From positions 124,001-188,000 of the forward strand of contig NZ_AOCN01000007.1 in assembly GCF_000350525.1 (NCBI RefSeq): 64,000 bases of DNA. The letters are read 5' to 3'. The translations under genes were made by a program, and so were the position numbers. Below, one piece after another: positions 1 through 64,000 of the stretch (its first letter is position 1; each line of letters starts with the position of its first letter). Source of the DNA: Leucobacter salsicius M1-8. GTDB lineage: Bacteria; Actinomycetota; Actinomycetes; Actinomycetales; Microbacteriaceae. The notes beneath the pieces were generated by a model, which searched no databases, was not told where the DNA came from, and worked only from the letters and a program-made list of their open reading frames with translations.

Positions 1-627
1 GTATGCCGTCAGATCGGCCATCCCGTCCTCGCGCTCCACCACGAACACCCGCCGCAACGCGCGCGCCCGCTCACACCGCTCCTCACGCCCTTCACCCGAA
101 TGCTCCTCGGCCAACTGCTTCGCGACCGGCCGCAACCGGCCCACCGACTCCCCTGCTGCGAACTCGAGCACCCGTGCCTCATACGCCCCGCGCGCTGCCT
201 CGTCATCGATGATCTCGCCCGCATCAACAATCGCGTTCGCGTGCGCCCCCGACAGGTTTCCCCGGGTAAGCGCCCGGTAGACCGCCGGATACTGCTCCAC
301 GAGCTCGGTGGCACGCCCCATTTTCAGCGCGATCGTTCGATCCGACTCGTGTACCGCCGCACCGATCTCGGTCTGCACGGCACGGTACGCCATATTGAGG
401 GCACTGTCCGTCGGCTTCCCGCCAGCACCCGCCGCCGCACCAGCCCCCGCAGACACAGACGCAGACGCAGACGCCATCTGCCTGGCCATCATGTCACCGG
501 CCTGCAACAGCATCGCTTCCGCCGCCTCCAACGCATGCATTTGCGCACGCACCGCAACAATTCCCGCCACCACCGAATCGAGCACCGCGAGGAGCTCGGC
601 AGGTGGATTCAACGGTGAATGTCTCAT
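1..627 (-). CDS. DUF222/13E12-repeat protein, probable HNH endonuclease (partial, C-terminus beyond window)
   Basis: The minus-strand frame is open from an ATG at 627 through the left edge (209 codons seen). It begins MRHSPLNPPAELLAVLDSVV, has an Ala/Ser/Gly-rich stretch near residues 50-70, then the helical segment with LTRGNLSGAHANAIVDAG that typifies the DUF222 half of mycobacterial 13E12/REP13E12 proteins. In that family DUF222 is followed by an HNH nuclease motif; that part would lie outside the window, so nuclease activity is family knowledge, not seen. These genes are multicopy in actinobacteria and their role is poorly known. A plus-strand ORF at 100-618 is its shadow. Confidence 0.8.
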   Translation of the reverse strand, partial: MRHSPLNPPAELLAVLDSVVAGIVAVRAQMHALEAAEAMLLQAGDMMARQMASASASVSAGAGAAAGAGGKPTDSALNMAYRAVQTEIGAAVHESDRTIALKMGRATELVEQYPAVYRALTRGNLSGAHANAIVDAGEIIDDEAARGAYEARVLEFAAGESVGRLRPVAKQLAEEHSGEGREERCERARALRRVFVVEREDGMADLTAY

Positions 628-796
628 GTGAATAGTGTCCCCGGGACCACTGACATGGGACGATCGGCTTGTAGTTGACAGCCGACGCCGCTTCCACTTA
701 ACTGTCACCAGCGCCCCGCTACGTACACCGTACGACACCCGGTCCGAGGCGCATCCCAACCATTCCCTACCCTGACAATGGCGTGAAAGGTTAACA

Positions 797-2449
797 ATGA
801 ATTCGAGGCTCTCCGGCGGCAACATCGCCGTCATCGGCGCGCACCTGCGCAGGAACGTTGCGGCTGCCGCACACGGCAAGGCTGCTACAGCTCTGCTCAT
901 ACAGGATGGTGTCATTGCGGCCATAGGTTCAGACGACGAGATCCGCGCTGCCGCAACCGCCGCCGCAGCCACAGCCCCCAACCCCATCGAGATCATCGAC
1001 GTGCGCGGCGCCACCGTCACCCCGGGGCTGTGGGACTCACACACCCACCCCATCTCGGGTGCGCTCTCTACCCGAGGCGTCGACCTCGGCGGCCTGAGTA
1101 CGATTGACGATCTGCGCGCGCGCCTCGCAGAAGCCGCCGCGGCACTCGCGCCGGGCGCATGGCTCGAAGGATGGAACCTCGAATACGAGATGTTCGAGGA
1201 AACCGGCATCGACCGCAGCACGTTCGAGGACGTCGTCGGCGACCACCCGACATACCTCCGCTTCTACGACGGCCACACCGGCCTCGCCTCGCTATCCGCA
1301 CTCACCGCCGCTGGGATTCACGAGCCGGTGCACTATCCCGATGGCAGCGAGACCGTCGTGGACAAGAACGGGCGTTTCACCGGTGAGCTCAGCGAGATGT
1401 CGATCCTGAGCGACATGGCCGAGGCCATTCCGATCGCCGACATTGAGGCAGAGCTCGACCGCCTCGAGGCGCTGCTGCTCAAGTTCGCCGCGACCGGCAT
1501 CACCGGCAGCGCGATCATGGACGGCACCGCGAATGACAAGACCATGCTGCGCGAACTCGAGTCGCGCGGTCGCCTGCCGCAGCGCCTCGTGCTGCACGAA
1601 TGGCATAAGGTACATCACACCGACGCTGATCAGGATCGCGTCATTCAGGAGAAAGACGAGCGCGGCCGCCTCTGGGAAGGCGGCGCGGTGAAACTCTTCT
1701 CTGACGGAGTCATCGACACCGGTACCGCACTGCTGCACGCACCAGACACCCACGGCGACGGGCGCGAGGCCGCCTGGCCCGAGTGGAGCGAGTACAAGCG
1801 CGTCATTCGCAAGTACCACGATGCCGGGATTCAGATCGCGACGCACGCCGTCGGCGACCGTGCCGTCAACGATGTGCTCGACGCATACGCCGAGCTGCCG
1901 CCGCGGGCCGTCGGACAACCTCACCACTCGATCGAGCACCTCGAGGTCATGAGCGATGCGGATGTCGCGAAGCTCGGCACCTCGGGCGTCACCGCGTCAA
2001 TGCAGCCGCTTCACATGCAGTGGCGCAGCGAGGATTTCAGCGACAACTGGGCCCAGCGTCTCGGCGAGGATCGCCGCAGCACCGGTTACCGGGCTCGCGA
2101 CGTCATCGATGCCGGTGCCCGTCTGACCCTCGGATCGGACTGGCCCGTGGCCGAGTTCGACCCCCGGGTCGGGATGGCTTGGGCGCGCGGCCGTCACACT
2201 CCGGGAGCCGACGCCACCGTTGTCTTTGAGCCCGAGGGGCTACTGACCGGCGAGGAGACGCTTTTGGCATACACTCTCTGGCCGGCACAGGCCCGTGGCT
2301 GGCAGGATCGCGGCCATCTTTCGGTCGGTGCACTCGGCGATGTCACTGTATTCGGTGGCGACCCCGTCACCACCACGGTAGAAGATCTCCCCGAGCTGCC
2401 AATCGTATTGACCGTTGTCGACGGGAACGTCGTGCACCGGGCAGCGTAG
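797..2449 (+). CDS. Amidohydrolase, YtcJ-like (amidohydrolase family 3)
   Basis: The 550-residue product has the length and motif order of YtcJ-type metal-dependent hydrolases. The metal-binding HxH is in LWDSHTHPIS (H82, H84), followed by a lysine in AVKLFSDGVIDTG (about residue 299), histidines in THAVGDRAV and HHSIEHLE, and an aspartate in LGSDWPV near residue 450. The usual N-terminal beta-sandwich (VIGAHLRRN..LLIQDGVIAAIG) and a C-terminal LGDVTVFGGDP closing segment are both there. There is no signal peptide, so it acts in the cytoplasm. The ATG at 797 has GAAAGG six bases upstream. Substrate cannot be told; family members hydrolyse amides or cyclic amides. It is monocistronic and followed by a strong hairpin. 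Confidence 0.9.
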   Translation: MNSRLSGGNIAVIGAHLRRNVAAAAHGKAATALLIQDGVIAAIGSDDEIRAAATAAAATAPNPIEIIDVRGATVTPGLWDSHTHPISGALSTRGVDLGGLSTIDDLRARLAEAAAALAPGAWLEGWNLEYEMFEETGIDRSTFEDVVGDHPTYLRFYDGHTGLASLSALTAAGIHEPVHYPDGSETVVDKNGRFTGELSEMSILSDMAEAIPIADIEAELDRLEALLLKFAATGITGSAIMDGTANDKTMLRELESRGRLPQRLVLHEWHKVHHTDADQDRVIQEKDERGRLWEGGAVKLFSDGVIDTGTALLHAPDTHGDGREAAWPEWSEYKRVIRKYHDAGIQIATHAVGDRAVNDVLDAYAELPPRAVGQPHHSIEHLEVMSDADVAKLGTSGVTASMQPLHMQWRSEDFSDNWAQRLGEDRRSTGYRARDVIDAGARLTLGSDWPVAEFDPRVGMAWARGRHTPGADATVVFEPEGLLTGEETLLAYTLWPAQARGWQDRGHLSVGALGDVTVFGGDPVTTTVEDLPELPIVLTVVDGNVVHRAA

Positions 2450-2489
2450 CCCAGCAACCGGCGCCTCAACAGTTCGGCTTCGAACGGAC

Positions 2490-2526
2490 GCGCGGCCCGA
2501 TCCGGCACATCAGGATCGGGCCGCGC
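2490..2526. terminator. Bidirectional hairpin between convergent genes
   Basis: A perfect 14-bp stem (GCGCGGCCCGATCC pairing with GGATCGGGCCGCGC) with a 9-base loop lies between the amidohydrolase stop and the stop of the minus-strand gene at 2560. There is no clear T-run, which is common for actinobacterial terminators. The loop and the adjoining left arm share GATCCGGCACATCA with the hairpin at 38911-38949. Confidence 0.65.
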
Positions 2527-2559
2527 CCTAGACGCCCCCAGGCGAACTCGACCCGTTCG

Positions 2560-3228
2560 CTAGCTCATCATGACGTCAGCTGAAGTGAAGGTTCGCGCCC
2601 CCAGCGCGACCTTGTGGCCCCGGTAGCTGCGAGGTGTCAGGCCAGTCGCGGTGAGCTCCCGAGCTCGCGCAGGGTAACCAAATACCTCGGGCAGGCCGCC
2701 TGCTTCGAGAAGCCGCATGGCCTCAGAACGCACCTGCGAGCCCGGGTGCACGAACCCGTGCGGCTCAAACTGGAAGAGGTTCCAGCACCACGCGGTAGCG
2801 TCAGCGCGCGTGAACCCGGCCCAGGCCCCCTCGACAATTACAACTGCTGCGTCGGGCGCTGCGTAGGCTTCGTCGAGCTTTGCCCCGCCGAGCCGAAGCC
2901 GCTCGACGGCCCCCGCTTCTCGGCGCTGCAAGGCGGCGGCTGCACGCTCGCGGTCGATCGCTGCAAGGCGCTCGCGCACCTCCTCGAGCGTCATCCGAGT
3001 GACGCTTCCATCAGACTCCGCGTACTCAAACCCCACGGGGCGAAGCGCGGCCAGGAACCCGACCTTGGTCCCCTCGGTGACGGCTCCGCGCAGCGCAGCG
3101 ACGTCAAGCAAGGGGTCATCCTCAGTTCGCAGACCGAGCGCCCGCCACCAACCGATATCTCTGACACTGCCGACGACATCGGCAGCGTCCGCGTTCAATC
3201 GCGATGACGAAATGGATGAATCAGACAT
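2560..3228 (-). CDS. Hypothetical protein, not recognised
   Basis: I do not recognise this 222-residue protein. It starts MSDSSISSSRLNADAADVVG, is acidic to neutral, has no signal peptide or membrane segment, and carries a Glu/Arg-rich helix (about residues 80-120, LEEVRERLAAIDRERAAAAL) that may be a coiled coil. The second half has aromatic clusters (WAGFTRADATAWCWNLFQF). Codon use is that of a real gene. I chose the ATG at 3228, with GGAGAGG about 11 bases upstream, over a GTG at 3258 that would add ten residues. The 170 bases upstream hold nothing I recognise beyond GC-rich dyads. Confidence 0.6.
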   Translation of the reverse strand: MSDSSISSSRLNADAADVVGSVRDIGWWRALGLRTEDDPLLDVAALRGAVTEGTKVGFLAALRPVGFEYAESDGSVTRMTLEEVRERLAAIDRERAAAALQRREAGAVERLRLGGAKLDEAYAAPDAAVVIVEGAWAGFTRADATAWCWNLFQFEPHGFVHPGSQVRSEAMRLLEAGGLPEVFGYPARARELTATGLTPRSYRGHKVALGARTFTSADVMMS

Positions 3229-3401
3229 GGGGCAACGCCCCTCTCCGGGGCAAAACACCCCATCGAACCTTGCATCGCGAGGATTCGCGAAGCCCGTTCT
3301 TCCCCTGGGACACCCGGGAATCGATGGATTCGGGTTGTCGCGTAACCGGCCAGGTACCTACGGTCACGACTCTTGAACGTGAGCTGAGCGTAGCACGGGG
3401 C

Positions 3402-3887
3402 TCAGACGTTGAGGTTCCAGCCCCGCGAAAGCCTCTTGATCCGGAGCTCTCGTAGGCCCCAGGAGCCGCGCAGCACCGGCCAGATCAGCCAGGCAAGCGG
3501 GCCCGAGAATTGCAGGGTGTCCGTCCACGTCGCACGCTCCGGATCATTGGCATGCGGCGCAATGGACATCTGGTGATGCCACTTGCGGGCGAGCAGCAGC
3601 GGTCCACTCACAGCACCGCCACGATCGTGCATCGTGCGCACTTGAATAGCTCCACGAGTCTGTATCGAGTCCTGCACCGAAATTTCTTGGCGCCCCACCG
3701 GAACGATACCCAGGGCCCGCAGGTGCACGGTGACCGCGTCGCCCGTACGCAGCCGCTCGGGAGTCGGTTCATCAAAACGCATCTGCAACAGCGGGGCGTA
3801 GACGCTCGCCACGGTATCGGTGCAGTGCAGGGCCTCCCATGCGGTGTCGGCAGCGCAATCAATCATGAATGAAATCGAGATCCTCAC
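3402..3887 (-). CDS. SRPBCC/START-like hypothetical protein
   Basis: This 161-residue protein begins MRISISFMIDCAADTAWEAL, which resembles the first strand and helix of the SRPBCC (polyketide cyclase/START) fold, where 'a..A..vW..l' starts the hydrophobic cavity. A central strand pattern and a Trp-rich C-terminus (LAWLIWPVLRGSWGL) fit a small lipophilic-ligand-binding fold. No catalytic motif is seen. It starts with GTG nine bases after the stop of the DUF1295 membrane protein and is almost certainly cotranscribed with it, suggesting a shared role with a hydrophobic substrate. The family call rests on pattern only. Confidence 0.55.
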   Translation of the reverse strand: MRISISFMIDCAADTAWEALHCTDTVASVYAPLLQMRFDEPTPERLRTGDAVTVHLRALGIVPVGRQEISVQDSIQTRGAIQVRTMHDRGGAVSGPLLLARKWHHQMSIAPHANDPERATWTDTLQFSGPLAWLIWPVLRGSWGLRELRIKRLSRGWNLNV

Positions 3888-3896
3888 CGCATCACG

Positions 3897-4793
3897 CTAC
3901 TTCTTGGGTGGCATCGGGATGAGTACCGATGTGCGTGCTCGATAAGCCTGATACTCGGGGTCATCGCCCCACTTCTGCTCGGCTTTCTTGTCAAGGGTGG
4001 GGATTCCGCTGACCCGCGTAAGGAGCAGCACAACAAGGACGGGAGAGAGAAGCGCGATCCACTGCCAGCCCTGCAACGCCGGTGCGGCGATGACGAGTAC
4101 GCCAATCCACAGCAGAATTTCTCCAAAGTAGTTGGGGTGGCGCGATACCGACCAGAGCCCGGATCGGATGAACCGGCCACGGTTGTTGGGGTCGGCCTTG
4201 AACCGACTCTTTTGCAGGTCGGCGGTCACTTCGATCGTGAACCCGATGATCCACAGTGCCAGACCTACCCACGTGGTCCAGTCAAGCGGAGCAGAGTTCG
4301 AGGATGCCAGCGCAATCCAGGCCGCCGCCGCAGTCAGGCTCACCCACAGCGCCTGGAGCGTCCACACCATCAAGAATCGCAGCTTCGACTTCTTAATCTC
4401 ATCGAACCGGTCGTCTCGGCCCGAACGAATGTTGCGCACGAACAAGAAGCTTCCAAGCCGCACGGCCCACACCACCACGACCGATGCCAGAATCAAATCA
4501 CGCGCGTCGAGCGAGGGCGCGAGCAGCACCAGCATGATCGTCACTGCAATGTAGGTGAGACTGCCCGTGGCGTCAAAGAAGCGATCGGTCTGAGCGATGG
4601 ATGCCGGAATGTACGCAATCCACTGCACGACAAAGGCCACGAGCACCGCCAAAGCGAAGCCGGGGAAACCGGGGGTTGATCCGGATCCACCTACCGCCCA
4701 GCCGTGTTGACTACCAGCGAGCGCAAGCAGAATCCCCATCACGACAACGATGCAGATGACGGAGACGAGGACGACGGGGCGGGGTCGTGACAT
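3897..4793 (-). CDS. DUF1295 family membrane protein (steroid 5-alpha-reductase-like)
   Basis: The 298-residue polytopic membrane protein has about seven hydrophobic segments. It carries the family signature in its C-terminal half: an ADLQKSRFKADPNNRGRFI loop, then GLWSVSRHPNYFGEILLWIG, which resembles the NADPH/sterol-binding region of 5-alpha-reductases and isoprenylcysteine methyltransferases. DUF1295 proteins are mostly uncharacterised integral membrane enzymes, and the actual reaction is unknown. The charged C-terminal tail (IPMPPKK) is cytoplasmic by the positive-inside rule. It is first in a two-gene unit with the SRPBCC-like gene; the upstream neighbour on the same strand is an acyl-CoA ligase. 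Confidence 0.85.
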   Translation of the reverse strand: MSRPRPVVLVSVICIVVVMGILLALAGSQHGWAVGGSGSTPGFPGFALAVLVAFVVQWIAYIPASIAQTDRFFDATGSLTYIAVTIMLVLLAPSLDARDLILASVVVVWAVRLGSFLFVRNIRSGRDDRFDEIKKSKLRFLMVWTLQALWVSLTAAAAWIALASSNSAPLDWTTWVGLALWIIGFTIEVTADLQKSRFKADPNNRGRFIRSGLWSVSRHPNYFGEILLWIGVLVIAAPALQGWQWIALLSPVLVVLLLTRVSGIPTLDKKAEQKWGDDPEYQAYRARTSVLIPMPPKK

Positions 4794-4870
4794 GGTTTCT
4801 GAACTTTCTGAAAGCAGTGATCTGTGTAATGGGAGCGGGGGACGTGGCGGGGCCGACCTCGGGTACTGGG

Positions 4871-6742
4871 CTATGCGTAGAGCACGTCCACGAGTGGGGC
4901 ACCCGCTTTGAGGAGCGCCTGTCGCTTCAGCTTCATGGTGGGGGTGACGAAATCGTCCATCTGTTCGGTACCGAGCACGACCGCTGTCCAGGCCTGCACC
5001 CTTTCGGAAGGCGGTACTGCGGCGTTCGCCTGCCCAACAGCCGCTGAGATCTCTTCGTTCAGCCTTCCGTCTCGGCAGTCAGCGAAGCTCGTGGCGTTCA
5101 ATGCTTCAGGCGCGCTATCGCCCCGCTCACTAAACCAGGAAAGCGCAGCCTCAGTATCGATCACGACCAGTGCGGTGAGGTATGGACGGTCATTCCCAAC
5201 GAGGGTTGCGTGCGCCACCAACGGGTGTTGCTCGACGTCTTGTTCCCAACTCTCGGGTGAGATAGTGCGACCGGTCGAAGTAACGATGACGTGCTTGAGC
5301 CGCCCGGTAAGCGTCAGCGCTCCCGTCTCGTCGAGTGATCCAATATCACCCGTTCGAAAATAGCCGTCGATAAACGCGTCCTCGTTTTGCTGGCTATTGC
5401 GGTATCCCGCAATCACCCCCACGCCACGTGCGAGAACCTCACCGTTGGGGGCGATCCGCACCTCGTTGCCAGGCAGGGGCGTCCCGACGCTTCCGGCGAC
5501 GAGCGAGCCGGGGCGACCGCCAGTCAATGGTGCAGTTGTTTCGGTGAGCCCGTACCCTTCGATCACCGGTACGCCCAGCCCGCCAAACAAGAGCGCGAGG
5601 TCGGGGCGCAGCACTGCCGCACCTGAGAGCAAGTACTCCATCCGCCCGCCCATGACCGATCGGAGCCTCGAGTAGAAGAGCCGGTCAAAGAATGCTCGCC
5701 GCATTCGAAGCATCACCGGTGCTCGGTCGCCAGACTCGATGTACTGTGCCCACTCAATCGCGGTGCGCTGTGCGCTGCGCCATAACGGGAGAAGATGCTT
5801 GTCTCGCGCAGACGCGGCCGCAGCCGACTCGATCTTCTCGAGCACCCGGGGCACAACCACCAGAAAGGTGGGTTTGAGGATCGATAGCGCCTGCACCACC
5901 TCTTTGGGATCGGAGAGGTGTGCGACTCGCATACCATTGGCGATGCAGATCAGTTGCAATGCCCGTCCAAGCACATGGGTGAGCGGCAGGAACAGCACTG
6001 TGTTGCCGCTCTCATGCACGACTTCCGAATAGGCCGCAGCGGTATTGAGTACCTGTCCCACCAGGTTGCGGTGGGTGATGAGCACCCCCTTAGGCGAGCC
6101 CGTAGTGCCTGATGTGTACACGATGGTGGCAACGTCGTCGAGCGCGGCCTCGATCCGGCGCTCTTCTAGCTGCGCGTCCGTCACCGAGTCACCCAAGTCA
6201 GTAAGTGCAGACAGTGGGGAGTGCGGCCCCGATTCCAACAGCCAAATGGTGGGTGCTTCGGTTTTGGCGAGTGCAGAGGCCGCGATCAGCCGCTCGCGAT
6301 GCTCGGGAGCGGCTGCGAACGCCACGACAGGTCGCGCGTCGGCGATGATGCTCGATAGCTGCCCAGCGGGCGCCGTGTCATAAACCGGCACGACCACTGC
6401 CCCGGCAAACAGCGCAGCTTGGTCAACAACTGCCCACAGGTATTGCGTGGGCGCCATGATCAGCACGGTTTCACCGCGCTGCACACCGCTGGCAATCAGC
6501 CCCTTGGCGAGATCCTGCACTTGCCCGGTGAACTGCCGCGTACTCACGGGTGTCCAGGGCTGATCGATCGATGCCCCGACCTGGCGAGTTTCAAACGCGA
6601 TGTGTTCGGGTGCTGTTTCGTATCGCTGCAGCAGGAGATCTGTGACGTTTCGATATTGGTCAATTTCAACCGCCGAAGGCGTGACGGCGCTATCCGCTGC
6701 AACGACAGTGGTGGTCTGGGGCAGTGCACTCGATCGGCTCAC
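4871..6742 (-). CDS. AMP-dependent long-chain acyl-CoA synthetase (FadD15-like)
   Basis: The 623-residue adenylate-forming enzyme activates fatty acids to acyl-AMP and then acyl-CoA. The phosphate-binding A3 motif YTSGTTGSPKG is at residues 209-219. YGLTETTAP is near 400, FRTGDIG near 470, and the C-terminal domain carries the hinge region and a catalytic-lysine segment TPTMKLKRQALLKAG close to the end. Length and motif spacing match the long-chain FadD/FACS type that begins with VTDLLLQRYET. It starts with GTG at 6742 without a Shine-Dalgarno; a TAACGT hexamer sits seven bases upstream, suggesting a leaderless mRNA. Its chain-length preference cannot be read from sequence. Confidence 0.93.
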   Translation of the reverse strand: MSRSSALPQTTTVVAADSAVTPSAVEIDQYRNVTDLLLQRYETAPEHIAFETRQVGASIDQPWTPVSTRQFTGQVQDLAKGLIASGVQRGETVLIMAPTQYLWAVVDQAALFAGAVVVPVYDTAPAGQLSSIIADARPVVAFAAAPEHRERLIAASALAKTEAPTIWLLESGPHSPLSALTDLGDSVTDAQLEERRIEAALDDVATIVYTSGTTGSPKGVLITHRNLVGQVLNTAAAYSEVVHESGNTVLFLPLTHVLGRALQLICIANGMRVAHLSDPKEVVQALSILKPTFLVVVPRVLEKIESAAAASARDKHLLPLWRSAQRTAIEWAQYIESGDRAPVMLRMRRAFFDRLFYSRLRSVMGGRMEYLLSGAAVLRPDLALLFGGLGVPVIEGYGLTETTAPLTGGRPGSLVAGSVGTPLPGNEVRIAPNGEVLARGVGVIAGYRNSQQNEDAFIDGYFRTGDIGSLDETGALTLTGRLKHVIVTSTGRTISPESWEQDVEQHPLVAHATLVGNDRPYLTALVVIDTEAALSWFSERGDSAPEALNATSFADCRDGRLNEEISAAVGQANAAVPPSERVQAWTAVVLGTEQMDDFVTPTMKLKRQALLKAGAPLVDVLYA

Positions 6743-6749
6743 GCCTACA

Positions 6750-6755
6750 ACGTTA
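6750..6755 (-). promoter_or_regulatory. Putative -10 box (TAACGT) for a leaderless acyl-CoA ligase mRNA
   Basis: TAACGT on the minus strand lies exactly seven bases before the GTG start at 6742 and fits the actinobacterial TAnnnT -10 pattern. With no Shine-Dalgarno present, transcription would begin at the start codon. Confidence 0.4.
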
Positions 6756-6869
6756 GCTGAATTTACCTAGATAGGCTAGTTACAACCCTGGCTTATTGCA
6801 TACTGGGCTCCTTAAAAGCCTGGCTAATCAATTTCGCCCTTCCCCGATCACGAACAACGCGGCCCCGGA

Positions 6870-7328
6870 TCAGCGCCTGCGGCGCGGTCGTTCTTTCCAG
6901 GCCGCGGTGGACCACAGGGCCGCGAGCACGAGGAGTGGCTGAAAGAACAGTCTGGCGAACCGCTTCGCATCGGTGTCGAGCCCGAACCCGTCTCGCGCAT
7001 TGAGCCACTGGGAGATATTTCCGGGGAACACTGCAATAAAGAAGACGGCCACAACCCACCCGACAGCAACCCGCCGCCTGGGCAATGCAATGAGCGCACC
7101 ACCGAGCGCGACCTCCACGACGCCCGACCCCACCACCACCAAGTCTGTGTCGAACGGGAGGGCCTCCGGCACCTGAGCGACGAACTCTTCCCGCGCAAAT
7201 GTCAGGTGCGCGATGCCCGCGAACGCAAGAAACGCTCCCAGCAACAGGCGAGCAACGGTGCGCGGCAGTGACGTGTGCGAGACCGGCGCGATCAATTGAA
7301 CAAGCGGAGTTTTCTTCAGTAGATCCAT
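6870..7328 (-). CDS. DoxX-family membrane protein (CatD-like)
   Basis: The 152-residue protein has about four hydrophobic helices and the DoxX-type pattern ARLLLGAFLAFAGIAHLTFA near the N-terminus and WLNARDGFGLDTDAKRFARL before the last helix. DoxX proteins are small quinone-linked membrane proteins; in Bacillus subtilis CatD (DoxX) is encoded with the ring-cleaving dioxygenase CatE and protects from quinones. Here the VOC dioxygenase is directly upstream on the same strand, the same pairing. The ATG at 7328 has GGAGAG eight bases upstream; the open frame extends 26 codons further 5' but with Arg-rich, off-frame composition. Confidence 0.85.
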   Translation of the reverse strand: MDLLKKTPLVQLIAPVSHTSLPRTVARLLLGAFLAFAGIAHLTFAREEFVAQVPEALPFDTDLVVVGSGVVEVALGGALIALPRRRVAVGWVVAVFFIAVFPGNISQWLNARDGFGLDTDAKRFARLFFQPLLVLAALWSTAAWKERPRRRR

Positions 7329-7479
7329 GTCACAGTCTCTCCGATCGAGCATGCGTCGGGCCCCACTGGCCCGACGCATGAACACATCTGCCTCACATCG
7401 TCGCACGGCCCGCGAAGCGCGCGCAACGGGTGCCCTCTCCCCGCGAGGCTTGAGGCAACATCACGCCGAGCAACGTCAG

Positions 7480-8415
7480 CTACACTCCCAGCAACTCCTC
7501 CGCACCGGCTCCGGGCACCGACAACGAAACCTGCGTCCCCCAGGGATCCGGCACGACGATCGAGCGGCCCGTGTCGGCGAACTGCAGTCCCCGCGCGCGC
7601 AGTCGAGCCGCGAGCGCGTCGAGGTCCTCACGCCCGGGCAGCGTGATCGCGACGTCCGCGAGCCCCAGGCGGGCGGCCCGAGGGCCCGCTCCCTGACTGT
7701 TCCACGTATTCATCGCGACATGGTGGTGGTAGCCGCCAGCCGACGCGAAGAGCGCGCTTGAGATCGCGGTCGCCGTCGCTTCGAAGCCCAGGGTATCTAC
7801 ATAAAAGTCGCGGGCAGTCGCGACGTCGCCCACCTGCAGGTGCACGTGACCCACCTTGCCCGCCTGGGCAGAGGCCGATGCGAGCACTGCCTCATCCAGG
7901 TGCTCGGCAAGGTAGGCGTTGGGGTCGAGGTAGTTCGTGGCCATCTGAATTTCTCCACCAAGGAACCCCCAGGTCTCGCGCGGGCGGTCGACATACAGCT
8001 CGATGCCGTTGCCCTCGGGGTCGGTGAAGTAGAAGGCCTCGCTCACGAGGTGGTCGCTCGATCCGGCGAAGCGACTGCGCGGGTCCTGTGCCGCACGGTA
8101 CACCGTGGCGGCGAGGCTTGCGGCATCCTCAAACAGGAACGCGGTGTGGAACAGCCCCGCGTCTCGCGGGCTAACCTCGGGAAGATCCGGCGCGTGAATG
8201 AGCCGAATCAGCGGCAGCCCGCCGCGGCCCAGCACCCGATGCACCTGGCCCGCGATCACACGCTCTTCGATTGGCTCGAGCGCGAGCGCCTGCGCGTAGT
8301 AGCTACTCATATTCTCGAGATCACCGACGTGCAGGCTGACGGCATCCATCTCGAGCGCAGCCGAGAGCGTCTGGTCATGCACGGGAGCGGTCCGTGGGTC
8401 AAGCTGCTGGTTCAT
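7480..8415 (-). CDS. Two-domain VOC (glyoxalase/extradiol dioxygenase) family protein, CatE-like
   Basis: The 311-residue protein is built from two vicinal-oxygen-chelate domains. Domain 1 (residues about 18-150) runs from VSLHVGDLENMSSYYAQALAL to FYFTDPEGNGIELYVDRP. Domain 2 (about 170-300) runs from VGHVHLQVGDVATARDFYVD through GGYHHHVAMNTW to PDPWGTQVSLSV. The metal ligands of CatE-like enzymes are plausibly H (VGHVHLQ), H (GYHHH) and the E of NGIEL. The ATG at 8415 has AAGGAAGG seven bases upstream. The likely role is iron-dependent ring cleavage of catechols; a plain glyoxalase/bleomycin-resistance function is the alternative. A hairpin at 8506 separates it from the gene before it, and the DoxX gene follows. 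Confidence 0.85.
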   Translation of the reverse strand: MNQQLDPRTAPVHDQTLSAALEMDAVSLHVGDLENMSSYYAQALALEPIEERVIAGQVHRVLGRGGLPLIRLIHAPDLPEVSPRDAGLFHTAFLFEDAASLAATVYRAAQDPRSRFAGSSDHLVSEAFYFTDPEGNGIELYVDRPRETWGFLGGEIQMATNYLDPNAYLAEHLDEAVLASASAQAGKVGHVHLQVGDVATARDFYVDTLGFEATATAISSALFASAGGYHHHVAMNTWNSQGAGPRAARLGLADVAITLPGREDLDALAARLRARGLQFADTGRSIVVPDPWGTQVSLSVPGAGAEELLGV

Positions 8416-8505
8416 GTGTGTGCCTTCCTTGGTGGCGCTGCGGCCCGATGCCGGGCGGGGATTACGGTTCCCGCGAGCGGGTTGCCTCTGCACGCGGCTC
8501 CGGAT

Positions 8506-8543
8506 CGGTGGGCCCGGCACCACGCATGGTGCCGGGCCCACCG
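8506..8543 (-). terminator. Strong hairpin terminator/attenuator
   Basis: A perfect 17-bp stem (CGGTGGGCCCGGCACCA with its exact complement) and a 4-base loop lie seven bases after the stop of the F420-reductase-like gene and before the VOC gene. It would end or attenuate the upstream transcript. Confidence 0.7.
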
Positions 8544-8549
8544 AGTTGA

Positions 8550-9134
8550 TTAGCTGTTGAGCGCGAAGCCGCCGGTCCAGTTGATCTTCTCACTGGCCGC
8601 GAGCGTGAGCTGCAGGAAGCCAAGGGCCTCAAGCTCGTGCGCCCGGCTCAGGGCACCGGCATCGATCGCGGCGATGCCCCCCGCGGTGACGGCGGCTACG
8701 AGAGCGGCCTTGGCATCGACATCATCACCTGCGACGAGCACGGTAGTCGCCGCCTCGCCAGCCTTGCCCGTGGCAAGTGTCGCAGCAAAGTTGGTATTGA
8801 AGGCCTTGAGTACCCTCGATTGGGGCAGCGCGGCCTGGATCTCGGCGGCGGCCGAGCTGCCGACGGGCACGACGAGACTGTCGAACGTCTCGAAGTCGAG
8901 CGGGTTCGTAATGTCGACCACGGTCTTCCCCTCGAACTGAGCACCGTACGACTCGAGAACGCCAGCGACCGCCGGGTACGGCAGCGCCAGGATCACGGTT
9001 TCGCCAGTAACGACGGCCGCCTGGGAGGCGGCCTGCTCGTGGGAAATGTAGTCGACGTCAGCGCCACCCGCGGCGAGCACGCCGCCGATTGCGTTCGCCA
9101 TGTTGCCGGTGCCAAAAATCGTGAACGTTGCCAT
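8550..9134 (-). CDS. NAD(P)-binding F420-reductase-like oxidoreductase
   Basis: The 194-residue single Rossmann domain begins MATFTIFGTGNMANAIGGVL, a GxGxxxxA nucleotide-binding loop as in NADPH:F420 oxidoreductase (Fno/NPD) proteins. It continues with ILALPYPAVAGVLES, VVDITNPLD and VLKAFNTNFAATLA, all in the family order. Family members reduce F420 or related cofactors with NADPH; a cofactor cannot be assigned here. The ATG at 9134 is preceded by GAGGAG. It is divergent from the marR gene with only 112 bases between them, so it is the probable target of that regulator. The VOC and DoxX genes downstream suggest a redox/quinone-stress group. Confidence 0.85.
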   Translation of the reverse strand: MATFTIFGTGNMANAIGGVLAAGGADVDYISHEQAASQAAVVTGETVILALPYPAVAGVLESYGAQFEGKTVVDITNPLDFETFDSLVVPVGSSAAAEIQAALPQSRVLKAFNTNFAATLATGKAGEAATTVLVAGDDVDAKAALVAAVTAGGIAAIDAGALSRAHELEALGFLQLTLAASEKINWTGGFALNS

Positions 9135-9178
9135 TTCGGAATTCTCCTCGCTTGGTCGCTTCCCACCCGGGAAGCATT

Positions 9179-9228
9179 GGTTGCAGGTACAACTAAAAGA
9201 TAATCACACTTTACTTGTAGGCGCAACC
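9179..9228. promoter_or_regulatory. Paired dyad operators between marR and the oxidoreductase gene
   Basis: Two similar 14-bp dyads, GTTGCAGGTACAAC (9180-9193) and CTTGTAGGCGCAAC (9214-9227), lie 34 bp centre to centre. Each has the form (G/C)TTG-N6-CAAC. Together they also form a long inverted repeat (GGTTGCnnnTACAAnTAAA on opposite strands). Spacing of about three helical turns within a divergent promoter region is what two MarR dimers would need. The right-hand dyad lies just upstream of the candidate marR -10 box. A GCTTCCC-ACCC-GGGAAGC hairpin (9158-9175) sits in the leader of the leftward gene. Confidence 0.6.
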
Positions 9229-9234
9229 ATTTGC

Positions 9235-9240
9235 TAGAAT
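9235..9240 (+). promoter_or_regulatory. -10 box TAGAAT for a leaderless marR mRNA
   Basis: TAGAAT is followed by exactly six bases and the ATG at 9247. No Shine-Dalgarno is present, so transcription probably starts at the start codon. Confidence 0.5.
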
Positions 9241-9246
9241 TGCCAC

Positions 9247-9894
9247 ATGACCACTCCCCTGAGCTACCCCGAACGCGTTGCAGTGGCTCGACTGCACGCC
9301 ATGCTTGAGCTGCTGCCCACCGCGCTCGACAAGCGACTCGGGGCCGTGGGGATCACCGCGTTTGAACACACCCTGCTCGACGTACTCGAGCAGAGCGATG
9401 CCCATCGCATGCGCATGAGTGAGCTCGCGCGCAAGACCAACGCAACGCTCCCGCGTCTCTCGCGGGTCGCTTCGTCGCTCGAGCGACGCGGACTCATCGA
9501 ACGGGCCCCCTGTCCCGAGGACGGCCGCGCGACCAACGCGGTGCTCACTCCCCTGGGCGTTCACGTGCACGAACAGTCTCAGGCGCTGTACGCTTCGGCC
9601 GTGCGCGAACTGGTGCTCGAGGGGCTCGGCAGGCTTCCCGGGGACGGCGTCGCGCTGCTAACCGACCTGACCTATGCGGTGCTCACGAGCCTCGACACCG
9701 AACACCCGCGAGGAGCCCAGCTAGCGGGCGATCCCGCGCCGGAGTGCGCTGCGGATCCGACGCCCGCGTGCGACGCGGATCCGGCTCCCGAGCCAGCGTG
9801 CGCGGCCGATCCTGTGCCCGGGTGCGACGCAGATCCGGATTCGGAACCCGCGTGCAATGCCGACCCGGTACCGAGCGATCCGGTGACAATCTAA
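9247..9894 (+). CDS. MarR-family regulator with cysteine-repeat C-terminal tail
   Basis: Residues 1-155 form a standard MarR winged helix: ALDKRLGAVGITAFEHTLLDVLEQ, recognition region MSELARKTNATLPRLSRVASSLERRGLIERAPCPEDGR (residues about 58-95), wing and dimerisation helices. From residue 162 to the end the protein changes into about five Asp-Pro-rich repeats of the type DPxPxCxA (DPAPECAA, DPTPACDA, DPVPGCDA and variants), each with one cysteine. This tail is absent from ordinary MarR proteins of about 145 residues. MarR proteins controlling CatDE-type systems sense quinones through cysteines, so a thiol-sensing role for the tail is attractive but unproven. It likely represses the divergent oxidoreductase gene and itself. 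Confidence 0.85.
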   Translation: MTTPLSYPERVAVARLHAMLELLPTALDKRLGAVGITAFEHTLLDVLEQSDAHRMRMSELARKTNATLPRLSRVASSLERRGLIERAPCPEDGRATNAVLTPLGVHVHEQSQALYASAVRELVLEGLGRLPGDGVALLTDLTYAVLTSLDTEHPRGAQLAGDPAPECAADPTPACDADPAPEPACAADPVPGCDADPDSEPACNADPVPSDPVTI

Positions 9895-9897
9895 GCT
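9892..9897 (+). promoter_or_regulatory. -10 box TAAGCT for a leaderless hydrolase mRNA
   Basis: TAAGCT overlaps the marR stop codon and lies exactly six bases before the ATG at 9904. The same TAAGCT-N6-ATG arrangement recurs before 10579. Confidence 0.5.
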
Positions 9898-9903
9898 GAG
9901 TGC

Positions 9904-10569
9904 ATGAACTTTGTGCGGCATCAGCTGGCCCGCCTTGCCGATTATGCGTATGCGGGCTGGCGGCAGCTGAGCGGCATGATGTCACGCGCTCAACCCGGGG
10001 ACTTCCGCAGCGGGCACCTCGCTCCGGTGCTGATCATTCCGGGCGTCTACGAACGGTGGCAGTTCCTGTTGCCCGTAATTCGCGAACTCCACGGCGCCGG
10101 GCATCCCGTGCACGTCGTGAGCGCGCTGGGCAGCAATCGCGCCCCTGTGCCAAAAGGCGCGGCGCACGTTACCGGGTACCTCGTCGAGCACGATCTACAC
10201 GCCGTCGTCATCGTGGCACACAGTAAGGGTGGCCTCATCGGCAAGCATGTGATGGGGTTTGGCGAGGGGGCGGATCGCGTGCGTCAGATGGTCGCGGTGG
10301 CGACCCCGTTCGGAGGATCACGGTACGCGAACCTCATGCTCGGCCGCACCCTTCGCGCCTTCCGTCCGGCGAACGAAACGCTCGTGCTCCTTGCCGGCGC
10401 GTTGACGGCGAATACGCGCATCGTTTCGGTGTACCCCCGTTTCGATCCGCATATTCCCGATGGCAGCGCACTCGCGGGCGCTCAGAACGTGGTGGTCCAG
10501 GCATCGGGGCACTTCCGCGTCCTCACGCACCGGGAAACGCGGGCCGAAATTTTGCGCGCCGCGGCGTAA
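9904..10569 (+). CDS. Alpha/beta hydrolase, triacylglycerol-lipase-like
   Basis: The 221-residue protein shows the small-lipase pattern. An oxyanion-hole strand VLIIPGVYERW is followed by the nucleophile elbow VIVAHSKGGLIGK (serine of A-H-S-K-G), ATPFGGSRYA after it, a likely catalytic aspartate in SVYPRFDPHIP, and a final histidine in VQASGHFRVL. No signal peptide is evident, so it probably acts in the cytoplasm on short lipidic esters. The gene starts ten bases after marR but without a Shine-Dalgarno; a TAAGCT box six bases upstream suggests its own leaderless promoter. The substrate is unknown. Confidence 0.85.
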   Translation: MNFVRHQLARLADYAYAGWRQLSGMMSRAQPGDFRSGHLAPVLIIPGVYERWQFLLPVIRELHGAGHPVHVVSALGSNRAPVPKGAAHVTGYLVEHDLHAVVIVAHSKGGLIGKHVMGFGEGADRVRQMVAVATPFGGSRYANLMLGRTLRAFRPANETLVLLAGALTANTRIVSVYPRFDPHIPDGSALAGAQNVVVQASGHFRVLTHRETRAEILRAAA

Positions 10570-10572
10570 GCT
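10567..10572 (+). promoter_or_regulatory. -10 box TAAGCT for a leaderless PIG-L mRNA
   Basis: TAAGCT covers the stop codon of the preceding hydrolase and is exactly six bases before the ATG at 10579; there is no Shine-Dalgarno. Confidence 0.5.
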
Positions 10573-10578
10573 GCAGGC

Positions 10579-11298
10579 ATGACCACTCTCGAGTTGTTTA
10601 CCCCCGAAAACGTTGAGCGGGTACTGTGCATCGTGGCACACCCCGATGACATGGAGTACGGCGGATCCGCCGCGGTGGCGGAGTGGACGGCGCAGGGCAT
10701 CGAGGTCTCGTACCTGCTACTCACTGCTGGTGAGGCTGGCATCAGAGGCATGGCACCCGAGATTGCGCGGCCGCTTCGCGCCGCGGAACAGCGCGCATCC
10801 TGCGACATCGTGGGTGTCTCGCGGCTCACAATCCTTGATTTTCCCGACGGGTTGCTCGAACCGAATCTCGCGTTGCGCGAGGCGATCTGTCGCGAGATTC
10901 GCATCGTGCGCCCGCAGATCGTGGTCACCATGTCGTGGGAGCTCGAGGCGGGCCGAGGGCTGAACCACGTCGACCACCGCGCGACCGGAATCAGCGTGGT
11001 CGATGCCGTGCGGGACGCCGATAACCCGTGGCTGTTCACCGATCAGCTCGTGAGTGGGGAGCTCACCGAGTGGAAGGCACCGTGGCTGTGCGTCACCATG
11101 CACGAGCCCGCACACGCCATCGAGGTCTCGGAGGCATCTCTCGAGCGAGGCGTCGCGTCGCTCGAGGCGCATCGCCACTATCTTGCCGCTTTGCCGGATC
11201 ATCCCGCTCCGCGCGATCTCATCACCGGAATCTTGACCGGGGGCGGTGAAGCGGCGGGCGTGCCCCTCGCATTGCCGATTCACGCGTACGCAATGTAG
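10579..11298 (+). CDS. PIG-L/LmbE family zinc N-deacetylase
   Basis: The 239-residue protein carries the PIG-L signature near the N-terminus, CIVAHPDDMEYGGSAAVAEW (zinc ligands H and D of HPDD; the first D is the usual general base). The second zinc site is in GRGLNHVDHRATG (H-x-x-H) at about residue 135. The family removes N-acetyl groups from GlcNAc-linked substrates, as in mycothiol (MshB) or bacillithiol synthesis and mycothiol-conjugate cleavage (Mca). At 239 residues it is shorter than typical MshB/Mca (about 290), so I do not assign either. It converges tail-to-tail with the DHFR-like gene without overlap. Confidence 0.88.
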   Translation: MTTLELFTPENVERVLCIVAHPDDMEYGGSAAVAEWTAQGIEVSYLLLTAGEAGIRGMAPEIARPLRAAEQRASCDIVGVSRLTILDFPDGLLEPNLALREAICREIRIVRPQIVVTMSWELEAGRGLNHVDHRATGISVVDAVRDADNPWLFTDQLVSGELTEWKAPWLCVTMHEPAHAIEVSEASLERGVASLEAHRHYLAALPDHPAPRDLITGILTGGGEAAGVPLALPIHAYAM

Positions 11299-11964
11299 CT
11301 ATCTACTTGCTGCCTTGGTGAACGTAATATGCGTGGTGCCTGACGGGGTCGTCTCTGATTCGACGGTGAAGTCGCGTTCGAGCCCCTCAAGTCTGTCCCA
11401 CAGACGCACACCACGGCCCAGGATGATTGGCACGACGGCTACGTGCAGCATGTCCACGAGGCCTTCGGCGAGGAATCCCCGCACGATGGTGGGCCCGCCA
11501 CCGATTCGCACGTCGCGGTCGCCCGCGAGTTCCCGCGCCAGGGTGAGGGCGTCTCTGTTGGACGCATTGACGAAGTAAAACGTATTGTCGCCCTTACACT
11601 CAAGCGGAGCGCGCTCGTGATGGGTCAACACCACTACCGGGGTGTGGAACGGCGGGTTATCGCCCCACCAGCCGCGCCATTCGGGGTCGTCTTGCCAGCC
11701 GGGTGGGCCGAACTTGTTGGCACCCATGATCTCGGCGCCAATGTTTTCGCCCCAGCGCCGCGCGAAGCGATCGTCGGGCTCTGACGCGAGCGACACCGGC
11801 TCTCGTTCGCGGTCGCCCGTCATGCCCTGGAACGTGGCCGTGGGAAAGAACCATTCTGTGAGTCTGGTGCCGGCGTGACCGAAGGGGCTCGCAAGTGATT
11901 GCCCCTCGCCCGTGGCAAACCCGTCGAGCGATACGCTCATATTGTGGACTCGAACCAGTGACAT
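11299..11964 (-). CDS. Dihydrofolate reductase-like (RibD C-terminal domain) protein
   Basis: The 221-residue protein begins MSLVRVHNMSVSLDGFATGE, the first strand of the RibD-C/DHFR fold. It continues with IMGANKFGP, VVVLTHHERAPLE, ARELAGDRDVRIGGGPTIVRGFLAEGLVDMLHVAVVPIILGRGVRLWD and a closing TTHITFTK strand. The GGGPT nucleotide loop indicates NADPH binding. Such stand-alone proteins in actinobacteria are reductases of unknown substrate and should not be read as folate enzymes. The ATG at 11964 has GGGAGG upstream. Confidence 0.88.
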   Translation of the reverse strand: MSLVRVHNMSVSLDGFATGEGQSLASPFGHAGTRLTEWFFPTATFQGMTGDREREPVSLASEPDDRFARRWGENIGAEIMGANKFGPPGWQDDPEWRGWWGDNPPFHTPVVVLTHHERAPLECKGDNTFYFVNASNRDALTLARELAGDRDVRIGGGPTIVRGFLAEGLVDMLHVAVVPIILGRGVRLWDRLEGLERDFTVESETTPSGTTHITFTKAASR

Positions 11965-12090
11965 GATGCCTCCCGCGATGGATGCTTCGTTGCGAGGTTG
12001 AGTCTACGCCTCACCTCCGACGAGGCCCCATAGTCTCAGCATTCCCCGACCAACTTCGATTTCGGAGGCGGCAACCGACCCAGCGCCCGG

Positions 12091-12096
12091 TAGGCT
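12091..12096 (+). promoter_or_regulatory. -10 box TAGGCT for a leaderless trmL mRNA
   Basis: TAGGCT lies exactly six bases before the GTG start at 12103, with no Shine-Dalgarno between. Confidence 0.45.
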
Positions 12097-12102
12097 CGTC
12101 GA

Positions 12103-12564
12103 GTGACTCGTGTGCTCTTCTTTGAACCCCAAATCGCAGGCAACACCGGCAATGCGATTCGCATGGCCGCGGGTAGCGGTGCTGAGCTGCACCTCGTCAA
12201 CCCGCGCTTCGATTTCGAGGACGCAAAGCTGCGCAGGGCCGGGCTCGACTATCACGACCTCGCCGTTGTCACGGTGCACGATTCGTTTGAGGCGGCGCTC
12301 GCGGCCCTGCTGCCCGCCCGCATCTTCGCGTTCACGGCGCGCACCACGCGCCTCTACACCGATGTGGCGTACGAACCGAGCGATGTGCTCTTGTTTGGCC
12401 CCGAGCCGACCGGTCTGCCCGACGAGATTCTGCAGCACGAGGCGATCACCGATGCGCTGCGCGTACCGATGCTGTCGGGCCGGCGATCGATGAACCTCGC
12501 CAACTGCGCCTCCGTGGTGACGTACGAGGCCTGGCGCCAGCAGGGCTTTGCTGGCCAGGAGTAA
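12103..12564 (+). CDS. trmL: tRNA (cytidine(34)-2'-O)-methyltransferase
   Basis: The 153-residue SPOUT methyltransferase has the TrmL length and motifs: motif 1 PQIAGNTGNAIRMAAGSGAE, motif 2 VLLFGPEPTGLPDEIL and motif 3 LRVPMLSGRRSMNLANCASV, which form the trefoil knot binding S-adenosylmethionine. It 2'-O-methylates the wobble C/U of leucine tRNAs. The GTG start gives MTRVLFFEPQ, the expected N-terminus. It is a core gene and marks the left boundary of the cassette of defence-like genes that follows on the opposite strand, 32 bases away. Confidence 0.93.
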   Translation: MTRVLFFEPQIAGNTGNAIRMAAGSGAELHLVNPRFDFEDAKLRRAGLDYHDLAVVTVHDSFEAALAALLPARIFAFTARTTRLYTDVAYEPSDVLLFGPEPTGLPDEILQHEAITDALRVPMLSGRRSMNLANCASVVTYEAWRQQGFAGQE

Positions 12565-12596
12565 CTGGCTTCCCAGGCAGCCAAGGCATCTGAGCT

Positions 12597-15500
12597 CTAG
12601 CGGTTTCGCTCGGGTGGCCGCAAGTCAATCGTTGCGGCCTCAGCCCCGTCGACACCCCGCTTCTCCAACATCTCGACCATGTCCTCCTGCCGCGGCTGCC
12701 CCAAGGTAAGCCGGTAGAGCGTGAGCGCTGAACGAAGTTTTTCGTAGCGTTCCAGGTCGCGGCTCAGCGGGTACTGCACGAGAGTGCGCTGAATCTGCGC
12801 TGGCCCGGGATACATCCACCACGGTGAAAATTCCCCAGCTTCATTGTCCGTCAGTGTCGCGGCGTCGAACGCAGCGCGCCAGGCACAACGGTCAGTCGAT
12901 ACGAGCACATCTTCCCAGTGCTGAGAGGCTACGTTCTTGCGCACAGCATGGCCGCCATATCGGTTCACGCGGCCCTCACGCTGTTCGAAGTCCACCGGGT
13001 TACTCGGCAAGTTCCAATGAATAACCGAATGACTCCACCAGTGGAAGTCAATGCCTTCTTGCCCCACGCTGGTCGAGGCAAGCACGAACGGAGCGAATGG
13101 GCTGTTAAACGCGGCCCGTACGGCAGATTGGCGTGCTACGTCGGCGTCCCCTTCACTTCGAGATTGGTCACCCCCGCCGTATCTCACTGCGAATCGGGCG
13201 TTCATCGAGATCACGTCACGCTCGAGCGTGGCCTCGCGTGCGTGGTAGGTCGCTGGCCGCAGCCCCAGGGAAGTCGCCACATTCAATGCCATCGTGCCAA
13301 GCATTTCATCGGTCACCGGCTGTTGGCCGGTCTCGCACCACAGTTGGAACAGGTACTCGTCCAACACCGCCCGCAAATTGCCATCTGCGCAGTAGTCGAG
13401 CACTCGACGCCAGTACGGCATGCGTGAACCTGCATCAGAGTAAAGGGTATCGAGCAGCTCTTGCGCTTCAGGCCTGTTGAAAAGCGCGCGCAACCCTTCC
13501 GCGATCGTAAATGCAGCCCGCCAAACACCCCGCGGTGTACAGTCCCCGTTGGCTAGAGAAGAGAGCGAACGATACGCCAGGCTCCCTGGAGAGAACGCAA
13601 CAATTCGCGCCAGATCGGGGTGCGAGAGGTACTTAGGCTCCGTTCCGGATCGCTCGCTCCCCACGCTTCGCGCGTGATCCTGAGCTTTCAGGAGATTGGC
13701 CCGAAGACCAGCGATACCACGCGAAGTTGATCCTGGCTCAGGTACCGCGTTCTGGTCGCCTCGCGTCGCGCGCCCCCCGGCTTCGTCACGGTCAATCGCG
13801 AAGGTACTGTCTGTTCTTTCCGGATCAAAAGCTCCGCTGTGTCCGAAAAACGCTTCCCATGCACGCTCCGTGGTTTCCCCTTGCGGCAGCCTGGACGCAA
13901 TCTGCTCGACGAGCGCTGAGCTTTCAATCAAGCCCCCATTGGCTCGCACTGCGGATAGTTGGTCGGCGACGGACAGAAGTTCGGGGTGGGGCCAGAAAAT
14001 GGCGAGCGTCGACAGACTGGCGGCCTGATCATCAGTCTGTCGGTACGTAAAGCGCTGCGTGGGAGCCGTCCGATCCGAGGCAGGGAGCCCTTCATCCGAG
14101 ATCCCCCTCATCCGCCGCTCAGCTTCGTGGCTCACGATCGAGGCGATCGAGGTAGGTGCGGCCGACCATGCAGAGAACAGCACCTGTTTCGTGACACGGC
14201 CATCTGAGAATGGCGCATAGGTCGGGCCTGGCTTGAGGTACGGCATCGACGGAGGCAGCCATAGGAGTTTCCACCACCCAGCATCGAGCGTCTGGTCCAT
14301 GAGCGCGCGCAGCGGCCCGCCGCCCACGTCGATCATGGCCCGGCGCTCCACTTGGTCACGGGTGATCGCGTGTGTGCTCCGAAGTTTACGTTCGAGATGC
14401 TTAGCTCGACGCCCGCCTGCAGCTTCGTCGATGGCGCGCGCAATCTTGTAGTGTTCCATGAAGTTCGCGAAGTGCGGCACCGATTTCCAATACTCCAGGT
14501 TCACCGGACTGCCGACCTCGTTTCCGAGCTCTGCAAGCGCAACCCAACGCGACAGATCTGAGCCGGTGGGGACGGGAACTTCGAGACGCTGCACCTCCAC
14601 GAGGTCTTGGCCGTTCATCGTGTTGGGCCGTTCTGAACGGGACATCATGGTGTTCAGGCTTCGTCGTACGCTCGCTGCGGCGGCGAGCGCTGAGGAGCCT
14701 GAGACGAGGGTCTCGCGGTATTGCTGCAGTGCGTGTTGAACTTCCTGGATTCTGGCCTGATCGTCGTTACACAGAAACTTCACTATCGCGAGAAAGTCTT
14801 CATAATGATTCGCGTCGTTCTCTGTCGCCTGGGTGAAGGGTTCGTAAGGGGTGGCTGAAAGCAACAGTACTTTTACACCGCGATAGCGGAACAGGCCATC
14901 TGCAAGCTCGGCTGCATCGCCACCCTTTTCTGGGTCAAGGAGGGACTTGAACCGTTGAAACTCGTCGAGAATCACAAGGTCCGGTTCTAGCGATTCAACA
15001 CTCGCCAAAGCAAGATGGGTGCGAAGCTTTGCAATAAGCGCAACAATTTCTTGCCGAAGTTCCTCTGGCAGGTCCTGCTGCGACGATTCAGCGCCCATAA
15101 TGTTGTTGCGCGCCACGTGGCCGCTGATGCGGTCTCGCAATCGCACAAAGGTTGTGAGCGATCCCTGCTCACGCGCAATGTTCTCAAAACCGTCTCGGAT
15201 CGTGGCGTCGATCCGACCGTTCATTCCAGCAGCAATGCGCTCCACATAACCGCGGGCGAACCGCTCCACAGATTCCACGCGGCCTTGAAACATCACGCGT
15301 GTTGCGTGCTGCTGCGCGCCATCATGTTGCAGCAGGTCGTCTAGGAGCAGCACCAGCAGAGCTCGCTCATCGCCGCTCCCCTGATGCGACGAGGCTACGG
15401 AAAACGAGGTACCCGGCGTGAACGAGACGAGGTTGATCGGCTTTCCCGAGGACGAAGTCGAAGGAGTAGACAGGCGACTCGATTCAAGGGCGAGCAACGA

Positions 15501-15821
15501 AAGTCGGGTGGCCATTGCGACCTCAGTCTGGCCTGTCACATTCAACCGTTTGAGGTTCTGGCCTGCGAGGTCACGATTACTGCAGATATAAACGATGTCG
15601 ATGCGTTTGACGCTGTCATCAGATTCGAGCGCCCGGATCGTCTCGGCCACAATGCCACGTGCGATCACGCTCTTGCCAAGGCCTGTCTCATCGGCGATCA
15701 AGAACCGGCCGGAGTGAGCAGCCGACTCGGGGCCATAGAACTGGTTCGTCACGTGTGCCACAGCGTCTTGCTGAAAGCTCCGCAGTCCTTGAAGCACCGC
15801 GTCTCTATCTACCGCACTCAT
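12597..15821 (-). CDS. SF2 helicase, SNF2-like, of a defence-type cassette
   Basis: The 1074-residue protein is a superfamily-2 translocase. Seen are a Q-like SFQQDAV segment, Walker A DETGLGKS (residues 44-51), motif Ia-like VYICSNRDLAGQN, motif II DLVILDEFQRF (about 281-291), motif III LLLSATPYEPF (320-329), motif V STSVGQEGIDFHWW and motif VI QREGRVNRYGG near residue 950. Roughly 230 residues lie between motifs I and II. The start is the ATG at 15821, which overlaps the stop of the PLD gene by four bases (ATGA), indicating translational coupling. It probably couples ATP hydrolysis to movement on nucleic acid and works with the PLD-like and DUF6361-type neighbours. Confidence 0.85.
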   Translation of the reverse strand: MSAVDRDAVLQGLRSFQQDAVAHVTNQFYGPESAAHSGRFLIADETGLGKSVIARGIVAETIRALESDDSVKRIDIVYICSNRDLAGQNLKRLNVTGQTEVAMATRLSLLALESSRLSTPSTSSSGKPINLVSFTPGTSFSVASSHQGSGDERALLVLLLDDLLQHDGAQQHATRVMFQGRVESVERFARGYVERIAAGMNGRIDATIRDGFENIAREQGSLTTFVRLRDRISGHVARNNIMGAESSQQDLPEELRQEIVALIAKLRTHLALASVESLEPDLVILDEFQRFKSLLDPEKGGDAAELADGLFRYRGVKVLLLSATPYEPFTQATENDANHYEDFLAIVKFLCNDDQARIQEVQHALQQYRETLVSGSSALAAAASVRRSLNTMMSRSERPNTMNGQDLVEVQRLEVPVPTGSDLSRWVALAELGNEVGSPVNLEYWKSVPHFANFMEHYKIARAIDEAAGGRRAKHLERKLRSTHAITRDQVERRAMIDVGGGPLRALMDQTLDAGWWKLLWLPPSMPYLKPGPTYAPFSDGRVTKQVLFSAWSAAPTSIASIVSHEAERRMRGISDEGLPASDRTAPTQRFTYRQTDDQAASLSTLAIFWPHPELLSVADQLSAVRANGGLIESSALVEQIASRLPQGETTERAWEAFFGHSGAFDPERTDSTFAIDRDEAGGRATRGDQNAVPEPGSTSRGIAGLRANLLKAQDHARSVGSERSGTEPKYLSHPDLARIVAFSPGSLAYRSLSSLANGDCTPRGVWRAAFTIAEGLRALFNRPEAQELLDTLYSDAGSRMPYWRRVLDYCADGNLRAVLDEYLFQLWCETGQQPVTDEMLGTMALNVATSLGLRPATYHAREATLERDVISMNARFAVRYGGGDQSRSEGDADVARQSAVRAAFNSPFAPFVLASTSVGQEGIDFHWWSHSVIHWNLPSNPVDFEQREGRVNRYGGHAVRKNVASQHWEDVLVSTDRCAWRAAFDAATLTDNEAGEFSPWWMYPGPAQIQRTLVQYPLSRDLERYEKLRSALTLYRLTLGQPRQEDMVEMLEKRGVDGAEAATIDLRPPERNR

Positions 15822-17671
15822 CGTTTGCTCCTTTCCTGTCCGCTCGCGTTCCGCGCATCCCACACGCTTTGCCAAAGCTCTGTGAATCCTTCAGGCAAAT
15901 CAAGTTCCAGGTCGTCAGTTGATCGCAGTTCCGTGTAGATCCGGTGCACCACGTCGAGCCCCTCATCACCGTTTGCAAGCGACCCCAGCATGGCTTCGAA
16001 AAGGCCACGGCTTAATGTTGCCGTCGACCAGTTCCCAGCGCTCTCCCCAGCACTTCCTGCCTTCAGATCAAACTTCATTCCCTCAGGATCAAGTAGCAGA
16101 GCAAGCAGCCGCAGAAATTGGTCGCCTCCGGTTATTCCGTGAGCCAGGATGGCGTCACGCCTGGCCGATACATCATCGTGAAGCGTCGCCATCACGAGAG
16201 TCCGTGCTTTCACTTCTTCACCCGCGACCCGCTGTTTCAAGGTGATGTGTATGAACGGAGTGACCTGCGTAAGCGCCAGGTGAGTCAGTTCCTCGGCCTC
16301 GATTTCGTTCGACGCGAGTACTTTGCTGTCGCCCGGCCGCGAATTCAAACACCACGAGATCGAGACATCTTCTTCTTGCAGCTTTTTTAGGAGCGCAACT
16401 CCTTCTGGCTCACACCACACCCTCATCGAATATGGCTCGCCTGCGACTACACGGGCATGAAACCTCTTACCCGCGAGTGCTCTGAGACTAGCTTCAAGTC
16501 TGTGTCGGGCTTCCTCTGATGCGCTTGGTTCTGCCCCGCCTGTTGAGCGATGAGGTTCCAGCATTGGAGCGAGTTCTGCAAGCACATTGGCCGGAGCGAA
16601 GTCACGGGAGTGTCCCTCAAGTTCCACCATGAACTCGACGTTGTTGCGCAGTCCGCCGCCGGTCACGTTTGCTGACCCAATCAACGCCCGCGACTGACTG
16701 CTGTAGCGACGCCGCTTGAAGAATATTGCTTTGGCGTGCAACCCGCTCAACGTCTCTGGTGTTTCTGCGTCGAAGTCACCGGACTCGCTGAGCTGGGCGT
16801 CCAGGACATAGGTTTCGAGTCGCTTAGTAAAGATCTTGCTGGGTAGGCTGTCGATACTTTCGGCTCTGGAGACGACGGTCGTTCTGCCCGCAACTTGGCG
16901 TCGTGCGAGCGAAAGCCCTTCCTCAGACAAGAACGGTGAAATAATCAACGCTTCTGCAGCGTCAAAGTCGAGCATGTTCGCCACCGAGTCCTGCGGCGTT
17001 GTACCTTCTGGCGTCTCAAAATGATCGTGTGCCGATCCCGAGAGGACATGAAATTTGAGGCCGGTCACTCCTCTCGGCAACTCCCATTCCACGTTCAAAA
17101 GGCGCTCAGCCAGCCCACGAATATTGGCGGTGCGGGTGTCATCAAGGGTGGCCTTCCCCAGGACACACAGGCCACGAAGGAAGCTGCGCAACGGGAGGTT
17201 GCGTTCGTGCGCGGCTTCGGCCCCAGCGTCACTTGCTTGCACCCCGTCGAGCCGAATCGAGAGGTCCCAGCTTCGGTCTTCTGTCAGGTTGCGACTCAGG
17301 CTCAGCAGGCGGTACGCACGTTTGTCACCTGAGGCGAATTCGAGTATCCAAACCTTGGGATGGAAAATGCCGCGGCCCGGGTGCACCGTGTGAAGCACCG
17401 GTTCGAGCAGAGCGACCAAGTCGGAGCGCACACCGGGCCGTATTTCACCTGCTTGCGTGAAGAGGGTGATGCGGTCGGTGAGGCGCGTGAGCGCTGCGAT
17501 GATGCCGAGGTCATGATGTGAGACCAGACTCTTAGACGCGAAGGAGAGGGGCACCGATAACGCCGTCGCAAGGTCGAGTGTGAAGGTCGTTCCTACTGCT
17601 TGGAGCAGCTCATATCCTCGGGGTGGCTGCAGGCTGTCTGTCAGGAGCGACCTATTGTGAGGTTCAAACAT
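15818..17671 (-). CDS. Phospholipase D-like (HKD) nuclease-type protein
   Basis: The 617-residue protein contains two HxK halves typical of PLD-family nucleases. The first is GIFHPKVWILEF (H104, K106), followed by LLSLSRNLTEDRSWD. The second is GLHAKAIFFKRRR (H312, K314), followed by ALIGSANVTGGGLRNNVEF (N335, then E). The paired HKD motifs suggest one composite active site for phosphodiester cleavage. The C-terminal 270 residues have no recognised domain. The start at 17671 overlaps the DUF6361-type gene by eight bases and its stop overlaps the helicase start, so the three genes form one translationally coupled unit. Restriction-enzyme PLD domains (BfiI type) and the DISARM DrmC protein are functional parallels. 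Confidence 0.8.
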   Translation of the reverse strand: MFEPHNRSLLTDSLQPPRGYELLQAVGTTFTLDLATALSVPLSFASKSLVSHHDLGIIAALTRLTDRITLFTQAGEIRPGVRSDLVALLEPVLHTVHPGRGIFHPKVWILEFASGDKRAYRLLSLSRNLTEDRSWDLSIRLDGVQASDAGAEAAHERNLPLRSFLRGLCVLGKATLDDTRTANIRGLAERLLNVEWELPRGVTGLKFHVLSGSAHDHFETPEGTTPQDSVANMLDFDAAEALIISPFLSEEGLSLARRQVAGRTTVVSRAESIDSLPSKIFTKRLETYVLDAQLSESGDFDAETPETLSGLHAKAIFFKRRRYSSQSRALIGSANVTGGGLRNNVEFMVELEGHSRDFAPANVLAELAPMLEPHRSTGGAEPSASEEARHRLEASLRALAGKRFHARVVAGEPYSMRVWCEPEGVALLKKLQEEDVSISWCLNSRPGDSKVLASNEIEAEELTHLALTQVTPFIHITLKQRVAGEEVKARTLVMATLHDDVSARRDAILAHGITGGDQFLRLLALLLDPEGMKFDLKAGSAGESAGNWSTATLSRGLFEAMLGSLANGDEGLDVVHRIYTELRSTDDLELDLPEGFTELWQSVWDARNASGQERSKR

Positions 17672-18863
17672 TGAACAGCCCGTCTTGGATGTCGATCAGG
17701 ATTCTACGCACATACGTCCAGCGGTAGATGTACCGCCCTGCGCCCGAACTTCCACCCCAAGTTTCGAGCCGTGGGAGATTGTTGATCCGGGCCATCGCGC
17801 CTTTATTCTGCCGTTCCCTTGCTGTCACAAGCTCGCGCGCAGGTGCGTGTATCAGGAGGGTTCGGGTGTCGACTGTTTTGAGGAGCGCGGCCCACGACCG
17901 CACAAAATTCTCGGTGGATCGTCCGACCTGGGATCCACGGGTACGTGTGAGTAGCGCAAAGAAACTATCGAGGTCCCAGTCGCGATCGTGCTTCTCTGCT
18001 TCGTAGCGCGAAGCCCATTCTGCGAGCCGCCCCGCGAACTCATCACGTTTGCCGACGATGCGGGTGAGGTTGTGCTCTTCATAGCTTTCGGCGATGAGCA
18101 CGTTGTACAGCAGCTGAGCTCCGTGCATCGTTTCCGAAAAATACCGTGCGTGAGCGAGTGTGTGCTGTGCGGCGCCTGTCACTGTATTAGCTGCCGGGTC
18201 TTCCCATGGGGCTCCGCTGTCCTTATCGAGTGTCTGTGTCACGAGGTGCGCAAGCAAAGTATTCGGGGCGGTTGTGAGAAGCCTCTCCCGGAGCCAGGTC
18301 GACTCTTCGACGGTGAGAGCCATTCCTCCCGGAGCTTCGTGCGGAAAGCCTTCCGGAGCAGCCGGCATCTCTGGCCGCCAGGCACGAAGTATCGTGGCGC
18401 TGTGATCGAGGTCTCCTTGCGCGAGCTGCGCCCCCTCGATGCTGATCGCCTGCTCGCGACTCAGGTGGGGGTTCGTCAGAATTCCATAGGTGCCGAGCGC
18501 CGACCAGTAAAGCGAGGAAGGCATGGTTTTAAGCGTTGAGCCAGCTTCTGCGCCAATGATGCCTAGGTCTTGTACTCCACTCTTCTTAAGCGTCTGGATG
18601 AGGGCCGCTTCTCTGGAGCGGGTCTGGGCGAGAGTGCCACCCTGCTTCGAAACCTGTTGAAAGACCCACGGAATGAACAGCAGATACTTGGCACGGGTGT
18701 GCAGCGTGGAGGTACCGGGAAAGAGCGCGTCTGAGAGAGCATCACGAAGCTGACCCAGTCCGAGCTCTTCTCTGCTTTCCTTGTCAGTAAAAAGCCCCAG
18801 GATCTCCCTCATACGTCGTTGTTCAACGCTGGAGGAGTCGAGCCACGAGATTGACGACGCCAT
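17664..18863 (-). CDS. DUF6361-type protein of a defence-like cassette
   Basis: The 399-residue protein begins MASSISWLDSSSVEQRRMRE, with ELGLGQLRDALSDALFPGTSTLHTRAKYLLFIPWVFQQV soon after, a pattern I associate with DUF6361 proteins, whose function is unknown. It has no membrane segments and no nuclease or nucleotide motif that I can name. GAGG lies five bases before the ATG at 18863. It is the first gene of the overlapping three-gene unit with the PLD-like protein and helicase and lies 52 bases after the Mrr gene. The constant partnership with a helicase and PLD protein is the main functional clue. Confidence 0.7.
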   Translation of the reverse strand: MASSISWLDSSSVEQRRMREILGLFTDKESREELGLGQLRDALSDALFPGTSTLHTRAKYLLFIPWVFQQVSKQGGTLAQTRSREAALIQTLKKSGVQDLGIIGAEAGSTLKTMPSSLYWSALGTYGILTNPHLSREQAISIEGAQLAQGDLDHSATILRAWRPEMPAAPEGFPHEAPGGMALTVEESTWLRERLLTTAPNTLLAHLVTQTLDKDSGAPWEDPAANTVTGAAQHTLAHARYFSETMHGAQLLYNVLIAESYEEHNLTRIVGKRDEFAGRLAEWASRYEAEKHDRDWDLDSFFALLTRTRGSQVGRSTENFVRSWAALLKTVDTRTLLIHAPARELVTARERQNKGAMARINNLPRLETWGGSSGAGRYIYRWTYVRRILIDIQDGLFNV

Positions 18864-18915
18864 TCATACCTCATTGTGTGTTGGAGCATTTTGGGGGCCG
18901 GGGCACATCCGGGTC

Positions 18916-19830
18916 CTACTCGAAGTAATCTTCGTCGACCTCGACTGCGCTGAAGCGCTGCTTTTCTTGTACGCCCACACGGTACGTGATCATGAGGTCG
19001 ACTAGGCGCGTCCCGTCAATGAGCACAATCCGCGAGGGAATCTTCTCGGCATAGCTCACCGCTCCGTGGGTGAATGAGCTCGTCGTAAGAAACACGCCTC
19101 GCGTCGCCCCGAATCCATGGAGCGCCCCCACGAATGCTTGAATAGCCTCGCGTCCCACGTTATTGCCCTCTTTGTAACGCTTCGCTTGAATGTAGACCTG
19201 GTCGAGCCCCAACGCATCCTGGTCAATCAGACCGTCAACGCCTTCGTCGTTGCTTCCGCCGATGCGACGGCCTCGCTGGGCGGCACCGCCGTAACCCATC
19301 TTGAGGAGCAGATCGACAACGGCTTGCTCAAAGAAGTCAGGATGGCTGCCTCGAAGTCGCTCGAGAAGCTCTTGTCCTACTGTGTGTTCGATGCGCGCAA
19401 CCGCGCTCTCGATCGTTTCAATAGGGTCCGAGATTTCCTCAATTTCAATGGCTGGCGCTGAGGGTGTCTCGTTCGCCGAGTCATCAGCCCAAAACGGCGA
19501 AAATATCTTGTGCGCACTTGAAAAGTCCATGCCCGCAGCGTGCACTTTGAGCGCCTCGTGCCCGGTTTCTGTAATGCGATAGAAACCGCGTTCTGGTCTA
19601 GTAACCCAATTGGCGCGATACATGTGGCTGAGCGTCCACCCCAGTCGCTGCTCGAAGCGAGATCCACCTGATTTAAGGAGTTCTGCCTGAGCTTCGCTCG
19701 AGAGCTGAATCCTCGCCGCGACCGCATCAAATATGCTTCGTCGTTGGATGGATTCACCCGGTTCGAGTACGTGCAGTGTTGGAATAACAAGCTCGGGCCA
19801 TGTGGGCACCAGGGAGGTCTCAGCAGTCAC
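18916..19830 (-). CDS. Mrr-type restriction endonuclease
   Basis: The 304-residue protein has an N-terminal winged-helix Mrr_N domain (WPELVIPTLHVLEPGES... through RPERGFYRITETGHEAL) and a C-terminal Mrr catalytic domain. The catalytic region reads LLKMGYGGAAQRGRRIGGSNDEGVDGLI, then QVYIQAKRYKEGNNVG: a D...QAK variant of the PD-(D/E)xK site, the usual Mrr form. QAFVGALHGFGATRGVFLTTSSF follows. Mrr enzymes cut methylated or foreign DNA. I chose the GTG at 19830 (TAETSLVPTW) because it matches the normal Mrr N-terminus; the frame stays open to a TTG at 19875. Its position next to the helicase/PLD/DUF6361 unit suggests a joint defence island. Confidence 0.85.
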   Translation of the reverse strand: MTAETSLVPTWPELVIPTLHVLEPGESIQRRSIFDAVAARIQLSSEAQAELLKSGGSRFEQRLGWTLSHMYRANWVTRPERGFYRITETGHEALKVHAAGMDFSSAHKIFSPFWADDSANETPSAPAIEIEEISDPIETIESAVARIEHTVGQELLERLRGSHPDFFEQAVVDLLLKMGYGGAAQRGRRIGGSNDEGVDGLIDQDALGLDQVYIQAKRYKEGNNVGREAIQAFVGALHGFGATRGVFLTTSSFTHGAVSYAEKIPSRIVLIDGTRLVDLMITYRVGVQEKQRFSAVEVDEDYFE

Positions 19831-19890
19831 AGGCCTAGCTTGCCATGTTTCAGAACAGAAAATTCCCGACCCCAAGTGAAGTGAGTCTGG

Positions 19891-22251
19891 TCACAGCGCC
19901 CAGTCGAGAAATTCCTCGGCCTCGAGCACCGGCTTGCCCCACTGCGCGGCCTTCTTCGCCTTGCCCGACTGCGTGCCGCGCTGCGCCACAACCAACACGT
20001 CAGTCTTCGTTTTCGTCATGTTGTCGGAGATCGAGAGACCACGTTCGCGGGCCACTCGTTCCATCTCGTCGCGCTCGTAGAACCCATGCACCCGTGACAC
20101 CACTTCGCCGGTGAAACAGACGCGCGTGCCGGGCACGAGCAGTGTCTCGCACGACCGTGATTCTTGTAGTTCGAATCCCTCGGGCAGCACCAGCACCCCG
20201 AAATGCTGTTCGACTCCGCGCAGTCGCTCCACGACCTGCTCGTCGCGATCGACAACACGTTCCCAGGCCACCCCGAGATGGTCTGCCAGAATCTGCGCCG
20301 CGTCGTCCTCGGCCGACAGGTGGCCGCCAACCGTGAATGCCTCGGGTCCGTTGTGCCCCAGTGAACCAGTCGATCGCTGCAGCAGATATCCGCGCCCGGC
20401 ATGGTGCCCCGGAAACGGGCTGCCCGCGACGCTCGCCAGAGCGTCAGGCGTTTCGGTCTCGATCCGGCGCCCGATCGAGAGCATCGCCCGGGCCCGCTCG
20501 AGTGCCGCGGGCGCTCGAAGCGCGCGTCGATCCGGATCCAAGATCTGTGCTTCAGGCAACTCGGCGCCCAGGGGCATGCGCGTGACCACCCCATTGCGCT
20601 TGAGCTCGGAATCGATGAGGCTCAGCGCGTAATCGATGCCGACGCCGGTGGGCACACGACCCGCGAGCAGGGGCGCGAGTGCGGCCCAGGCTTCGGCGAG
20701 TACCGGGGCGAGTGCGACGTCGCGCGTCGTGAGCCCGTAATCGGTCTGTGCGGAGTACAGGTCGCTCGTGGGGTTCACGACCGTCGTGGCCTCGTCGCCA
20801 TCGTCCGTGACGACCGCAATCTCAATGGGCCGGGGCCGGTAGCGATCCCCCTCGCGTCCCACGTGCAGGATCGAGACATACGCCCGCCCGAGATCGTGAG
20901 CACCGGGCTGGCCCGTCTCGAGATAGCGGCGCACGAGAATGTCAGTCTTGAGGTCGCGCGGAATGACGTCGCGCTTGAGCACGAGCCCTTCGAGACTCGT
21001 GCACCGGCTGAGCGCGACGTAGAGCTGGCCGTTCGCGAAGGTGCCGCCGGTGAGGTCGACGATGACGCGATCGAGCGTTTGCCCCTGGCTCTTGTGGATT
21101 GTGATGGCCCACGCGAGCTTCATGGGCAGCTGGGTGAATGAGCCGACGGATTCGTGGGTGAGCGACCCGGCGCGGCTGACCGGACGCGTGATGTCCCAGC
21201 GGTGCGGCTCGACCTGCACGCGTCGGCCCTCGCGCAGCAGCACGGTGATGATCGGGTCGCCGTCGTGGTCGTACTTGATCGTTTCGATGCGGCCGATGCT
21301 GCCGTTGACCCATCGATCGCTGGGGTCGTTGTTCAGCAGCATGACCTGCGCGCCGACGGCAAGCTGCAACCGTTCCTCGGTGGGAAGCTCGAAGCCGTCG
21401 GTGTCGCCGGTCACCGTCGCATGGAACACGGTGGGGGTTGGGGTGAGGCGCTCGAGCATCTGCCGATTGCGGGCACCCACAATGCGGTTTGTGGTGGCAA
21501 GGGTGAGCCAGAACTCGTCGAGATCCGGATCAAAATCGGGGTTCGTGCGCGCGTTGAGTTCGGCGCGCGCGTCCTCGAGCAGTGCGCCCTCGCGCACCGC
21601 GTTCAGCAGTTCGACGAGCTTCGAGTCTCCGAGCTGCCGAAACACGGTGGTGAGTTCGACGGTGGGAAAGCTGTCTTTTGCGAAGTGCTTCGCCGAGAAG
21701 AAGTAGGGCGTGCCGAACTGCTCGGCGATGAAGGCGGCCTCGTTCTCGCGCACCACGGGCGGCAGCTGGTAGAGGTCGCCCACCAGCACGAGCTGCACTC
21801 CCCCGAACGGTTCGCCCGGCTTGGGCCCAAAGCGCTCGAGCGCCGCCGCCATCGCGTCGAATAGGTCGGCGCGCACCATCGAGGTCTCATCGATCACGAG
21901 GGTGTCGAGCGTGCTCAACGCCTCGGCGAAGCGGCCCGGGTAGTACCGCCCGCTGCGCACCGTCTCCTCGTTGATGCCCGTGGGAAACGAAAACAGCCGG
22001 TGGATCGTGTAGCCGTCGACGTTGAGTGCGGCGATGCCCGTGGGCGCGACGGTGATCGTGTTGCGCTCAGTTTCTTCAAGAAATCGGCGAATCAGCGTCG
22101 ATTTACCGGTCCCGGCCTTGCCCGTGAGGAAGATATTGCTGCCCGAGTGCAAAAGCTCGAGGGCGCGGGCGAACTCGGGCGTGATGGTGATGATGGGTCG
22201 GGGCGCCTCGGGTGCTGCGCTGACTTCGGTCGCCACAGACATGCCGGTCAC
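19891..22251 (-). CDS. PIF1-like SF1 helicase with C-terminal BRCT domain
   Basis: The 786-residue protein begins with a PIF1/RecD-like ATPase core: Walker A FLTGKAGTGKSTL (about residues 41-53), APTGIAALNVDGYTIHRLF, Walker B LVIDETSMVRADLFDAM, and motifs near LAWAITIHKSQGQTLDRVIVDL and LYVALSRCTSLEGLVLKR. The final 80 residues (TRVCFTGEVV..RERGLSISDNMTKTKTDVLVV..PVLEAEEFLDWAL) form a BRCT domain like that of NAD-dependent ligase or DNA polymerase III epsilon fusions. It should unwind DNA in replication or repair. The GTG at 22251 overlaps the SDR stop (GTGA) and has GAGGAG eight bases upstream; an ATG at 22242 is an alternative. Confidence 0.9.
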   Translation of the reverse strand: MTGMSVATEVSAAPEAPRPIITITPEFARALELLHSGSNIFLTGKAGTGKSTLIRRFLEETERNTITVAPTGIAALNVDGYTIHRLFSFPTGINEETVRSGRYYPGRFAEALSTLDTLVIDETSMVRADLFDAMAAALERFGPKPGEPFGGVQLVLVGDLYQLPPVVRENEAAFIAEQFGTPYFFSAKHFAKDSFPTVELTTVFRQLGDSKLVELLNAVREGALLEDARAELNARTNPDFDPDLDEFWLTLATTNRIVGARNRQMLERLTPTPTVFHATVTGDTDGFELPTEERLQLAVGAQVMLLNNDPSDRWVNGSIGRIETIKYDHDGDPIITVLLREGRRVQVEPHRWDITRPVSRAGSLTHESVGSFTQLPMKLAWAITIHKSQGQTLDRVIVDLTGGTFANGQLYVALSRCTSLEGLVLKRDVIPRDLKTDILVRRYLETGQPGAHDLGRAYVSILHVGREGDRYRPRPIEIAVVTDDGDEATTVVNPTSDLYSAQTDYGLTTRDVALAPVLAEAWAALAPLLAGRVPTGVGIDYALSLIDSELKRNGVVTRMPLGAELPEAQILDPDRRALRAPAALERARAMLSIGRRIETETPDALASVAGSPFPGHHAGRGYLLQRSTGSLGHNGPEAFTVGGHLSAEDDAAQILADHLGVAWERVVDRDEQVVERLRGVEQHFGVLVLPEGFELQESRSCETLLVPGTRVCFTGEVVSRVHGFYERDEMERVARERGLSISDNMTKTKTDVLVVAQRGTQSGKAKKAAQWGKPVLEAEEFLDWAL

Positions 22252-23015
22252 AGCCCGCGCTCCTCATTGATCGAGTTCGCGCCATCGACCACGAGCAACT
22301 GCCCCGTGATGTACGAGGCCTCTGGGCTCGCGAGGAAGGCGACGGCCGCAGCTGCTTCGGCTGGTGATCCGGATCTGCCCATCGGAGTCGCCCGCCCCAT
22401 CGCGAGCTCGTGATCGGTGGCCGATCCGGTCGCGATCCAGCCCGGAGCGACCGCGTTGATCGTGATGCCGTGCGGTGCGGTCTCGACCGCGACCGCACGG
22501 GTCAGCCCGAGCACCCCGGCCTTCGCGGCGTGATAGCCGACGTCACCCCGGTAGGCCTGCACCGGGCCCGAGAGCGACGCGACGTTCACGATGCGACCGC
22601 GGCCCAGCTGCTTCATGCCAGGTATCGCGCGCTGGGTCATACGGAACGCGGTCGTCAGGTTGCGATCCAGCGCCGTGGCCCACTGCGTCGCGGTGATGCC
22701 TTCGATCGCGGCGGGCTGCTCGGGGTCCGTGACCGAGGTCATGCCCGCATTGTTGATCAGAATGTCGGCCGTCCCCAATGTGCGCTCGGTGGCCGCAAAC
22801 ACGGCCTCGACTCCTGCACCGGTGGTGAGGTCGGCGACGACGCCGTGGGCGTCGACGCCCTCAGCAGCAAGGACCGCCGCGCGCTCGAAAATGCGCTCCG
22901 TGGTCGAGGTCAGCATGATACGGACCCCGCGCTCGCCCAGCATGCGTGCCGCGGCAAAGCCGATTCCGGTCTCGCTGCCGGCACCAGTGATGATCGCGAT
23001 GTTTGCAGTGCTCAT
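22248..23015 (-). CDS. Short-chain dehydrogenase/reductase
   Basis: The 255-residue classical SDR has the cofactor loop TGAGSETGIG near residue 10, DILINNAGM near 88, the catalytic serine in IVNVASLSG, YHAAKAG (the Y-x-x-x-K pair) near 155, and a VAPGWIATGSATD segment after it. The C-terminus VDGANSINEERGL is of the usual kind. NAD versus NADP preference and the substrate cannot be told. The ATG at 23015 has GGAG nine bases upstream. Its stop overlaps the helicase start, an unusual pairing of a metabolic enzyme and a DNA helicase in one transcript. Confidence 0.9.
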   Translation of the reverse strand: MSTANIAIITGAGSETGIGFAAARMLGERGVRIMLTSTTERIFERAAVLAAEGVDAHGVVADLTTGAGVEAVFAATERTLGTADILINNAGMTSVTDPEQPAAIEGITATQWATALDRNLTTAFRMTQRAIPGMKQLGRGRIVNVASLSGPVQAYRGDVGYHAAKAGVLGLTRAVAVETAPHGITINAVAPGWIATGSATDHELAMGRATPMGRSGSPAEAAAAVAFLASPEASYITGQLLVVDGANSINEERGL

Positions 23016-23285
23016 GGGGCCGATCTCCGTTGTCTCAGAATGCGGTGGCCATCCCAGACTATTGCCAGGCATGCCCGCTTCAGACACTGTGCGAGTATTC
23101 CCGCGACACGTTCGCAGCGAGCGCAGCGATTAATATGCGCGCGCATGTTTAGGAGGAGTAGTGTGGAGAGCGACGTGAGTTCGGCCGCTTTGCCTCTGAT
23201 CACGACCACGAGTTCGCCGTTAGACCCGCAAGCTGCCACCACGTCTTCGAGTAGTTCTTCCTTCCACAAGAAATCGAGGAAATTC
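23016..23285. other. Divergent intergenic region between SDR and alcohol dehydrogenase
   Basis: This 270-base stretch holds the two divergent promoters. On the plus strand an AGGAGGAG Shine-Dalgarno (23151-23158) precedes a GTG at 23163 that is in frame with the alcohol dehydrogenase and would add 41 Ser/Thr-rich residues, with no stop between. It is either a leader peptide or an N-terminal extension of that gene. Confidence 0.4.
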
Positions 23286-24386
23286 ATGAAGATCACAGCG
23301 GCAGTGGCCACAGCCCCCAAGACCGATCTCGACATTCGCGAGCTGACGCTCGACGCTCCCCGCGCCGACGAGGTAACCGTGCGCATGGTTGCTTCGGGCG
23401 TCTGTCACACCGACGCCATTGTGCGCGACCAGTGGTATCCCGTTCCGCTCCCCGCAGTGCTCGGCCACGAGGGCTCGGGCATCGTCGAGGCCGTCGGCAC
23501 CGACGTAGTTGACCTCAAGGTTGGCGACAAGGTCGTACTCGCACCCGCATCATGCGGCGCCTGCGAGCAGTGCATCAGCGGCCACCCCCAGTACTGCACC
23601 GATTTCTACGCCCTCAACTTCGGGGGCAGCCGCGCCGACGGCAGCAAGATGTTTGAAGACAACGGCACTGAGATCTCATCGAACTTCTTCGGCCAGTCAT
23701 CATTTGCGTCGATGACCAACGTGCGTGCGCGCAACGCGGTTAAAGTAGCCGACAACGCCCCGCTCGAACTACTCGGGCCGCTCGGCTGCGGCATCATGAC
23801 CGGATCGGGTGCCGTACTCAACGTGCTCAAGCCCAGCCCCGGCGAATCAGTGGCGGTATTCGGCACCGGCGCAGTCGGCCTCGCTGGCATGCTCGGAGCC
23901 GTCGCGAGCGGCGCCACGACCATCATCATGGTCGACATCGTTCCATCGCGCCTCGAGTTCGCCAAGGAACTCGGCGCTACCCACGTCGTCAATTCCAAGG
24001 AGGTTGACCCGGTCGAGGCGATCCGCGAGATCACCGGCGGCAAGGGCGTCAACTACGCGCTCGACACCACCGGTGTACCCGCAGTGTTCAGCCAGATGAC
24101 CAAGTCCCTCGCGACCCGCGGCCACGGCGCGCTCGTCGGCGCGGCCAAGCTAGGCACCGAGGCACCCTTCGACATCGGCACGCTGCTCCTCAGCGGCATC
24201 AAGGTCTCGATGGTGATTGAAGGCGATGCTGTGCCCCGCGAGTTCATCCCTAAGCTGATCTCGCTGCACGAAAAGGGCCTGTTCCCGTTCGACAAGCTCG
24301 TGAAGACCTACGACTTCACCGACATCAACCAGGCCTTCGCGGACAGCGAGGCCGGCATGACGATCAAGCCGGTCGTACTGTACTAA
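23286..24386 (+). CDS. Zinc-dependent NAD(P) alcohol dehydrogenase (aryl-alcohol dehydrogenase type)
   Basis: The 366-residue medium-chain dehydrogenase has the catalytic zinc ligand Cys in ASGVCHTDAIVRDQ, GHEGSGIVEAVG with its H-E pair, the four-cysteine structural zinc loop CGACEQCISGHPQYC, and a Rossmann loop VFGTGAVGLAGMLGA followed by IIMVDIVPSRLE. The aspartate after the second strand favours NAD+. Its GCGIMTGSGAVLN and class resemble benzyl/aryl-alcohol dehydrogenases. ATG 23286 has GAGGA upstream and gives the family's usual start MKITAAV. An in-frame GTG at 23163 with a strong Shine-Dalgarno could extend it. Confidence 0.9.
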   Translation: MKITAAVATAPKTDLDIRELTLDAPRADEVTVRMVASGVCHTDAIVRDQWYPVPLPAVLGHEGSGIVEAVGTDVVDLKVGDKVVLAPASCGACEQCISGHPQYCTDFYALNFGGSRADGSKMFEDNGTEISSNFFGQSSFASMTNVRARNAVKVADNAPLELLGPLGCGIMTGSGAVLNVLKPSPGESVAVFGTGAVGLAGMLGAVASGATTIIMVDIVPSRLEFAKELGATHVVNSKEVDPVEAIREITGGKGVNYALDTTGVPAVFSQMTKSLATRGHGALVGAAKLGTEAPFDIGTLLLSGIKVSMVIEGDAVPREFIPKLISLHEKGLFPFDKLVKTYDFTDINQAFADSEAGMTIKPVVLY

Positions 24387-24412
24387 AGCGCGTGTAGATC
24401 TATTTAGATCCG

Positions 24413-24450
24413 GATCGGGCCCCTCGCGAACGTTCGCGAGGGGCCCGATC
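24413..24450. terminator. Perfect palindromic bidirectional terminator
   Basis: A 38-base perfect palindrome (each half GATCGGGCCCCTCGCGAAC plus one base) followed by TTGTTG lies between the convergent alcohol dehydrogenase and the zincin-like gene. Confidence 0.75.
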
Positions 24451-24472
24451 TTGTTGATGCGTGGAGATGCAG

Positions 24473-24832
24473 CTAGCGCTTGTTCGCCTCATGCAGCTCA
24501 TGGAGCTGTGCTTCAGTCATTCCCAGGTGTGCGCCGATCTCGCGAATGAGTGTGTTCCAGACTTCACGCTTCAGCTGTTCTTCGTTGTGGGCATGGGCAA
24601 GCATGGACTCACGGTAGAGCACCACATTGTCGGGGATCGCCTCGGCACCAAAGTTTCCGCGTGCGGTAAGCGGTGTACCTCGGTACACCGCAAGCACGTT
24701 GAGATTGCCGTCTTCCGGCGCATCTTCCACGGTGATCGCGACGTTGTTGAGCACCTTCGCGAGGTCGTCGGGCAGTTCATCCATGAGGGATGCGACGAGG
24801 TCGATGAACTGGTCTTCAGTGACTGGCTTCAT
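24473..24832 (-). CDS. Zincin-like metallopeptidase-family protein with a degraded active site
   Basis: The 119-residue protein matches the small 'metallopeptidase family protein' (zincin-like, PF06262 type) along its length: DELPDDLAKVLNNVAITVED, YRGTPLTARG, LPD-like IPDNVVLYRESML and the final motif helix. In the family the helix reads HEIxHHFG and binds zinc. Here it reads REIGAHLG (R97, E98, A101, H102), so both histidines of HExxH are gone. It is unlikely to be a zinc protease, though the fold seems intact. The ATG at 24832 gives MKPVTEDQF; the frame is open further upstream without a good start. It lies between two hairpins as a single gene. Confidence 0.85.
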   Translation of the reverse strand: MKPVTEDQFIDLVASLMDELPDDLAKVLNNVAITVEDAPEDGNLNVLAVYRGTPLTARGNFGAEAIPDNVVLYRESMLAHAHNEEQLKREVWNTLIREIGAHLGMTEAQLHELHEANKR

Positions 24833-24884
24833 GGGGACAGTCTGGCACGGGCGAATCGTCGATGCAGCAATCAGCCAGTTAGAC

Positions 24885-24914
24885 GGGCTCCTCGCGAGCG
24901 ATCGCGAGGAGCCC
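24885..24914 (-). terminator. Terminator of the amidase/Dpp/iminopeptidase operon
   Basis: A perfect 13-bp stem GGGCTCCTCGCGA with a GCGA tetraloop lies ten bases after the stop of the hydrolase gene at 24925 and ends the seven-gene operon. Confidence 0.7.
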
Positions 24915-24924
24915 ACCCTTCACA

Positions 24925-25845
24925 TCAGGCTTCTTTCGACTCCATGAAGTTTTCGAGGATCGCCAGGATTTCAGCTGGCTTCTCGAGATGCGAGCAGTGG
25001 CTCGTGCCTTCGACCACGACCGACTCCACATCAGAAATGTTTGCGACGTAGGGCGCCCAGGTTTCGGGAGTGGCCTCATCGAATTCACCTGCGAGCACGA
25101 GGCACGGAGCTTCGATGAGATGTAGCTGGTCAATGATCGACCAGGTCTTCATTGTGCCGATGACGTGGAACTCGTTGGGGCCATTCATGGTGTGGTACAC
25201 CGTGGGCTCCGCCTGCATCTGAGCGTCACTCGCTACCATTTCAGGCGGGGTGGGCACCACGTTACACACGTGGCGCCGGTAGAACTCGTCCACGTAACCG
25301 AGGTACTCAGGGTTCTCGATGTCACCGGCGTCTTCAAACTTCTTCATGGATTCATCCATGCCTGCAGGTAGCTCCCCGCGAAGACGCGCCGCTCCTTCCA
25401 GCCACAGTTCCATCGAGGCTGGCGAGTTACAGATGCTCGCAGACACCAATCCCTCAGGCCGACGAACCGCGATCTCCGCGGCAAGCATGCCGCCCCACGA
25501 CTGCCCAATGATGTGGTACTTCGAGAAGCCCAGAGCCTCGACGAGGTTGTGAAACTCATCAACAAACAGTTGCGGGGTCCAAAACTCCGCAGGTTGATCA
25601 GGCAGATGCGTGCTGTTGCCACAGCCCAGCTGATCGTAGTGAATGACCGTGCGGCCCTCGGCAGCTAGGCCTTCTAGCGGCAGCATGTAATTATGAGCCA
25701 TTCCAGGGCCGCCATGAAGCACGATCACCGGCAACTTTGCCGGGTCTGGATTCACGGGCGTAGAGGTTCTCATCCAGGTCTTCCAACCTCGGAAGTCCAC
25801 TTCTTGTGTGGCTACCTGCCAAAGGGTGTTCTGCGTTTCACTCAT
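24925..25845 (-). CDS. Proline iminopeptidase-family alpha/beta hydrolase
   Basis: The 306-residue protein carries the oxyanion motif VLHGGPGMAHN, YDQLGCGNS, the nucleophile elbow IIGQSWGGMLA, a catalytic aspartate in LVLAGEFDEATPE and histidine in GTSHCSHLEKP. This is the proline-iminopeptidase/L-amino-acid-amidase family, which releases N-terminal residues or cleaves amino-acid amides. It has no signal peptide and should act on imported substrate in the cytoplasm. AGGAGG precedes the ATG. It is the last gene after the Dpp-type importer and acetamidase, so the operon probably takes up and hydrolyses a peptide or amide compound. Confidence 0.88.
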   Translation of the reverse strand: MSETQNTLWQVATQEVDFRGWKTWMRTSTPVNPDPAKLPVIVLHGGPGMAHNYMLPLEGLAAEGRTVIHYDQLGCGNSTHLPDQPAEFWTPQLFVDEFHNLVEALGFSKYHIIGQSWGGMLAAEIAVRRPEGLVSASICNSPASMELWLEGAARLRGELPAGMDESMKKFEDAGDIENPEYLGYVDEFYRRHVCNVVPTPPEMVASDAQMQAEPTVYHTMNGPNEFHVIGTMKTWSIIDQLHLIEAPCLVLAGEFDEATPETWAPYVANISDVESVVVEGTSHCSHLEKPAEILAILENFMESKEA

Positions 25846-25897
25846 CCCAGGTCCTCCTTAAATTCTTCATCAGTTCTGTGTGGTCGTTTTAGATCAG

Positions 25898-26914
25898 TTA
25901 GACGGCAACCGCACCAGGTATGGCCGAACCTTCAGCAGCGGGCACGGCCGGAAAGTGGCATGCCGCCTGAGTGCCGTTTTCCAAAGTCCGAAGCTCTGGC
26001 TTCTGCGTGACGCAGATGTCTTGCGCGATTGGACACCGAGGAGCGAATGGGCACCCTACCGGGCGATCGATGGGGCTTGGAATCTCGCCCTCAATATTTA
26101 CTCCCACTCCAATCTGCACATCCGAACTCGCATCAGTGGCCGAAGCCAGCAGCGCCTGAGTGTACGGGTGGGCCGGCCGGTGGTAGATCTCCTCATTCGT
26201 GCCGATCTCAACAATCTCACCGAGGTACATGATGATGATTCGATCGGCCATGTGCCGCAACACACTCAGGTCGTGCGTAATGAAGAGATACGAGAGATTC
26301 CGCTCCTCCTGTAAGTCAGCGAACAGGTTGAGAACCTGTGCCTGAATTGACACGTCGAGAGACGCCACCGCCTCGTCGGCAATGATCAGCTCGGGGTTCA
26401 CGATGAGCGCACGGGCGATACCCACACGCTGCCGTTGCCCGCCCGAGAGCTCCCCGGGAAATTTGTTGTAACTCGAAGCGGGCAGTCCAACATCGTCCAG
26501 CAGCTTCAGTACGCGTTCTCGAATCTCTTTCTTGGAAAGATTCGTCTGGATCTGCAGCGGGTCTCCTACGAGTTCTCCAATCGTGCGCCTCGGGTTCAGT
26601 GAATCGTAGGGATCTTGAAAAACCATCTGTACGTTCTGACGCAGGGTTTTCAGATCCGGGTTCTTGGGCTGCAGCAGCTCTTTACCCTGGAACTTCACAG
26701 TGCCCGAGGTGATTGGGTACAGACCCATCAGACACCAGGCGAGCGTGGATTTGCCACACCCAGATTCACCGGCAATTCCGACGGTTTCCTTTTGTCCGAT
26801 GGAGAAGGAAACTTCGTTGACTGCGTGAAGCTTCTTGTCCATCCACGGCATCCAACCGGTTGAGACCTTGAATGTCTTTACGAGGTCTTTGACTTCGAGT
26901 AGCGGTGTCGTCAT
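25898..26914 (-). CDS. Oligopeptide/dipeptide ABC transporter ATP-binding protein (DppF/OppF type)
   Basis: The 338-residue ATPase has Walker A GESGCGKSTLA, Q-loop MVFQDPYDSLNPRRTIG, signature LSGGQRQRVGIARAL, Walker B LIIADEAVASLD and the H-loop FITHDLSVL. The Opp/Dpp-specific C-terminus HPYTQALLASA...CPFAPRCPIAQDICVTQKPEL has the cysteine motif seen in family members with an iron-sulfur cluster. The ATG at 26914 starts one base after the DppD stop and has GGGGG six bases upstream; the open frame goes on to a TTG at 26932. It powers import together with DppD. Confidence 0.92.
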   Translation of the reverse strand: MTTPLLEVKDLVKTFKVSTGWMPWMDKKLHAVNEVSFSIGQKETVGIAGESGCGKSTLAWCLMGLYPITSGTVKFQGKELLQPKNPDLKTLRQNVQMVFQDPYDSLNPRRTIGELVGDPLQIQTNLSKKEIRERVLKLLDDVGLPASSYNKFPGELSGGQRQRVGIARALIVNPELIIADEAVASLDVSIQAQVLNLFADLQEERNLSYLFITHDLSVLRHMADRIIIMYLGEIVEIGTNEEIYHRPAHPYTQALLASATDASSDVQIGVGVNIEGEIPSPIDRPVGCPFAPRCPIAQDICVTQKPELRTLENGTQAACHFPAVPAAEGSAIPGAVAV

Positions 26915-26915
26915 G

Positions 26916-27980
26916 TCATGCCCCCAACTCAACTACAGGTTCAATTCCCAGGTGTTTTTCACTCTGGCTAGCTTGCAAGCTGCTTCGAAGCTCGGCGCGG
27001 GAGTCCTCGGGAAGCCAGCAGGCATCCACGTGATCCAGGTCAGACACCAACCCGGGTAGGCGAGGTGTCGTCGCGCACTTGTCGAATGCGAGCGGGCAAC
27101 GGTTTCTGAACCCGCACCCCACGAGCTTCTCGACTTCCTGCGCACCCGGTGCGCTGCCGGGAATCGCAACAAGCCTGTCCACCCGCTTTCCGCGCACCGA
27201 GGGCACGGCGCCCAAAAGTCCCCACGTGTAGGGGTGACGCGGGGCATCCAATACCTCGCGGCGCGGTCCACTCTCGATCACACGGCCCGAATACATGATC
27301 TGGATCCGATCGCACATACCGGCGAGAACACCCATGTCGTGCGTGATCAAGATGATCGAAGTATCGAAGTCATCTTTCAGCTCACGCATCAGTCCGAGCA
27401 CCTGAGCCTGGGTGGTCACGTCGAGCGCAGTCGTCGGCTCATCGGCGATGAGCAAGCGCGGCGAGCATGAAAGCGCCATGGCAATTGCGATGCGCTGACG
27501 CATGCCCCCCGAGAGCTCGTGCGGGTATGCGTTGTATCGCTGTTCTGGCGCGGGAATGCGCACGCGCTTCAGCAGTTCGATGGCCCGCTCCTTCGCTGCG
27601 GCCTTTGTTACTTTCTCATGGATCCGGATCTGTTCAACGATCTGCGACCCAACGGTGTACACCGGGGTCAGCGAGTTCATGGGGTCTTGAAAGATCATCG
27701 AGATGTCTTTGCCCCGAAAACGCCGCATGTCCTTAAGTGGTAAATCGAGAAGATCAACCCCGTCGAACACGACCTCGCCAGTGACGGTCGCAGATTTGTT
27801 GTTGAGCAGGCGCATCATCGCGGTCGTCGTGACAGATTTGCCTGATCCGGATTCACCTGCAATGCCGAGGATTTCTCCCTCACCAATCTCAAATGAGACG
27901 TTGTCGACCGCACGCACAGTGCGGCCATCGAGCTGAAAATCGACACAGAGGTTGTTCACGCTCAGCAGTGGTTTTTTCAT
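26916..27980 (-). CDS. Oligopeptide/dipeptide ABC transporter ATP-binding protein (DppD/OppD type)
   Basis: The 354-residue ATPase has Walker A GESGSGKSVTT, Q-loop MIFQDPMNSLTPVYTVG, signature LSGGMRQRIAIAMAL, Walker B LLIADEPTTALD and H-loop LITHDMGVL. Its C-terminus has the Opp/Dpp cysteine motif (KLVGCGFRNRCPLAFDKCATTP). RHPYTWGLLGAVPSVRGKRV marks the peptide-importer subgroup. It sits 23 bases after the DppB permease and forms the second half of the ATPase pair with DppF. Confidence 0.92.
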   Translation of the reverse strand: MKKPLLSVNNLCVDFQLDGRTVRAVDNVSFEIGEGEILGIAGESGSGKSVTTTAMMRLLNNKSATVTGEVVFDGVDLLDLPLKDMRRFRGKDISMIFQDPMNSLTPVYTVGSQIVEQIRIHEKVTKAAAKERAIELLKRVRIPAPEQRYNAYPHELSGGMRQRIAIAMALSCSPRLLIADEPTTALDVTTQAQVLGLMRELKDDFDTSIILITHDMGVLAGMCDRIQIMYSGRVIESGPRREVLDAPRHPYTWGLLGAVPSVRGKRVDRLVAIPGSAPGAQEVEKLVGCGFRNRCPLAFDKCATTPRLPGLVSDLDHVDACWLPEDSRAELRSSLQASQSEKHLGIEPVVELGA

Positions 27981-28003
27981 GTCTACTTATCCAATACCCG
28001 TGC

Positions 28004-28972
28004 TTAGGAAGCCCGGACTCGAGGGTCAAGGCGTCCCTGAATGATGTCGATCACCATGCTGGTCAGCACGACGAAGAATGCCGTATAAAGCACCGTTCCC
28101 ATGAGGATCGGCAGGTCGAAAGTGCGCAGCGCGTCGTATGTGAGACGGCCGAGGCCCGGCAGGTCGAACACCACCTCAACCAGCAGAGCGGCGCCACCAA
28201 TCAGCACACCAAAGTCCATGCCAAACAGCGCAATCAGTGGCGTCATCGACACTCGAAGGTTGTGCTTCAGCAGCACGCGAGTCTCTGACATTCCCTTCGC
28301 GCGCGCGGTAAGCACGAATCGCTCGTTGTCGGTCGCCACGATCTCAGACCGGAGCACACGCGAGTAAATGCCGATGTACATCGCGGCGAGTGTCAGCCAC
28401 GGGAACAGCAGACTCAACGCCCAAGCGCCTATGCCTTCGGACATGGGGGTATATCCGACGGGTGGAACCCATCTAAATACAGTCGCGTGCAGTGAGCCCT
28501 GCGTGATCAGGTTCACCATCTGGCCGAGCCAGAAGACCGGAAGCGAGATACCGAGAATGCCGATGACCATGATCAGCGGATCAAGTACGGTCCCGCGGAA
28601 GCGACCGGCGATCGTGCCAAGCACGATCGAGATTGACATCCAGATCACTGCGGCGCCCGCGACCAGTGACAGCGTGATCGGTGCGGCCCGAATGATCTGA
28701 GGAACAACAAATACGCCGCGATCCAGGAACGACGTGAGCTCCTGGGTAATGAGGAGCTTCTTCATCATCAGGAAGTACTGCACGACGAGCGGCTGGTCCA
28801 GACCAAATTCAGCGCGTACTCGAGCAAGAATTTCAGGAGTCGCGTTCTTACCTGCCAACCTCGCCACCGGATCAACTCCCGGGGTGGCATAGAAGATCAG
28901 GAACACGATGATGCTGATTGCGATCAACACGAGGAGCGCAGAAGCGATCCGCTTAAGAATGAAACGAGTCAT
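28004..28972 (-). CDS. ABC transporter permease (DppB/OppB type)
   Basis: The 322-residue integral membrane protein begins MTRFILKRIASALLVLIAIS, followed by GVDPVARLAGKNATPEILARVRAEFGLDQPLVVQY, the periplasm-side signature of DppB/OppB permeases. About six transmembrane helices follow, with the EAA loop in the form VLTARAKGMSETRVLLKHNLR that contacts the ATPases. The unusual gene order here is C-B-D-F rather than B-C-D-F. Confidence 0.92.
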   Translation of the reverse strand: MTRFILKRIASALLVLIAISIIVFLIFYATPGVDPVARLAGKNATPEILARVRAEFGLDQPLVVQYFLMMKKLLITQELTSFLDRGVFVVPQIIRAAPITLSLVAGAAVIWMSISIVLGTIAGRFRGTVLDPLIMVIGILGISLPVFWLGQMVNLITQGSLHATVFRWVPPVGYTPMSEGIGAWALSLLFPWLTLAAMYIGIYSRVLRSEIVATDNERFVLTARAKGMSETRVLLKHNLRVSMTPLIALFGMDFGVLIGGAALLVEVVFDLPGLGRLTYDALRTFDLPILMGTVLYTAFFVVLTSMVIDIIQGRLDPRVRAS

Positions 28973-28989
28973 ATCGATGTACCGTCCGA

Positions 28990-30015
28990 TCAGTTCGCTT
29001 CGAGCGAGTCGCGCAGGGCGTCACCGAGAATATTGAAGGCAGCCGCTGTGGCTGCGATGAGCAAGCCTGGTACAAGCGCGACCATAGGCCTCGTGTACAT
29101 CATTGCGAGGCCATCGTTGATGATGGTTCCCCAGCTCGCCTCGGGCTCCTGAACACCAACGCCAAGGAATGAAAGCGCAGCTTCGATGAGCATGCACAAG
29201 GCGATCATGATGGGGATGTACACCAGAAGCGAAGGCAGCACATTTGGAATCACGTCGCGCACCAGGGTACGCATGCGCGAGGAACCAAGCGAGGTTGATG
29301 CCTTTACGAACGTGCGATTCTTGATGGCCACGGTCTGTGCACGGATCGGTCTCGCCACATAGGGAACGTAGATGAGCGCGATGATCAAGGTCGGAATCAT
29401 GAGCGAGTCTGATTCCAGGTTGATTGGCCCCCAACTAAAGCCGTTTTGCACCAGGATGATCGACAGCGAGATCGCGAGCAGGTACACAGGAAAAGCCCAG
29501 AGCACATCGAACAGTCGCGACAGGATGCTGTCAGTGATGCCACCAAAGAAGCCAGCAATCACGCCGAGTCCGCCACCAACCAGGCAACAGAGAAACGCGG
29601 CAACGCCTCCAATCAGCAGGCTGTTAGCTCCACCAAAAAGGATGCGGGCCATGACGTCACGGCCCTGAGCATCAGCGCCCAAGAAGTAGTTAGTGAGATC
29701 CCAAGTGGGACCAATAGGAGTGACACCGAAGCTACCGTCTACCCCGCTCTGCAGCAGGTCGACTTCTTCACCGTTGATCACGGTTGTGCCATTGATGTTG
29801 CTATTGAACACCGCAGTATCTGGGCTGAGCAGCGACAGGTACAGCGGTGCGCAGACCGCGGCAGCCGTGATCAAAACGATCACGGCCACCGCGGACCAAG
29901 CTGCGGGTTTAACCCGCAGCTTTCGCCACGCCGTCGCCCAGGGACCAGTACCCAGTTCTACGGTTGCTTGTGCTGCCTCGGCAGAACGAACGACAGGTTT
30001 CAGAAACGACGACAT
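28990..30015 (-). CDS. ABC transporter permease (DppC/OppC type)
   Basis: The 341-residue permease has a cytoplasmic N-terminus with WRKLRVKPAAWSAVAVIVLI (the DppC 'rrnk.a..gl' entry), an external loop FLGADAQGRDVMARILFGG characteristic of the C-type partner, about six helices, and the EAA loop FVKASTSLGSSRMRTLVRDVIPNVLPSLLVY. The extra 65-residue external segment after helix 1 (SPDTAVFNSNINGTTVING...) is longer than in many DppC. It lies seven bases after the substrate-binding protein gene. Confidence 0.92.
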   Translation of the reverse strand: MSSFLKPVVRSAEAAQATVELGTGPWATAWRKLRVKPAAWSAVAVIVLITAAAVCAPLYLSLLSPDTAVFNSNINGTTVINGEEVDLLQSGVDGSFGVTPIGPTWDLTNYFLGADAQGRDVMARILFGGANSLLIGGVAAFLCCLVGGGLGVIAGFFGGITDSILSRLFDVLWAFPVYLLAISLSIILVQNGFSWGPINLESDSLMIPTLIIALIYVPYVARPIRAQTVAIKNRTFVKASTSLGSSRMRTLVRDVIPNVLPSLLVYIPIMIALCMLIEAALSFLGVGVQEPEASWGTIINDGLAMMYTRPMVALVPGLLIAATAAAFNILGDALRDSLEAN

Positions 30016-30022
30016 GGTTAGA

Positions 30023-31759
30023 TCACTGCACCCAGAACTGCGAGAGAACCGCGCTGTAGAGGTTGCTGAAGTGGTAGTTACCTACGCGCTCTGACAGGAA
30101 GTCAATGCGCTTGGGCGTAAACACGGGTGCCAGCGGAGACGCTTCCATCATCGCTCGGTCAGCCTCTGCCCACAGCTTGTCTGCTTCATCTGCGTCAGTG
30201 AGCTGAGCCTCAGCTGCTGCATCCATCATCTTGTCCAGCTCCGGATCACAGATGCCTGCGATGTTGACGCTTGACTCGCTGCTGGGGTTGAACGAGGCAC
30301 ACGAGGTCAGCACCTGAAGGAAAGCCGAAGGTGCTGGGTAGTCCGCGTACCACTGCGTGAACGACATCTGCACGTTGTTGTCGGTGTTCTGCACGTAATT
30401 GAAGTGGATGCTGTCAGAGAGCTTGGTGAGCTTGGCCTTGTAGCCGAGCTCGTTCAGCAGGCTCTGCATGTACTTGCCGCCCTCGACGCGAACGGGAATG
30501 TTCTCGACGTAGATGTTCACTTCCTGGCCAGCGGTGCCAGACTCTGCGACGAGCTTCTTGGCCTTTTCCATGTCGGGGCCGTCCCAGGCGCCGCCTGGCT
30601 TTGCCGTGTACATGCAGTCATCTGAATGCCCCATAAAGCCTGGGGGCAGAATGGTGCACACAGGAGTGGCCAGTGCTTCGCCACCCACGAGCTTCACCAT
30701 TGCTGCGCGATCAATCGCGTAGTTCACTGCCTGGCGCACGCGTACGTCATCAAACGGAGCCAGGTTCACGTTCATCGTGAAGTACTCCATTGCGGCCTGC
30801 TCATTTGCATGGAACTGGCTAGCGGTGGCACCGGTGCTGAGCTCCGCGAGGCGATCGGTTGGAACCGGATCAAACATCCAGTCTGCGTCACCGTTCTTGA
30901 TCTTGGTGACCGCGTTCTGGCCTTCGACACCGAACGAGTAAACGATCTCGTCTGCGTAGCCCTGCGGCTGCGCCAGATGTGACCATTCCTTGAAGTTGGG
31001 GTTGCGCTTTGCAACCAGTCCGGTCTTTGCGTCGTAGCTTTCCACAAAGTACGGGCCGGTCGACGGAAGCGGGCTGCCGCCTACATCCTTGGCGGGCGAA
31101 TCTGCAGGGAGCACCGAAGCATGCGGGGTTGCAAGCTTGTAGAGGAAGTCAGGATCAGCCTTTGTCAGCTTGAACGTGACCGTACGAGCGGCATCGTCCA
31201 CGACGATGCCGTCACTCAGGTCGCAGCCCTCGGGGGTTTCGATGCAGACGTCCGCACCCGTAATCACGTCGAACCATGCCGAACTGGTGGGTCCTGAGAT
31301 CTTAAACATGCGCTCGAAAGAGGCCTTAACGTCTGCCGGCTCAAGCACGTGACCGTCAGAGTAAGTAATGCCTTCACGAATCTTGAAGGTGTACTGCTTG
31401 CCGTCATCTTCTGCGGTGGGCAGTTCTTCTGCGAGGTCAGCCTGAGGCAGGCTCGATTCGGGTCCGCTGGTCTGGCCCAGCTTGGTTAGGCCATCGTAAA
31501 GAAACTGGAAAACCTGCCAGCCGTCATTCGAGTAGTTGATCTGGGGATCGAGTCCACCCGTAAAACCAGAGGCAGCAACAAGGTTCAGGGTTCCGCCCTT
31601 GTGCTCTTCCTGGAATTCGGGGTTCGCGCCGCCAGTTTCTTCCTGACCCTTACTGGTGTCGCCTCCGGCATCAGGTGCGGCGCCGCCGCCACAACCTGAC
31701 AGGAGCAGCGCCGCAGATAGTGCGACCGCTCCAATTGATGTCTTAGTGAAAGTTTTCAC
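30023..31759 (-). CDS. Family 5 extracellular solute-binding lipoprotein (DppA/OppA type)
   Basis: The 578-residue protein has a lipoprotein signal: VKTFTKTSIGAVALSAALLL then the lipobox LSGC, followed by a Gly/Asp-rich linker. The mature part shows family-5 features: GGTLNLVAASGFTGGLDPQ near the N-terminus, DGLTKL, TFKIREGITYSDG, FERMFKISGPTS, TVTFKLTKADPDF, VRQAVNYAIDRAAMV. It captures the importer's substrate outside the membrane. I chose the GTG at 31759 because GGAG lies five bases upstream and it gives a proper signal peptide; an ATG six codons earlier lacks a Shine-Dalgarno. The ligand class (peptide, amide, opine) cannot be read. Confidence 0.92.
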   Translation of the reverse strand: MKTFTKTSIGAVALSAALLLSGCGGGAAPDAGGDTSKGQEETGGANPEFQEEHKGGTLNLVAASGFTGGLDPQINYSNDGWQVFQFLYDGLTKLGQTSGPESSLPQADLAEELPTAEDDGKQYTFKIREGITYSDGHVLEPADVKASFERMFKISGPTSSAWFDVITGADVCIETPEGCDLSDGIVVDDAARTVTFKLTKADPDFLYKLATPHASVLPADSPAKDVGGSPLPSTGPYFVESYDAKTGLVAKRNPNFKEWSHLAQPQGYADEIVYSFGVEGQNAVTKIKNGDADWMFDPVPTDRLAELSTGATASQFHANEQAAMEYFTMNVNLAPFDDVRVRQAVNYAIDRAAMVKLVGGEALATPVCTILPPGFMGHSDDCMYTAKPGGAWDGPDMEKAKKLVAESGTAGQEVNIYVENIPVRVEGGKYMQSLLNELGYKAKLTKLSDSIHFNYVQNTDNNVQMSFTQWYADYPAPSAFLQVLTSCASFNPSSESSVNIAGICDPELDKMMDAAAEAQLTDADEADKLWAEADRAMMEASPLAPVFTPKRIDFLSERVGNYHFSNLYSAVLSQFWVQ

Positions 31760-31814
31760 CGATACTCCATTCGTCATTGATCTGAAGATTTGACCGTTGC
31801 CGCCTTTGGGCAAA

Positions 31815-32744
31815 CTAGTCCTGGTTGGAAAGGATCCATTTGGGGATGTGGTGGGTGGTAATTGCACCCGCAGCAACCATCGTGTCTTCGGGGGTTGCCG
31901 CCGAGCCAGCCGGGCCGCCAAGCGCCGAGTTGACTGTCGCACTCATCACAGTGAACGCGTCACCGCGCGAGAAGCCGTGCACCTTTGTGAGGAAGCGGAA
32001 GGCTCGCTGATATCCATGGGCAAGTGAGTCCTGGAGTGTATCGCCGAGGCCGACGAAGATGATCTCATCTTTGGTTTCAAGCACCGGGGCAGACACGGAG
32101 TACTCGCGGGTGAGATCAACCGTTGCCGTAATCTTGCCCGCTGCTTCAACTGCAACGTCTGAGGCTTCGCCTTCGGCCATGACTGCGTGGATGTCTCCGA
32201 GACCGAGGTAAGCGCCATCGATTCCCACAGGTAGGTACAGCCGAGTACCAATCGTCGCGTACGTGAGGTCAAGGTTGCCGCCCTCAGGGTAAACAGGTGA
32301 CATCGAAGAGTTTCGACCGGTCGCCGGAGCTGTACCAAAGCAGCCCACCATTGGCCGAGCTGGGACCTTGATTGTGTCGGTCAGGTGTACCTGACCATCA
32401 ATGATCGGAATCTTTCGCATGTACGGCTCATCGCCCATAACCTCGGCCAGTGCACCCGAGCCTTCGAAGTATCCCGACCAGCCGTGGTCTCCGAGAGTAA
32501 TGTCTACGATATCGACGATCAAAGTGTCACCAGGCTGTGCGCCTTCGACCACAACTGGTCCCGTAATCGGGTTCATCATCGATGTCAGGTTCTGGCTGCT
32601 TCCGCGCTCTGCGTACTCCGCGTATGACTCATCAGAAGTCTCAAACACAATCTGTTCACCGGTGCCCGGTGCGATCGTCAGTGACGGCAGGTCATCGGCA
32701 GAAAACCCCGAATGGGCCTTTTCTTTCGACAGAAAAACACTCAC
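31815..32744 (-). CDS. Acetamidase/formamidase family protein
   Basis: The 309-residue protein is of the FmdA/AmdA family: NPITGPVVVEGAQPGDTLIVDIVDI, HGWSGYFEGSGAL, MVGCFGTAPA, GGNLDLTYATIGTRLYLPVGIDGAYLGLGDIHAVMAEGE, and DAFTVMSATVNSALGGPAG. These enzymes hydrolyse formamide, acetamide and similar short amides to ammonia and the acid. Start is the GTG at 32744, six bases after AAGGAG, giving MSVFLSKEK. It heads the seven-gene operon with the Dpp importer and iminopeptidase, so it probably acts on, or releases ammonia from, the imported compound. Regulation is likely by the divergent GntR protein. Confidence 0.9.
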   Translation of the reverse strand: MSVFLSKEKAHSGFSADDLPSLTIAPGTGEQIVFETSDESYAEYAERGSSQNLTSMMNPITGPVVVEGAQPGDTLIVDIVDITLGDHGWSGYFEGSGALAEVMGDEPYMRKIPIIDGQVHLTDTIKVPARPMVGCFGTAPATGRNSSMSPVYPEGGNLDLTYATIGTRLYLPVGIDGAYLGLGDIHAVMAEGEASDVAVEAAGKITATVDLTREYSVSAPVLETKDEIIFVGLGDTLQDSLAHGYQRAFRFLTKVHGFSRGDAFTVMSATVNSALGGPAGSAATPEDTMVAAGAITTHHIPKWILSNQD

Positions 32745-33153
32745 ATGAAACTCCTTTGATTCATAAACGTCTTGACCTACTTCTGAAAGTCCATACCGAG
32801 GAAACCCAGAGATAAAATCTGCAGTTCTCCTGCGATGACTTCGATGTCCTAAGGACGCAGTTGTAGCTTGCCTCTCACTATAGTGAGGTTTAAGGTATCG
32901 AAAACGACCATAGGGTCTCTGAATCCCAACAAGGCGTAACAATTTGATTACCGATTTATTGCCTCTTGCCGCACCTCGGCAGAACCCTTATGGTTTTGTC
33001 ACGCACCATTTAAGCCCCAGTGGCACCCCAATTTCTCAACGACGAGGAGTCATTTCAGCAACGTATTTTCTTGGCGCAATCTAGAGGTGCTCTCGCACCT
33101 TCACCGCGCAATGCCAGTGGAGATCTTCAAACACATCGTCTTTACGATGCATC
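32745..33153. other. Long divergent regulatory region between amidase operon and gntR
   Basis: This 409-base gene-free stretch is clearly more A/T-rich than its surroundings. It holds a perfect 14-bp palindrome (32874-32887), a nested inverted repeat near the gntR start (33106-33168) and presumably both promoters. I see no credible ORF or RNA gene in it. Confidence 0.6.
32874..32887. promoter_or_regulatory. Perfect 14-bp palindrome, candidate GntR operator overlapping a -10 box
   Basis: CTCACTATAGTGAG is a perfect palindrome 130 bases upstream of the acetamidase start. Its centre contains TATAGT, which could be the leftward -10 box, so a bound repressor would block transcription. FCD-type GntR proteins bind short palindromes of this size; the match to this regulator is inferred from position. 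Confidence 0.55.
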
Positions 33154-33168
33154 ATGATGGCATTGCGC
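33106..33168. repeat. Nested inverted repeat across the gntR start region
   Basis: GCGCAATGCCA (33106-33116) is repeated inverted as TGGCATTGCGC (33158-33168). Between the arms lies a smaller hairpin CATCGT-CTTT-ACGATG (33134-33149). The right arm would cover codons 2-5 of gntR if the ATG at 33154 were used, hinting that the true start may be the TTG at 33190 (AGGAG four bases upstream) or that the structure controls translation. Confidence 0.5.
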
Positions 33169-33927
33169 ATCAACAAAGGCAGGAGACCGTTGGCTCCGTC
33201 CAAGGAGGGGCTTGAGTTTCTCACTCGCCCGCTACACTCGACAAACCCATATGAGGAGACGGTCCAGCGCCTCTTACAAGTCGTGCGCTTAGGACTCATT
33301 GGCCCTAATGGACGTCTCCCCTCAGAGCGAGACCTTTCGGCCATGCTCGGTGTAGGTCGCAGCACAGTGCGGGAGGCGCTTTCGACCCTAGCTGAGGCTG
33401 GATACACCGTCTCTCGAAGAGGGCGTTATGGCGGCACTTTTGTTGCCCATGCATTACCAGATTCAGAACCCCTCGAAGTGTTCTCCGACCTATTTTCGCC
33501 GCACGAGTTGGCCGATTTGGGCACCACTCGTCGAGTATTGGAAGTGGGAGCGGTGCGCGAGGCAGCGTCGCGCCCACTTCCAGCCTCAGAGCGCGCTTCG
33601 CTGCAGGCTGCGCTTGAAGAGTGTGCAAATACCGAGCTGTCCAGCTACCGACGTCTTGACTCTCGACTGCACATACTGTTTGCCGAGCTTTCTGGGTCTG
33701 CCAGCCTCATTCAGCTCGTTGCCGATGTGCGCACAAGAGTCAACTCGGCCCTTGACTGCATCCCTATGCTCGCCCCGAACCTGGCTAACTCGCACGAGCA
33801 GCATCAAGCCATCTCGCAAGCGATCCTCGCGGGGCACCCCGAAGAGGCGGCAGCGGCCATGACAGTTCATCTCATGGGGACGGAGTCCCTCTTACAGGGG
33901 TTCTTAGCGCATCAGGATAGCGACTAG
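33154..33927 (+). CDS. GntR-family regulator, FCD (FadR-like) subfamily
   Basis: The 257-residue protein has an N-terminal winged helix (EETVQRLLQVVRLGLIGPNGRLPSERDLSAMLGVGRSTVREALSTLAEAGYTVSRRGRYGGTF as consecutive elements, residues about 27-90) and a C-terminal all-helical FCD ligand domain. Expected metal/ligand residues are in LDSRLHILFAELSG and NSHEQHQAISQAILAGHPEEAAAAM. Such regulators respond to organic acids or amino acids. The ATG at 33154 has no Shine-Dalgarno; an in-frame TTG at 33190 with AGGAG is an alternative. Divergent from the amidase/Dpp operon, its likely target. Its 3' end overlaps the methyltransferase gene by four bases. Confidence 0.88.
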   Translation: MMALRINKGRRPLAPSKEGLEFLTRPLHSTNPYEETVQRLLQVVRLGLIGPNGRLPSERDLSAMLGVGRSTVREALSTLAEAGYTVSRRGRYGGTFVAHALPDSEPLEVFSDLFSPHELADLGTTRRVLEVGAVREAASRPLPASERASLQAALEECANTELSSYRRLDSRLHILFAELSGSASLIQLVADVRTRVNSALDCIPMLAPNLANSHEQHQAISQAILAGHPEEAAAAMTVHLMGTESLLQGFLAHQDSD

Positions 33928-35219
33928 CGCTGAACACCCAACCGCCACAACGACGTCACCTCGCGCGAGCGCACGGCGTGCAGCACGTCCGCCGCATCCG
34001 ACGCCCGGCCATGAGTGGGCACGGTGTCGAGCCGGTCGATGACTTCGAGCCCGGCGCGTTCGATCGCTTCGAGCAGCATCTCCCGTGTGCGCAGCCCGAG
34101 CAGTTCGGCGAGGTCCGAAATGATCAGCCAGCCCTCGCCGCCCTCGGTCAGGTGCGAAGCGAGCCCGTCCAAGAACTGCAGCAGCATCTTGCTGCCCGGG
34201 TCGTACACGGCGGCATCGAGCGTAGTCGCCGCGCTGCCCGGCAACCACGGCGGGTTACATACAATGAGCGGCGCGCGACCCTCAGGGAACATGCTCGTGA
34301 GCTGGGCCTCGGCCAAGTCAGCGATGCCGAGCCGCGCAAAGTTGTCGTTTGCGCAATCAACCGCCCGCTGGTGCAGGTCGGTGCCGACAACTCGGGCGAC
34401 ACCGCGCTTCGCGAGCACAGCCGCGAGCACTCCCGTGCCCGTGCCGATGTCAAACGCGAGATCGACATCGCCTGCGAGCGGCGCCTGCGCGACGAGGTCG
34501 ACATACTCGTGCCGCGTCGGCAGAAACGTGCCGTAGTGCGGGTAAATCTTCGCCCCCAGGCTCGGCACATTGACGCCGTTCACGAACCACTGGTGCGCAC
34601 CCTGCACACCCACCAGCTCCTGCAGGCTTACAACAGCTCGGCGCGCCACTGCGTGGCCAGCACCACCTGCGGGCTTTGATCCGGATCCCGGCCAGCCGCC
34701 ATACCCAAATTCGATCGCGGGCCCGACCTTCGGCGCACGCGGGAGCGGGATCTCGGCAAGACCGCTCTCGGTATCCACTTCGAGCGGCACCAGGATCAGC
34801 GACATGATGCGCGAGCGACCGGCGCGCGCCTGCCGAATCCGGTAGAACTCCTCGGCATCGGTGCGCGCGGTATCGGCTTCGTTCGCCGACGACTTCGGGG
34901 CCTTCTTGCCCTTGTTACCCTTGGCAACCCGGCGGTCGATCGCGCTCAGAATCTGTTTCGCGTTGTGAAAGTCACCGAGCCACAGCATCGCGGTGCCCTG
35001 CGCGGCGTACTTCACAGCCTGGTCGGCGGTGAGTCGATCATCAACCGGCACCACTCGCTTGGGCGCCGGGCGGTCATTCGCCGACAACCACTCGGCAGAG
35101 TGCGTCTCGCCGCCAGCCTGCCAGGTCACAAACGAGTCGGGCGCGACGTCGCCAGGAATCTGATCGGAAGCGATAGGAGATCGACCTCGTTCGGTTGCGG
35201 CCAGGCAACGCTCGCTCAC
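33924..35219 (-). CDS. Class I SAM-dependent methyltransferase (small-domain MTS/HemK-like)
   Basis: The 431-residue protein has a C-terminal Rossmann methyltransferase domain with the SAM loop LAFDIGTGTGVLAAVLAKRG, acidic loop VGTDLHQRAV and the catalytic NPPW tetrapeptide in LIVCNPPWLPG, the signature of enzymes that methylate planar nitrogen (bases in RNA/DNA or glutamine side chains). The N-terminal half has a Lys-rich linker (RRVAKGNKGKKAPKSS) and no recognised fold; it resembles two-domain RsmC/RlmG layouts. Start is GTG 35219, overlapping a possible 11-residue leader ORF by four bases. The target is unknown. Confidence 0.82.
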   Translation of the reverse strand: MSERCLAATERGRSPIASDQIPGDVAPDSFVTWQAGGETHSAEWLSANDRPAPKRVVPVDDRLTADQAVKYAAQGTAMLWLGDFHNAKQILSAIDRRVAKGNKGKKAPKSSANEADTARTDAEEFYRIRQARAGRSRIMSLILVPLEVDTESGLAEIPLPRAPKVGPAIEFGYGGWPGSGSKPAGGAGHAVARRAVVSLQELVGVQGAHQWFVNGVNVPSLGAKIYPHYGTFLPTRHEYVDLVAQAPLAGDVDLAFDIGTGTGVLAAVLAKRGVARVVGTDLHQRAVDCANDNFARLGIADLAEAQLTSMFPEGRAPLIVCNPPWLPGSAATTLDAAVYDPGSKMLLQFLDGLASHLTEGGEGWLIISDLAELLGLRTREMLLEAIERAGLEVIDRLDTVPTHGRASDAADVLHAVRSREVTSLWRLGVQR

Positions 35220-35251
35220 GCACCAGACGCGCCGCGAACAGCAAGACCCAT
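35216..35251 (-). CDS. Possible 11-residue leader peptide before the methyltransferase gene
   Basis: ATG at 35251 opens MGLAVRGASGA and stops with a TGA that overlaps the methyltransferase GTG start (GTGA). AAAGGG lies about 12 bases upstream. Such overlaps can couple translation. It could equally be chance in a GC-rich leader; nothing else supports it. Confidence 0.25.
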   Translation of the reverse strand: MGLAVRGASGA

Positions 35252-35288
35252 GGATAAATTGGACCCTTTGAGTCTACTAATGCGGGGA

Positions 35289-35843
35289 CTACGCGCTCTC
35301 AGCGTGCTTCGCGAGTAGCGTGTTGATCCGGTCGATCTCAAATGTTCCCGTGCTCTCGGTATAGAAAGCAACTCGAGTCTCGGTGAACTCGAGGTCGTTG
35401 CGCGACCAGATGTGCTCGGCGATCATGCTCGTCAGGTGCTCAAACCCGGTCGTGCGAATGCGCAGAATCAGGTCGGAAGGGCCAGTAACGACCGCGATCT
35501 CCTCGATGTTGGGTACTGAGCCGAGGTCCTCGAGCACAGTGCTGCGGTCGAATCCCGGGCGAATGAGGATCGACAGATAGACCACCATCGAGTAGCCGAG
35601 CGCCTGCCAGTCGATGTCAACGCTGTACCCCTTGATCACGCCGACGCTTTGCAGCCTGGCGAGACGCTCCGACACCGCGGGCGACGACAGCCCGACGGCC
35701 GCAGCAAGGCTCTTGAGCGTCGCACGCCCGTCCTCGAGCAGCAGCTTCATGAGCTTGAGATCGATCGCGTCGGTCGAGGGCAGTGGCGCGGGGTTCTTGA
35801 TCTCCTCAGAGACGCGAACAAAGCTGTGTTTACTCCGGTCCAA
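35289..35843 (-). CDS. Lrp/AsnC-family transcriptional regulator
   Basis: The 184-residue protein has an N-terminal helix-turn-helix (DLKLMKLLLEDGRATLKSLAAAVGLSSPAVSERLARLQSVGVIKGYS) and a C-terminal RAM ligand domain (VYLSILIRPGFDRSTVLEDLGSVPNIEEIAVVTGPSDLILRIRTTGFEHLTSMI). Lrp proteins sense amino acids and form octamers. A roughly 28-residue N-terminal extension precedes the HTH. The TTG start at 35843 has AAAGGGA about five bases upstream. It lies downstream of the NhaC-like gene, separated by a terminator, and may control that transporter and the divergent PLP enzyme. Confidence 0.9.
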   Translation of the reverse strand: MDRSKHSFVRVSEEIKNPAPLPSTDAIDLKLMKLLLEDGRATLKSLAAAVGLSSPAVSERLARLQSVGVIKGYSVDIDWQALGYSMVVYLSILIRPGFDRSTVLEDLGSVPNIEEIAVVTGPSDLILRIRTTGFEHLTSMIAEHIWSRNDLEFTETRVAFYTESTGTFEIDRINTLLAKHAESA

Positions 35844-35898
35844 CAGCGTCCCTTTCGTCGAGCCAGCCCCTCGGCACGGGCAAGCGGTTGTTAGCCTA

Positions 35899-35940
35899 AC
35901 AGGCGCCGTTCTCCCGCCTTTGCGGGAAAACGGCGCCTGT
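35899..35940 (-). terminator. Hairpin terminator after the NhaC-like gene
   Basis: A 19-bp stem (ACAGGCGCCGTTCTCCCGC against GCGGGAAAACGGCGCCTGT, one G-U-type mismatch) with a 4-base loop lies 17 bases after the NhaC-like stop and before the lrp start. Confidence 0.75.
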
Positions 35941-35957
35941 CAGATTGGCGCGGCTCG

Positions 35958-37466
35958 CTACTTCAGGTGCATAACGGGGACGGTGCCGGTGAGTTCGGCC
36001 TGGTATTCCAGATCCGGATCAGCCTGCTCCACACCGCCCTGGCCCTCATACGTGCGGCCCCAACCGGTGGCGATCGCAAAGATCAGCACGAGCGCGAGCG
36101 CGAACGGGTAGAACGCAGCGGTGACGATCGCAAAGATGCTGAGCGCGGGTACGCCTTCGTAGCCCTGTGTGCCGACCGACGCGATGAGCAGGAACGAGCT
36201 CACGATCGGCACGACGGTGCCGACCATGGCGAAGCAGTCCATCACGTTCGAGCGGCGGTACGGGTGCAACCCGGCGGCGCCACCGATCTTGTCGGTGAGC
36301 GGGCCAGCGAACGCGATACCGGGGCCGTTGAGGCCCGCGAGCACGACGGTGCAGAGCAGACCCGAGATACCCATGGTGATCTCGGCGCCGCGCACGGACT
36401 GCATCTTCGGTCGGCTCAGCAGCGACGCGACCACACGATCGAAGATGCCTGAGGCCTCAATGATGCCGATCATCGAGAAGATCGCGACCAACAAACCGAT
36501 GAGGGGCAGCATGCCCGCGAAGCCGGTGATTAGGTAACCGGTGGGGGCGCCCTCCGAGGCTCCGACAATGCCGGGCAGATCGGTGAGGCCGGTGACGAGT
36601 GCGGTGATCGTGCCAACGACGAGCCCCACTCCCACGGCGAGGTAGATGTCTCGCTTAGTGAAGGCAACAATGAGCAGCGCGGCGACAGCGAGCAACATCC
36701 ACAGTCCCGTCGGGTCAGCGTCGGCCTCGATCACAGCATGTGCCGAATCGTCTGCCATGACAAACCCCGCTATCAGGAAACCGATCGCCGTGATGCCCGC
36801 GGCGGGCAGTGCGTAACGGGTACGGGCGCGCACCACGCCACCCACGTCGGCAAGCCCCTCGCGGCGACGGTAGCGCTGCGTCGTTGCAGAGATCACTGTC
36901 GTGTCAGAGATGGGGGCCAGGTTGTCCCCGAAGATCGCGCCCGAGAGGATCGCGCCGGCCAGCAGCACGGGCTCGGCACCGATTGCGACGCCGGCCGAGT
37001 ACATGATCGGGAACATCGTGAACATGGTGCCGATTGATGAACCCGTCGCAAGCGCGATGGCACCCGTGACGAGGAACGTGAGCCTCGCGAACGGTGCGCT
37101 CGAGATATTAAGAGTCTGTGCGAGCCAGATGAAGCCGCTCGAGACGCCCGTGGTCTTGAGCATCTCAGACAACAGGCCGACCATCAGCATGAGCACGAAC
37201 AGCGTGGCTGCGGTCTTTGTGCTGACGCCGGCGATTGCCGCGTTCCAGAAGTTCGACTGGCTGCGCGCGAGCCAGGAGCTGATGAAAATACCGATAAATC
37301 CGGCGACGGCGAGTGCGGTGAGGTCGAAGACCTGTTCACCGACGAAGAAGTAAATCGACCCGATCACCAGGGCGATCGGTGGAATGAACGCGCCGAGAAG
37401 ACCGATACGAAAACGAACTTCGTTTTCTTGTTCGGTCGTAGCGTGCGCTGCGGTGGTAGTTGACAT
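35958..37466 (-). CDS. NhaC-type Na+/H+ antiporter family transporter
   Basis: The 502-residue protein has about eleven to twelve hydrophobic helices. It has the family-typical loop GAILSGAIFGDNLAPISDTTVISA and a preceding GTMFTMFPIMYSAGVAIGAEPVLLA, which mark the NhaC antiporter family. NhaC proteins exchange sodium or organic substrates (malate/lactate in MleN) with protons. GGAGAG precedes the ATG. It is divergent from the PLP-dependent class-V gene and upstream of lrp; that context suggests an amino-acid-derived substrate rather than simple pH control. This is inference. Confidence 0.88.
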   Translation of the reverse strand: MSTTTAAHATTEQENEVRFRIGLLGAFIPPIALVIGSIYFFVGEQVFDLTALAVAGFIGIFISSWLARSQSNFWNAAIAGVSTKTAATLFVLMLMVGLLSEMLKTTGVSSGFIWLAQTLNISSAPFARLTFLVTGAIALATGSSIGTMFTMFPIMYSAGVAIGAEPVLLAGAILSGAIFGDNLAPISDTTVISATTQRYRRREGLADVGGVVRARTRYALPAAGITAIGFLIAGFVMADDSAHAVIEADADPTGLWMLLAVAALLIVAFTKRDIYLAVGVGLVVGTITALVTGLTDLPGIVGASEGAPTGYLITGFAGMLPLIGLLVAIFSMIGIIEASGIFDRVVASLLSRPKMQSVRGAEITMGISGLLCTVVLAGLNGPGIAFAGPLTDKIGGAAGLHPYRRSNVMDCFAMVGTVVPIVSSFLLIASVGTQGYEGVPALSIFAIVTAAFYPFALALVLIFAIATGWGRTYEGQGGVEQADPDLEYQAELTGTVPVMHLK

Positions 37467-37636
37467 GAGCTCTCCAGCTTCATTGATGAAGTCACACCGG
37501 GAAGCCCGATGCGATAAACCAAAGGTAGTCTGTCAATAATACCTAACAATCACAAGCTTGAATTACCCTACACTTAGGATTATCAATTCTGGCGCGCACT
37601 GCGGCAGCCTCCGAGTTCCCATTCAAAGGAGAAACC

Positions 37637-38863
37637 ATGACCTTCTCGGGCGAAAACATTCGGGCCGACTTTTCGGCCCTCGCGCACGGCTACGCATTCT
37701 TCGATGCGCCGGGCGGCACACAGGTGCCCGATGTGGTCGCCGAACGCATGGCGGCGGCAGCCATCGCTCCTACCTCGTACCGCAACCCGCTGTCGCCCAC
37801 CGGGCGCAATGCAGAGCGTGCCATCGTTGAGTTTCGGGCCGCGGCGGCGGACCTCCTCGGCGCTGACCCCGCCGGTATCGTCCACGGTCGCAGCTCTACG
37901 CAGCTCGCTATGGAGTTTGCGCGCACGCTCTCGAAGCGGTGGCAGCCCGGCGACAACATCGTGCTCACCACCCTCGAGCACAACTCAAACGTCCAGCCAT
38001 GGGTACTTGCTGCCGAGCGAGTGGGCGTCGAGGTGCGCTACGCCAAGTTCGACCACGCCACGGGCGAGCTGCCCGTGGGCGAGTTCGAACGCCTCGTTGA
38101 CGAGCGCACCCGCCAGGTCGCCGTCACGGGTGCCTCGAACTTCGTGGGAACCCAGCCTGACGTCGCCGCAATTGCTGCAGTCACGCACGCGGTCGGCGCG
38201 CTGCTCTACGTCGACGGCGTACACAACACCGCGCACTCCGCGGTTGACGTGAAGCTGCTTGGCGCCGATTTCTACACGTACTCCCCCTACAAGCTCTTTG
38301 GCCCTCACTGCGGCGTGCTCGCCGCCGACCCCGCACTGCTCGAAGAACTTGAACCCGACAAGCTGGCGCCGTCGCCCAACGTGGTGCCCGAGAAGTTTGA
38401 GCTCGGCACGCTTCCCTACGAGATCCTCGCGGGCGTCACCGCTTCAGTCGATTACATCGCGAGCCTCGCGCCCGCCGCGGCCGCAGGCGGCACCCGCCGC
38501 GAACGCATCGTCGCTGCGATGCACGCGATCGATGAGTACGAACTCGACCTGCGCACACGCCTTGAAGAAGGCCTCGCCAAGGTGCCCGGACTTACGCTCT
38601 GGTCTCGGGCACAGCAGCGCACCTCAACGCTGCTGTTCACCATCGACGGGCTCAACCCCATCGAGGTGGAGCGCAAGCTCACCGAGCAGAACCTACTCGT
38701 GCAGGCCGGCAACTTCTACGCGATCGACGCGTGCCACCAGATGGGCCTCGGCGAGCCCGGCGGCATTCGCGCGGGGTTGGCACCCTACAACACCGTCGAA
38801 GAGGTCGACGCGCTGGTAGTTGGCCTGAACGAACTTGCGGCGGCTGTAGGCGTCGTCGCATAG
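37637..38863 (+). CDS. Class-V PLP-dependent enzyme, cysteine-desulfurase-like (VC1184 subfamily type)
   Basis: The 408-residue fold-type-I enzyme begins with ENIRADFSALAHGYAFFDAPGGTQVPDVV, as in cysteine-desulfurase-like proteins. PLP contacts include TTLEHNSNVQPW (His stacking on the ring), YVDGVHNTAHSAVDVKLLGADF (D and H) and the Schiff-base lysine in FYTYSPYKLFGPHCG. The mobile cysteine loop of SufS/IscS is not evident, so it may act as a lyase, epimerase or aminotransferase on a cysteine-like substrate. AAAGGAG precedes the ATG. The 170 A/T-rich bases shared with the divergent NhaC-like gene probably hold Lrp sites. Confidence 0.87.
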   Translation: MTFSGENIRADFSALAHGYAFFDAPGGTQVPDVVAERMAAAAIAPTSYRNPLSPTGRNAERAIVEFRAAAADLLGADPAGIVHGRSSTQLAMEFARTLSKRWQPGDNIVLTTLEHNSNVQPWVLAAERVGVEVRYAKFDHATGELPVGEFERLVDERTRQVAVTGASNFVGTQPDVAAIAAVTHAVGALLYVDGVHNTAHSAVDVKLLGADFYTYSPYKLFGPHCGVLAADPALLEELEPDKLAPSPNVVPEKFELGTLPYEILAGVTASVDYIASLAPAAAAGGTRRERIVAAMHAIDEYELDLRTRLEEGLAKVPGLTLWSRAQQRTSTLLFTIDGLNPIEVERKLTEQNLLVQAGNFYAIDACHQMGLGEPGGIRAGLAPYNTVEEVDALVVGLNELAAAVGVVA

Positions 38864-38910
38864 CTCCAAGTTCGAGCAGCGTCTGACAAGCAGAGCGCGC
38901 CTCTAACTAC

Positions 38911-38949
38911 GGCCCGGGATCCGGCACATCAAGTGCCAGATCCCGGGCC
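38911..38949. terminator. Bidirectional hairpin between convergent genes
   Basis: GGCCCGGGATCCGGCAC pairs with GTGCCAGATCCCGGGCC (17 bp, one mismatch) around a 5-base loop, between the PLP gene and the minus-strand gene ending at 38994. It shares GATCCGGCACATCA with the 2490-2526 hairpin. Confidence 0.65.
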
Positions 38950-38993
38950 GCATCTTTACTGCAAAGCAGGCAGCTTCCATGCGCTGAATCGCG

Positions 38994-40061
38994 CTATGCA
39001 ACCTCGCGAGCATAGGTGAATGCGCGCGCCGCCCGATCGAGCGACATGAACTCCGTCACGCCGCCCCAGCTGTCGTGGTCGATGAGCCGCAGGCCGCTGT
39101 CGAATTGCTGCTTCACGAGATCCTCGTCGCCCATCCACGACATGGTGCAGGCCAATGTGTTGCGCATGACAAGGGACTCGGGGTATCGCTGCAGCAGGTC
39201 GTAGTACCCCTGACGCATGAGGCTCTGGTCAAGTACGGCTTCTTCGAACTCAACCTGCGGGTTCGAGGGGTAACTCGCCCAGTACGAGTACGCAACCAGG
39301 TACCCACCGCACCCGAGTTCGGCTCCGGTCAGTTCGAGTACCCGCCGCGCAAACAGGTCAGCGTAACGCCCGTCCCTGCCAGACCACCGCGGCAACAGCG
39401 ATTGCATGTGCCCACCAAACAACGAGATATTAATGCGATCCAGGCTCCATGCCCGCTCGAAAAGTGCTTCCCGTGCGGCATCGCTCATGCCCGTGACCTG
39501 CCCGATCTCGCTCGACACCTCCAGCCAGAAATAGTGATCCTCGCCATGGGGGTTCGCTGCATCAAGTACGGATTGAGCAGTACTGAGGGCTGCGGCAAAC
39601 CCCGCCCACTGGCTTGGCTCTGTTTCATGAGCCCAGGCCGCCCCACGTTCCATTCCCGCGAGTTGCAGCAGCGCCTGGGCGTACACGGCACCAGTGAGGG
39701 GCGACGGTGCCTCGTTAAAGCGGCGCGCGAAAGGGTCAAGGTACTGCGGCATCTGTTCGAGGTCGTCGGGTACCCGGTCCCCCGTGGCCCAATACGGAAT
39801 GACTGCACTCAGCAACCGACCATTCGGCAGGACCTCCCGGCGCTCGACCGCGGTGCGGTACAGACCTTCAAGCTCAGAGAGCGTGCCGTTTTCTGCGAGG
39901 CCTGCAATACGTGCACGCAATTCGCCGAACACCCCAAATGATTCTTCGTGCGTCGCGAGCCTCAGACCGTGCTTGCTTTGAACTGCTCGAGCCCCTTCTC
40001 GCCGTAAGGGTCTGTACCTCGCTTGAACCAACCAAACACGTTCTCTCCTCGTTCGCCCCAC
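38994..40061 (-). CDS. Hypothetical protein, helical/TPR-like; N-terminus probably frameshifted
   Basis: I do not recognise this gene. The body from about 39960 down to 38994 has good codon use and encodes an all-helical protein with repeated aromatic and Leu positions (LYRTAVERREVLPNGRLLSAVIPYW, WLEVSSEIGQVTGMSDAAREALFERAW, QGYYDLLQRYPESLVMRNTLA), reminiscent of DUF4034- or TPR-like proteins; SWMGDEDLVKQQFDSG lies near the end. The first 33 codons from the GTG at 40061 are full of AGG/AGA/CGA/TTA and look off-frame. A better N-terminus (GTG 40039, MFGWFKRG..) lies in another frame and stops at 39962. One base seems to be missing, or the gene is a pseudogene. Confidence 0.55.
   Translation of the reverse strand: MGRTRRERVWLVQARYRPLRREGARAVQSKHGLRLATHEESFGVFGELRARIAGLAENGTLSELEGLYRTAVERREVLPNGRLLSAVIPYWATGDRVPDDLEQMPQYLDPFARRFNEAPSPLTGAVYAQALLQLAGMERGAAWAHETEPSQWAGFAAALSTAQSVLDAANPHGEDHYFWLEVSSEIGQVTGMSDAAREALFERAWSLDRINISLFGGHMQSLLPRWSGRDGRYADLFARRVLELTGAELGCGGYLVAYSYWASYPSNPQVEFEEAVLDQSLMRQGYYDLLQRYPESLVMRNTLACTMSWMGDEDLVKQQFDSGLRLIDHDSWGGVTEFMSLDRAARAFTYAREVA
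39962..40039 (-). other. Probable true N-terminal coding segment of the preceding entry, out of frame
   Basis: A GTG at 40039 with GAGGAG eight bases upstream opens 25 codons, MFGWFKRGTDPYGEKGLEQF and five more, with normal codon use, then TGA. Moving back one base (-1) joins it to the long frame at about residue LATHEESFGVFGEL. No slippery heptamer is obvious, so a single-base deletion or a sequencing error is more likely than programmed frameshifting. Confidence 0.5.
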
Positions 40062-40189
40062 TGCCAGCGCAGCCCCCGGAAGATTTTAGCGACGAGTGTC
40101 CTCTAATTCAGAATTCGGCAATCACCGTCTTTGAGGATTCAGGCGAAGGTCAACGAGCCTTGACCGGGGCTTCGGCAGCCTCGGGTGGT

Positions 40190-41146
40190 CTACTCGGACT
40201 TCGAGCGTGTGATCGCTTTTGTCGCACGCTTGGCCCCCGATGCGACACCGTTCGCTCCCGTCGCAACACCCTTTGCCCCCGCCGCCACACCCTTCGTGAG
40301 GCCCGCGGCGACACCAGCACCCGCAGCGCGCAGTCCCTTGAACGCACGCAGTTCGATGGGCTCGGCTCCTTCTCTGGGCTCGAGCGTCTCAGGGAATGTG
40401 GCCGGCGCGGGTCCGAATGCGTGCTGCGACGACGTCACGACCTTGCGTCCGAGCAGCAGGTTTCCGGTGCCACCGACGGCGGCACCGATGCCGAACGGCA
40501 GGGCCTTGCCCACGATCGATCCGGCACCAAATTTTGCGAACTTGCGCAGGAAGGCCGCTTGCAGTCGATCCAGTACGAATCCAACCGAGCCCCGAGGCAG
40601 AGCCGAAGTGACAATTTCGCCCCAGAACACGGAGCGCGAGCCGCCGCGCCCCGTCACCTGCCGGGTGAACTGACCCAGCAAATCGCCCGCTTCTTTGCCC
40701 AGCATGAGCGTCATGATGAGGATGCGGGCGCGGTCGGGATCCTCGACCGGGATCCCATGGACCTCGGCAACGGACTGCGCGAAGAGCCCCGTGCTTTCGA
40801 GGAAGCCGACGGTCTCGACCCCCGCAAGCGTGAGCGCGACCGGGGTCGAAACCACCGGGATCACCGCGCTTGCGCCCACAGCCGCCCCGCCACCCGTGAC
40901 GGCCAGCAGGTAGCGGCGTTCGAGGATCTTAATGAGCTGCGCCGGCGTCGCGTGCGGATTGCGCAGCCGAATGCTGCGAATGTGCGCGAGCACGATCGGC
41001 CGCTGCACGCCGAGCACCTTGTCGAGCGCGCGCACGAGCACAGGATTGGGGTGGGGCACCGCAGGCTCGATAGGGTCATCCACCAGATGCAGCTGATAGC
41101 CGCCCTGATTCGGTACCGCGATGAGTTCACCCTGAGATTCGGTCAT
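40190..41146 (-). CDS. Hypothetical protein with hydrophobic Gly-rich core and basic repeat tail
   Basis: The 318-residue protein is not recognised. It has a central hydrophobic Ala/Gly region (YLLAVTGGGAAVGASAVIPV, then VALTLAGVETVGFLE, residues about 80-120) and a second one near LPFGIGAAVGGTGNLLLG, so it may be membrane-associated. The C-terminal 50 residues are a low-complexity run of 'KGVAxGA' units (LTKGVAAGAKGVATGANGVA) ending with basic ATKAITRSKSE. The ATG at 41146 gives MTESQGELIAV; the upstream extension to 41362 overlaps the HtaA-like gene in a poor frame. The next gene upstream on the strand is 64 bases away. Confidence 0.65.
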   Translation of the reverse strand: MTESQGELIAVPNQGGYQLHLVDDPIEPAVPHPNPVLVRALDKVLGVQRPIVLAHIRSIRLRNPHATPAQLIKILERRYLLAVTGGGAAVGASAVIPVVSTPVALTLAGVETVGFLESTGLFAQSVAEVHGIPVEDPDRARILIMTLMLGKEAGDLLGQFTRQVTGRGGSRSVFWGEIVTSALPRGSVGFVLDRLQAAFLRKFAKFGAGSIVGKALPFGIGAAVGGTGNLLLGRKVVTSSQHAFGPAPATFPETLEPREGAEPIELRAFKGLRAAGAGVAAGLTKGVAAGAKGVATGANGVASGAKRATKAITRSKSE

Positions 41147-41210
41147 GGGCAGGAGTGTAGTTTCCTTGACTGCGCCCGAGCCGCATATCTGCGGGTTGCA
41201 CTCAGCCACA

Positions 41211-41600
41211 TCACCTGAGATAGAAGTCGTCGAGCGGCGTCCCCTCTTCATACGGCCCGAAGAAGAGGTCCGAACCCTCCTCGGTGAGTGTGAGTCCGGT
41301 GCCGCGCACGCCATCGAAGGTTGCAATAGACGTGAACCGCAGTCTCTCCCCTGCGTCGTCACCCAGCTCGAGCGCCCACCCCGAGGGTGTCTCGACCAGG
41401 GCCGGATCCGCGAGCACGACGCGCATCATGCCGCTGTGCCCCGTGAGCCGCACAACCCCCGTGAATCGAAGACCGGAGCCCGCAAACACCAGCTCGCCAT
41501 TCGATTCCCGTTCGACGCCGTCCAGTTCAACGGCCCCGTCTTCCATGCGGTTGACGTAGTTCATGAGCGAGCCCTTAATGCCCCACACCAGTGATGTCAT
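41211..41600 (-). CDS. Small HtaA-domain-like protein
   Basis: The 129-residue protein reads like one HtaA domain: start SLVWGIKGSLMNYVNRM, then GELVFAGSGLRFTGVVRLTGHSG, VVLADPALV, and ending in a TxxG-rich strand pattern. HtaA domains bind haem in corynebacterial surface proteins through a conserved Tyr and His. Unlike those, this one has no signal peptide, wall anchor or membrane segment, so it would be cytoplasmic. Its ATG at 41600 overlaps the LysR stop (ATGA), so it is translationally coupled to the regulator of the P450 fusion gene. A role in supplying or sensing haem for that P450 is an inference. Confidence 0.7.
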   Translation of the reverse strand: MTSLVWGIKGSLMNYVNRMEDGAVELDGVERESNGELVFAGSGLRFTGVVRLTGHSGMMRVVLADPALVETPSGWALELGDDAGERLRFTSIATFDGVRGTGLTLTEEGSDLFFGPYEEGTPLDDFYLR

Positions 41601-42517
41601 GCTCGACTTCCCGGCCATTCGACGTCACGGGCAAACTGGATAAGCGCCTCGACTCTCGGTGTCGGCGCGTGGCTCGACGACCAGATGACGTCGACCCCGA
41701 CGGGGCGCACGGCAGGCGAGATCTCTTTCATAACCACAGGGTACCCCTCATAGCTCGCAGGGTTTTCTGGTCGCTGAACGAGGACGCCGTACCCGAGCCC
41801 TCTACCCACAAGCGTGCGAACCGCCTCGTAGCTGGAGGTGCGGTGCCGAATGCGCGGGGTGATCCCCCGTTCACGAAACAACGACAGCGTGTGCTCGCTC
41901 GAGGGCGGCGCATCGAGGAGAATCAGGTCCCGCTCCGTGACATCTTCGAGCCGGATCGTCGGTCGATTCGCGAACGGGTCATTGACGGCAAGCAGCACGT
42001 GCGCGGGGAGTGAGAACAGTCGCTCCCTACTCGGATTGCCCGGCACGAGCGTCTCGTAGACGAACGCCACATCGATGTCACCCGATTCGATGCGGCCCTC
42101 GAGTTGATCGTGCGTGACTTCCCGCATGATGAGATCCACTCGTGGGTGTGCCTCACCAAAATCGTGCAGCAGCGGTGGCAAGATCGTCGGCGAAAGCGTG
42201 GGGTAGCAGGCAATGGTGATGGGGCCCACGAGTTCGCCGGGCTCCCCCTCAAGTACCCGTGCGAGTTCATGCGCCGAGAGCAACAGTTTGCGCGCGTGCG
42301 CCACCACCAGGTGGCCCGCCGGGGTAAGGGTCGCTCCGTGCGCTCGCCGGCGCACGGTCAACGGCGTGCCCATAATGCGGTCGAGCTCGGTGAGCGCGTC
42401 AGACAGCGTCGACGTCGACACGTGCAGCTGGGCCGCGGCGGCGGCCAGTGTGCCCGCGTCGGTTACTGCTACGAGGTACGACAGCTGGCGCAGCGTGAAG
42501 TCAGGAATCTCCCACAT
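41597..42517 (-). CDS. LysR-family transcriptional regulator
   Basis: The 306-residue protein has the LysR N-terminal helix-turn-helix (FTLRQLSYLVAVTDAGTLAAAAAQLHVSTSTLSDALTELDRIMG) and the periplasmic-binding-protein-like effector domain (VGPITIACYPTLSPTILPPLLHDFGEAHPRVDLIMRE.. IESGDIDVAFVYE). GGAG is five bases before the ATG at 42517. It is divergent from the P450 fusion gene across 120 A/T-richer bases, the standard LysR arrangement, and probably activates that gene in response to its substrate. A longer open frame (to 42892) runs into the P450 gene and is not coding. Confidence 0.92.
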   Translation of the reverse strand: MWEIPDFTLRQLSYLVAVTDAGTLAAAAAQLHVSTSTLSDALTELDRIMGTPLTVRRRAHGATLTPAGHLVVAHARKLLLSAHELARVLEGEPGELVGPITIACYPTLSPTILPPLLHDFGEAHPRVDLIMREVTHDQLEGRIESGDIDVAFVYETLVPGNPSRERLFSLPAHVLLAVNDPFANRPTIRLEDVTERDLILLDAPPSSEHTLSLFRERGITPRIRHRTSSYEAVRTLVGRGLGYGVLVQRPENPASYEGYPVVMKEISPAVRPVGVDVIWSSSHAPTPRVEALIQFARDVEWPGSRA

Positions 42518-42637
42518 GCACTCTCCAATATTCGACCAAACACAACATACTCGTCGATTAATTCCGCTTTTCTTAGAGTATTTCATTTGTGACACTGGAC
42601 GCAGTTGATCCGACAGTGAATACAAGGATGTGTGATC

Positions 42638-45600
42638 ATGGGCCGACCAGCGCCGGTCGCGGACTGGGTAACCATTCCCGACCTCTATCAAGACCCCTTC
42701 CCTATCTATGAGCGGTTGCGGGCCGAAGGCGGCGTGCACTGGGTGCCAGCGGTTGGGCGCTACCTGATCACCAGCTACGAGGCGGTGCACACCACCGAGT
42801 TCGATCAAGAAATCTTCTCGGCAAACGAAGAGGGCTCGTTGCAGATCCGTGCAATGGGCCACTCCATGCTGCGCCGCGACGATCCTGAGCACTACCTCGA
42901 GCGCAAGGCCTGGCAGCCCGCGCTGCGCCCGGGCGCGGTCAAGCGCACCTGGACCCGCATGTTTGAGCGCAATGCCGATCGCTACCTGGACGAGATGATT
43001 GCCAAGGGCCCTGGTGCAGACCTCATCTGGGACTTTGCGGCGCCGTACTCGGCAGAGAACCTGCGCGAGATCATCGGCCTGTACAACGCCGACCAGTCAG
43101 ACCTGCAGCGGTGGTCTCAGACCATGATCGACGCCACGGGCAACTACGCAGACGACCCCGAGGTGTGGGCACGAGGCAAGCAATCGTTCGACGAGGTCGA
43201 CATTGCACTCGACGAGATGCTGCACTGGCATGCCAAGAATCCCGACGACTCTCTCCTGTCGTCGCTCCTGCGCATTCCCGACTACCAAATGCCGCTCGAG
43301 AAGATTCGCGCCAACGTTAAGATGACGATCGGTGGTGGTCTCAACGAGCCGCGCGACGCCATCGGCGTCGCCGCGTGGGCGATGCTCACGCACCCCGAGC
43401 AGCGCGCCGCAGTCGCGAGAGACCCGGGCCTGTGGCCCACCGTGTTCGACGAGACGATCCGCTGGGTCGCACCCATCGGCATGTACTCCCGACAGGTGAC
43501 GCGGGAGACCGAGCTCGCCGGGGTGACACTGCCCACTGGCGCCCGTCTCGGCATCTGCATCCTCTCGGCGAACCGCGACGAAACTCTCTGGGAGGACGCG
43601 CAGTCCTTCGACATCTTCCGACAGGTGAAGCCCCATTTGGCCTTCAGCAAGGGCGTTCACGTCTGCCTCGGCGCCTGGGTAGCGCGAGCCGAGGTCGCCG
43701 CGGTCGGCCTGCCCAAGCTCTTCGAGCGCGTTCGGGGGCTGCAGCTGCACCCCGAACGCCCCGCCCACATCGGGGGCTGGGTCTTCCGCGGAATGCTGGA
43801 CCTCCCGGTCACCTGGGATGCGGCTGCGACGGCAGAACTACCTGCCCCGGTAGCCGGCTCTGCCAGCAGTAACGTCCAGGCCTCTCCGGCAGCTGTCACG
43901 CAGGCGTCCGCCCTTGCCCCGCGGGTCGCGATTGTGGGATCCGGGCCCGCCGGATGCTTCACCGCGCAGGCGATTCACAAGCGCTTCCCACAGGCCAAAA
44001 TTGACGTCTTCGACCGCCTCCCTGTGCCGTACGGCCTGCTGCGCTACGGGGTCGCGGCCGACCATCAGGGCACCAAGTCGATCTCGCGCCAGTTCGACCG
44101 CCTGTTCCTGGGCGACAACATACGCTTCCACGGCGGAGTCAACATCGGCAGTGACATCACCGTCGAAGAACTGCGGGGCTCGTTCGACGCGGTGGTCCTT
44201 GCGAGCGGCCTGCGCGAGGACGCGCGCCTCGACATTCAGGGCGCCGATCTCGAGGGTGTGCACGGTGCCGGGCAGGTCACCCGCAAGCTCAACGGTCACC
44301 CCGACGAGCATGATTCCACGATCACACTGGGCGAATCCGTTCTCGTGGTGGGCCACGGTAACGTTGCGCTCGACGCGGTGCGTCTCATCGCGCGCGACGA
44401 CCTGGATGGTACTGATCTCGACACCGACACCCATGCGCAGCTGACGGGCGCCGTGCGCACGGTCCACGTCGTCGGCCGCTCGGCACCAGAGCACGCGAAG
44501 TTCGATCCGGTCATGATGCGCGAGCTGGCCGGGCTGCCGGGCATCTCCCACCAGGTGCACGGGGTCAATCTGGAGGCGATCACGGTCGGCAAGGATGCCA
44601 GGCTCGATGCGGTGCACGCGCTCTCCGTCACCCCGGGCGCGCGGCTCACCGTGCACTGGTGGTTCGAAAGCTCGCCGACGGCCCTCTTAGGCGACACTGC
44701 CGTCCGCTCGGTGGAGCTTATGACCGCCGACGGGCCCGTGACGGTGCAGGCAGGCTCCGTCATCACGGCGATCGGGTTCGCCGCCGACGCGTCGACCCTC
44801 GTCGTCCCCGGGGAACACGCGAGCGGCAGAATCGATCCGGGATACTACGTGGCCGGCTGGCTGCGCCGCGGCCCGCGGGGCACGATCCCAGATCAGCGAG
44901 CAGATTCTAGGGATCTCGCGCTCGCGCTCGCCCAAGATATCGATGCCGGATCGGTGCCCATCAGTGCTTCGGGAATCGAGAAACTGAACCACCTTGTGCA
45001 CCGGGTCGACTTCGACGGTTGGCGCCGCATCGATGTTCAGGAGAAACAGCGCGCGCTGCCCGGGCGCACCCGCGCCAAGTTCCGTTCCTTTGCAGAGCTC
45101 GTCTCCGCTGCTTCAGACATGTCCGTGGTCCCATCGGAAGCCGATCACGTTGAGCACGCGGCGATCGTTGGCGGCGCCACCGGCGTCCCGGTTACCGTGC
45201 TCTTTGGCACGGAGTCGGGCAATGCCGAGCTCGTCGCGGAGGGGCTGAGTCAGCATCTGGGCGGCGGATCCGACGTCTTGGTCGAGGACCTTAGCGAGTT
45301 CTCCCCCGACTCTTTCGAGTCCTCGCGGCTGTACCTCGTGCTCTGCTCCAGCTATGGCGACGGGGAGCTTCCCACAAACGTGCGCGCATTCCACGATGCG
45401 CTCACTCAGGGCACTGCCGACCTCTCTCACCTGAACTACGCAGTCTTTGGGCTGGGTGACCGCAGCTACACCAAAACCTATTCGCGTGGCAGCGAGCTTC
45501 TTGATGAAGCGCTATCGGCCCGTGGGGCATCTCGTGTGGGCGAGTATGGTCGCCACGACGCCTCAGGCCCACTCGACGCGACGGATGTAGCCCAGGAATG

Positions 45601-45676
45601 GGCAAATGGGGTCCTCACTGAGTACAGTTTGAGAGGCCCTGCGCCGCTGCCTAGTTCCCTCGCGGTTGCGCGATAG
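42638..45676 (+). CDS. Self-sufficient cytochrome P450: P450 - adrenodoxin-reductase-like FNR - flavodoxin fusion
   Basis: This 1012-residue chain holds a complete electron path from NADPH to haem. Residues 1-395 are a P450: ExxR in DETIRW (E272, R275), haem loop FSKGVHVCLG (Cys343), and an atypical I-helix GGGLNEPRD (232-240) lacking the usual acid-alcohol pair. After an Ala/Pro linker (400-428), residues 429-800 are an FprA/adrenodoxin-reductase-type module: FAD loop VGSGPAGC (433-440), PVPYGLLRYGVAADH, NADPH loop VVGHGNVALD (570-579) and AGWLRRGPRGTI. Residues 850-1000 are a flavodoxin: FMN loop GTESGNAE (857-864), SSYGDGELPTN, VFGLGDRSY. Start: ATG 42638, AAGGA nine bases upstream. The MHS transporter gene follows 72 bases on; substrate probably a small aromatic or methoxy compound (inferred). 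Confidence 0.93.
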   Translation: MGRPAPVADWVTIPDLYQDPFPIYERLRAEGGVHWVPAVGRYLITSYEAVHTTEFDQEIFSANEEGSLQIRAMGHSMLRRDDPEHYLERKAWQPALRPGAVKRTWTRMFERNADRYLDEMIAKGPGADLIWDFAAPYSAENLREIIGLYNADQSDLQRWSQTMIDATGNYADDPEVWARGKQSFDEVDIALDEMLHWHAKNPDDSLLSSLLRIPDYQMPLEKIRANVKMTIGGGLNEPRDAIGVAAWAMLTHPEQRAAVARDPGLWPTVFDETIRWVAPIGMYSRQVTRETELAGVTLPTGARLGICILSANRDETLWEDAQSFDIFRQVKPHLAFSKGVHVCLGAWVARAEVAAVGLPKLFERVRGLQLHPERPAHIGGWVFRGMLDLPVTWDAAATAELPAPVAGSASSNVQASPAAVTQASALAPRVAIVGSGPAGCFTAQAIHKRFPQAKIDVFDRLPVPYGLLRYGVAADHQGTKSISRQFDRLFLGDNIRFHGGVNIGSDITVEELRGSFDAVVLASGLREDARLDIQGADLEGVHGAGQVTRKLNGHPDEHDSTITLGESVLVVGHGNVALDAVRLIARDDLDGTDLDTDTHAQLTGAVRTVHVVGRSAPEHAKFDPVMMRELAGLPGISHQVHGVNLEAITVGKDARLDAVHALSVTPGARLTVHWWFESSPTALLGDTAVRSVELMTADGPVTVQAGSVITAIGFAADASTLVVPGEHASGRIDPGYYVAGWLRRGPRGTIPDQRADSRDLALALAQDIDAGSVPISASGIEKLNHLVHRVDFDGWRRIDVQEKQRALPGRTRAKFRSFAELVSAASDMSVVPSEADHVEHAAIVGGATGVPVTVLFGTESGNAELVAEGLSQHLGGGSDVLVEDLSEFSPDSFESSRLYLVLCSSYGDGELPTNVRAFHDALTQGTADLSHLNYAVFGLGDRSYTKTYSRGSELLDEALSARGASRVGEYGRHDASGPLDATDVAQEWANGVLTEYSLRGPAPLPSSLAVAR

Positions 45677-45748
45677 CGCCCCGTCGCCCCCGAAACCCAA
45701 TACCACTAACCACCCAAGACAGTGTTGTCACATTCAAGGAGTAAGCAC

Positions 45749-47137
45749 ATGGAAGTGCCCGCAAGGACAGAACCCTTCACCCCCACAGGAACAATCGCCA
45801 CGACCAGCGACCAGCGACGAGTGGTGTTTGCCACCATCGTTGGAACCACTGTGGAGTGGTACGACTTCTTTATTTACGCACAGGCTGCAGGCCTCGTGTT
45901 CGCGACCACGTTCTTTGGCCCGGCAGGCCCGAGCGTCGCGCTGCTGCTGTCGTTCCTCACCGTCGGACTCAGTTTCCTCTTCCGCCCGCTCGGAGCATTC
46001 TTGGCCGGTCACTTCGGTGACAAGTACGGCCGCCGTGTGGTACTCATGGTCACGCTCATCATGATGGGCGTCGCAACCACGCTCATCGGCTTACTTCCCA
46101 CCTACGCAATGATCGGCATCACCGCGCCGATCCTGCTGATCCTGCTGCGTATTCTGCAGGGCATCTCTGCCGGTGGCGAGTGGGGCGGCGCTGTACTCAT
46201 GGCCGTCGAGCACGCTCCCAAGAAGAAGCGTGGGCTCTTTGGCGCTTCGCCTCAGATCGGTGTGCCGATCGGTCTGTTGCTCGCCTCGGGAATGATGGCC
46301 ATCATGTCCGTCATCGCACCGGGTGAGGCATTCGTTGAGTGGGGCTGGCGCATCCCGTTCCTCTTCAGCGTCGTGCTCATTTTCGTGGGTTACTTCATTC
46401 GCCGTCACGTCGAGGAAAGCCCCGTCTTCCTCGAGCTCGAGAAGCGCAGCGAGGCCCCGAAGACCCCGATCCTGCAGCTCTTCCGCAAGCACTGGCTCCT
46501 CGTCATCATCGCGGCCCTCATTTTTGCTGGCAACAATGCCGCGGGCTACATGTCGACGGGTGGCTACATCCAGAACTACGTCACCAACCCCGAGGGCCCG
46601 ATCGGTCTCGATCGCGGCCCGATTCTGTGGGCGGTCACCGGCGCGTCTGTCGGCTGGCTCGTCTTCACTTGGCTCGGTGGCTGGATGAGCGACTACATTG
46701 GTCGCCGAAACACCTACATCATCGGCTGGATTGCGCTCATCGTTGGCGCCCTCGTATTGTTCCCGCTCGTCAACACCGGCGAGATCTCGATGATCTTCCT
46801 CGGGCTGATGATCCTCACGGTCGGCCTGGGCCTCACTTACGGCCCGCAGGCCGCCCTGTACGCAGAGCTCTTCCCCGCTTCGGTGCGATTCTCGGGCGTA
46901 TCGATCTCGTATGCCTTCGGTGCAATTCTGGGCGGCGCCTTTGCCCCCACCATCGCGACGGCGCTCGTGCAGGCGACCGGCACGACCTGGTCGGTCGCGT
47001 TCTACCTGGTCGGTATGGCCACTCTGGCCCTGATCGCGACGCTTCTGCTGCGCGACCGCAGCGGCATCCCCCTCGGCCCTGACGCCGAGGAAGAGCAGGC
47101 GAAGTCGCCCATTTTCGGTCACTCACACGCAAAATAG
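45749..47137 (+). CDS. MHS-family (metabolite:H+ symporter) MFS transporter
   Basis: The 462-residue protein has twelve predicted helices and MHS-subfamily signatures: GTTVEWYDFFIYAQAAGLVF in helix 1, RPLGAFLAGHFGDKYGRRVV (loop 2-3 motif), GISAGGEWGGAVLMAVEHAP in helix 5, RRHVEESPVF before the central loop, and GGWMSDYIGRRNTYI in loop 8-9. MHS members import organic acids such as alpha-ketoglutarate, shikimate, benzoate-type aromatics or betaines with protons. AAGGAG is seven bases before the ATG. As the gene after the P450 fusion, it is the likely importer for that enzyme's substrate; a terminator follows. Confidence 0.9.
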   Translation: MEVPARTEPFTPTGTIATTSDQRRVVFATIVGTTVEWYDFFIYAQAAGLVFATTFFGPAGPSVALLLSFLTVGLSFLFRPLGAFLAGHFGDKYGRRVVLMVTLIMMGVATTLIGLLPTYAMIGITAPILLILLRILQGISAGGEWGGAVLMAVEHAPKKKRGLFGASPQIGVPIGLLLASGMMAIMSVIAPGEAFVEWGWRIPFLFSVVLIFVGYFIRRHVEESPVFLELEKRSEAPKTPILQLFRKHWLLVIIAALIFAGNNAAGYMSTGGYIQNYVTNPEGPIGLDRGPILWAVTGASVGWLVFTWLGGWMSDYIGRRNTYIIGWIALIVGALVLFPLVNTGEISMIFLGLMILTVGLGLTYGPQAALYAELFPASVRFSGVSISYAFGAILGGAFAPTIATALVQATGTTWSVAFYLVGMATLALIATLLLRDRSGIPLGPDAEEEQAKSPIFGHSHAK

Positions 47138-47170
47138 TGCAGTCTCGTCGCCAGTAACTCGGCGGCATCA

Positions 47171-47206
47171 ACTCAGGGGTCCGGGCGAACGCTCGGACCC
47201 CTGAGT
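47171..47206. terminator. Bidirectional hairpin after the MHS transporter
   Basis: ACTCAGGGGTCCG and CGGACCCCTGAGT form a perfect 13-bp stem with a 10-base loop between the convergent transporter and wall-protein genes. Confidence 0.7.
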
Positions 47207-47241
47207 CGTATGTGTGGCGAGCACCGCCCCACACCCCCAAA

Positions 47242-49407
47242 TTACTCCTCCGTCAGCTCCGGATCAAACGCCGCCGCCGATGCCGCACGCCGCTTGGCGC
47301 GCACCGCGACAAGTAGCAGCACACCGACGCCCAGAAGCAGCAGTGCGCCGCCCGCGAGCAGGACCGGCGTGGCCAGGAACCCGGTGTTTGATAGCTGAGT
47401 CACCTGCGCAGAAGGATTTGAAGAACTGCCGGAATAGGCTGCAGCTTCACTCCCTGTGCCTGCGCTGTTCGTTGCGCCGCCCGCAGCATCACTGTTGCCC
47501 GCAGATCCTGTGCTGCCAGAAGAATCGGCGCTTCCCGCAGATCCCACACCACTCGAAGAATCGGCACTGCCAGATGATCCGGCGTCGACTACGGGAGCAC
47601 CGAGCGTGAGCGCAAGGCTAACCGGAGCTGGTGCCTTCTCTGCGTCCATCGAGGCCCCAGTTGACAGCCACCAAGAGCGCAACTGCGGGTCGAGCCAGGT
47701 GACGTAATCTGCGGGGTACGAATCGGGGTAGGTGTAGCCGTCGATTTCGAGAGCGCGCCCGGCAAAGTCGGGGGAAGCATTCATCGTCACGCTGTCGTCT
47801 GCGAGCTGCACCGCGGAGTTCTCAAAGGTGGCAAGCGAGACCCGCTTGAAGCCATCGCTCGCAAGGTTTGCCGACACGTTCCAGGCAACGTCGAAGCTCA
47901 GTTCACCGCTGCCGTCAGCGCGGGTGACGAGCCGCGGGTTGCCAATTGTCGTCGTGAGTTCAGGGACGAGACCCGGGTAGTGCTGAATGCGCACTCCACC
48001 CGTCCACACGAGTTCAGCCTCGCCCGTCGCGGGGTCCCACCAGCCAGCAGGGGCTGTGAAGCCGAAGACGTCGTCGGTGCGAGTAGCTTCGCCGAGCAGG
48101 TGGGGCGCCCAAGCGAGCATGTAGTCGTTGATCGCCCAGTTCAGTTCACCATTCGCGATCTGCCTCGCCCCGGCGGGTGCGGCCGCGGGGGCGGGCGCAT
48201 CGGGCCCCTCCCACGGCGCATTCTCGGCCGGAGGGGTTGTGGGCTGCCCCTGCCCCGGAGCAATGTCGCGCACGGTCGGAGTGGGCCGGTCACCCGACCG
48301 GGTGATGTCGCTGAGCTGCGATGTATAGGGATGGCTGACATAGAGGTGCGTCCCGTCTGCACTCGCGCCGAGCCCCCAGAGGTTCGCTTCACCGGATCCG
48401 GTGCCGCTAGTGACGCCCGCTGCGGTGAAGTCGACGGCTGTGGTCGCGGTCCAGGTGTCAGGGCTAATGACCGAGACCATGTTTGAGAACCCGTCAGTGG
48501 TGACTACCTCGTGGGTGGCGGGATTCACGAGCATCTCGTACGAGTTCTCGCCCACCTCGATCGGGGCGCCCACATAGGCCCGATCGGCGACCCGCAGGCT
48601 CACGACCCTCGTGTTCTCCCAGTCGTCTGAGATCGTGGGCAGCACTCCCACGTGCAGCTCCCCCAGGGTTTCGTCGAGTGCGAGCAGGCTCGGCCGACCG
48701 CCCAGAGCTTCACCGTCAAACTCTGCGGTGGCAACGGGAATCGCGATGCTGTCGAGCCAGCTTGATGCGGCAGTACTGTAGCCGGTGAGCACCTTGGCGC
48801 GGCCCTCGGCGATCCAGATCATATGGTTTTGAGAGTCGTACACCGCGTCTTTTACGAGCGGATACTTCTCGCCGCTGACCGCGATCGGGGCGGATGCCGT
48901 CCCGGCTGTTGGGTCTACCCGGGTCAGCCCGCCAGAGTCAAAGACGTAGATCAGGCCCGTGTCGGTGTCCTCCACGATGCCTGACGGATACTTTGGCATG
49001 CCTGAGATCTCGGTTACTGCGTTGGTGTCGAGTGACACGACGCTGAGCACGCCCGTTCGGTCGTGGGCGACGTACAGCCGCTCGCCATCGACGCTGAGCT
49101 CAATCTCGGCAGGGTCCGTGCTCGACAGCTCGATCTGTTCGGCGGCCGGCGCACCCGTGGCGAGATCGAGCCACCCGATCGCGCTACCGGGCGCCCCGTC
49201 GGCTCGATCCGCAGCGACATACACCCGCTCGCGAGCGTCGTCGACCTCAGCGTTGCGGTTCACACCGCCCACCTCATGCGTCTCCGCAAGCGAATAGTTT
49301 GCCGCCGCGTGCGCGGCCTGCGGCACGAGCGACGTAGAGATTGCCGCGGCCGCGAAGAGGGCAATACAGACCCGTCCCCGCCGCGACTTGGAACGAACAG
49401 ACTGCAT
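47242..49407 (-). CDS. Cell-wall-anchored beta-propeller/HtaA-domain protein, iron-regulated
   Basis: The 721-residue surface protein has a Sec signal (SRRGRVCIALFAAAAISTSL, cleavage after AAHA). Residues about 35-395 are repeated short beta modules of a YVTN/NHL-like propeller (ERVYVAADRADG, ERLYVAHDRTGVLSVVSLD, THLYVSHPYTSQL). A Pro-rich linker follows, then an HtaA-type domain at about 420-600 (GELNWAINDYMLAW to LALTLGAPV). A Ser/Gly spacer, the sorting-like motif LSNTG (about residue 673), a hydrophobic helix and a basic tail (RAKRR) complete it. HtaA domains bind haem, so it probably captures haem at the wall. AAGGGG precedes the ATG. An iron box lies 57 bases upstream. Confidence 0.85.
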   Translation of the reverse strand: MQSVRSKSRRGRVCIALFAAAAISTSLVPQAAHAAANYSLAETHEVGGVNRNAEVDDARERVYVAADRADGAPGSAIGWLDLATGAPAAEQIELSSTDPAEIELSVDGERLYVAHDRTGVLSVVSLDTNAVTEISGMPKYPSGIVEDTDTGLIYVFDSGGLTRVDPTAGTASAPIAVSGEKYPLVKDAVYDSQNHMIWIAEGRAKVLTGYSTAASSWLDSIAIPVATAEFDGEALGGRPSLLALDETLGELHVGVLPTISDDWENTRVVSLRVADRAYVGAPIEVGENSYEMLVNPATHEVVTTDGFSNMVSVISPDTWTATTAVDFTAAGVTSGTGSGEANLWGLGASADGTHLYVSHPYTSQLSDITRSGDRPTPTVRDIAPGQGQPTTPPAENAPWEGPDAPAPAAAPAGARQIANGELNWAINDYMLAWAPHLLGEATRTDDVFGFTAPAGWWDPATGEAELVWTGGVRIQHYPGLVPELTTTIGNPRLVTRADGSGELSFDVAWNVSANLASDGFKRVSLATFENSAVQLADDSVTMNASPDFAGRALEIDGYTYPDSYPADYVTWLDPQLRSWWLSTGASMDAEKAPAPVSLALTLGAPVVDAGSSGSADSSSGVGSAGSADSSGSTGSAGNSDAAGGATNSAGTGSEAAAYSGSSSNPSAQVTQLSNTGFLATPVLLAGGALLLLGVGVLLLVAVRAKRRAASAAAFDPELTEE

Positions 49408-49463
49408 GAAGTTGCCCCTTGAAATAATGATCCTGCGCATTGAACAGACTTCATCATATGAAT

Positions 49464-49482
49464 GAAAGTTAGGGTAACCTAA
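49464..49482 (-). promoter_or_regulatory. DtxR/IdeR-type iron box
   Basis: The 19 bases contain the dyad TTAGG-GTAA-CCTAA and match the IdeR consensus TTAGGTTAGGCTAACCTAA at about 15 of 19 positions. It lies just upstream of a TATGAT that can be the leftward -10 box of the wall-protein gene, the position for iron-dependent repression. Confidence 0.7.
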
Positions 49483-49546
49483 TCTTCATGTGATGATGCG
49501 CGTCGGGGTTCTCCAAGCACCGACCCTCAGCTCCAGCGCCGCCTCT

Positions 49547-50383
49547 CTACCAGGCCACCGCCCGCAGCAGTGCGTGCAGCTCTGCTTCACGAAGCGGCAC
49601 CCGCGGGTCGGTGAGAAACCCGTCGCCGCGCTCGATGTCGCGCGTGACCCGCACCTCACCCGCGATCGGGCCCGCTACCCCGGGCAACACGAGCACCCGA
49701 TCCGACATGCGCACCGCCTCGCGAATGTCGTGCGTGATCAGCAGAATGCTCCACCCGTGTTCGGCCCAGATGTCGAGCAGCCACCGCTGCAGTTCATCGC
49801 GCGTAATCGCGTCCAGCGCGCCGAACGGCTCGTCAAGCAGCAGCACGGGTCGCTGCTGCACGACCGTGCGCAGAAACGATACGCGCTGGCGCATGCCTCC
49901 CGAAAGCTGCCGCGGGTAGAGCCGTTCGGTGCCCGCAAGCCCAAACGGCGCAAGCAACTCACCCACGCGGCGGCGAGCCTCGGCCCTGCGCACTCCTGCG
50001 ACTTCGAGCCCGATGCCAGCATTGTCGACGATGCGCCGCCATGGCAGCAGCACGTCGCGCTGCGGCATGAACGCGAACGGACGCACCCCCGTGGCCTGCC
50101 GCGCTACTGGCTTGCCCGCGTACCGGACCTCGCCGGCGTCGGGCGCGAGTGCGCCCGTCAAAATCGACAGCAGCGTCGATTTGCCGCTGCCACTTGGCCC
50201 CACGAGCGACACGATCTCACCCGCGGCGACTTCAAACGAGACATCTGACAGCACTGCCTGGTCACCGAACGATCGGCTCAGACTGCGTACCTCGAGGTCT
50301 CCCTGGGGACGGTGCATCGGCGAACCGGGTGACAACACCCGGCTCGATCCGGATCCGGCATCAGATAATGCCACGCCGCTCAT
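49547..50383 (-). CDS. thiZ: Thiamine-precursor ABC transporter ATP-binding protein (ThiZ-like)
   Basis: The 278-residue ATPase has Walker A LVGPSGSGKSTLL, Q-loop MPQRDVLLPWR, signature LSGGMRQRVSFLRTV, Walker B LLLDEPFGALD and H-loop LITHDIREA, the nitrate/taurine/thiamine-precursor importer subtype. The ATG at 50383 overlaps the permease stop (ATGA). The open frame continues 240 codons further upstream only because it is antiphase to the permease gene. It energises import with the permease and binding protein, all under the TPP riboswitch. Confidence 0.88.
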   Translation of the reverse strand: MSGVALSDAGSGSSRVLSPGSPMHRPQGDLEVRSLSRSFGDQAVLSDVSFEVAAGEIVSLVGPSGSGKSTLLSILTGALAPDAGEVRYAGKPVARQATGVRPFAFMPQRDVLLPWRRIVDNAGIGLEVAGVRRAEARRRVGELLAPFGLAGTERLYPRQLSGGMRQRVSFLRTVVQQRPVLLLDEPFGALDAITRDELQRWLLDIWAEHGWSILLITHDIREAVRMSDRVLVLPGVAGPIAGEVRVTRDIERGDGFLTDPRVPLREAELHALLRAVAW

Positions 50384-51180
50384 GCACGCACCTCCCGCTT
50401 CGTGCGCAGGTCGTGACCCTGTTCGATGCGCAGCCAGGGCACGCAGACGCGCTCGATGAGCGCGACCGTGCCATACAGCGCGAGGGTGAGCAGAGTGCTC
50501 ACGAGCACCGCGGCCAGCACGAGGTCGGTGCGAAACACGTGCTTCGCCGACTGCATGTAGACGCCCAGGCCAGTGACGGCGCCCGCGTACTCGGCGAAGA
50601 TCGCGCCGACGACGGCGTAGGTGATCGAGATGCGCAGCGACGAGAAGAACGACGGGATCGAGGCGGGCAGCCGGATCATGTGAAACACCGTGAGCCGCTT
50701 TGCCCCCATCGAGCGCAGCAGGTGTTCGGCCTCGGGCTCTGCCGACGCGAAGCCGCGCATGAACCCGACGACCATGGGAAAGAAGGTGACGAATGCGACC
50801 AACAGAATCTTGGGCAGTAGCCCGAATCCGAACCACAGCACGACGAGCGGGGCGAGCGCAATGAGCGGCAGGGTCTGACTCACGATGAGCAGCGGCAGGA
50901 GCGCGCGGCGCAGCAGCGGCGAGAAATCGAGCAGCGAAGCCGTGAGAAATGCCACCGAGACCGAGAGCGCGAAACCCACGAGCGTCGCGAGGAGCGTGGG
51001 TACCGTGTTGCGCCAGAGGGCGTCGCGCTGCTCGTGGCCCGATTCGAGGATGCGGGTGGGCGACGGCAGCATGTCTGCTGGCACCAGCCCCGTAGTCGAC
51101 GCGAACTGCCACAGCGCGAGCAACGCCACCGCAGCCACGAGGGGCGGCAGCAGCGCGCTCGCGAGGCTGGGCCGGTTCAA
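50380..51180 (-). CDS. thiX: Thiamine-precursor ABC transporter permease (ThiX-like)
   Basis: The 266-residue permease has about six helices and the SsuC/TauC/ThiX-type EAA loop EAEHLLRSMGAKRLTVFHMIRLPASIPSFF. It begins MNRPSLASALLPPLVAAVAL, and WRNTVPTLLATLVGFALSVS is the usual domain entry. Both ends overlap their neighbours by four bases, so the three transporter genes are translationally coupled. Confidence 0.88.
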   Translation of the reverse strand: MNRPSLASALLPPLVAAVALLALWQFASTTGLVPADMLPSPTRILESGHEQRDALWRNTVPTLLATLVGFALSVSVAFLTASLLDFSPLLRRALLPLLIVSQTLPLIALAPLVVLWFGFGLLPKILLVAFVTFFPMVVGFMRGFASAEPEAEHLLRSMGAKRLTVFHMIRLPASIPSFFSSLRISITYAVVGAIFAEYAGAVTGLGVYMQSAKHVFRTDLVLAAVLVSTLLTLALYGTVALIERVCVPWLRIEQGHDLRTKREVRA

Positions 51181-52250
51181 CCGAGGAACTCGTCGGTGTA
51201 GTACTCGCTCCAGTCGGGCTCTGCTGTCAGTGGCTTGCCCTCGGCGTCGACGAGGAAGCCCTGCTTAAACAGGAACGCACCAAACTCGTTCCAAGCCTCG
51301 GGGTTCGGTGCGCCGATCGGGCGATCGGGCGAGACGAGGAACCCCTCGTCTGCCATGAGCGCGGTCGAACGCTTCACGAGTTCCTGCGCAGTGCCAAGCG
51401 TGTCGGGGTTGGCCGCGATCAGCAGGTCGGCGGCCTCCCTGGGATGATCGGTCGCGTACTGATAGCCGCGAGCAACCGCCTGCACAAACGCCTCGGCCTC
51501 CTCGGAGTGTTCGTTCAGAAACGCCTCGCTCGAGACGATGCCGGTCGACTGCTGGTCTGGCACCCCGAAGTCCTGGTACTTGAAGGCCCGGTATGGGTGT
51601 CCGTCGATTTCGGTCTGCAGGTTCTCCCATGTTGCGACCGACAGCGTGAAATCAATGCGCCCCTGCGACAGCGCCTCGTAGGCGCCGGTGTCGAGCACGA
51701 CCTCCTCGAAGTCTCCCGATCCGCCGTCGCCGGTGATCGTTCCCTTCGCAAGCGCCGTGTACAGCGGTGCGCCGAAGCCGCCGAAGGTAAGCCCGTCGAG
51801 ATCTGAGGGGCGGGTGATGTCTTCGCGGTCGCCGAGCACGACGAGGCGGCCCGTGTCAGTCTGGGTGATGCTGTACACCGACTTCACGTCGAGCCCCGAG
51901 GTGCGGGCCATCTGCACGCTCGACTGGCCACCGATGCTGAAGTCGGCTTCGCCGGCCGACACGAGCTGCATAGCCGAGGCCGAGCCGTACGGCAGAATCT
52001 CGACGTCGATGCCGGCGTCCTCGAAATACCCGAGCTCGTCAGCCACGAAGACGCCGATGTGGTTCGTGTTGGGGGCCCAGTCGAGCGCAAAGCTGACCTG
52101 CGTAGGGGCCGATCCGGCATCTGCGGAGGCGGCAGCATCTGAGGGTTCTGCCCCCGAGCATCCCGCGAGCGCGAGCGCTCCCGAGGCGGCCAGTGCCGCG
52201 GCGGCGAGCGCCCGGCGTGCGAATGTAGGCGTGGTTGTGTGGTTTCGCAT
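51177..52250 (-). CDS. thiY: NMT1/THI5-like substrate-binding lipoprotein for a thiamine pyrimidine precursor (ThiY-like)
   Basis: The 357-residue protein has a lipoprotein signal (RRALAAAALAASGALALAGC) with lipobox LAGC. The mature domain starts VSFALDWAPNTNHIGVFVADELGYFEDAGIDVEIL, the NMT1/THI5 pattern (DWxPNxNHxG...A) of proteins that bind formyl-aminopyrimidine or related HMP precursors; DFSIGGQSSV and FGGFGAPLYTAL follow. ATG 52250 is the natural signal-peptide start; the longer open frame runs into the riboswitch. It is the first gene after the TPP riboswitch, which supports a thiamine-precursor ligand. Confidence 0.9.
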   Translation of the reverse strand: MRNHTTTPTFARRALAAAALAASGALALAGCSGAEPSDAAASADAGSAPTQVSFALDWAPNTNHIGVFVADELGYFEDAGIDVEILPYGSASAMQLVSAGEADFSIGGQSSVQMARTSGLDVKSVYSITQTDTGRLVVLGDREDITRPSDLDGLTFGGFGAPLYTALAKGTITGDGGSGDFEEVVLDTGAYEALSQGRIDFTLSVATWENLQTEIDGHPYRAFKYQDFGVPDQQSTGIVSSEAFLNEHSEEAEAFVQAVARGYQYATDHPREAADLLIAANPDTLGTAQELVKRSTALMADEGFLVSPDRPIGAPNPEAWNEFGAFLFKQGFLVDAEGKPLTAEPDWSEYYTDEFLG

Positions 52251-52292
52251 GAAAGCGTGCCCCTTTTTCGTGGTGGGCACGGGTTCGATAAG

Positions 52293-52384
52293 AGTGTCTC
52301 CCTGCGCTGGCATGACCCAGATCAGGTTCGACGGTCGAAGGTTGATGACCTTCCTCTCAGCCCGGCATACCGGACTCCCGTGTG
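52293..52384 (-). ncRNA. TPP (THI-element) riboswitch
   Basis: Read on the minus strand the leader has the thi-box elements in order: CCGGGCTGAGAGG (the CUGAGA pyrimidine-sensor part), an intervening AAGGTC..GACCTT-like stem, then CCTGATCTGGGTCATGCCAG and CGCAGGGA (pyrophosphate sensor and P1 closure). It begins with CGGGAGTCCGG-type P1/P2 sequence and ends 42 bases before the thiY start. With TPP bound it should reduce expression of the thiYXZ operon, probably by hiding the ribosome-binding site or by termination. Confidence 0.93.
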
Positions 52385-52441
52385 GCTCACATGCTAGCAG
52401 CGACCCTCGACATCGCGGCAACCGCAGATCCCACGATCCCC

Positions 52442-52447
52442 TATGGT
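52442..52447 (+). promoter_or_regulatory. -10 box TATGGT for a leaderless ykoF-like mRNA
   Basis: TATGGT lies seven bases before the GTG at 52455. There is no good Shine-Dalgarno, so a leaderless start at that GTG is favoured over the ATG that lies inside the box itself. Confidence 0.4.
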
Positions 52448-52454
52448 GGGTTTC

Positions 52455-53120
52455 GTGACGACATCAGCCAACGACGCTTCGACTACGCCCGCCGCCATCA
52501 TGACACCTGTCGAGTACGGCGTGGGCGCCAGGTTCACGCTGTCGATCTACGACTCCGACTACGTACGCATCATTCTGGGCGCGCTCGCCGAGTGTGACGC
52601 AACGGGACTCACCGTGACAACGAACGATATCTCGACGTTTGTCACGGGCTCGGAGCAGCGCGTGGTGAACTACATCAGCGACGTGATTGCTGTCGCCGCG
52701 GCGAGCGGCGCGCATCTCTCTGCGGCGATCCTGCTGTCTCGCGGCTGCCCCGGCGAGCTGGCCTGCGCGCTGCCGCAGGGGGTGTATGCGTTGGCCGCCG
52801 CCCCGATCGCGCTCGATGCGACGGGGGTGCGGGCCCGGGCGCACTGGTCGCTCTACCCGCTGCTCGATGGTGCGTCGGGTTCCGGATCGGCCCACGCCGT
52901 GCCCACCGAGCACATGGGCCCGATCTACGCCGCGATCGAGGAGGCCAAACGGTCAGGAATCTTCTCGGGCTCCGACCACTTCGCGACCCGGCTCGACGGA
53001 GACCTCGCGCAGGTCTTGCAGACCGCCGCGAACGCTTGGATCGGCGTGGGCGCGGTCGTGCAGCACGTCGTCACCCACCTGACTGTGTCGATCAACAGCC
53101 CCTCGCCCATTCGTGACTGA
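52455..53120 (+). CDS. YkoF-family thiamine/HMP-binding protein
   Basis: The 221-residue protein has the tandem ferredoxin-like half pattern of Bacillus YkoF: GVGARFTLSIYDSDYVRIILGAL...LTVTTNDISTFVTGSEQRVVNYI, then GVRARAHWSLYPL..GPIYAAIEEAKRSGIFSGSDHFATRLDGDLAQVL. YkoF binds thiamine or its pyrimidine moiety and accompanies HMP transport genes. Its position back-to-back with the TPP-riboswitch-controlled importer agrees. I prefer the GTG at 52455 (TATGGT seven bases upstream) to the ATG at 52443. The end overlaps the monooxygenase gene by eight bases. Confidence 0.85.
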   Translation: MTTSANDASTTPAAIMTPVEYGVGARFTLSIYDSDYVRIILGALAECDATGLTVTTNDISTFVTGSEQRVVNYISDVIAVAAASGAHLSAAILLSRGCPGELACALPQGVYALAAAPIALDATGVRARAHWSLYPLLDGASGSGSAHAVPTEHMGPIYAAIEEAKRSGIFSGSDHFATRLDGDLAQVLQTAANAWIGVGAVVQHVVTHLTVSINSPSPIRD

Positions 53121-54477
53121 GCGGCGAACTTCGGGCATGCACCTCGTCGGCATGGTGAACCCGCCGACGAGTCAGTACGCCGAGAACTGGCGTAACCCGC
53201 TGGGCCGCGCCGATTGGCTGAGCGGGCGCTTCTACCAGGATCTCGGCCGCACCCTCGAGCGCGGACTGTTCGACATGATCTTCTTCGCCGACGCCCTCGC
53301 TGTGCCCGAGGACGGCGCGGGTGACTACGCGACGACACTGCGCACCGCTGGCAAGGGGTCCATCTATCTCGATCCGGTGACGACCATTGCGCTCGTTGCC
53401 GGTGCGACGAGCAAGATTGGTCTCGGTGCGACGGTGTCAACGAGCTTCGTGCCGCCCTACGCCATCGCCCGCCAGCTGCTATCTGTGGACCATCTCTCTG
53501 GCGGCCGCGTCGCCTGGAACATCGTGACTTCGACGACCGACGCTGAGGCCCGCAACATGGGCCAGGCCGGCATCGCCTCACCGGGTGATCGCTACGATCA
53601 CGCCGATCAGGTGGTTGAGACGGTCACGCAACTCTGGAATTCTTGGGAACCAGGCGCGCTGGTGCACGACCAAGAAGCGGGCCTGTTTGCTGACCCGGAT
53701 CGCGTTCATCGCGTTGCCGACGAGCTTGCTGATCTCGCTCGCGGCCCGTTCACGCTGCCGCGCAGCCCGCAGGGCCAGCCGGTGCTGATGCAGGCCGGAT
53801 CATCGCCGCGCGGCCGCGCCTTTGCCGCGCGATGGGCCGAAATTGTGTTCGCGATCGGGGATTCCGAGGACGACATGCGGGCACTGCGCGAAGAGCTCCG
53901 TGATCGCGCACGCGTCGACCACGGGCGCGATCCCGACTCGATCAGGGTGTTACAGGGGGTGCAGCCCATCGTGGGGTGGACCGAGGCGGAGGCCCAGGCG
54001 AAGCTCACGTCACTCAAGGCGCAGATCGACCTCCCCGCAGCCCTCACGAAGCTCGAGCGGTTGCTGCACGCCGAGGCGCTCGACCCGGCCGCGCGCGCAA
54101 ACGAGGCACTTGCGGCCCACCGCGGAGCCACGGGCAGCGTGGGCTTCGAGGACATGCTCGCTTCAGTCAGCGAGCGCCGCGACTTTACCGTCGCCGAGCT
54201 CGCGATCGAACAGGCCCTCAACCAGCTCCACCCGCAGCTGGTGGGTTGCCCCGCCACCATTGCTGATCGTCTCGAGCACCTGTTTCTGACGGAGGCCGCA
54301 GACGGGTTCATTGTGATGCCGGCCCTGTACCACTCGTCCTTCGAGGACTTCGTCAACGGGGTGGTCCCCGAATTGCAGCGGCGCGGCGTGTTTCGCCGCG
54401 CGTACGGGGGCGAAACGTTGCGGGCGCTGCTCGATCAGCCCAGCCCCGGTGCTTTCGAGGCCCAAGCACGCCGATGA
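53113..54477 (+). CDS. LLM-class flavin-dependent monooxygenase (NtaA/SnaA/DszA type)
   Basis: The 454-residue protein is a bacterial-luciferase-like TIM barrel of the NtaA/SnaA/DszA/SoxA group: GMHLVGMVNPPTSQYAENWRNP, LERGLFDMIFFADALAVPED, SKIGLGATVSTSFVPPYAIARQLLSVDHLSGGRVAWNIVTS, GQPVLMQAGSSPRGRAFAARWAEIVF. These use reduced FMN from a partner reductase to oxygenate sulfur- or nitrogen-containing compounds. It overlaps the YkoF-like gene by eight bases and the GNAT gene by four, so it is coupled to thiamine-precursor handling and may oxidise a thiazole or pyrimidine compound (inference). Confidence 0.9.
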   Translation: MTERRTSGMHLVGMVNPPTSQYAENWRNPLGRADWLSGRFYQDLGRTLERGLFDMIFFADALAVPEDGAGDYATTLRTAGKGSIYLDPVTTIALVAGATSKIGLGATVSTSFVPPYAIARQLLSVDHLSGGRVAWNIVTSTTDAEARNMGQAGIASPGDRYDHADQVVETVTQLWNSWEPGALVHDQEAGLFADPDRVHRVADELADLARGPFTLPRSPQGQPVLMQAGSSPRGRAFAARWAEIVFAIGDSEDDMRALREELRDRARVDHGRDPDSIRVLQGVQPIVGWTEAEAQAKLTSLKAQIDLPAALTKLERLLHAEALDPAARANEALAAHRGATGSVGFEDMLASVSERRDFTVAELAIEQALNQLHPQLVGCPATIADRLEHLFLTEAADGFIVMPALYHSSFEDFVNGVVPELQRRGVFRRAYGGETLRALLDQPSPGAFEAQARR

Positions 54478-54983
54478 GCCTGACGATCCGCAGCGCGCAC
54501 GCAACCGAGTTCGCTTCTCTGGTGTCGCTGGAGGAGCGTGCCGACGCGATACTCGTGGAGTACCTGGGCGCGACGTCATGGCCAAACGCGGACCCTGATC
54601 GGTCGGCTCAGCTGGGCTTCACGCTCGTTGCCGAGATGGAAGGGGTCGACGAAGGCAACAGCACCCTCGTAGGGTTCGCGCAGGTATTGCTGCCTGACGG
54701 TCTCGCTCATCTCGAGCAGCTCTCTGTTCTTCCCGAGCATGGCCGCCGGGGTATTGGAGGGGCGCTCCTCGAGGCCACGGTGACCGAGGCTCGAGGCCGC
54801 GGCTTCGCCGAACTTACGCTGCGCACGTACGCCGATGTACCTTGGAACGCGCCCTTCTACGCCAGGCACGGATTCGTGGAGAGTGATCCGGATTCTGATT
54901 TTCACCGCATGCTCGTTACGGCAGAGGCCAGGCTCGGCCTCGAACGCTATGGCCGCCGAGTGCAGATGACTCGGGTGCTCTAA
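54474..54983 (+). CDS. GNAT-family N-acetyltransferase
   Basis: The 169-residue protein has the GNAT core: SLTIRSAHATEFASLVSLEE start, central strand LVGFAQVLLPDGLAHLEQLSVLPEHGRRGIGGALLEA (motif A with the acetyl-CoA pyrophosphate loop R-R-G-I-G-G), LTLRTYADVPWNAPFYARHGF (motif B, Y general acid). Substrate is unknown. The ATG overlaps the monooxygenase stop (ATGA), placing it in the same translationally coupled unit. Confidence 0.9.
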   Translation: MSLTIRSAHATEFASLVSLEERADAILVEYLGATSWPNADPDRSAQLGFTLVAEMEGVDEGNSTLVGFAQVLLPDGLAHLEQLSVLPEHGRRGIGGALLEATVTEARGRGFAELTLRTYADVPWNAPFYARHGFVESDPDSDFHRMLVTAEARLGLERYGRRVQMTRVL

Positions 54984-55004
54984 AGCACCTACGAAGTCAC
55001 GCCG

Positions 55005-55886
55005 CTACTGGCGTCCCGTGAACTTGTCCATCGACGAGTACACGTGAAAGAGCTTGTCGGCGACTGCGTCCCAGGCGCGCGTCGGCAGCACCCCGCGAAA
55101 CGCCATCGAGAGCTTCACCGTCCACGGCCTCAGCACGAGCGGCTTGCCCGCGACCATGCCCTCCCACGCTGCGCGCGCGGCGCGCACCGGCGTCATGATC
55201 GGGGTGAGCAGCGGGCCGCGGGCCCCCTCGAACATGCCGGTCGAGATGTAGCTCGGGCAAAAGGTCGTGACGGCCACGTGTTCAGCGCCGGATCGGCAGA
55301 GCTCCAGCCGCAGCGATTCGCTCCAGCCGATCATCGCCCACTTCGAGGCTGCGTACACGCTCATGCGCGGATTCGCGAGCGTGCCCGCGGCCGACGCGAT
55401 GTTGAGAATGCGCTTGGGGCGTGAGCGGTCGGCGATCATGTCGGGCAGCAGTTCCCGCGTCAGCCACATGGGAGCGAGCGTGTTCACCCGCATCGTGAGT
55501 TCAATGTCGTGCTCGGGGTCGTGCTCCCAGAACAGCGCGCCGCGCACAATGCCCGCATTGTTCACGAGCACGTCGACCGCGCCGAGCTCGTCGCGGGTCC
55601 GCTTCGCTTCGCGGGCCACGGCCTCGCGGTCAGCGATATCGACGGCGTAGGCCCGGGCCCGCGTGCGCGGGTAGAGCCGTTCGATGTCTGCGGCGAGCGC
55701 GGTGGCGCGATCCTCGTCGACGTCCCACAGCGCAATTGCGGCCGCACCCTCTTTCGCGGCGCGGCGCGCATACAGCTCCCCCATGCCGCGGGCTGCCCCG
55801 GTGATGAGCACGACCGCGCCAGCGGTGATGTACTCGGCGCGACGCCTAGCCTGCGATCGTGCGAGGACGTTTAACTTCGATGTCAT
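55005..55886 (-). CDS. Short-chain dehydrogenase/reductase
   Basis: The 293-residue SDR has TGAARGMGELYARRAA (cofactor loop, residues about 30-45), an acidic LWDVDEDRA end of the second strand that favours NAD+, VDVLVNNAGIV, ILNIASAAGTLANP with the catalytic Ser, and VYAASKWAMIG with Tyr and Lys. The 40-residue C-terminal extension (LVLRPWTVKLSMAFRGVLPTRAWDAVADKLFHVY) resembles retinol-dehydrogenase-like membrane-associated SDRs. It is a single gene; it converges with the GNAT gene 21 bases away. Confidence 0.9.
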   Translation of the reverse strand: MTSKLNVLARSQARRRAEYITAGAVVLITGAARGMGELYARRAAKEGAAAIALWDVDEDRATALAADIERLYPRTRARAYAVDIADREAVAREAKRTRDELGAVDVLVNNAGIVRGALFWEHDPEHDIELTMRVNTLAPMWLTRELLPDMIADRSRPKRILNIASAAGTLANPRMSVYAASKWAMIGWSESLRLELCRSGAEHVAVTTFCPSYISTGMFEGARGPLLTPIMTPVRAARAAWEGMVAGKPLVLRPWTVKLSMAFRGVLPTRAWDAVADKLFHVYSSMDKFTGRQ

Positions 55887-55985
55887 GGCCCCACCCTAGC
55901 CGTGGGGGACGTGCACAGCAGTCAACGTCCCCTGGTCATTCTGCGTGAGCTTGCGAGCCGCAGAATCCATCGGTGGTGGATCATG

Positions 55986-56024
55986 CGACTACGCCCGCCC
56001 CGAGAATCGGGGTGGGCGTAGTCG
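55986..56024 (-). terminator. Terminator of the pot operon
   Basis: CGACTACGCCCGCCCCGA pairs with TCGGGGTGGGCGTAGTCG (18 bp, one G-T) around a GAA loop, ten bases after the potD stop. Confidence 0.75.
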
Positions 56025-56034
56025 CGGTGTGGGA

Positions 56035-57147
56035 CTAGCCCTTGAAGGTCTCGAAGATCTTCGTGTAGTTCGTCATCTCCTCGTTGTTGCAGGGCTTGAC
56101 CGGCTGCGCAAGGTCGTAGCCCTCGGGCAGGTTGATGGCGGGGCTGTTCTTGAGCTCTTCGCTCATCAGCTCCTGTGTGCCCTTCACGCCTGAGTTGTAG
56201 GCCTGGAAGTTTACGGCGACCGCCATGTTCTCGGGGTCAAGCATCCAGTTGAGGAACGTCTTGGCCTGGTCGACGTTCTTCGCGCCGCTCGGAATCGTGA
56301 AGTTGTCCTGCCACAGGGCGATGCCCTCCTTCGGGTAGACGAACTCGAGGCTCGGGCGATCCTGCATGGCGCGGTGGGCCGCACCGTTCCAGATCATCGC
56401 CATCGTCTGCTCGCCGTTCGCAAGTCGTTCGAGGATGCCGTCGCTGTTGATGGTGCCGACGCGCGGCTTGAAGTCGACGAGCAGATCTTGCACCGCCTGC
56501 AGCTCGGGGCCGTCGGTCGTGCAGAACTCTCCGCCGGTCACGCGCAGGCCGGCGTTGATGACCTCGGTCTGGTCATTCATCGTGCCGACCTTGCCGGCGG
56601 ACTCGGGCGGGTTGAAGTAGTCGGCCCACGAGTCGAGCTTCTCGGTGACGACGGCGGTGTCGTACATGAACGAGGTCGTGCCGTAGAGGTATGGGGTCGA
56701 GAACTTGCGGCCCTCGTCGAAGTAGACGTCGAGGAAGGCCGGCTCAATGTTGCCGCCGTTGGGCAGGCTCGTCGCGTCGAACTCAAGCAGCAGGCCGTCA
56801 TTGGCCAGAATTTCGACCATGTAGTCGCTCGGCACGACCACGTCGTAGCCCGCACCGTCTGACGCGCGCAGCTTCGCTTCGAGGCTCTCGTTCGAGTCGT
56901 AGTAGTCGACGTTGAGCGTGATGCCCGTGTCGTCTTTGAACTTCTTCACGAGCTCTTCGGGGTAGTAGTCGCTCCAGGTATAGAGGTTGACCTCGCCACT
57001 TGTAGCCTCGACGTATTCGGTCGCGGCGGGGGCGTCGCCGCCACCCGCATCGGTGACCCCGCCGCCGCAGGCGGTCAGTGCGAGCGCACTTGCGGCCGTG
57101 ATCGCGAAGGCCGACGCGACCCGGCGACCCATAATCTTCTTATGCAT
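56035..57147 (-). CDS. potD: Polyamine ABC transporter substrate-binding lipoprotein (PotD/PotF-like)
   Basis: The 370-residue protein has a lipoprotein signal (RRVASAFAITAASALALTAC, lipobox LTAC) and the PotD start VNLYTWSDYYPEELVKKFKDDTGITLNVDYYDSNESLEAKL, then GYDVVVPSDYMVEIL and VPYLYGTTSF-like FSTPYLYGTTSFMYD. Aspartates and Trp residues that bind polyamine amines are in place (WSDYY, the D of PSDY). The ATG at 57147 has AAGGAG eight bases upstream and overlaps the potC end by eight bases. It delivers spermidine or putrescine to PotBC. Confidence 0.92.
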   Translation of the reverse strand: MHKKIMGRRVASAFAITAASALALTACGGGVTDAGGGDAPAATEYVEATSGEVNLYTWSDYYPEELVKKFKDDTGITLNVDYYDSNESLEAKLRASDGAGYDVVVPSDYMVEILANDGLLLEFDATSLPNGGNIEPAFLDVYFDEGRKFSTPYLYGTTSFMYDTAVVTEKLDSWADYFNPPESAGKVGTMNDQTEVINAGLRVTGGEFCTTDGPELQAVQDLLVDFKPRVGTINSDGILERLANGEQTMAMIWNGAAHRAMQDRPSLEFVYPKEGIALWQDNFTIPSGAKNVDQAKTFLNWMLDPENMAVAVNFQAYNSGVKGTQELMSEELKNSPAINLPEGYDLAQPVKPCNNEEMTNYTKIFETFKG

Positions 57148-58018
57148 GCTGCTTACTCCTTCGTTGGGTTTGCAAGAATGTGATGGTGGTAACGACGATG
57201 GCCATGACGAGCAGCAGCGTCGCGATGACGTTGACTGCGGGGCTCGCACCACGGCGAATCAGGCTGAACAGGAATACCGGTAGCGGGGTCGCTCCCGATG
57301 CCGAGAGGAAGTTCGAGATGATGAAGTCGTCGAGCGAGATCACGAACGACAGGATCGCGCCCGAGATGATGCCCGGCACTAGGAGCGGCAGCGTGATGCG
57401 CCGAAACGTCTGCCAAGTTGAGGCACCCAGGTCGGTGGCGGCCTCGAAGTAGCTCGTGCCGAGGCCCTTGAGCCGGGCGCGCACGGGCATCAGTGCGAAC
57501 GGAATACAGAACGACGTGTGGGCGAGCATCAACGCGAACATGCCGGGCTGTAGCCCGATCATGCGAATGAAGCCGAGGGTCGCGACCGCGAGCACGATCT
57601 CGGGCACCACGAGTGGGGCCGAGAGAATCGCGAGGGCGACCCCGCCAAACTTGGCCCGCAGTTGATCGATGGCGAGCGCGAACAGGATCGCAAAGATCGT
57701 CGCCACGATGGTTGCCACAATCGCGATCTGCAGCGACACTCCGACCGACTTTAGCAGGTTCGCGTTCTGCGCAACTTCTGCGAACCAGCGGGTGCTGAAG
57801 CCCTTCCAGATCAGCGCCGAGTCTCCGTCGTTGAACGCATAGATCGTGGTGATGAGGATCGGGATGTATAGGAACACGATGCCGAAGATCGCGATCGGGG
57901 CGACGCCGGGAAAGTTGCGCAGCTGCAGCGCCCGGGGCGCTTTGCGCGGTGCGGCCGGGGCAGGGCGATCCGGAGCAGCCGAGCCAGCAGGGCCAGCCGC
58001 GGGAGTGTGTGTGGTCAT
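57140..58018 (-). CDS. potC: Polyamine ABC transporter permease (PotC)
   Basis: The 292-residue permease has a Pro/Ala-rich N-terminal cytoplasmic tail (GPAGSAAPDRPAPAAPRKAP), about six helices, WFAEVAQNANLLKSVGVSLQIA before the core, and the EAA loop SYFEAATDLGASTWQTFRRITLPLLVPGIISG that docks on PotA. FVISLDDFIISNFLSA near the end is characteristic of PotC/YdcV. The start overlaps the potB stop by four bases. Confidence 0.92.
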   Translation of the reverse strand: MTTHTPAAGPAGSAAPDRPAPAAPRKAPRALQLRNFPGVAPIAIFGIVFLYIPILITTIYAFNDGDSALIWKGFSTRWFAEVAQNANLLKSVGVSLQIAIVATIVATIFAILFALAIDQLRAKFGGVALAILSAPLVVPEIVLAVATLGFIRMIGLQPGMFALMLAHTSFCIPFALMPVRARLKGLGTSYFEAATDLGASTWQTFRRITLPLLVPGIISGAILSFVISLDDFIISNFLSASGATPLPVFLFSLIRRGASPAVNVIATLLLVMAIVVTTITFLQTQRRSKQHA

Positions 58019-59016
58019 AGCGAGATCTCCACCTTCTTGCCCGATTTGCGGGAGTAGAGTGCGATCGCGATGAGCGCGATCATGAGCATGATGAGAATGA
58101 CCACCGAGAGCGCCGCGCCAAAGGGCCAGTTGCGGGCGTCGCCGAACTGCGACGCGATCAGGTTACCGATGAGCAGCACGTTGCCGCCGCCAAGCAGCAC
58201 CGGCTGCACGTACGAGCCGAAGGCGGGCATGAACACGAGCAGGATGCCCGACACGATGCCCGGCATTGCGAGCGGCAGAATGATGCGGCGCATCACGGTG
58301 ACCTTCTTGGCGCCCAGATCGTAGGCGGCCTCGGCGAGCCTGAAATCGAAGCCCGCGAGCGACGAGTAGATCGGCAACACCATGAACGGCAGGAACGTGT
58401 AAATGAGGCCGAGCTGCGATGCCATCGGCGTGTACAGCAACTCGAGCTTCGGGAATCCGAGGGCCGCAAGCGCCTCGTTCACGATGCCGTTTTCATTGAG
58501 AATCAGCATCCACGCGTAGGTGCGCACGAGCAGGTTCGTCCAGAACGGAATCGTGACGAGCAGCACGAGCACGTTCTGTAGTTTGGCCGAGCGGGTTGCG
58601 ATCCACAGTGCAATGGGAAACGACAGTACGAGGCACACGATCGTCGTCACGGCCCCCTGAAACAGCGAGTCGCCAAACACCTTCAGGTAGCGCGGATCGA
58701 ACTGGGTGTTGCCCACGAAGTCCGACTGGAACAGGAAGTTAATGTAGGGCTCGAGCGTGAACTGGTAGACGATGCCGCCGCCCTGCGGGGGCCGCGACAT
58801 GAATGAGAACACGATGATGATCACGAGCGGGCCGATCGTGAACAGGGCCGCGATGATGAGCGCGGGGATCACGCCCGGCCAGGCGAAACTGCCGGGCTTG
58901 CGCGTGCCACGCCCGCGGCGCTTCTGATCGCTCAACGGCACCATGTTCACGCCGGTGCGGTCGGCCACCGGCCTCGGTTCGGGGCGCTTCATGGGCGCCT
59001 CAGAGCGCGACATCAT
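58015..59016 (-). CDS. potB: Polyamine ABC transporter permease (PotB)
   Basis: The 333-residue permease has a long basic N-terminal tail, about six helices, NVLVLLVTIPFWTNLLVRTYAWMLIL (the PotB signature with RTYAW) and the EAA loop RLAEAAYDLGAKKVTVMRRIILPLAMPGIVSG. FMPAFGSYVQPVLLGGGN follows, as usual for the B-type partner. The start ATG overlaps the potA stop by four bases (ATGA). Confidence 0.92.
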   Translation of the reverse strand: MMSRSEAPMKRPEPRPVADRTGVNMVPLSDQKRRGRGTRKPGSFAWPGVIPALIIAALFTIGPLVIIIVFSFMSRPPQGGGIVYQFTLEPYINFLFQSDFVGNTQFDPRYLKVFGDSLFQGAVTTIVCLVLSFPIALWIATRSAKLQNVLVLLVTIPFWTNLLVRTYAWMLILNENGIVNEALAALGFPKLELLYTPMASQLGLIYTFLPFMVLPIYSSLAGFDFRLAEAAYDLGAKKVTVMRRIILPLAMPGIVSGILLVFMPAFGSYVQPVLLGGGNVLLIGNLIASQFGDARNWPFGAALSVVILIMLMIALIAIALYSRKSGKKVEISL

Positions 59017-60170
59017 GCGCCCCGCGATGCGTCGGTCTCGGGGGCGAGCGGCCGCAGCGCCTCAATCGGCGCGTAGAGCGGCAGCTCGGCCTCGGGCCGG
59101 ATCGCCGCGTCGAACGGGGGCGCCACGCGCACCGCGAGCTCGGTGCCGTCGGCGAGCTCGACGGTCGCGCGCAGGTCGGTGCCCATGTAGACGAGCTTCG
59201 TCACGCGCCCGGTCGCGAACTTCTCACCGGTCGGATCGAAGTGAATGCGTTCGGGCCGGATCGTGAGGGTGACGTCCCCGGTCGGTGTGGGCACTGATTT
59301 GGCGAGCCGGATCGCGTCGCCGCCGGGCAGCTGCACAGTGAGGGCGTCGTCCTCGCCGCGCGTAGCCTGCGTGGTGATGAAGTTCGTCTCGCCGATGAAG
59401 TCGGCCACGAATCGGCTAGCCGGCTTCTCGTAGATCTCCTCGGGAGTGCCGATTTGCTCGGGTCGACCGTCATTGAACACCGCGATCCGGTCCCCCATGC
59501 TCAGTGCTTCCTCCTGGTCGTGCGTCACGAACACGAAGGTGATGCCAGTGGTGCGCTGCAGCCGCTTCAGCTCGGACTGCATGCCCCGACGCAGCTTCAG
59601 GTCGAGCGCCGCGAGGGGTTCATCGAGCAGCAGCACCTGGGGCTGCTTCGCGAGGGCGCGGGCGAGCGCGACGCGCTGCTGCTGACCGCCCGAGAGCTGC
59701 TCAGGTTTGCGATTCGCCATTTCAGACATCTGCACAAGCGCGAGCATTTCTTCGACGCGCGCCCGCACGCGGGCCTTCGACATGCCTTCCATCTCGAGCC
59801 CGAAGGCGATGTTGTCGGCGACCGTGAGGTGCGGAAACAGGGCGTAGGACTGGAACACGGTGTTGACCGGGCGGGCGTGGGGTGCGAGCTGATCGATACG
59901 TCGATCGCCCAACACGATCTCGCCGTCGTCGAGGGTTTCAAGACCTGCGATCGACCGCAGGAGCGTCGTCTTGCCACAGCCAGAGGGGCCGAGCATTACA
60001 AAGAACTCGCCCTGGGCAATCGTGAACGAGACGTCGTCGATGGCGTGCACATGAGTTTTCTCTGGCGTGATGAAGGTCTTGCGAGCGTGTGAAATGCGCA
60101 GTTCACCCGAGGGGGAATCCTCTGGCCGCACACGGTCAAGACCTGAGATGGTGGGAATGGGGGTAGTCAT
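59013..60170 (-). CDS. potA: Polyamine ABC transporter ATP-binding protein (PotA)
   Basis: The 385-residue ATPase has Walker A LGPSGCGKTTLLRSIAG, Q-loop VFQSYALFPHLTV, signature LSGGQQQRVALARAL, Walker B LLLDEPLAALD and H-loop FVTHDQEEALSM. The C-terminal TOBE-type regulatory domain (RLAKSVPTPTGDVTLTIRPERIHF..) follows. It heads the potABCD operon and lies divergent to the TetR gene with 150 bases between; that regulator is the likely repressor. Confidence 0.93.
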   Translation of the reverse strand: MTTPIPTISGLDRVRPEDSPSGELRISHARKTFITPEKTHVHAIDDVSFTIAQGEFFVMLGPSGCGKTTLLRSIAGLETLDDGEIVLGDRRIDQLAPHARPVNTVFQSYALFPHLTVADNIAFGLEMEGMSKARVRARVEEMLALVQMSEMANRKPEQLSGGQQQRVALARALAKQPQVLLLDEPLAALDLKLRRGMQSELKRLQRTTGITFVFVTHDQEEALSMGDRIAVFNDGRPEQIGTPEEIYEKPASRFVADFIGETNFITTQATRGEDDALTVQLPGGDAIRLAKSVPTPTGDVTLTIRPERIHFDPTGEKFATGRVTKLVYMGTDLRATVELADGTELAVRVAPPFDAAIRPEAELPLYAPIEALRPLAPETDASRGA

Positions 60171-60231
60171 CCAGTCGCCTGCTCTCTGCGAACCGGGTCT
60201 GCGCCGATGCAGACCCTAATGCTGGATAAAG

Positions 60232-60244
60232 CTAATGGGGTTAG
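60232..60244. promoter_or_regulatory. Candidate TetR operator (CTAA-N5-TTAG dyad)
   Basis: CTAATGGGGTTAG lies in the A/T-rich centre of the potA-tetR divergent region, next to further TTAG/CTAA half-sites (CCCTAATGC to its left, TTAGATTAAG overlapping its right arm). Its position suits a TetR repressor acting on both promoters. Confidence 0.35.
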
Positions 60245-60320
60245 ATTAAGTTTGCAAGTGTCTGGTCTTGAGCTTTACCAAGCTGAGACCATCGAACACG
60301 TTCTCGACGAGGAGGCGATC

Positions 60321-60995
60321 ATGAGTGAACCGACGACGGAGCCTTCCTCCGCGCCGCGAAAACCGGGACGCCCGTCGAGGCCGCCCCTCACCGAAGCCAT
60401 GATCGCGCAGGCCGCACTCGAGATCATCGATGAACACGACTGGCAGTCGTGCACAATGAAGGCCCTCGCGCAGCGGCTCGGTGTGCGCGCCCCCTCGCTG
60501 TACCACCACGTCGCAGGCCAGCACGAGATCGTTGATTTGGTGCGCAAGCTGGTCGTGAGCGAGATACACGATCCGGCGATCTTGGATCTACCCGCGGCCG
60601 AGGCGATGTGGCAGTTTGGCATCGCGTATTACCGCGCATTCGCCAAGCATCCCAACACGATTCAGCTGCTCAGCACGACACCCATTCGCGACCGGGACAC
60701 CCTGCAGATGTATGAGGTGTTTCTGCAGGCGCTCGTGCGGGGTGGTTGGGACAAGCAGCGCGCGCTCGAGGCCCTGCTGGGGCTCGAGCACCTCGCCCTC
60801 GGGTTCGCGTTCGAGTGGAACGCCGAAGACCTGATGCTGGATCCCGTAGCCGCGGCCGCCCACGGGGCGCCGCTCGTGGCCGAGATCACGCACGACCGCA
60901 CGAATCAGAACGCCATCGCCGAGAGCACCTTTCGCAGCCTGCTGGGCCGCTACATCGCGATGTTCGAGATGGAGGCCGGTGACCAGAGCCTATGA
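60321..60995 (+). CDS. TetR-family regulator with TetR_C-like ligand domain
   Basis: The 224-residue protein opens with a Pro/Arg-rich segment (APRKPGRPSRPPLTEAMIAQ), then the TetR helix-turn-helix (AALEIIDEHDWQSCTMKALAQRLGVRAPSLYHHVAGQHEIVDLV) and an all-helical ligand domain resembling the TetR_C class (LEALLGLEHLALGFAFEWNAED). GAGGAGG precedes the ATG at 60321; the longer open frame to 60207 crosses the promoter region. It is divergent from potABCD and probably controls it. Its end overlaps the convergent EamA gene by six bases. Confidence 0.9.
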   Translation: MSEPTTEPSSAPRKPGRPSRPPLTEAMIAQAALEIIDEHDWQSCTMKALAQRLGVRAPSLYHHVAGQHEIVDLVRKLVVSEIHDPAILDLPAAEAMWQFGIAYYRAFAKHPNTIQLLSTTPIRDRDTLQMYEVFLQALVRGGWDKQRALEALLGLEHLALGFAFEWNAEDLMLDPVAAAAHGAPLVAEITHDRTNQNAIAESTFRSLLGRYIAMFEMEAGDQSL

Positions 60996-61862
60996 GTGCT
61001 GCTCGCGGCGCCCGCCGCGTTGAGCGGCCACCCCCGCGATCACGACAATCGCGATTCCGGCGATCTGTAGGATCGAGGGGGCCTGGCTCAGCACGAGAAT
61101 GCCCATGACCACGCCGAGCGCCGGTTCGATCGACAGCAGCGTACCGAATGCGGTGTGGGTCATGCGTCTGAGGGCCAGCATCTCGAGCCCGAACGAGATA
61201 ACAGGAGCGATCAGCGCAATGCCCGCGGCGAGCAGCAGCACCCAGAGCTCGGGGTTACCGCCGAGTACCTGGGGCAGGCCGATCACCGTCGTGAACACTG
61301 CAGCGACGGGAATCGTGATCGCGAGGCCGCTAATACCCGCGTAGCGGTCGCCCACGAACTGGGTGAACACGTTGTACAGCCCCCAGCAGACACCGGCGAG
61401 CAGCGCGAAGCCAACACCCACAAGGTCGATCTCGCCCTGCCAGGGTTCGGTGAGCAGTACGACCCCGACGAGCGCGAGCGCTGGCCAGGCATAGGCGCTA
61501 CGCTTCTTGTTCGCGATCGCGGCGACCGCGAGCGGGCCGAGAAACTCGATGGCGACGGCGGTGCCGAGCGGAATGCGCTCGACCGCCATCAAGAAGAAGG
61601 TCGTCATGAACCCGGTCACGAGCCCCAGCACGAGCAGCGCCGGCACATCCTTCCCCCGGATCGACCGCAGCTTCGGGCGCACGATGGCGAGCAACAGCAC
61701 TGCCCCAAAGCACATGCGCAACCAGGCGGTGCCTCCGGCCCCGACCTGTTCGATCACGGTCACGGAGAGCGCGTTCGACAGCTGAATCAGCAGCATGGCG
61801 GCGACCGCGAGTGACCACGGCGGAATGGCCGCCCCGCTGGGCTTCGACGTTAGGCGGTTCAC
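60990..61862 (-). CDS. EamA-family (DMT superfamily) exporter, RhtA-like
   Basis: The 290-residue protein has ten hydrophobic helices in two EamA repeats. The first has WLRMCFGAVLLLAIVRPKLR and FFLMAVERIPLGTAVAIEFLGPLAVA; the second has PVISFGLEMLALRRMTHTAFGTLLSIEPALGVVMGILVLSQ. The 'IPLGTAVAIEFLGPL' and 'FGTLLSIEPA' motifs are those of RhtA-type threonine/homoserine exporters. GGAG precedes the GTG start. The substrate is unproven; amino-acid or metabolite export is the family role. Confidence 0.9.
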   Translation of the reverse strand: MNRLTSKPSGAAIPPWSLAVAAMLLIQLSNALSVTVIEQVGAGGTAWLRMCFGAVLLLAIVRPKLRSIRGKDVPALLVLGLVTGFMTTFFLMAVERIPLGTAVAIEFLGPLAVAAIANKKRSAYAWPALALVGVVLLTEPWQGEIDLVGVGFALLAGVCWGLYNVFTQFVGDRYAGISGLAITIPVAAVFTTVIGLPQVLGGNPELWVLLLAAGIALIAPVISFGLEMLALRRMTHTAFGTLLSIEPALGVVMGILVLSQAPSILQIAGIAIVVIAGVAAQRGGRREQHS

Positions 61863-61876
61863 TTCGCCGTCTCCTT

Positions 61877-61900
61877 TGCACGATGCTCGGGCGTCGTGCA
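61877..61900 (-). terminator. Weak hairpin between FMN-reductase and EamA genes
   Basis: TGCACGA and TCGTGCA form a 7-bp stem with a 10-base loop in the 86-base gap; it may end the FMN-reductase transcript. Confidence 0.3.
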
Positions 61901-61948
61901 GCCGCAGCTCAAGCGCCCAAAACTGCAGCCTACTGCACCGACGAGCTC

Positions 61949-62524
61949 CTAGTGGACGAGCGCGTTCTCGGTGAGTGTGGCGCTCGCTGCGCGCAACGCA
62001 TCCGCCGCAACCGCGACGATCGGTTCCGCATCAACGAGCCGCCAATCGGTGCCATAGCCGTCGCGCGGGATCGTGATCTCGACGCTGCCCGCCGCGGTAT
62101 TGAGCCCAATGAAGTCGAGCACCTGCTGCAGCTGGGCGGCGGCCTGACCGCCACCGTGACCGCCGTAACTCACGATGAGCGCAGGCTGCGCCTTCCACTC
62201 TGCGTACAGGTAGTCGATGGCGTTCTTGAGCGCCGCCGGGTAGCCCCCGTTGTACTGCGGGGTCAGGAACACAACCGAGTCGCTCCCGGCGATGATCTCG
62301 CTCCAGGCTTTGGTGTGCGCGTGCGTGTAGTTGCCCATCGCGGGCATCAGCGGCTCGTCGAGCATCGGCAGGTTGAGTTCGGCAAGATCGATGATCTGCA
62401 CGCGTGCACCTGAGGCCTCGGCAATGATCGGCGCGATTGCCTCGGCGATCTGGTCACCAATGCGCACGGGGCGCACGCTGCCGACGACGATGCTGATGAG
62501 CGGGCGCTCAGTGATTTCGGTCAT
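61949..62524 (-). CDS. NADPH-dependent FMN reductase (flavodoxin-like fold)
   Basis: The 191-residue protein begins ISIVVGSVRPVRIGDQIAEAI (FMN phosphate loop GSxRxxRxG), followed by VFLTPQYNGGYPAALKNAIDYL (the PxYNxxxPxxLKNAID motif) and ALIVSYGGHGGGQAAAQLQ. This is the NADPH-FMN reductase/azoreductase-like family. It produces reduced FMN or reduces quinones and azo compounds, and could feed the LLM monooxygenase encoded elsewhere in the window. ATG 62524 has GAAAGG 12 bases upstream; an ATG at 62557 would add 11 residues. The upstream part of the longer open frame overlaps the MFS gene and is not coding. Confidence 0.9.
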   Translation of the reverse strand: MTEITERPLISIVVGSVRPVRIGDQIAEAIAPIIAEASGARVQIIDLAELNLPMLDEPLMPAMGNYTHAHTKAWSEIIAGSDSVVFLTPQYNGGYPAALKNAIDYLYAEWKAQPALIVSYGGHGGGQAAAQLQQVLDFIGLNTAAGSVEITIPRDGYGTDWRLVDAEPIVAVAADALRAASATLTENALVH

Positions 62525-62577
62525 GGAGAGACTGGTCCTTTCGGGGTGGAGTGACATTTCGATCCGGATCAGCGACG

Positions 62578-64000
62578 CTACGCGTCGCTCGGGCTGGGCT
62601 TGCGTACAAAGAACGCACCGATCACGACGAGCAGCGAGAGCACCGCGCCGATCTGGAATGCGGACTGGATTCCTCCCGCGGCCGCGGTGACCGCGGTTGA
62701 TCCGGAGCTGATGAGTTCGGCGGTGCGACCCGACAGGATGGTGATGAACAGCGCGGTTCCAGCTGCGCCCGCGACCTGCTGAATCGCGCTTACCGTCGCC
62801 GATCCGTGCGAGTAGAGCTCGGGGCCGAGGGCCCCAAGCGCCGATGTAAACAGCGGGGTGAACATGAGCGCGAGGCCGATCGACAGAGTCAAGTGCGCGG
62901 CCACAATGAACCAGGGCTGCGTCGTGGCTGTGACGGTCGAAAGCGCCCAGAGTGCTGCGCTCACGATGATACTGCCGGGAATCACGACCGGGCGGGGGCC
63001 GAATCGGTCGAAGAGTTTGCCGACCGTAGGGGCGACGAGGCCCATCACGAGTCCGCCGGGCAGCATCATCATGCCGGTCGTCACGGGTGAGAGCTGCAGC
63101 ACGTCTTGCAGGTAGAGCGGCAACAGGATGAGGGTGCCAAACATCGCCGCCATCATGAGCGTCATCAGTCCTATGGCGATGGCGAAGCTGGGGCTGCGGA
63201 ACGTACGCAGATCGAGCAGCGCGCGATTGGTGCGCTGCAGCACGAGCTGGCGCCACACGAACGTGGCGATGCCGAGGGCACCGGCTCCGAGCGCGATCCA
63301 CATCTGCTGGGCGGGCCCACCGGCGGCGACGCCACCGATCAGGCTGAGCCCGAAGACGAGGCCGCCGAATCCGATGGCCGAAAGCACGACCGAGAGCGCG
63401 TCGATGCGACCCACCTGGGTCTCGCCGATGTTCTTGATGCGCAGGTTACCGACCACCAGCATCACGATGGCGATGGGCAACACAAGCCAGAACAGGAAGC
63501 GCCAGGACGAGACGCTCAAGATGAAGCCCGAGATCGTCGGGCCGAGCGCGGGTGCGACCGATATGACGATGGAGATCCGGCCCATGAAGCGGCCGCGAGC
63601 GTTCGCGGGCACGACCGTCATGATGGTCGTCATCAGGAGCGGCATCATGACTGCGGTGCCCGTGGCTTGCACGATGCGGCCCGCGAGCAGCACCTCGAAG
63701 CCCGGGGCGGTCGCCGCGATCAGCGTGCCGAACGAGAAGAGACTCATGGCGATCGTGAACATCTGCCGCGTGGTGAAGCGCTGCAGCAGGTAACCCGTCA
63801 TGGGAATGATGACGGCGAGCGTCAGCATGAATGCGGTCGTGAGCCACTGTGCGGCCGCGATCGTGATGCCGAGGTCGGAGACGAGGCTGGGAATCGCGAC
63901 GCCCATGATCGTCTCGTTGAGCATCACGACGAACGCAGCGCCAAGCATTAACCAGATGACGCTGAGCGAACGCTCGTCGCCGAAGGGCTGTGGTTGGGTG
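62578..64000 (-). CDS. DHA2-family MFS multidrug exporter (partial, start beyond window)
   Basis: The frame is open to the right edge (473 codons seen, starting TQPQPFGDERSLSVIWLMLG). Fourteen-helix DHA2 features are present: FVVMLNETIMGVAIPSLVSDL (helix 1 motif D1), TGYLLQRFTTRQMFTIAMSLF (loop 2-3), RIVQATGTAVMMPLLMTTI, and GPTISGFILSVSSWRFLFWLVLP (motif C region with GP). It belongs to the EmrB/QacA/LfrA group of proton-driven drug exporters. The FMN-reductase gene follows 53 bases downstream on the same strand, so the two are probably cotranscribed. Confidence 0.9.
   Translation of the reverse strand, partial: TQPQPFGDERSLSVIWLMLGAAFVVMLNETIMGVAIPSLVSDLGITIAAAQWLTTAFMLTLAVIIPMTGYLLQRFTTRQMFTIAMSLFSFGTLIAATAPGFEVLLAGRIVQATGTAVMMPLLMTTIMTVVPANARGRFMGRISIVISVAPALGPTISGFILSVSSWRFLFWLVLPIAIVMLVVGNLRIKNIGETQVGRIDALSVVLSAIGFGGLVFGLSLIGGVAAGGPAQQMWIALGAGALGIATFVWRQLVLQRTNRALLDLRTFRSPSFAIAIGLMTLMMAAMFGTLILLPLYLQDVLQLSPVTTGMMMLPGGLVMGLVAPTVGKLFDRFGPRPVVIPGSIIVSAALWALSTVTATTQPWFIVAAHLTLSIGLALMFTPLFTSALGALGPELYSHGSATVSAIQQVAGAAGTALFITILSGRTAELISSGSTAVTAAAGGIQSAFQIGAVLSLLVVIGAFFVRKPSPSDA

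Follow-up and report, generated by a model that had tools for sequence, protein, structure and literature searches.

The window analysed here, a stretch of 64,000 nucleotides from Leucobacter salsicius M1-8, carries at positions 42638..45676 of its forward strand a gene of 1012 codons plus stop in which a cytochrome P450, an adrenodoxin-reductase (AdR)-like module and a flavodoxin are joined in that order. It is likely, in the absence of any biochemistry, that the product is a self-sufficient P450 with a new domain order, passing electrons from NAD(P)H through FAD and FMN to haem and demethylating (or hydroxylating) a small aromatic acid. NAD(P)H would reduce the FAD of the AdR-like middle module, from which the FMN of the flavodoxin at the C-terminus would receive electrons singly; this flavodoxin, on a flexible linker, would deliver them to the CYP1232-type haem, within the chain or across a dimer. 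This electron path, its coupling and the ability to turn over on NAD(P)H with no partners added are inferred.

Translation of the ORF yields 1012 residues with zero internal stops, in agreement with the sequence-only reading, and an AAGGA lies upstream of the ATG, its end nine bases 5' of it. The Pfam search proposed in that reading returned p450 (residues 269-354), Pyr_redox_2 (429-580) and Flavodoxin_1 (854-978), each above the gathering cut-off, which bears out the order of domains it had claimed. The haem domain (residues 1-400; 42638..43837), delimited by Pfam and by structure and sequence matches, includes the thiolate Cys343 (43664-43666) and the I-helix segment GGGLNEPRD (residues 232-240). 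It is followed by linker 1 (residues 401-424; 43838..43909), the AdR/FprA-like FAD and NAD(P)H module (residues 425-834; 43910..45139), linker 2 (residues 835-847; 45140..45178) and the putative FMN-binding flavodoxin (residues 848-1012; 45179..45673), all on the forward strand; both linkers are predicted to be disordered. The FAD motif (residues 432-440; 43931-43957), the NADPH motif (570-579; 44345-44374) and the FMN phosphate loop (856-864; 45203-45229) lie, like Cys343, where the earlier reading had placed them. Among 42 aligned fusions, no variation was observed at Cys343, at G434/G436/G439, at G572/G574/N575-A577/D579 or at E859-G861. The haem and NADPH patterns are present in all 42; strict regular expressions match the FAD and FMN-phosphate patterns in 41, the C-terminal AdR motif in 20 and two FMN loops in 30 and 24. 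The region aligned to residues 396-428 (linker 1) varies from 11 to 43 residues, with 22 distinct lengths for linker 1 and 9 for linker 2.

Compared with solved sequences, the haem part matches CYP1232A24 of Arthrobacter (PDB 6g71) at an E value of 1.2e-171, followed by SyoA and GcoA. Identity to CYP1232A24 is 61% by Foldseek, 62.6% by blastp and 58% by VIA-align. P450 family membership calls for more than 40% identity to a named member; on identity alone, this criterion is met for CYP1232, with no official name assigned. The I-helix GGGLNEPRD is the same in both proteins, but CYP1232A24 was solved as a 405-residue P450 chain (its native length was not seen), as against the 1012 residues of the fusion. 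The CYP255A enzymes GcoA (partner GcoB) and SyoA, P450s that O-demethylate aromatic substrates and have Gln-Glu in their I helix, are 28-30% identical to the haem domain (Foldseek), below the 40% family criterion. By sequence, the middle module is best matched among solved proteins by bovine adrenodoxin reductase and FprA, and it has the AdR fold together with the GxGxxG (FAD) and GxGNVAxD (NADPH) motifs that mark this type. Foldseek and VIA-align 2 bear out both folds, with Z 45.5 against 6g71 for the P450 and Z 40.4 against 1lqt for AdR/FprA. The flavodoxin module was not listed separately among the structure matches shown by these two programs, and its assignment rests on sequence alone: the best solved match is cindoxin (4oxx, E 1.8e-22), with the P450 BM3 and CPR flavodoxin domains ranking lower. 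An AlphaFold2 model computed from the alignment of 42 fusions (mean pLDDT 83.1, pTM 0.61) is confident within the modules, with low-confidence, disordered linkers at 401-424 and 835-847 and a pLDDT below 50 at residues 333-342, immediately preceding the haem ligand. A pTM of 0.61 leaves the relative placement of the modules unfixed.

The fusion shares features with several known systems. As in P450cin/cindoxin reductase/cindoxin (class III), an FAD reductase is paired, by sequence, with an FMN flavodoxin; those three components are separate according to the accessible portion of PMC9687028, whereas here they form one ORF. The same portion of that review places genes for flavodoxin and flavodoxin reductase, as partners, in the CYP1232A24 cluster. 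With XplA/XplB (class VI) the fusion shares a P450-fused flavodoxin and an AdR-like reductase; XplA, however, has its flavodoxin at the N-terminus and its reductase separate, rather than a C-terminal flavodoxin and the reductase in the chain. The AdR-like reductases of two loci (L120, L122), which we take to be XplB/XplA loci and whose gene order fits, are about 42% identical to the fusion's reductase; the haem domain and the P450 of an XplA-like protein share 25% identity. CYP102A1 (P450 BM3, class VIII) resembles the fusion in holding P450, FAD and FMN modules in one polypeptide without iron-sulphur, but CYP102 places FMN before FAD, the reverse of AdR (FAD) then flavodoxin. The FAD module of CYP102A1 is of the FNR/CPR fold, not the glutathione-reductase-like AdR type. 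CYP116B enzymes (class VII) are self-sufficient through an FMN and [2Fe-2S] tail resembling phthalate dioxygenase reductase; a [2Fe-2S] ferredoxin domain is absent from the four Pfam domains found in the fusion at E 0.001. The criteria of classes VIII, VII and VI are thus unmet, and CYP102, CYP116B and XplA are built differently, as the earlier reading maintained. A further self-sufficient class, from Paraburkholderia, reportedly has a ferredoxin-first order. Fusions are assigned to classes V to VIII in the available part of a 2024 review (PMC11173547), and self-sufficient P450s to VII and VIII in that of a 2025 research paper (PMC12126322); the P450-AdR-flavodoxin order is absent from the classes given in these parts, consistent with the earlier reading, which knew of no class described with it. 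No description of this order was found in the open literature as judged by titles and the beginnings of abstracts, which does not exclude subscription journals or the CYP1232A24 paper. The novelty is one of recognition, not of sequence: such proteins are already in public genomes.

A search for homologues of the same order established that the fusion is no singleton. An alignment-based scan of named contigs found at least 41 intact in-frame homologues (53-66% identity); a scan with the single sequence, unlike that with the alignment, gave zero matches in the named contigs. These counts are lower bounds (at least 48 relevant contigs, 41 intact). At least 15 named genera carry intact fusions, mostly actinobacteria (Leucobacter, Agrococcus, Microbacterium, Gulosibacter, Subtercola, Brevibacterium, Enemella, Arthrobacter, Citricoccus, Tersicoccus, Yaniella, Enteractinococcus, '[Zimmermannella]' and a Micrococcaceae member), plus the Halomonadaceae Halomonas, Kushneria and Larsenimonas. 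Nothing was found in viral contigs scanned with the reductase-flavodoxin part. Within the window's genus an intact fusion occurs in 20 of 54 genomes, the window's own included: 19 with one full-length match and one (G047) with two matches inside a single 1428-codon frame. Two further copies are cut by a contig end (G035) or frame-split (G022), and a contig-edge piece covering residues 816-1004 (G045) may be another fusion. Full-length fusions were present in 11 of 299 genomes sampled from the window's family (the window and four genus members included) and in 10 of 396 from its order (the window included; the match in G491 contains a stop). A second family, by inference Micrococcaceae, was covered by 345 genomes, of which 16 have P450 and reductase in a single frame; most of the loci concerned break off ahead of the flavodoxin, a module observed in L127, L131, L150 and L151. 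Seven of the relevant named contigs were excluded before alignment: L069, whose flavodoxin contains a stop; L079 and L085, which run into contig ends; L087 and L089, which change frame; L093, which lacks the tail; and L097, which has a large deletion. L097, from Microbacterium testaceum FXH-28, is a deletion remnant adjoining hpa genes, with P450 residues 1-171 at 87% identity followed by 764-999 in another frame. In L087 (Leucobacter massiliensis) and L089 (Brevibacterium renqingii) the P450 and reductase-flavodoxin parts are in different frames; whether this is a genuine split, a lesion or a sequencing error is undecided. Apparent reductase-flavodoxin fusions lacking a P450 (about 43% identity) were discarded as products of tblastn joining matches across a stop. 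They are separate adjacent genes in the eight regions examined (L101-L108), in six of which a P450 of 24-28% identity lies close by.

A tree computed from 53 P450 domains unites the 42 fused and the two frame-split sequences (support 98/91), with CYP1232A24, a long branch, as their sister and eight unfused relatives outside; the root was placed by choice on L117. The nesting of the seven Halomonadaceae sequences among those of actinobacteria suggests transfer between phyla. This pattern fits a single fusion event with later transfer into Halomonadaceae. The reductase tree broadly agrees, grouping fused, split and two separate reductases (95/93). The latter two (L038, L039) stand beside one fused subgroup (91/90), and for this reason a single origin of the reductase module is unproven. 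All 14 unfused relatives examined (L093, L111, L114-L119, L143-L148), which are not a random sample, have near the P450 a [2Fe-2S] ferredoxin and a different type of FAD ferredoxin reductase; the queries came from L111 itself, and in the second-family search 65 genomes had a match, 49 of them not on the fused list, of which ten were examined. No match to these two partners was obtained in the 41 intact fused loci listed (tblastn, E 1e-12) or in the window (E 1e-5). The fusion thus coincides with a swap from an iron-sulphur to a flavin chain, and it appears that a P450 lineage with ferredoxin partners shed them on gaining the fused reductase-flavodoxin tail. The sequence-only reading had seen an XplA/XplB or cindoxin-type chain compressed into one protein. 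The cindoxin/XplB type of chain stands, but the haem domain is CYP1232-like and at 25% identity to its XplA-like counterpart. Given also the [2Fe-2S] partners of the unfused relatives, the fusion resembles a class I P450 that has acquired a class III reductase pair, rather than a compressed XplA/XplB. In one member of the window's genus (L117; G049:C1:1739000-1756000) the fusion is accompanied, a few kb away, by an unfused relative of 44% identity with ferredoxin and reductase genes (the ferredoxin genes about 1.3 kb from that relative, on the opposite strand); the older and newer electron chains are side by side. The window's own genome has a separate cluster of reductase, flavodoxin and P450 on contig C22 and an FprA-like gene with an ordinary GRR site on contig C15.

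Divergent from the fusion is a gene for a LysR-type regulator (41597..42517, reverse strand), the start of which, in our reading of the ORF data, is the Met of MWEIPDFTLRQL; 30 of 49 loci have a related gene close to the fusion. An MFS transporter gene (45722..47137, forward strand) begins 45 bp downstream of the fusion; its best models, a metabolite/H+ symporter and a shikimate transporter, score below their cut-offs. The regulator would control the fusion enzyme and the transporter feed it, induction and uptake being likewise inferred. The LysR gene is overlapped at its end by that of a small HtaA-domain protein (135 amino acids; 41211..41618, reverse strand), which is found again at 11 of 49 loci; HtaA domains bind haem, and this one might supply haem to the P450. 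Further along the reverse strand are a large HtaA-domain protein (47242-49440) with, in our reading of the translation, a C-terminal LSNTG and a membrane-segment ending, like a cell-wall-anchored haem protein, and an ABC transporter cluster (49547-52421) comprising an ATPase and a permease, also read from translations, and an NMT1/THI5-like binding protein (51177-52421).

The hpa genes bear on the substrate. The homoprotocatechuate ring-cleavage dioxygenase gene, hpaD, was found within flanks of up to 10 kb at 13 of the 41 intact fused loci listed, in Halomonadaceae, Agrococcus, Microbacterium and Subtercola, whose clades are related. It is accompanied by varying sets of HpaE, HpaI and HpaH-like genes and, at the actinobacterial loci, by FAH/RraA genes weakly resembling HpaG. 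One representative each of HpaD, HpaE and HpaI reached the NCBIfam equivalog cut-off; the HpaH-like (338.6 against 351.5) and HpaG-like (132.7 against 276.4) representatives did not. A chance figure of 3e-15 for HpaD neighbours is not relied on, as it ignores relatedness and used 11 loci instead of 13. No hpaD was found in the window, and the HpaD of the window's own genome is on a contig other than that of the fusion. Of the 54 genomes of the genus, 48 have an HpaD above the cut-off, so that its presence there says little; the remaining six lack an intact fusion, at most a weak hint. Six Halomonadaceae hpa clusters (L060, L061, L063, L065, L070, L095) contain an AraC-family gene, the representative of which matches FeaR, and aldehyde dehydrogenase genes, with TRAP transporter genes in five of the six; these genes may serve aromatic amine catabolism. 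CYP1232A24 is said to convert homovanillate and dimethoxyphenylacetate to 3,4-dihydroxyphenylacetate in papaverine degradation. The flanking hpa genes and this activity make O-demethylation of a methoxyphenylacetate the likeliest reaction: the haem domain would demethylate (or hydroxylate) a small aromatic acid, most likely a methoxylated phenylacetate, for instance homovanillate, yielding formaldehyde and homoprotocatechuate (3,4-dihydroxyphenylacetate), which would enter the HpaD/E/H/I meta-cleavage route. A different reaction of the same electron chain, hydroxylation of a hydroxyphenylacetate or turnover of another aromatic acid, is a tentative alternative. The pathway genes are compatible with any route to homoprotocatechuate, and the FeaR-matching and aldehyde dehydrogenase genes of the six Halomonadaceae loci would suit it, but the reported activity of CYP1232A24 is demethylation, and GcoA and SyoA, the closest relatives with both a structure and a known reaction, are O-demethylases. 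A precedent for hydroxylation exists in the CYP116B enzyme OhpA, which acts in 2-hydroxyphenylacetate catabolism (PMC8449657, available in part).

In the fusion protein, Asn236-Glu237 occupy the usual position of the I-helix acid-alcohol pair, and the pair is replaced by Asn-Glu in all 53 P450 domains compared, fused and unfused alike. XplA likewise lacks the Asp/Glu-Thr motif (PMC8081977). This replacement would suit a self-feeding peroxygenase, in which the flavin modules would serve chiefly to oxidise NAD(P)H and make H2O2 beside the haem for a peroxide shunt in one molecule. We consider this improbable: unfused relatives with the identical Asn-Glu retain ferredoxin partners, and a one-electron flavodoxin chain exceeds the needs of an oxidase. 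Moreover, GcoA, with Gln-Glu at this place, is driven efficiently by NADH through GcoB, a separate 2Fe-2S/FAD reductase, according to the portion of PMC6021390 available, so loss of the acid-alcohol pair is not incompatible with the reductase-driven cycle proposed here. As to the electron donor, all 42 fusions carry Ser in place of the second Arg of the GRR site, and 27 of 28 rows of separate reductases (some rows being the same gene twice) have Ser or Ala there. The GRR site of AdR/FprA proteins recognises the 2'-phosphate of NADPH, and the choice between NADPH and NADH is therefore undecided.

That a sequencing or assembly artefact joined separate genes need hardly be entertained: the frame breaks of L087 and L089 mark the linker region as breakable in reads or in nature, but both fall inside the fused clade, and the in-frame fusions from many assemblies and genera in practice exclude the stop or frameshift between modules named at the outset as a refutation.

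Self-sufficient P450s are prized catalysts, and few natural fusion designs appear in the available parts of the papers on P450 classes. The present one dispenses with an iron-sulphur domain and replaces the CPR type of FAD module by a glutathione-reductase type; at least 42 natural variants with widely differing linker lengths are available for comparison. The swap of partners offers a direct test of partner type against coupling in P450s without the acid-alcohol pair. The fusion enzyme probably acts on plant-type aromatic acids, trimming them, and may provide a one-gene tool for O-demethylation of lignin-type aromatic acids.
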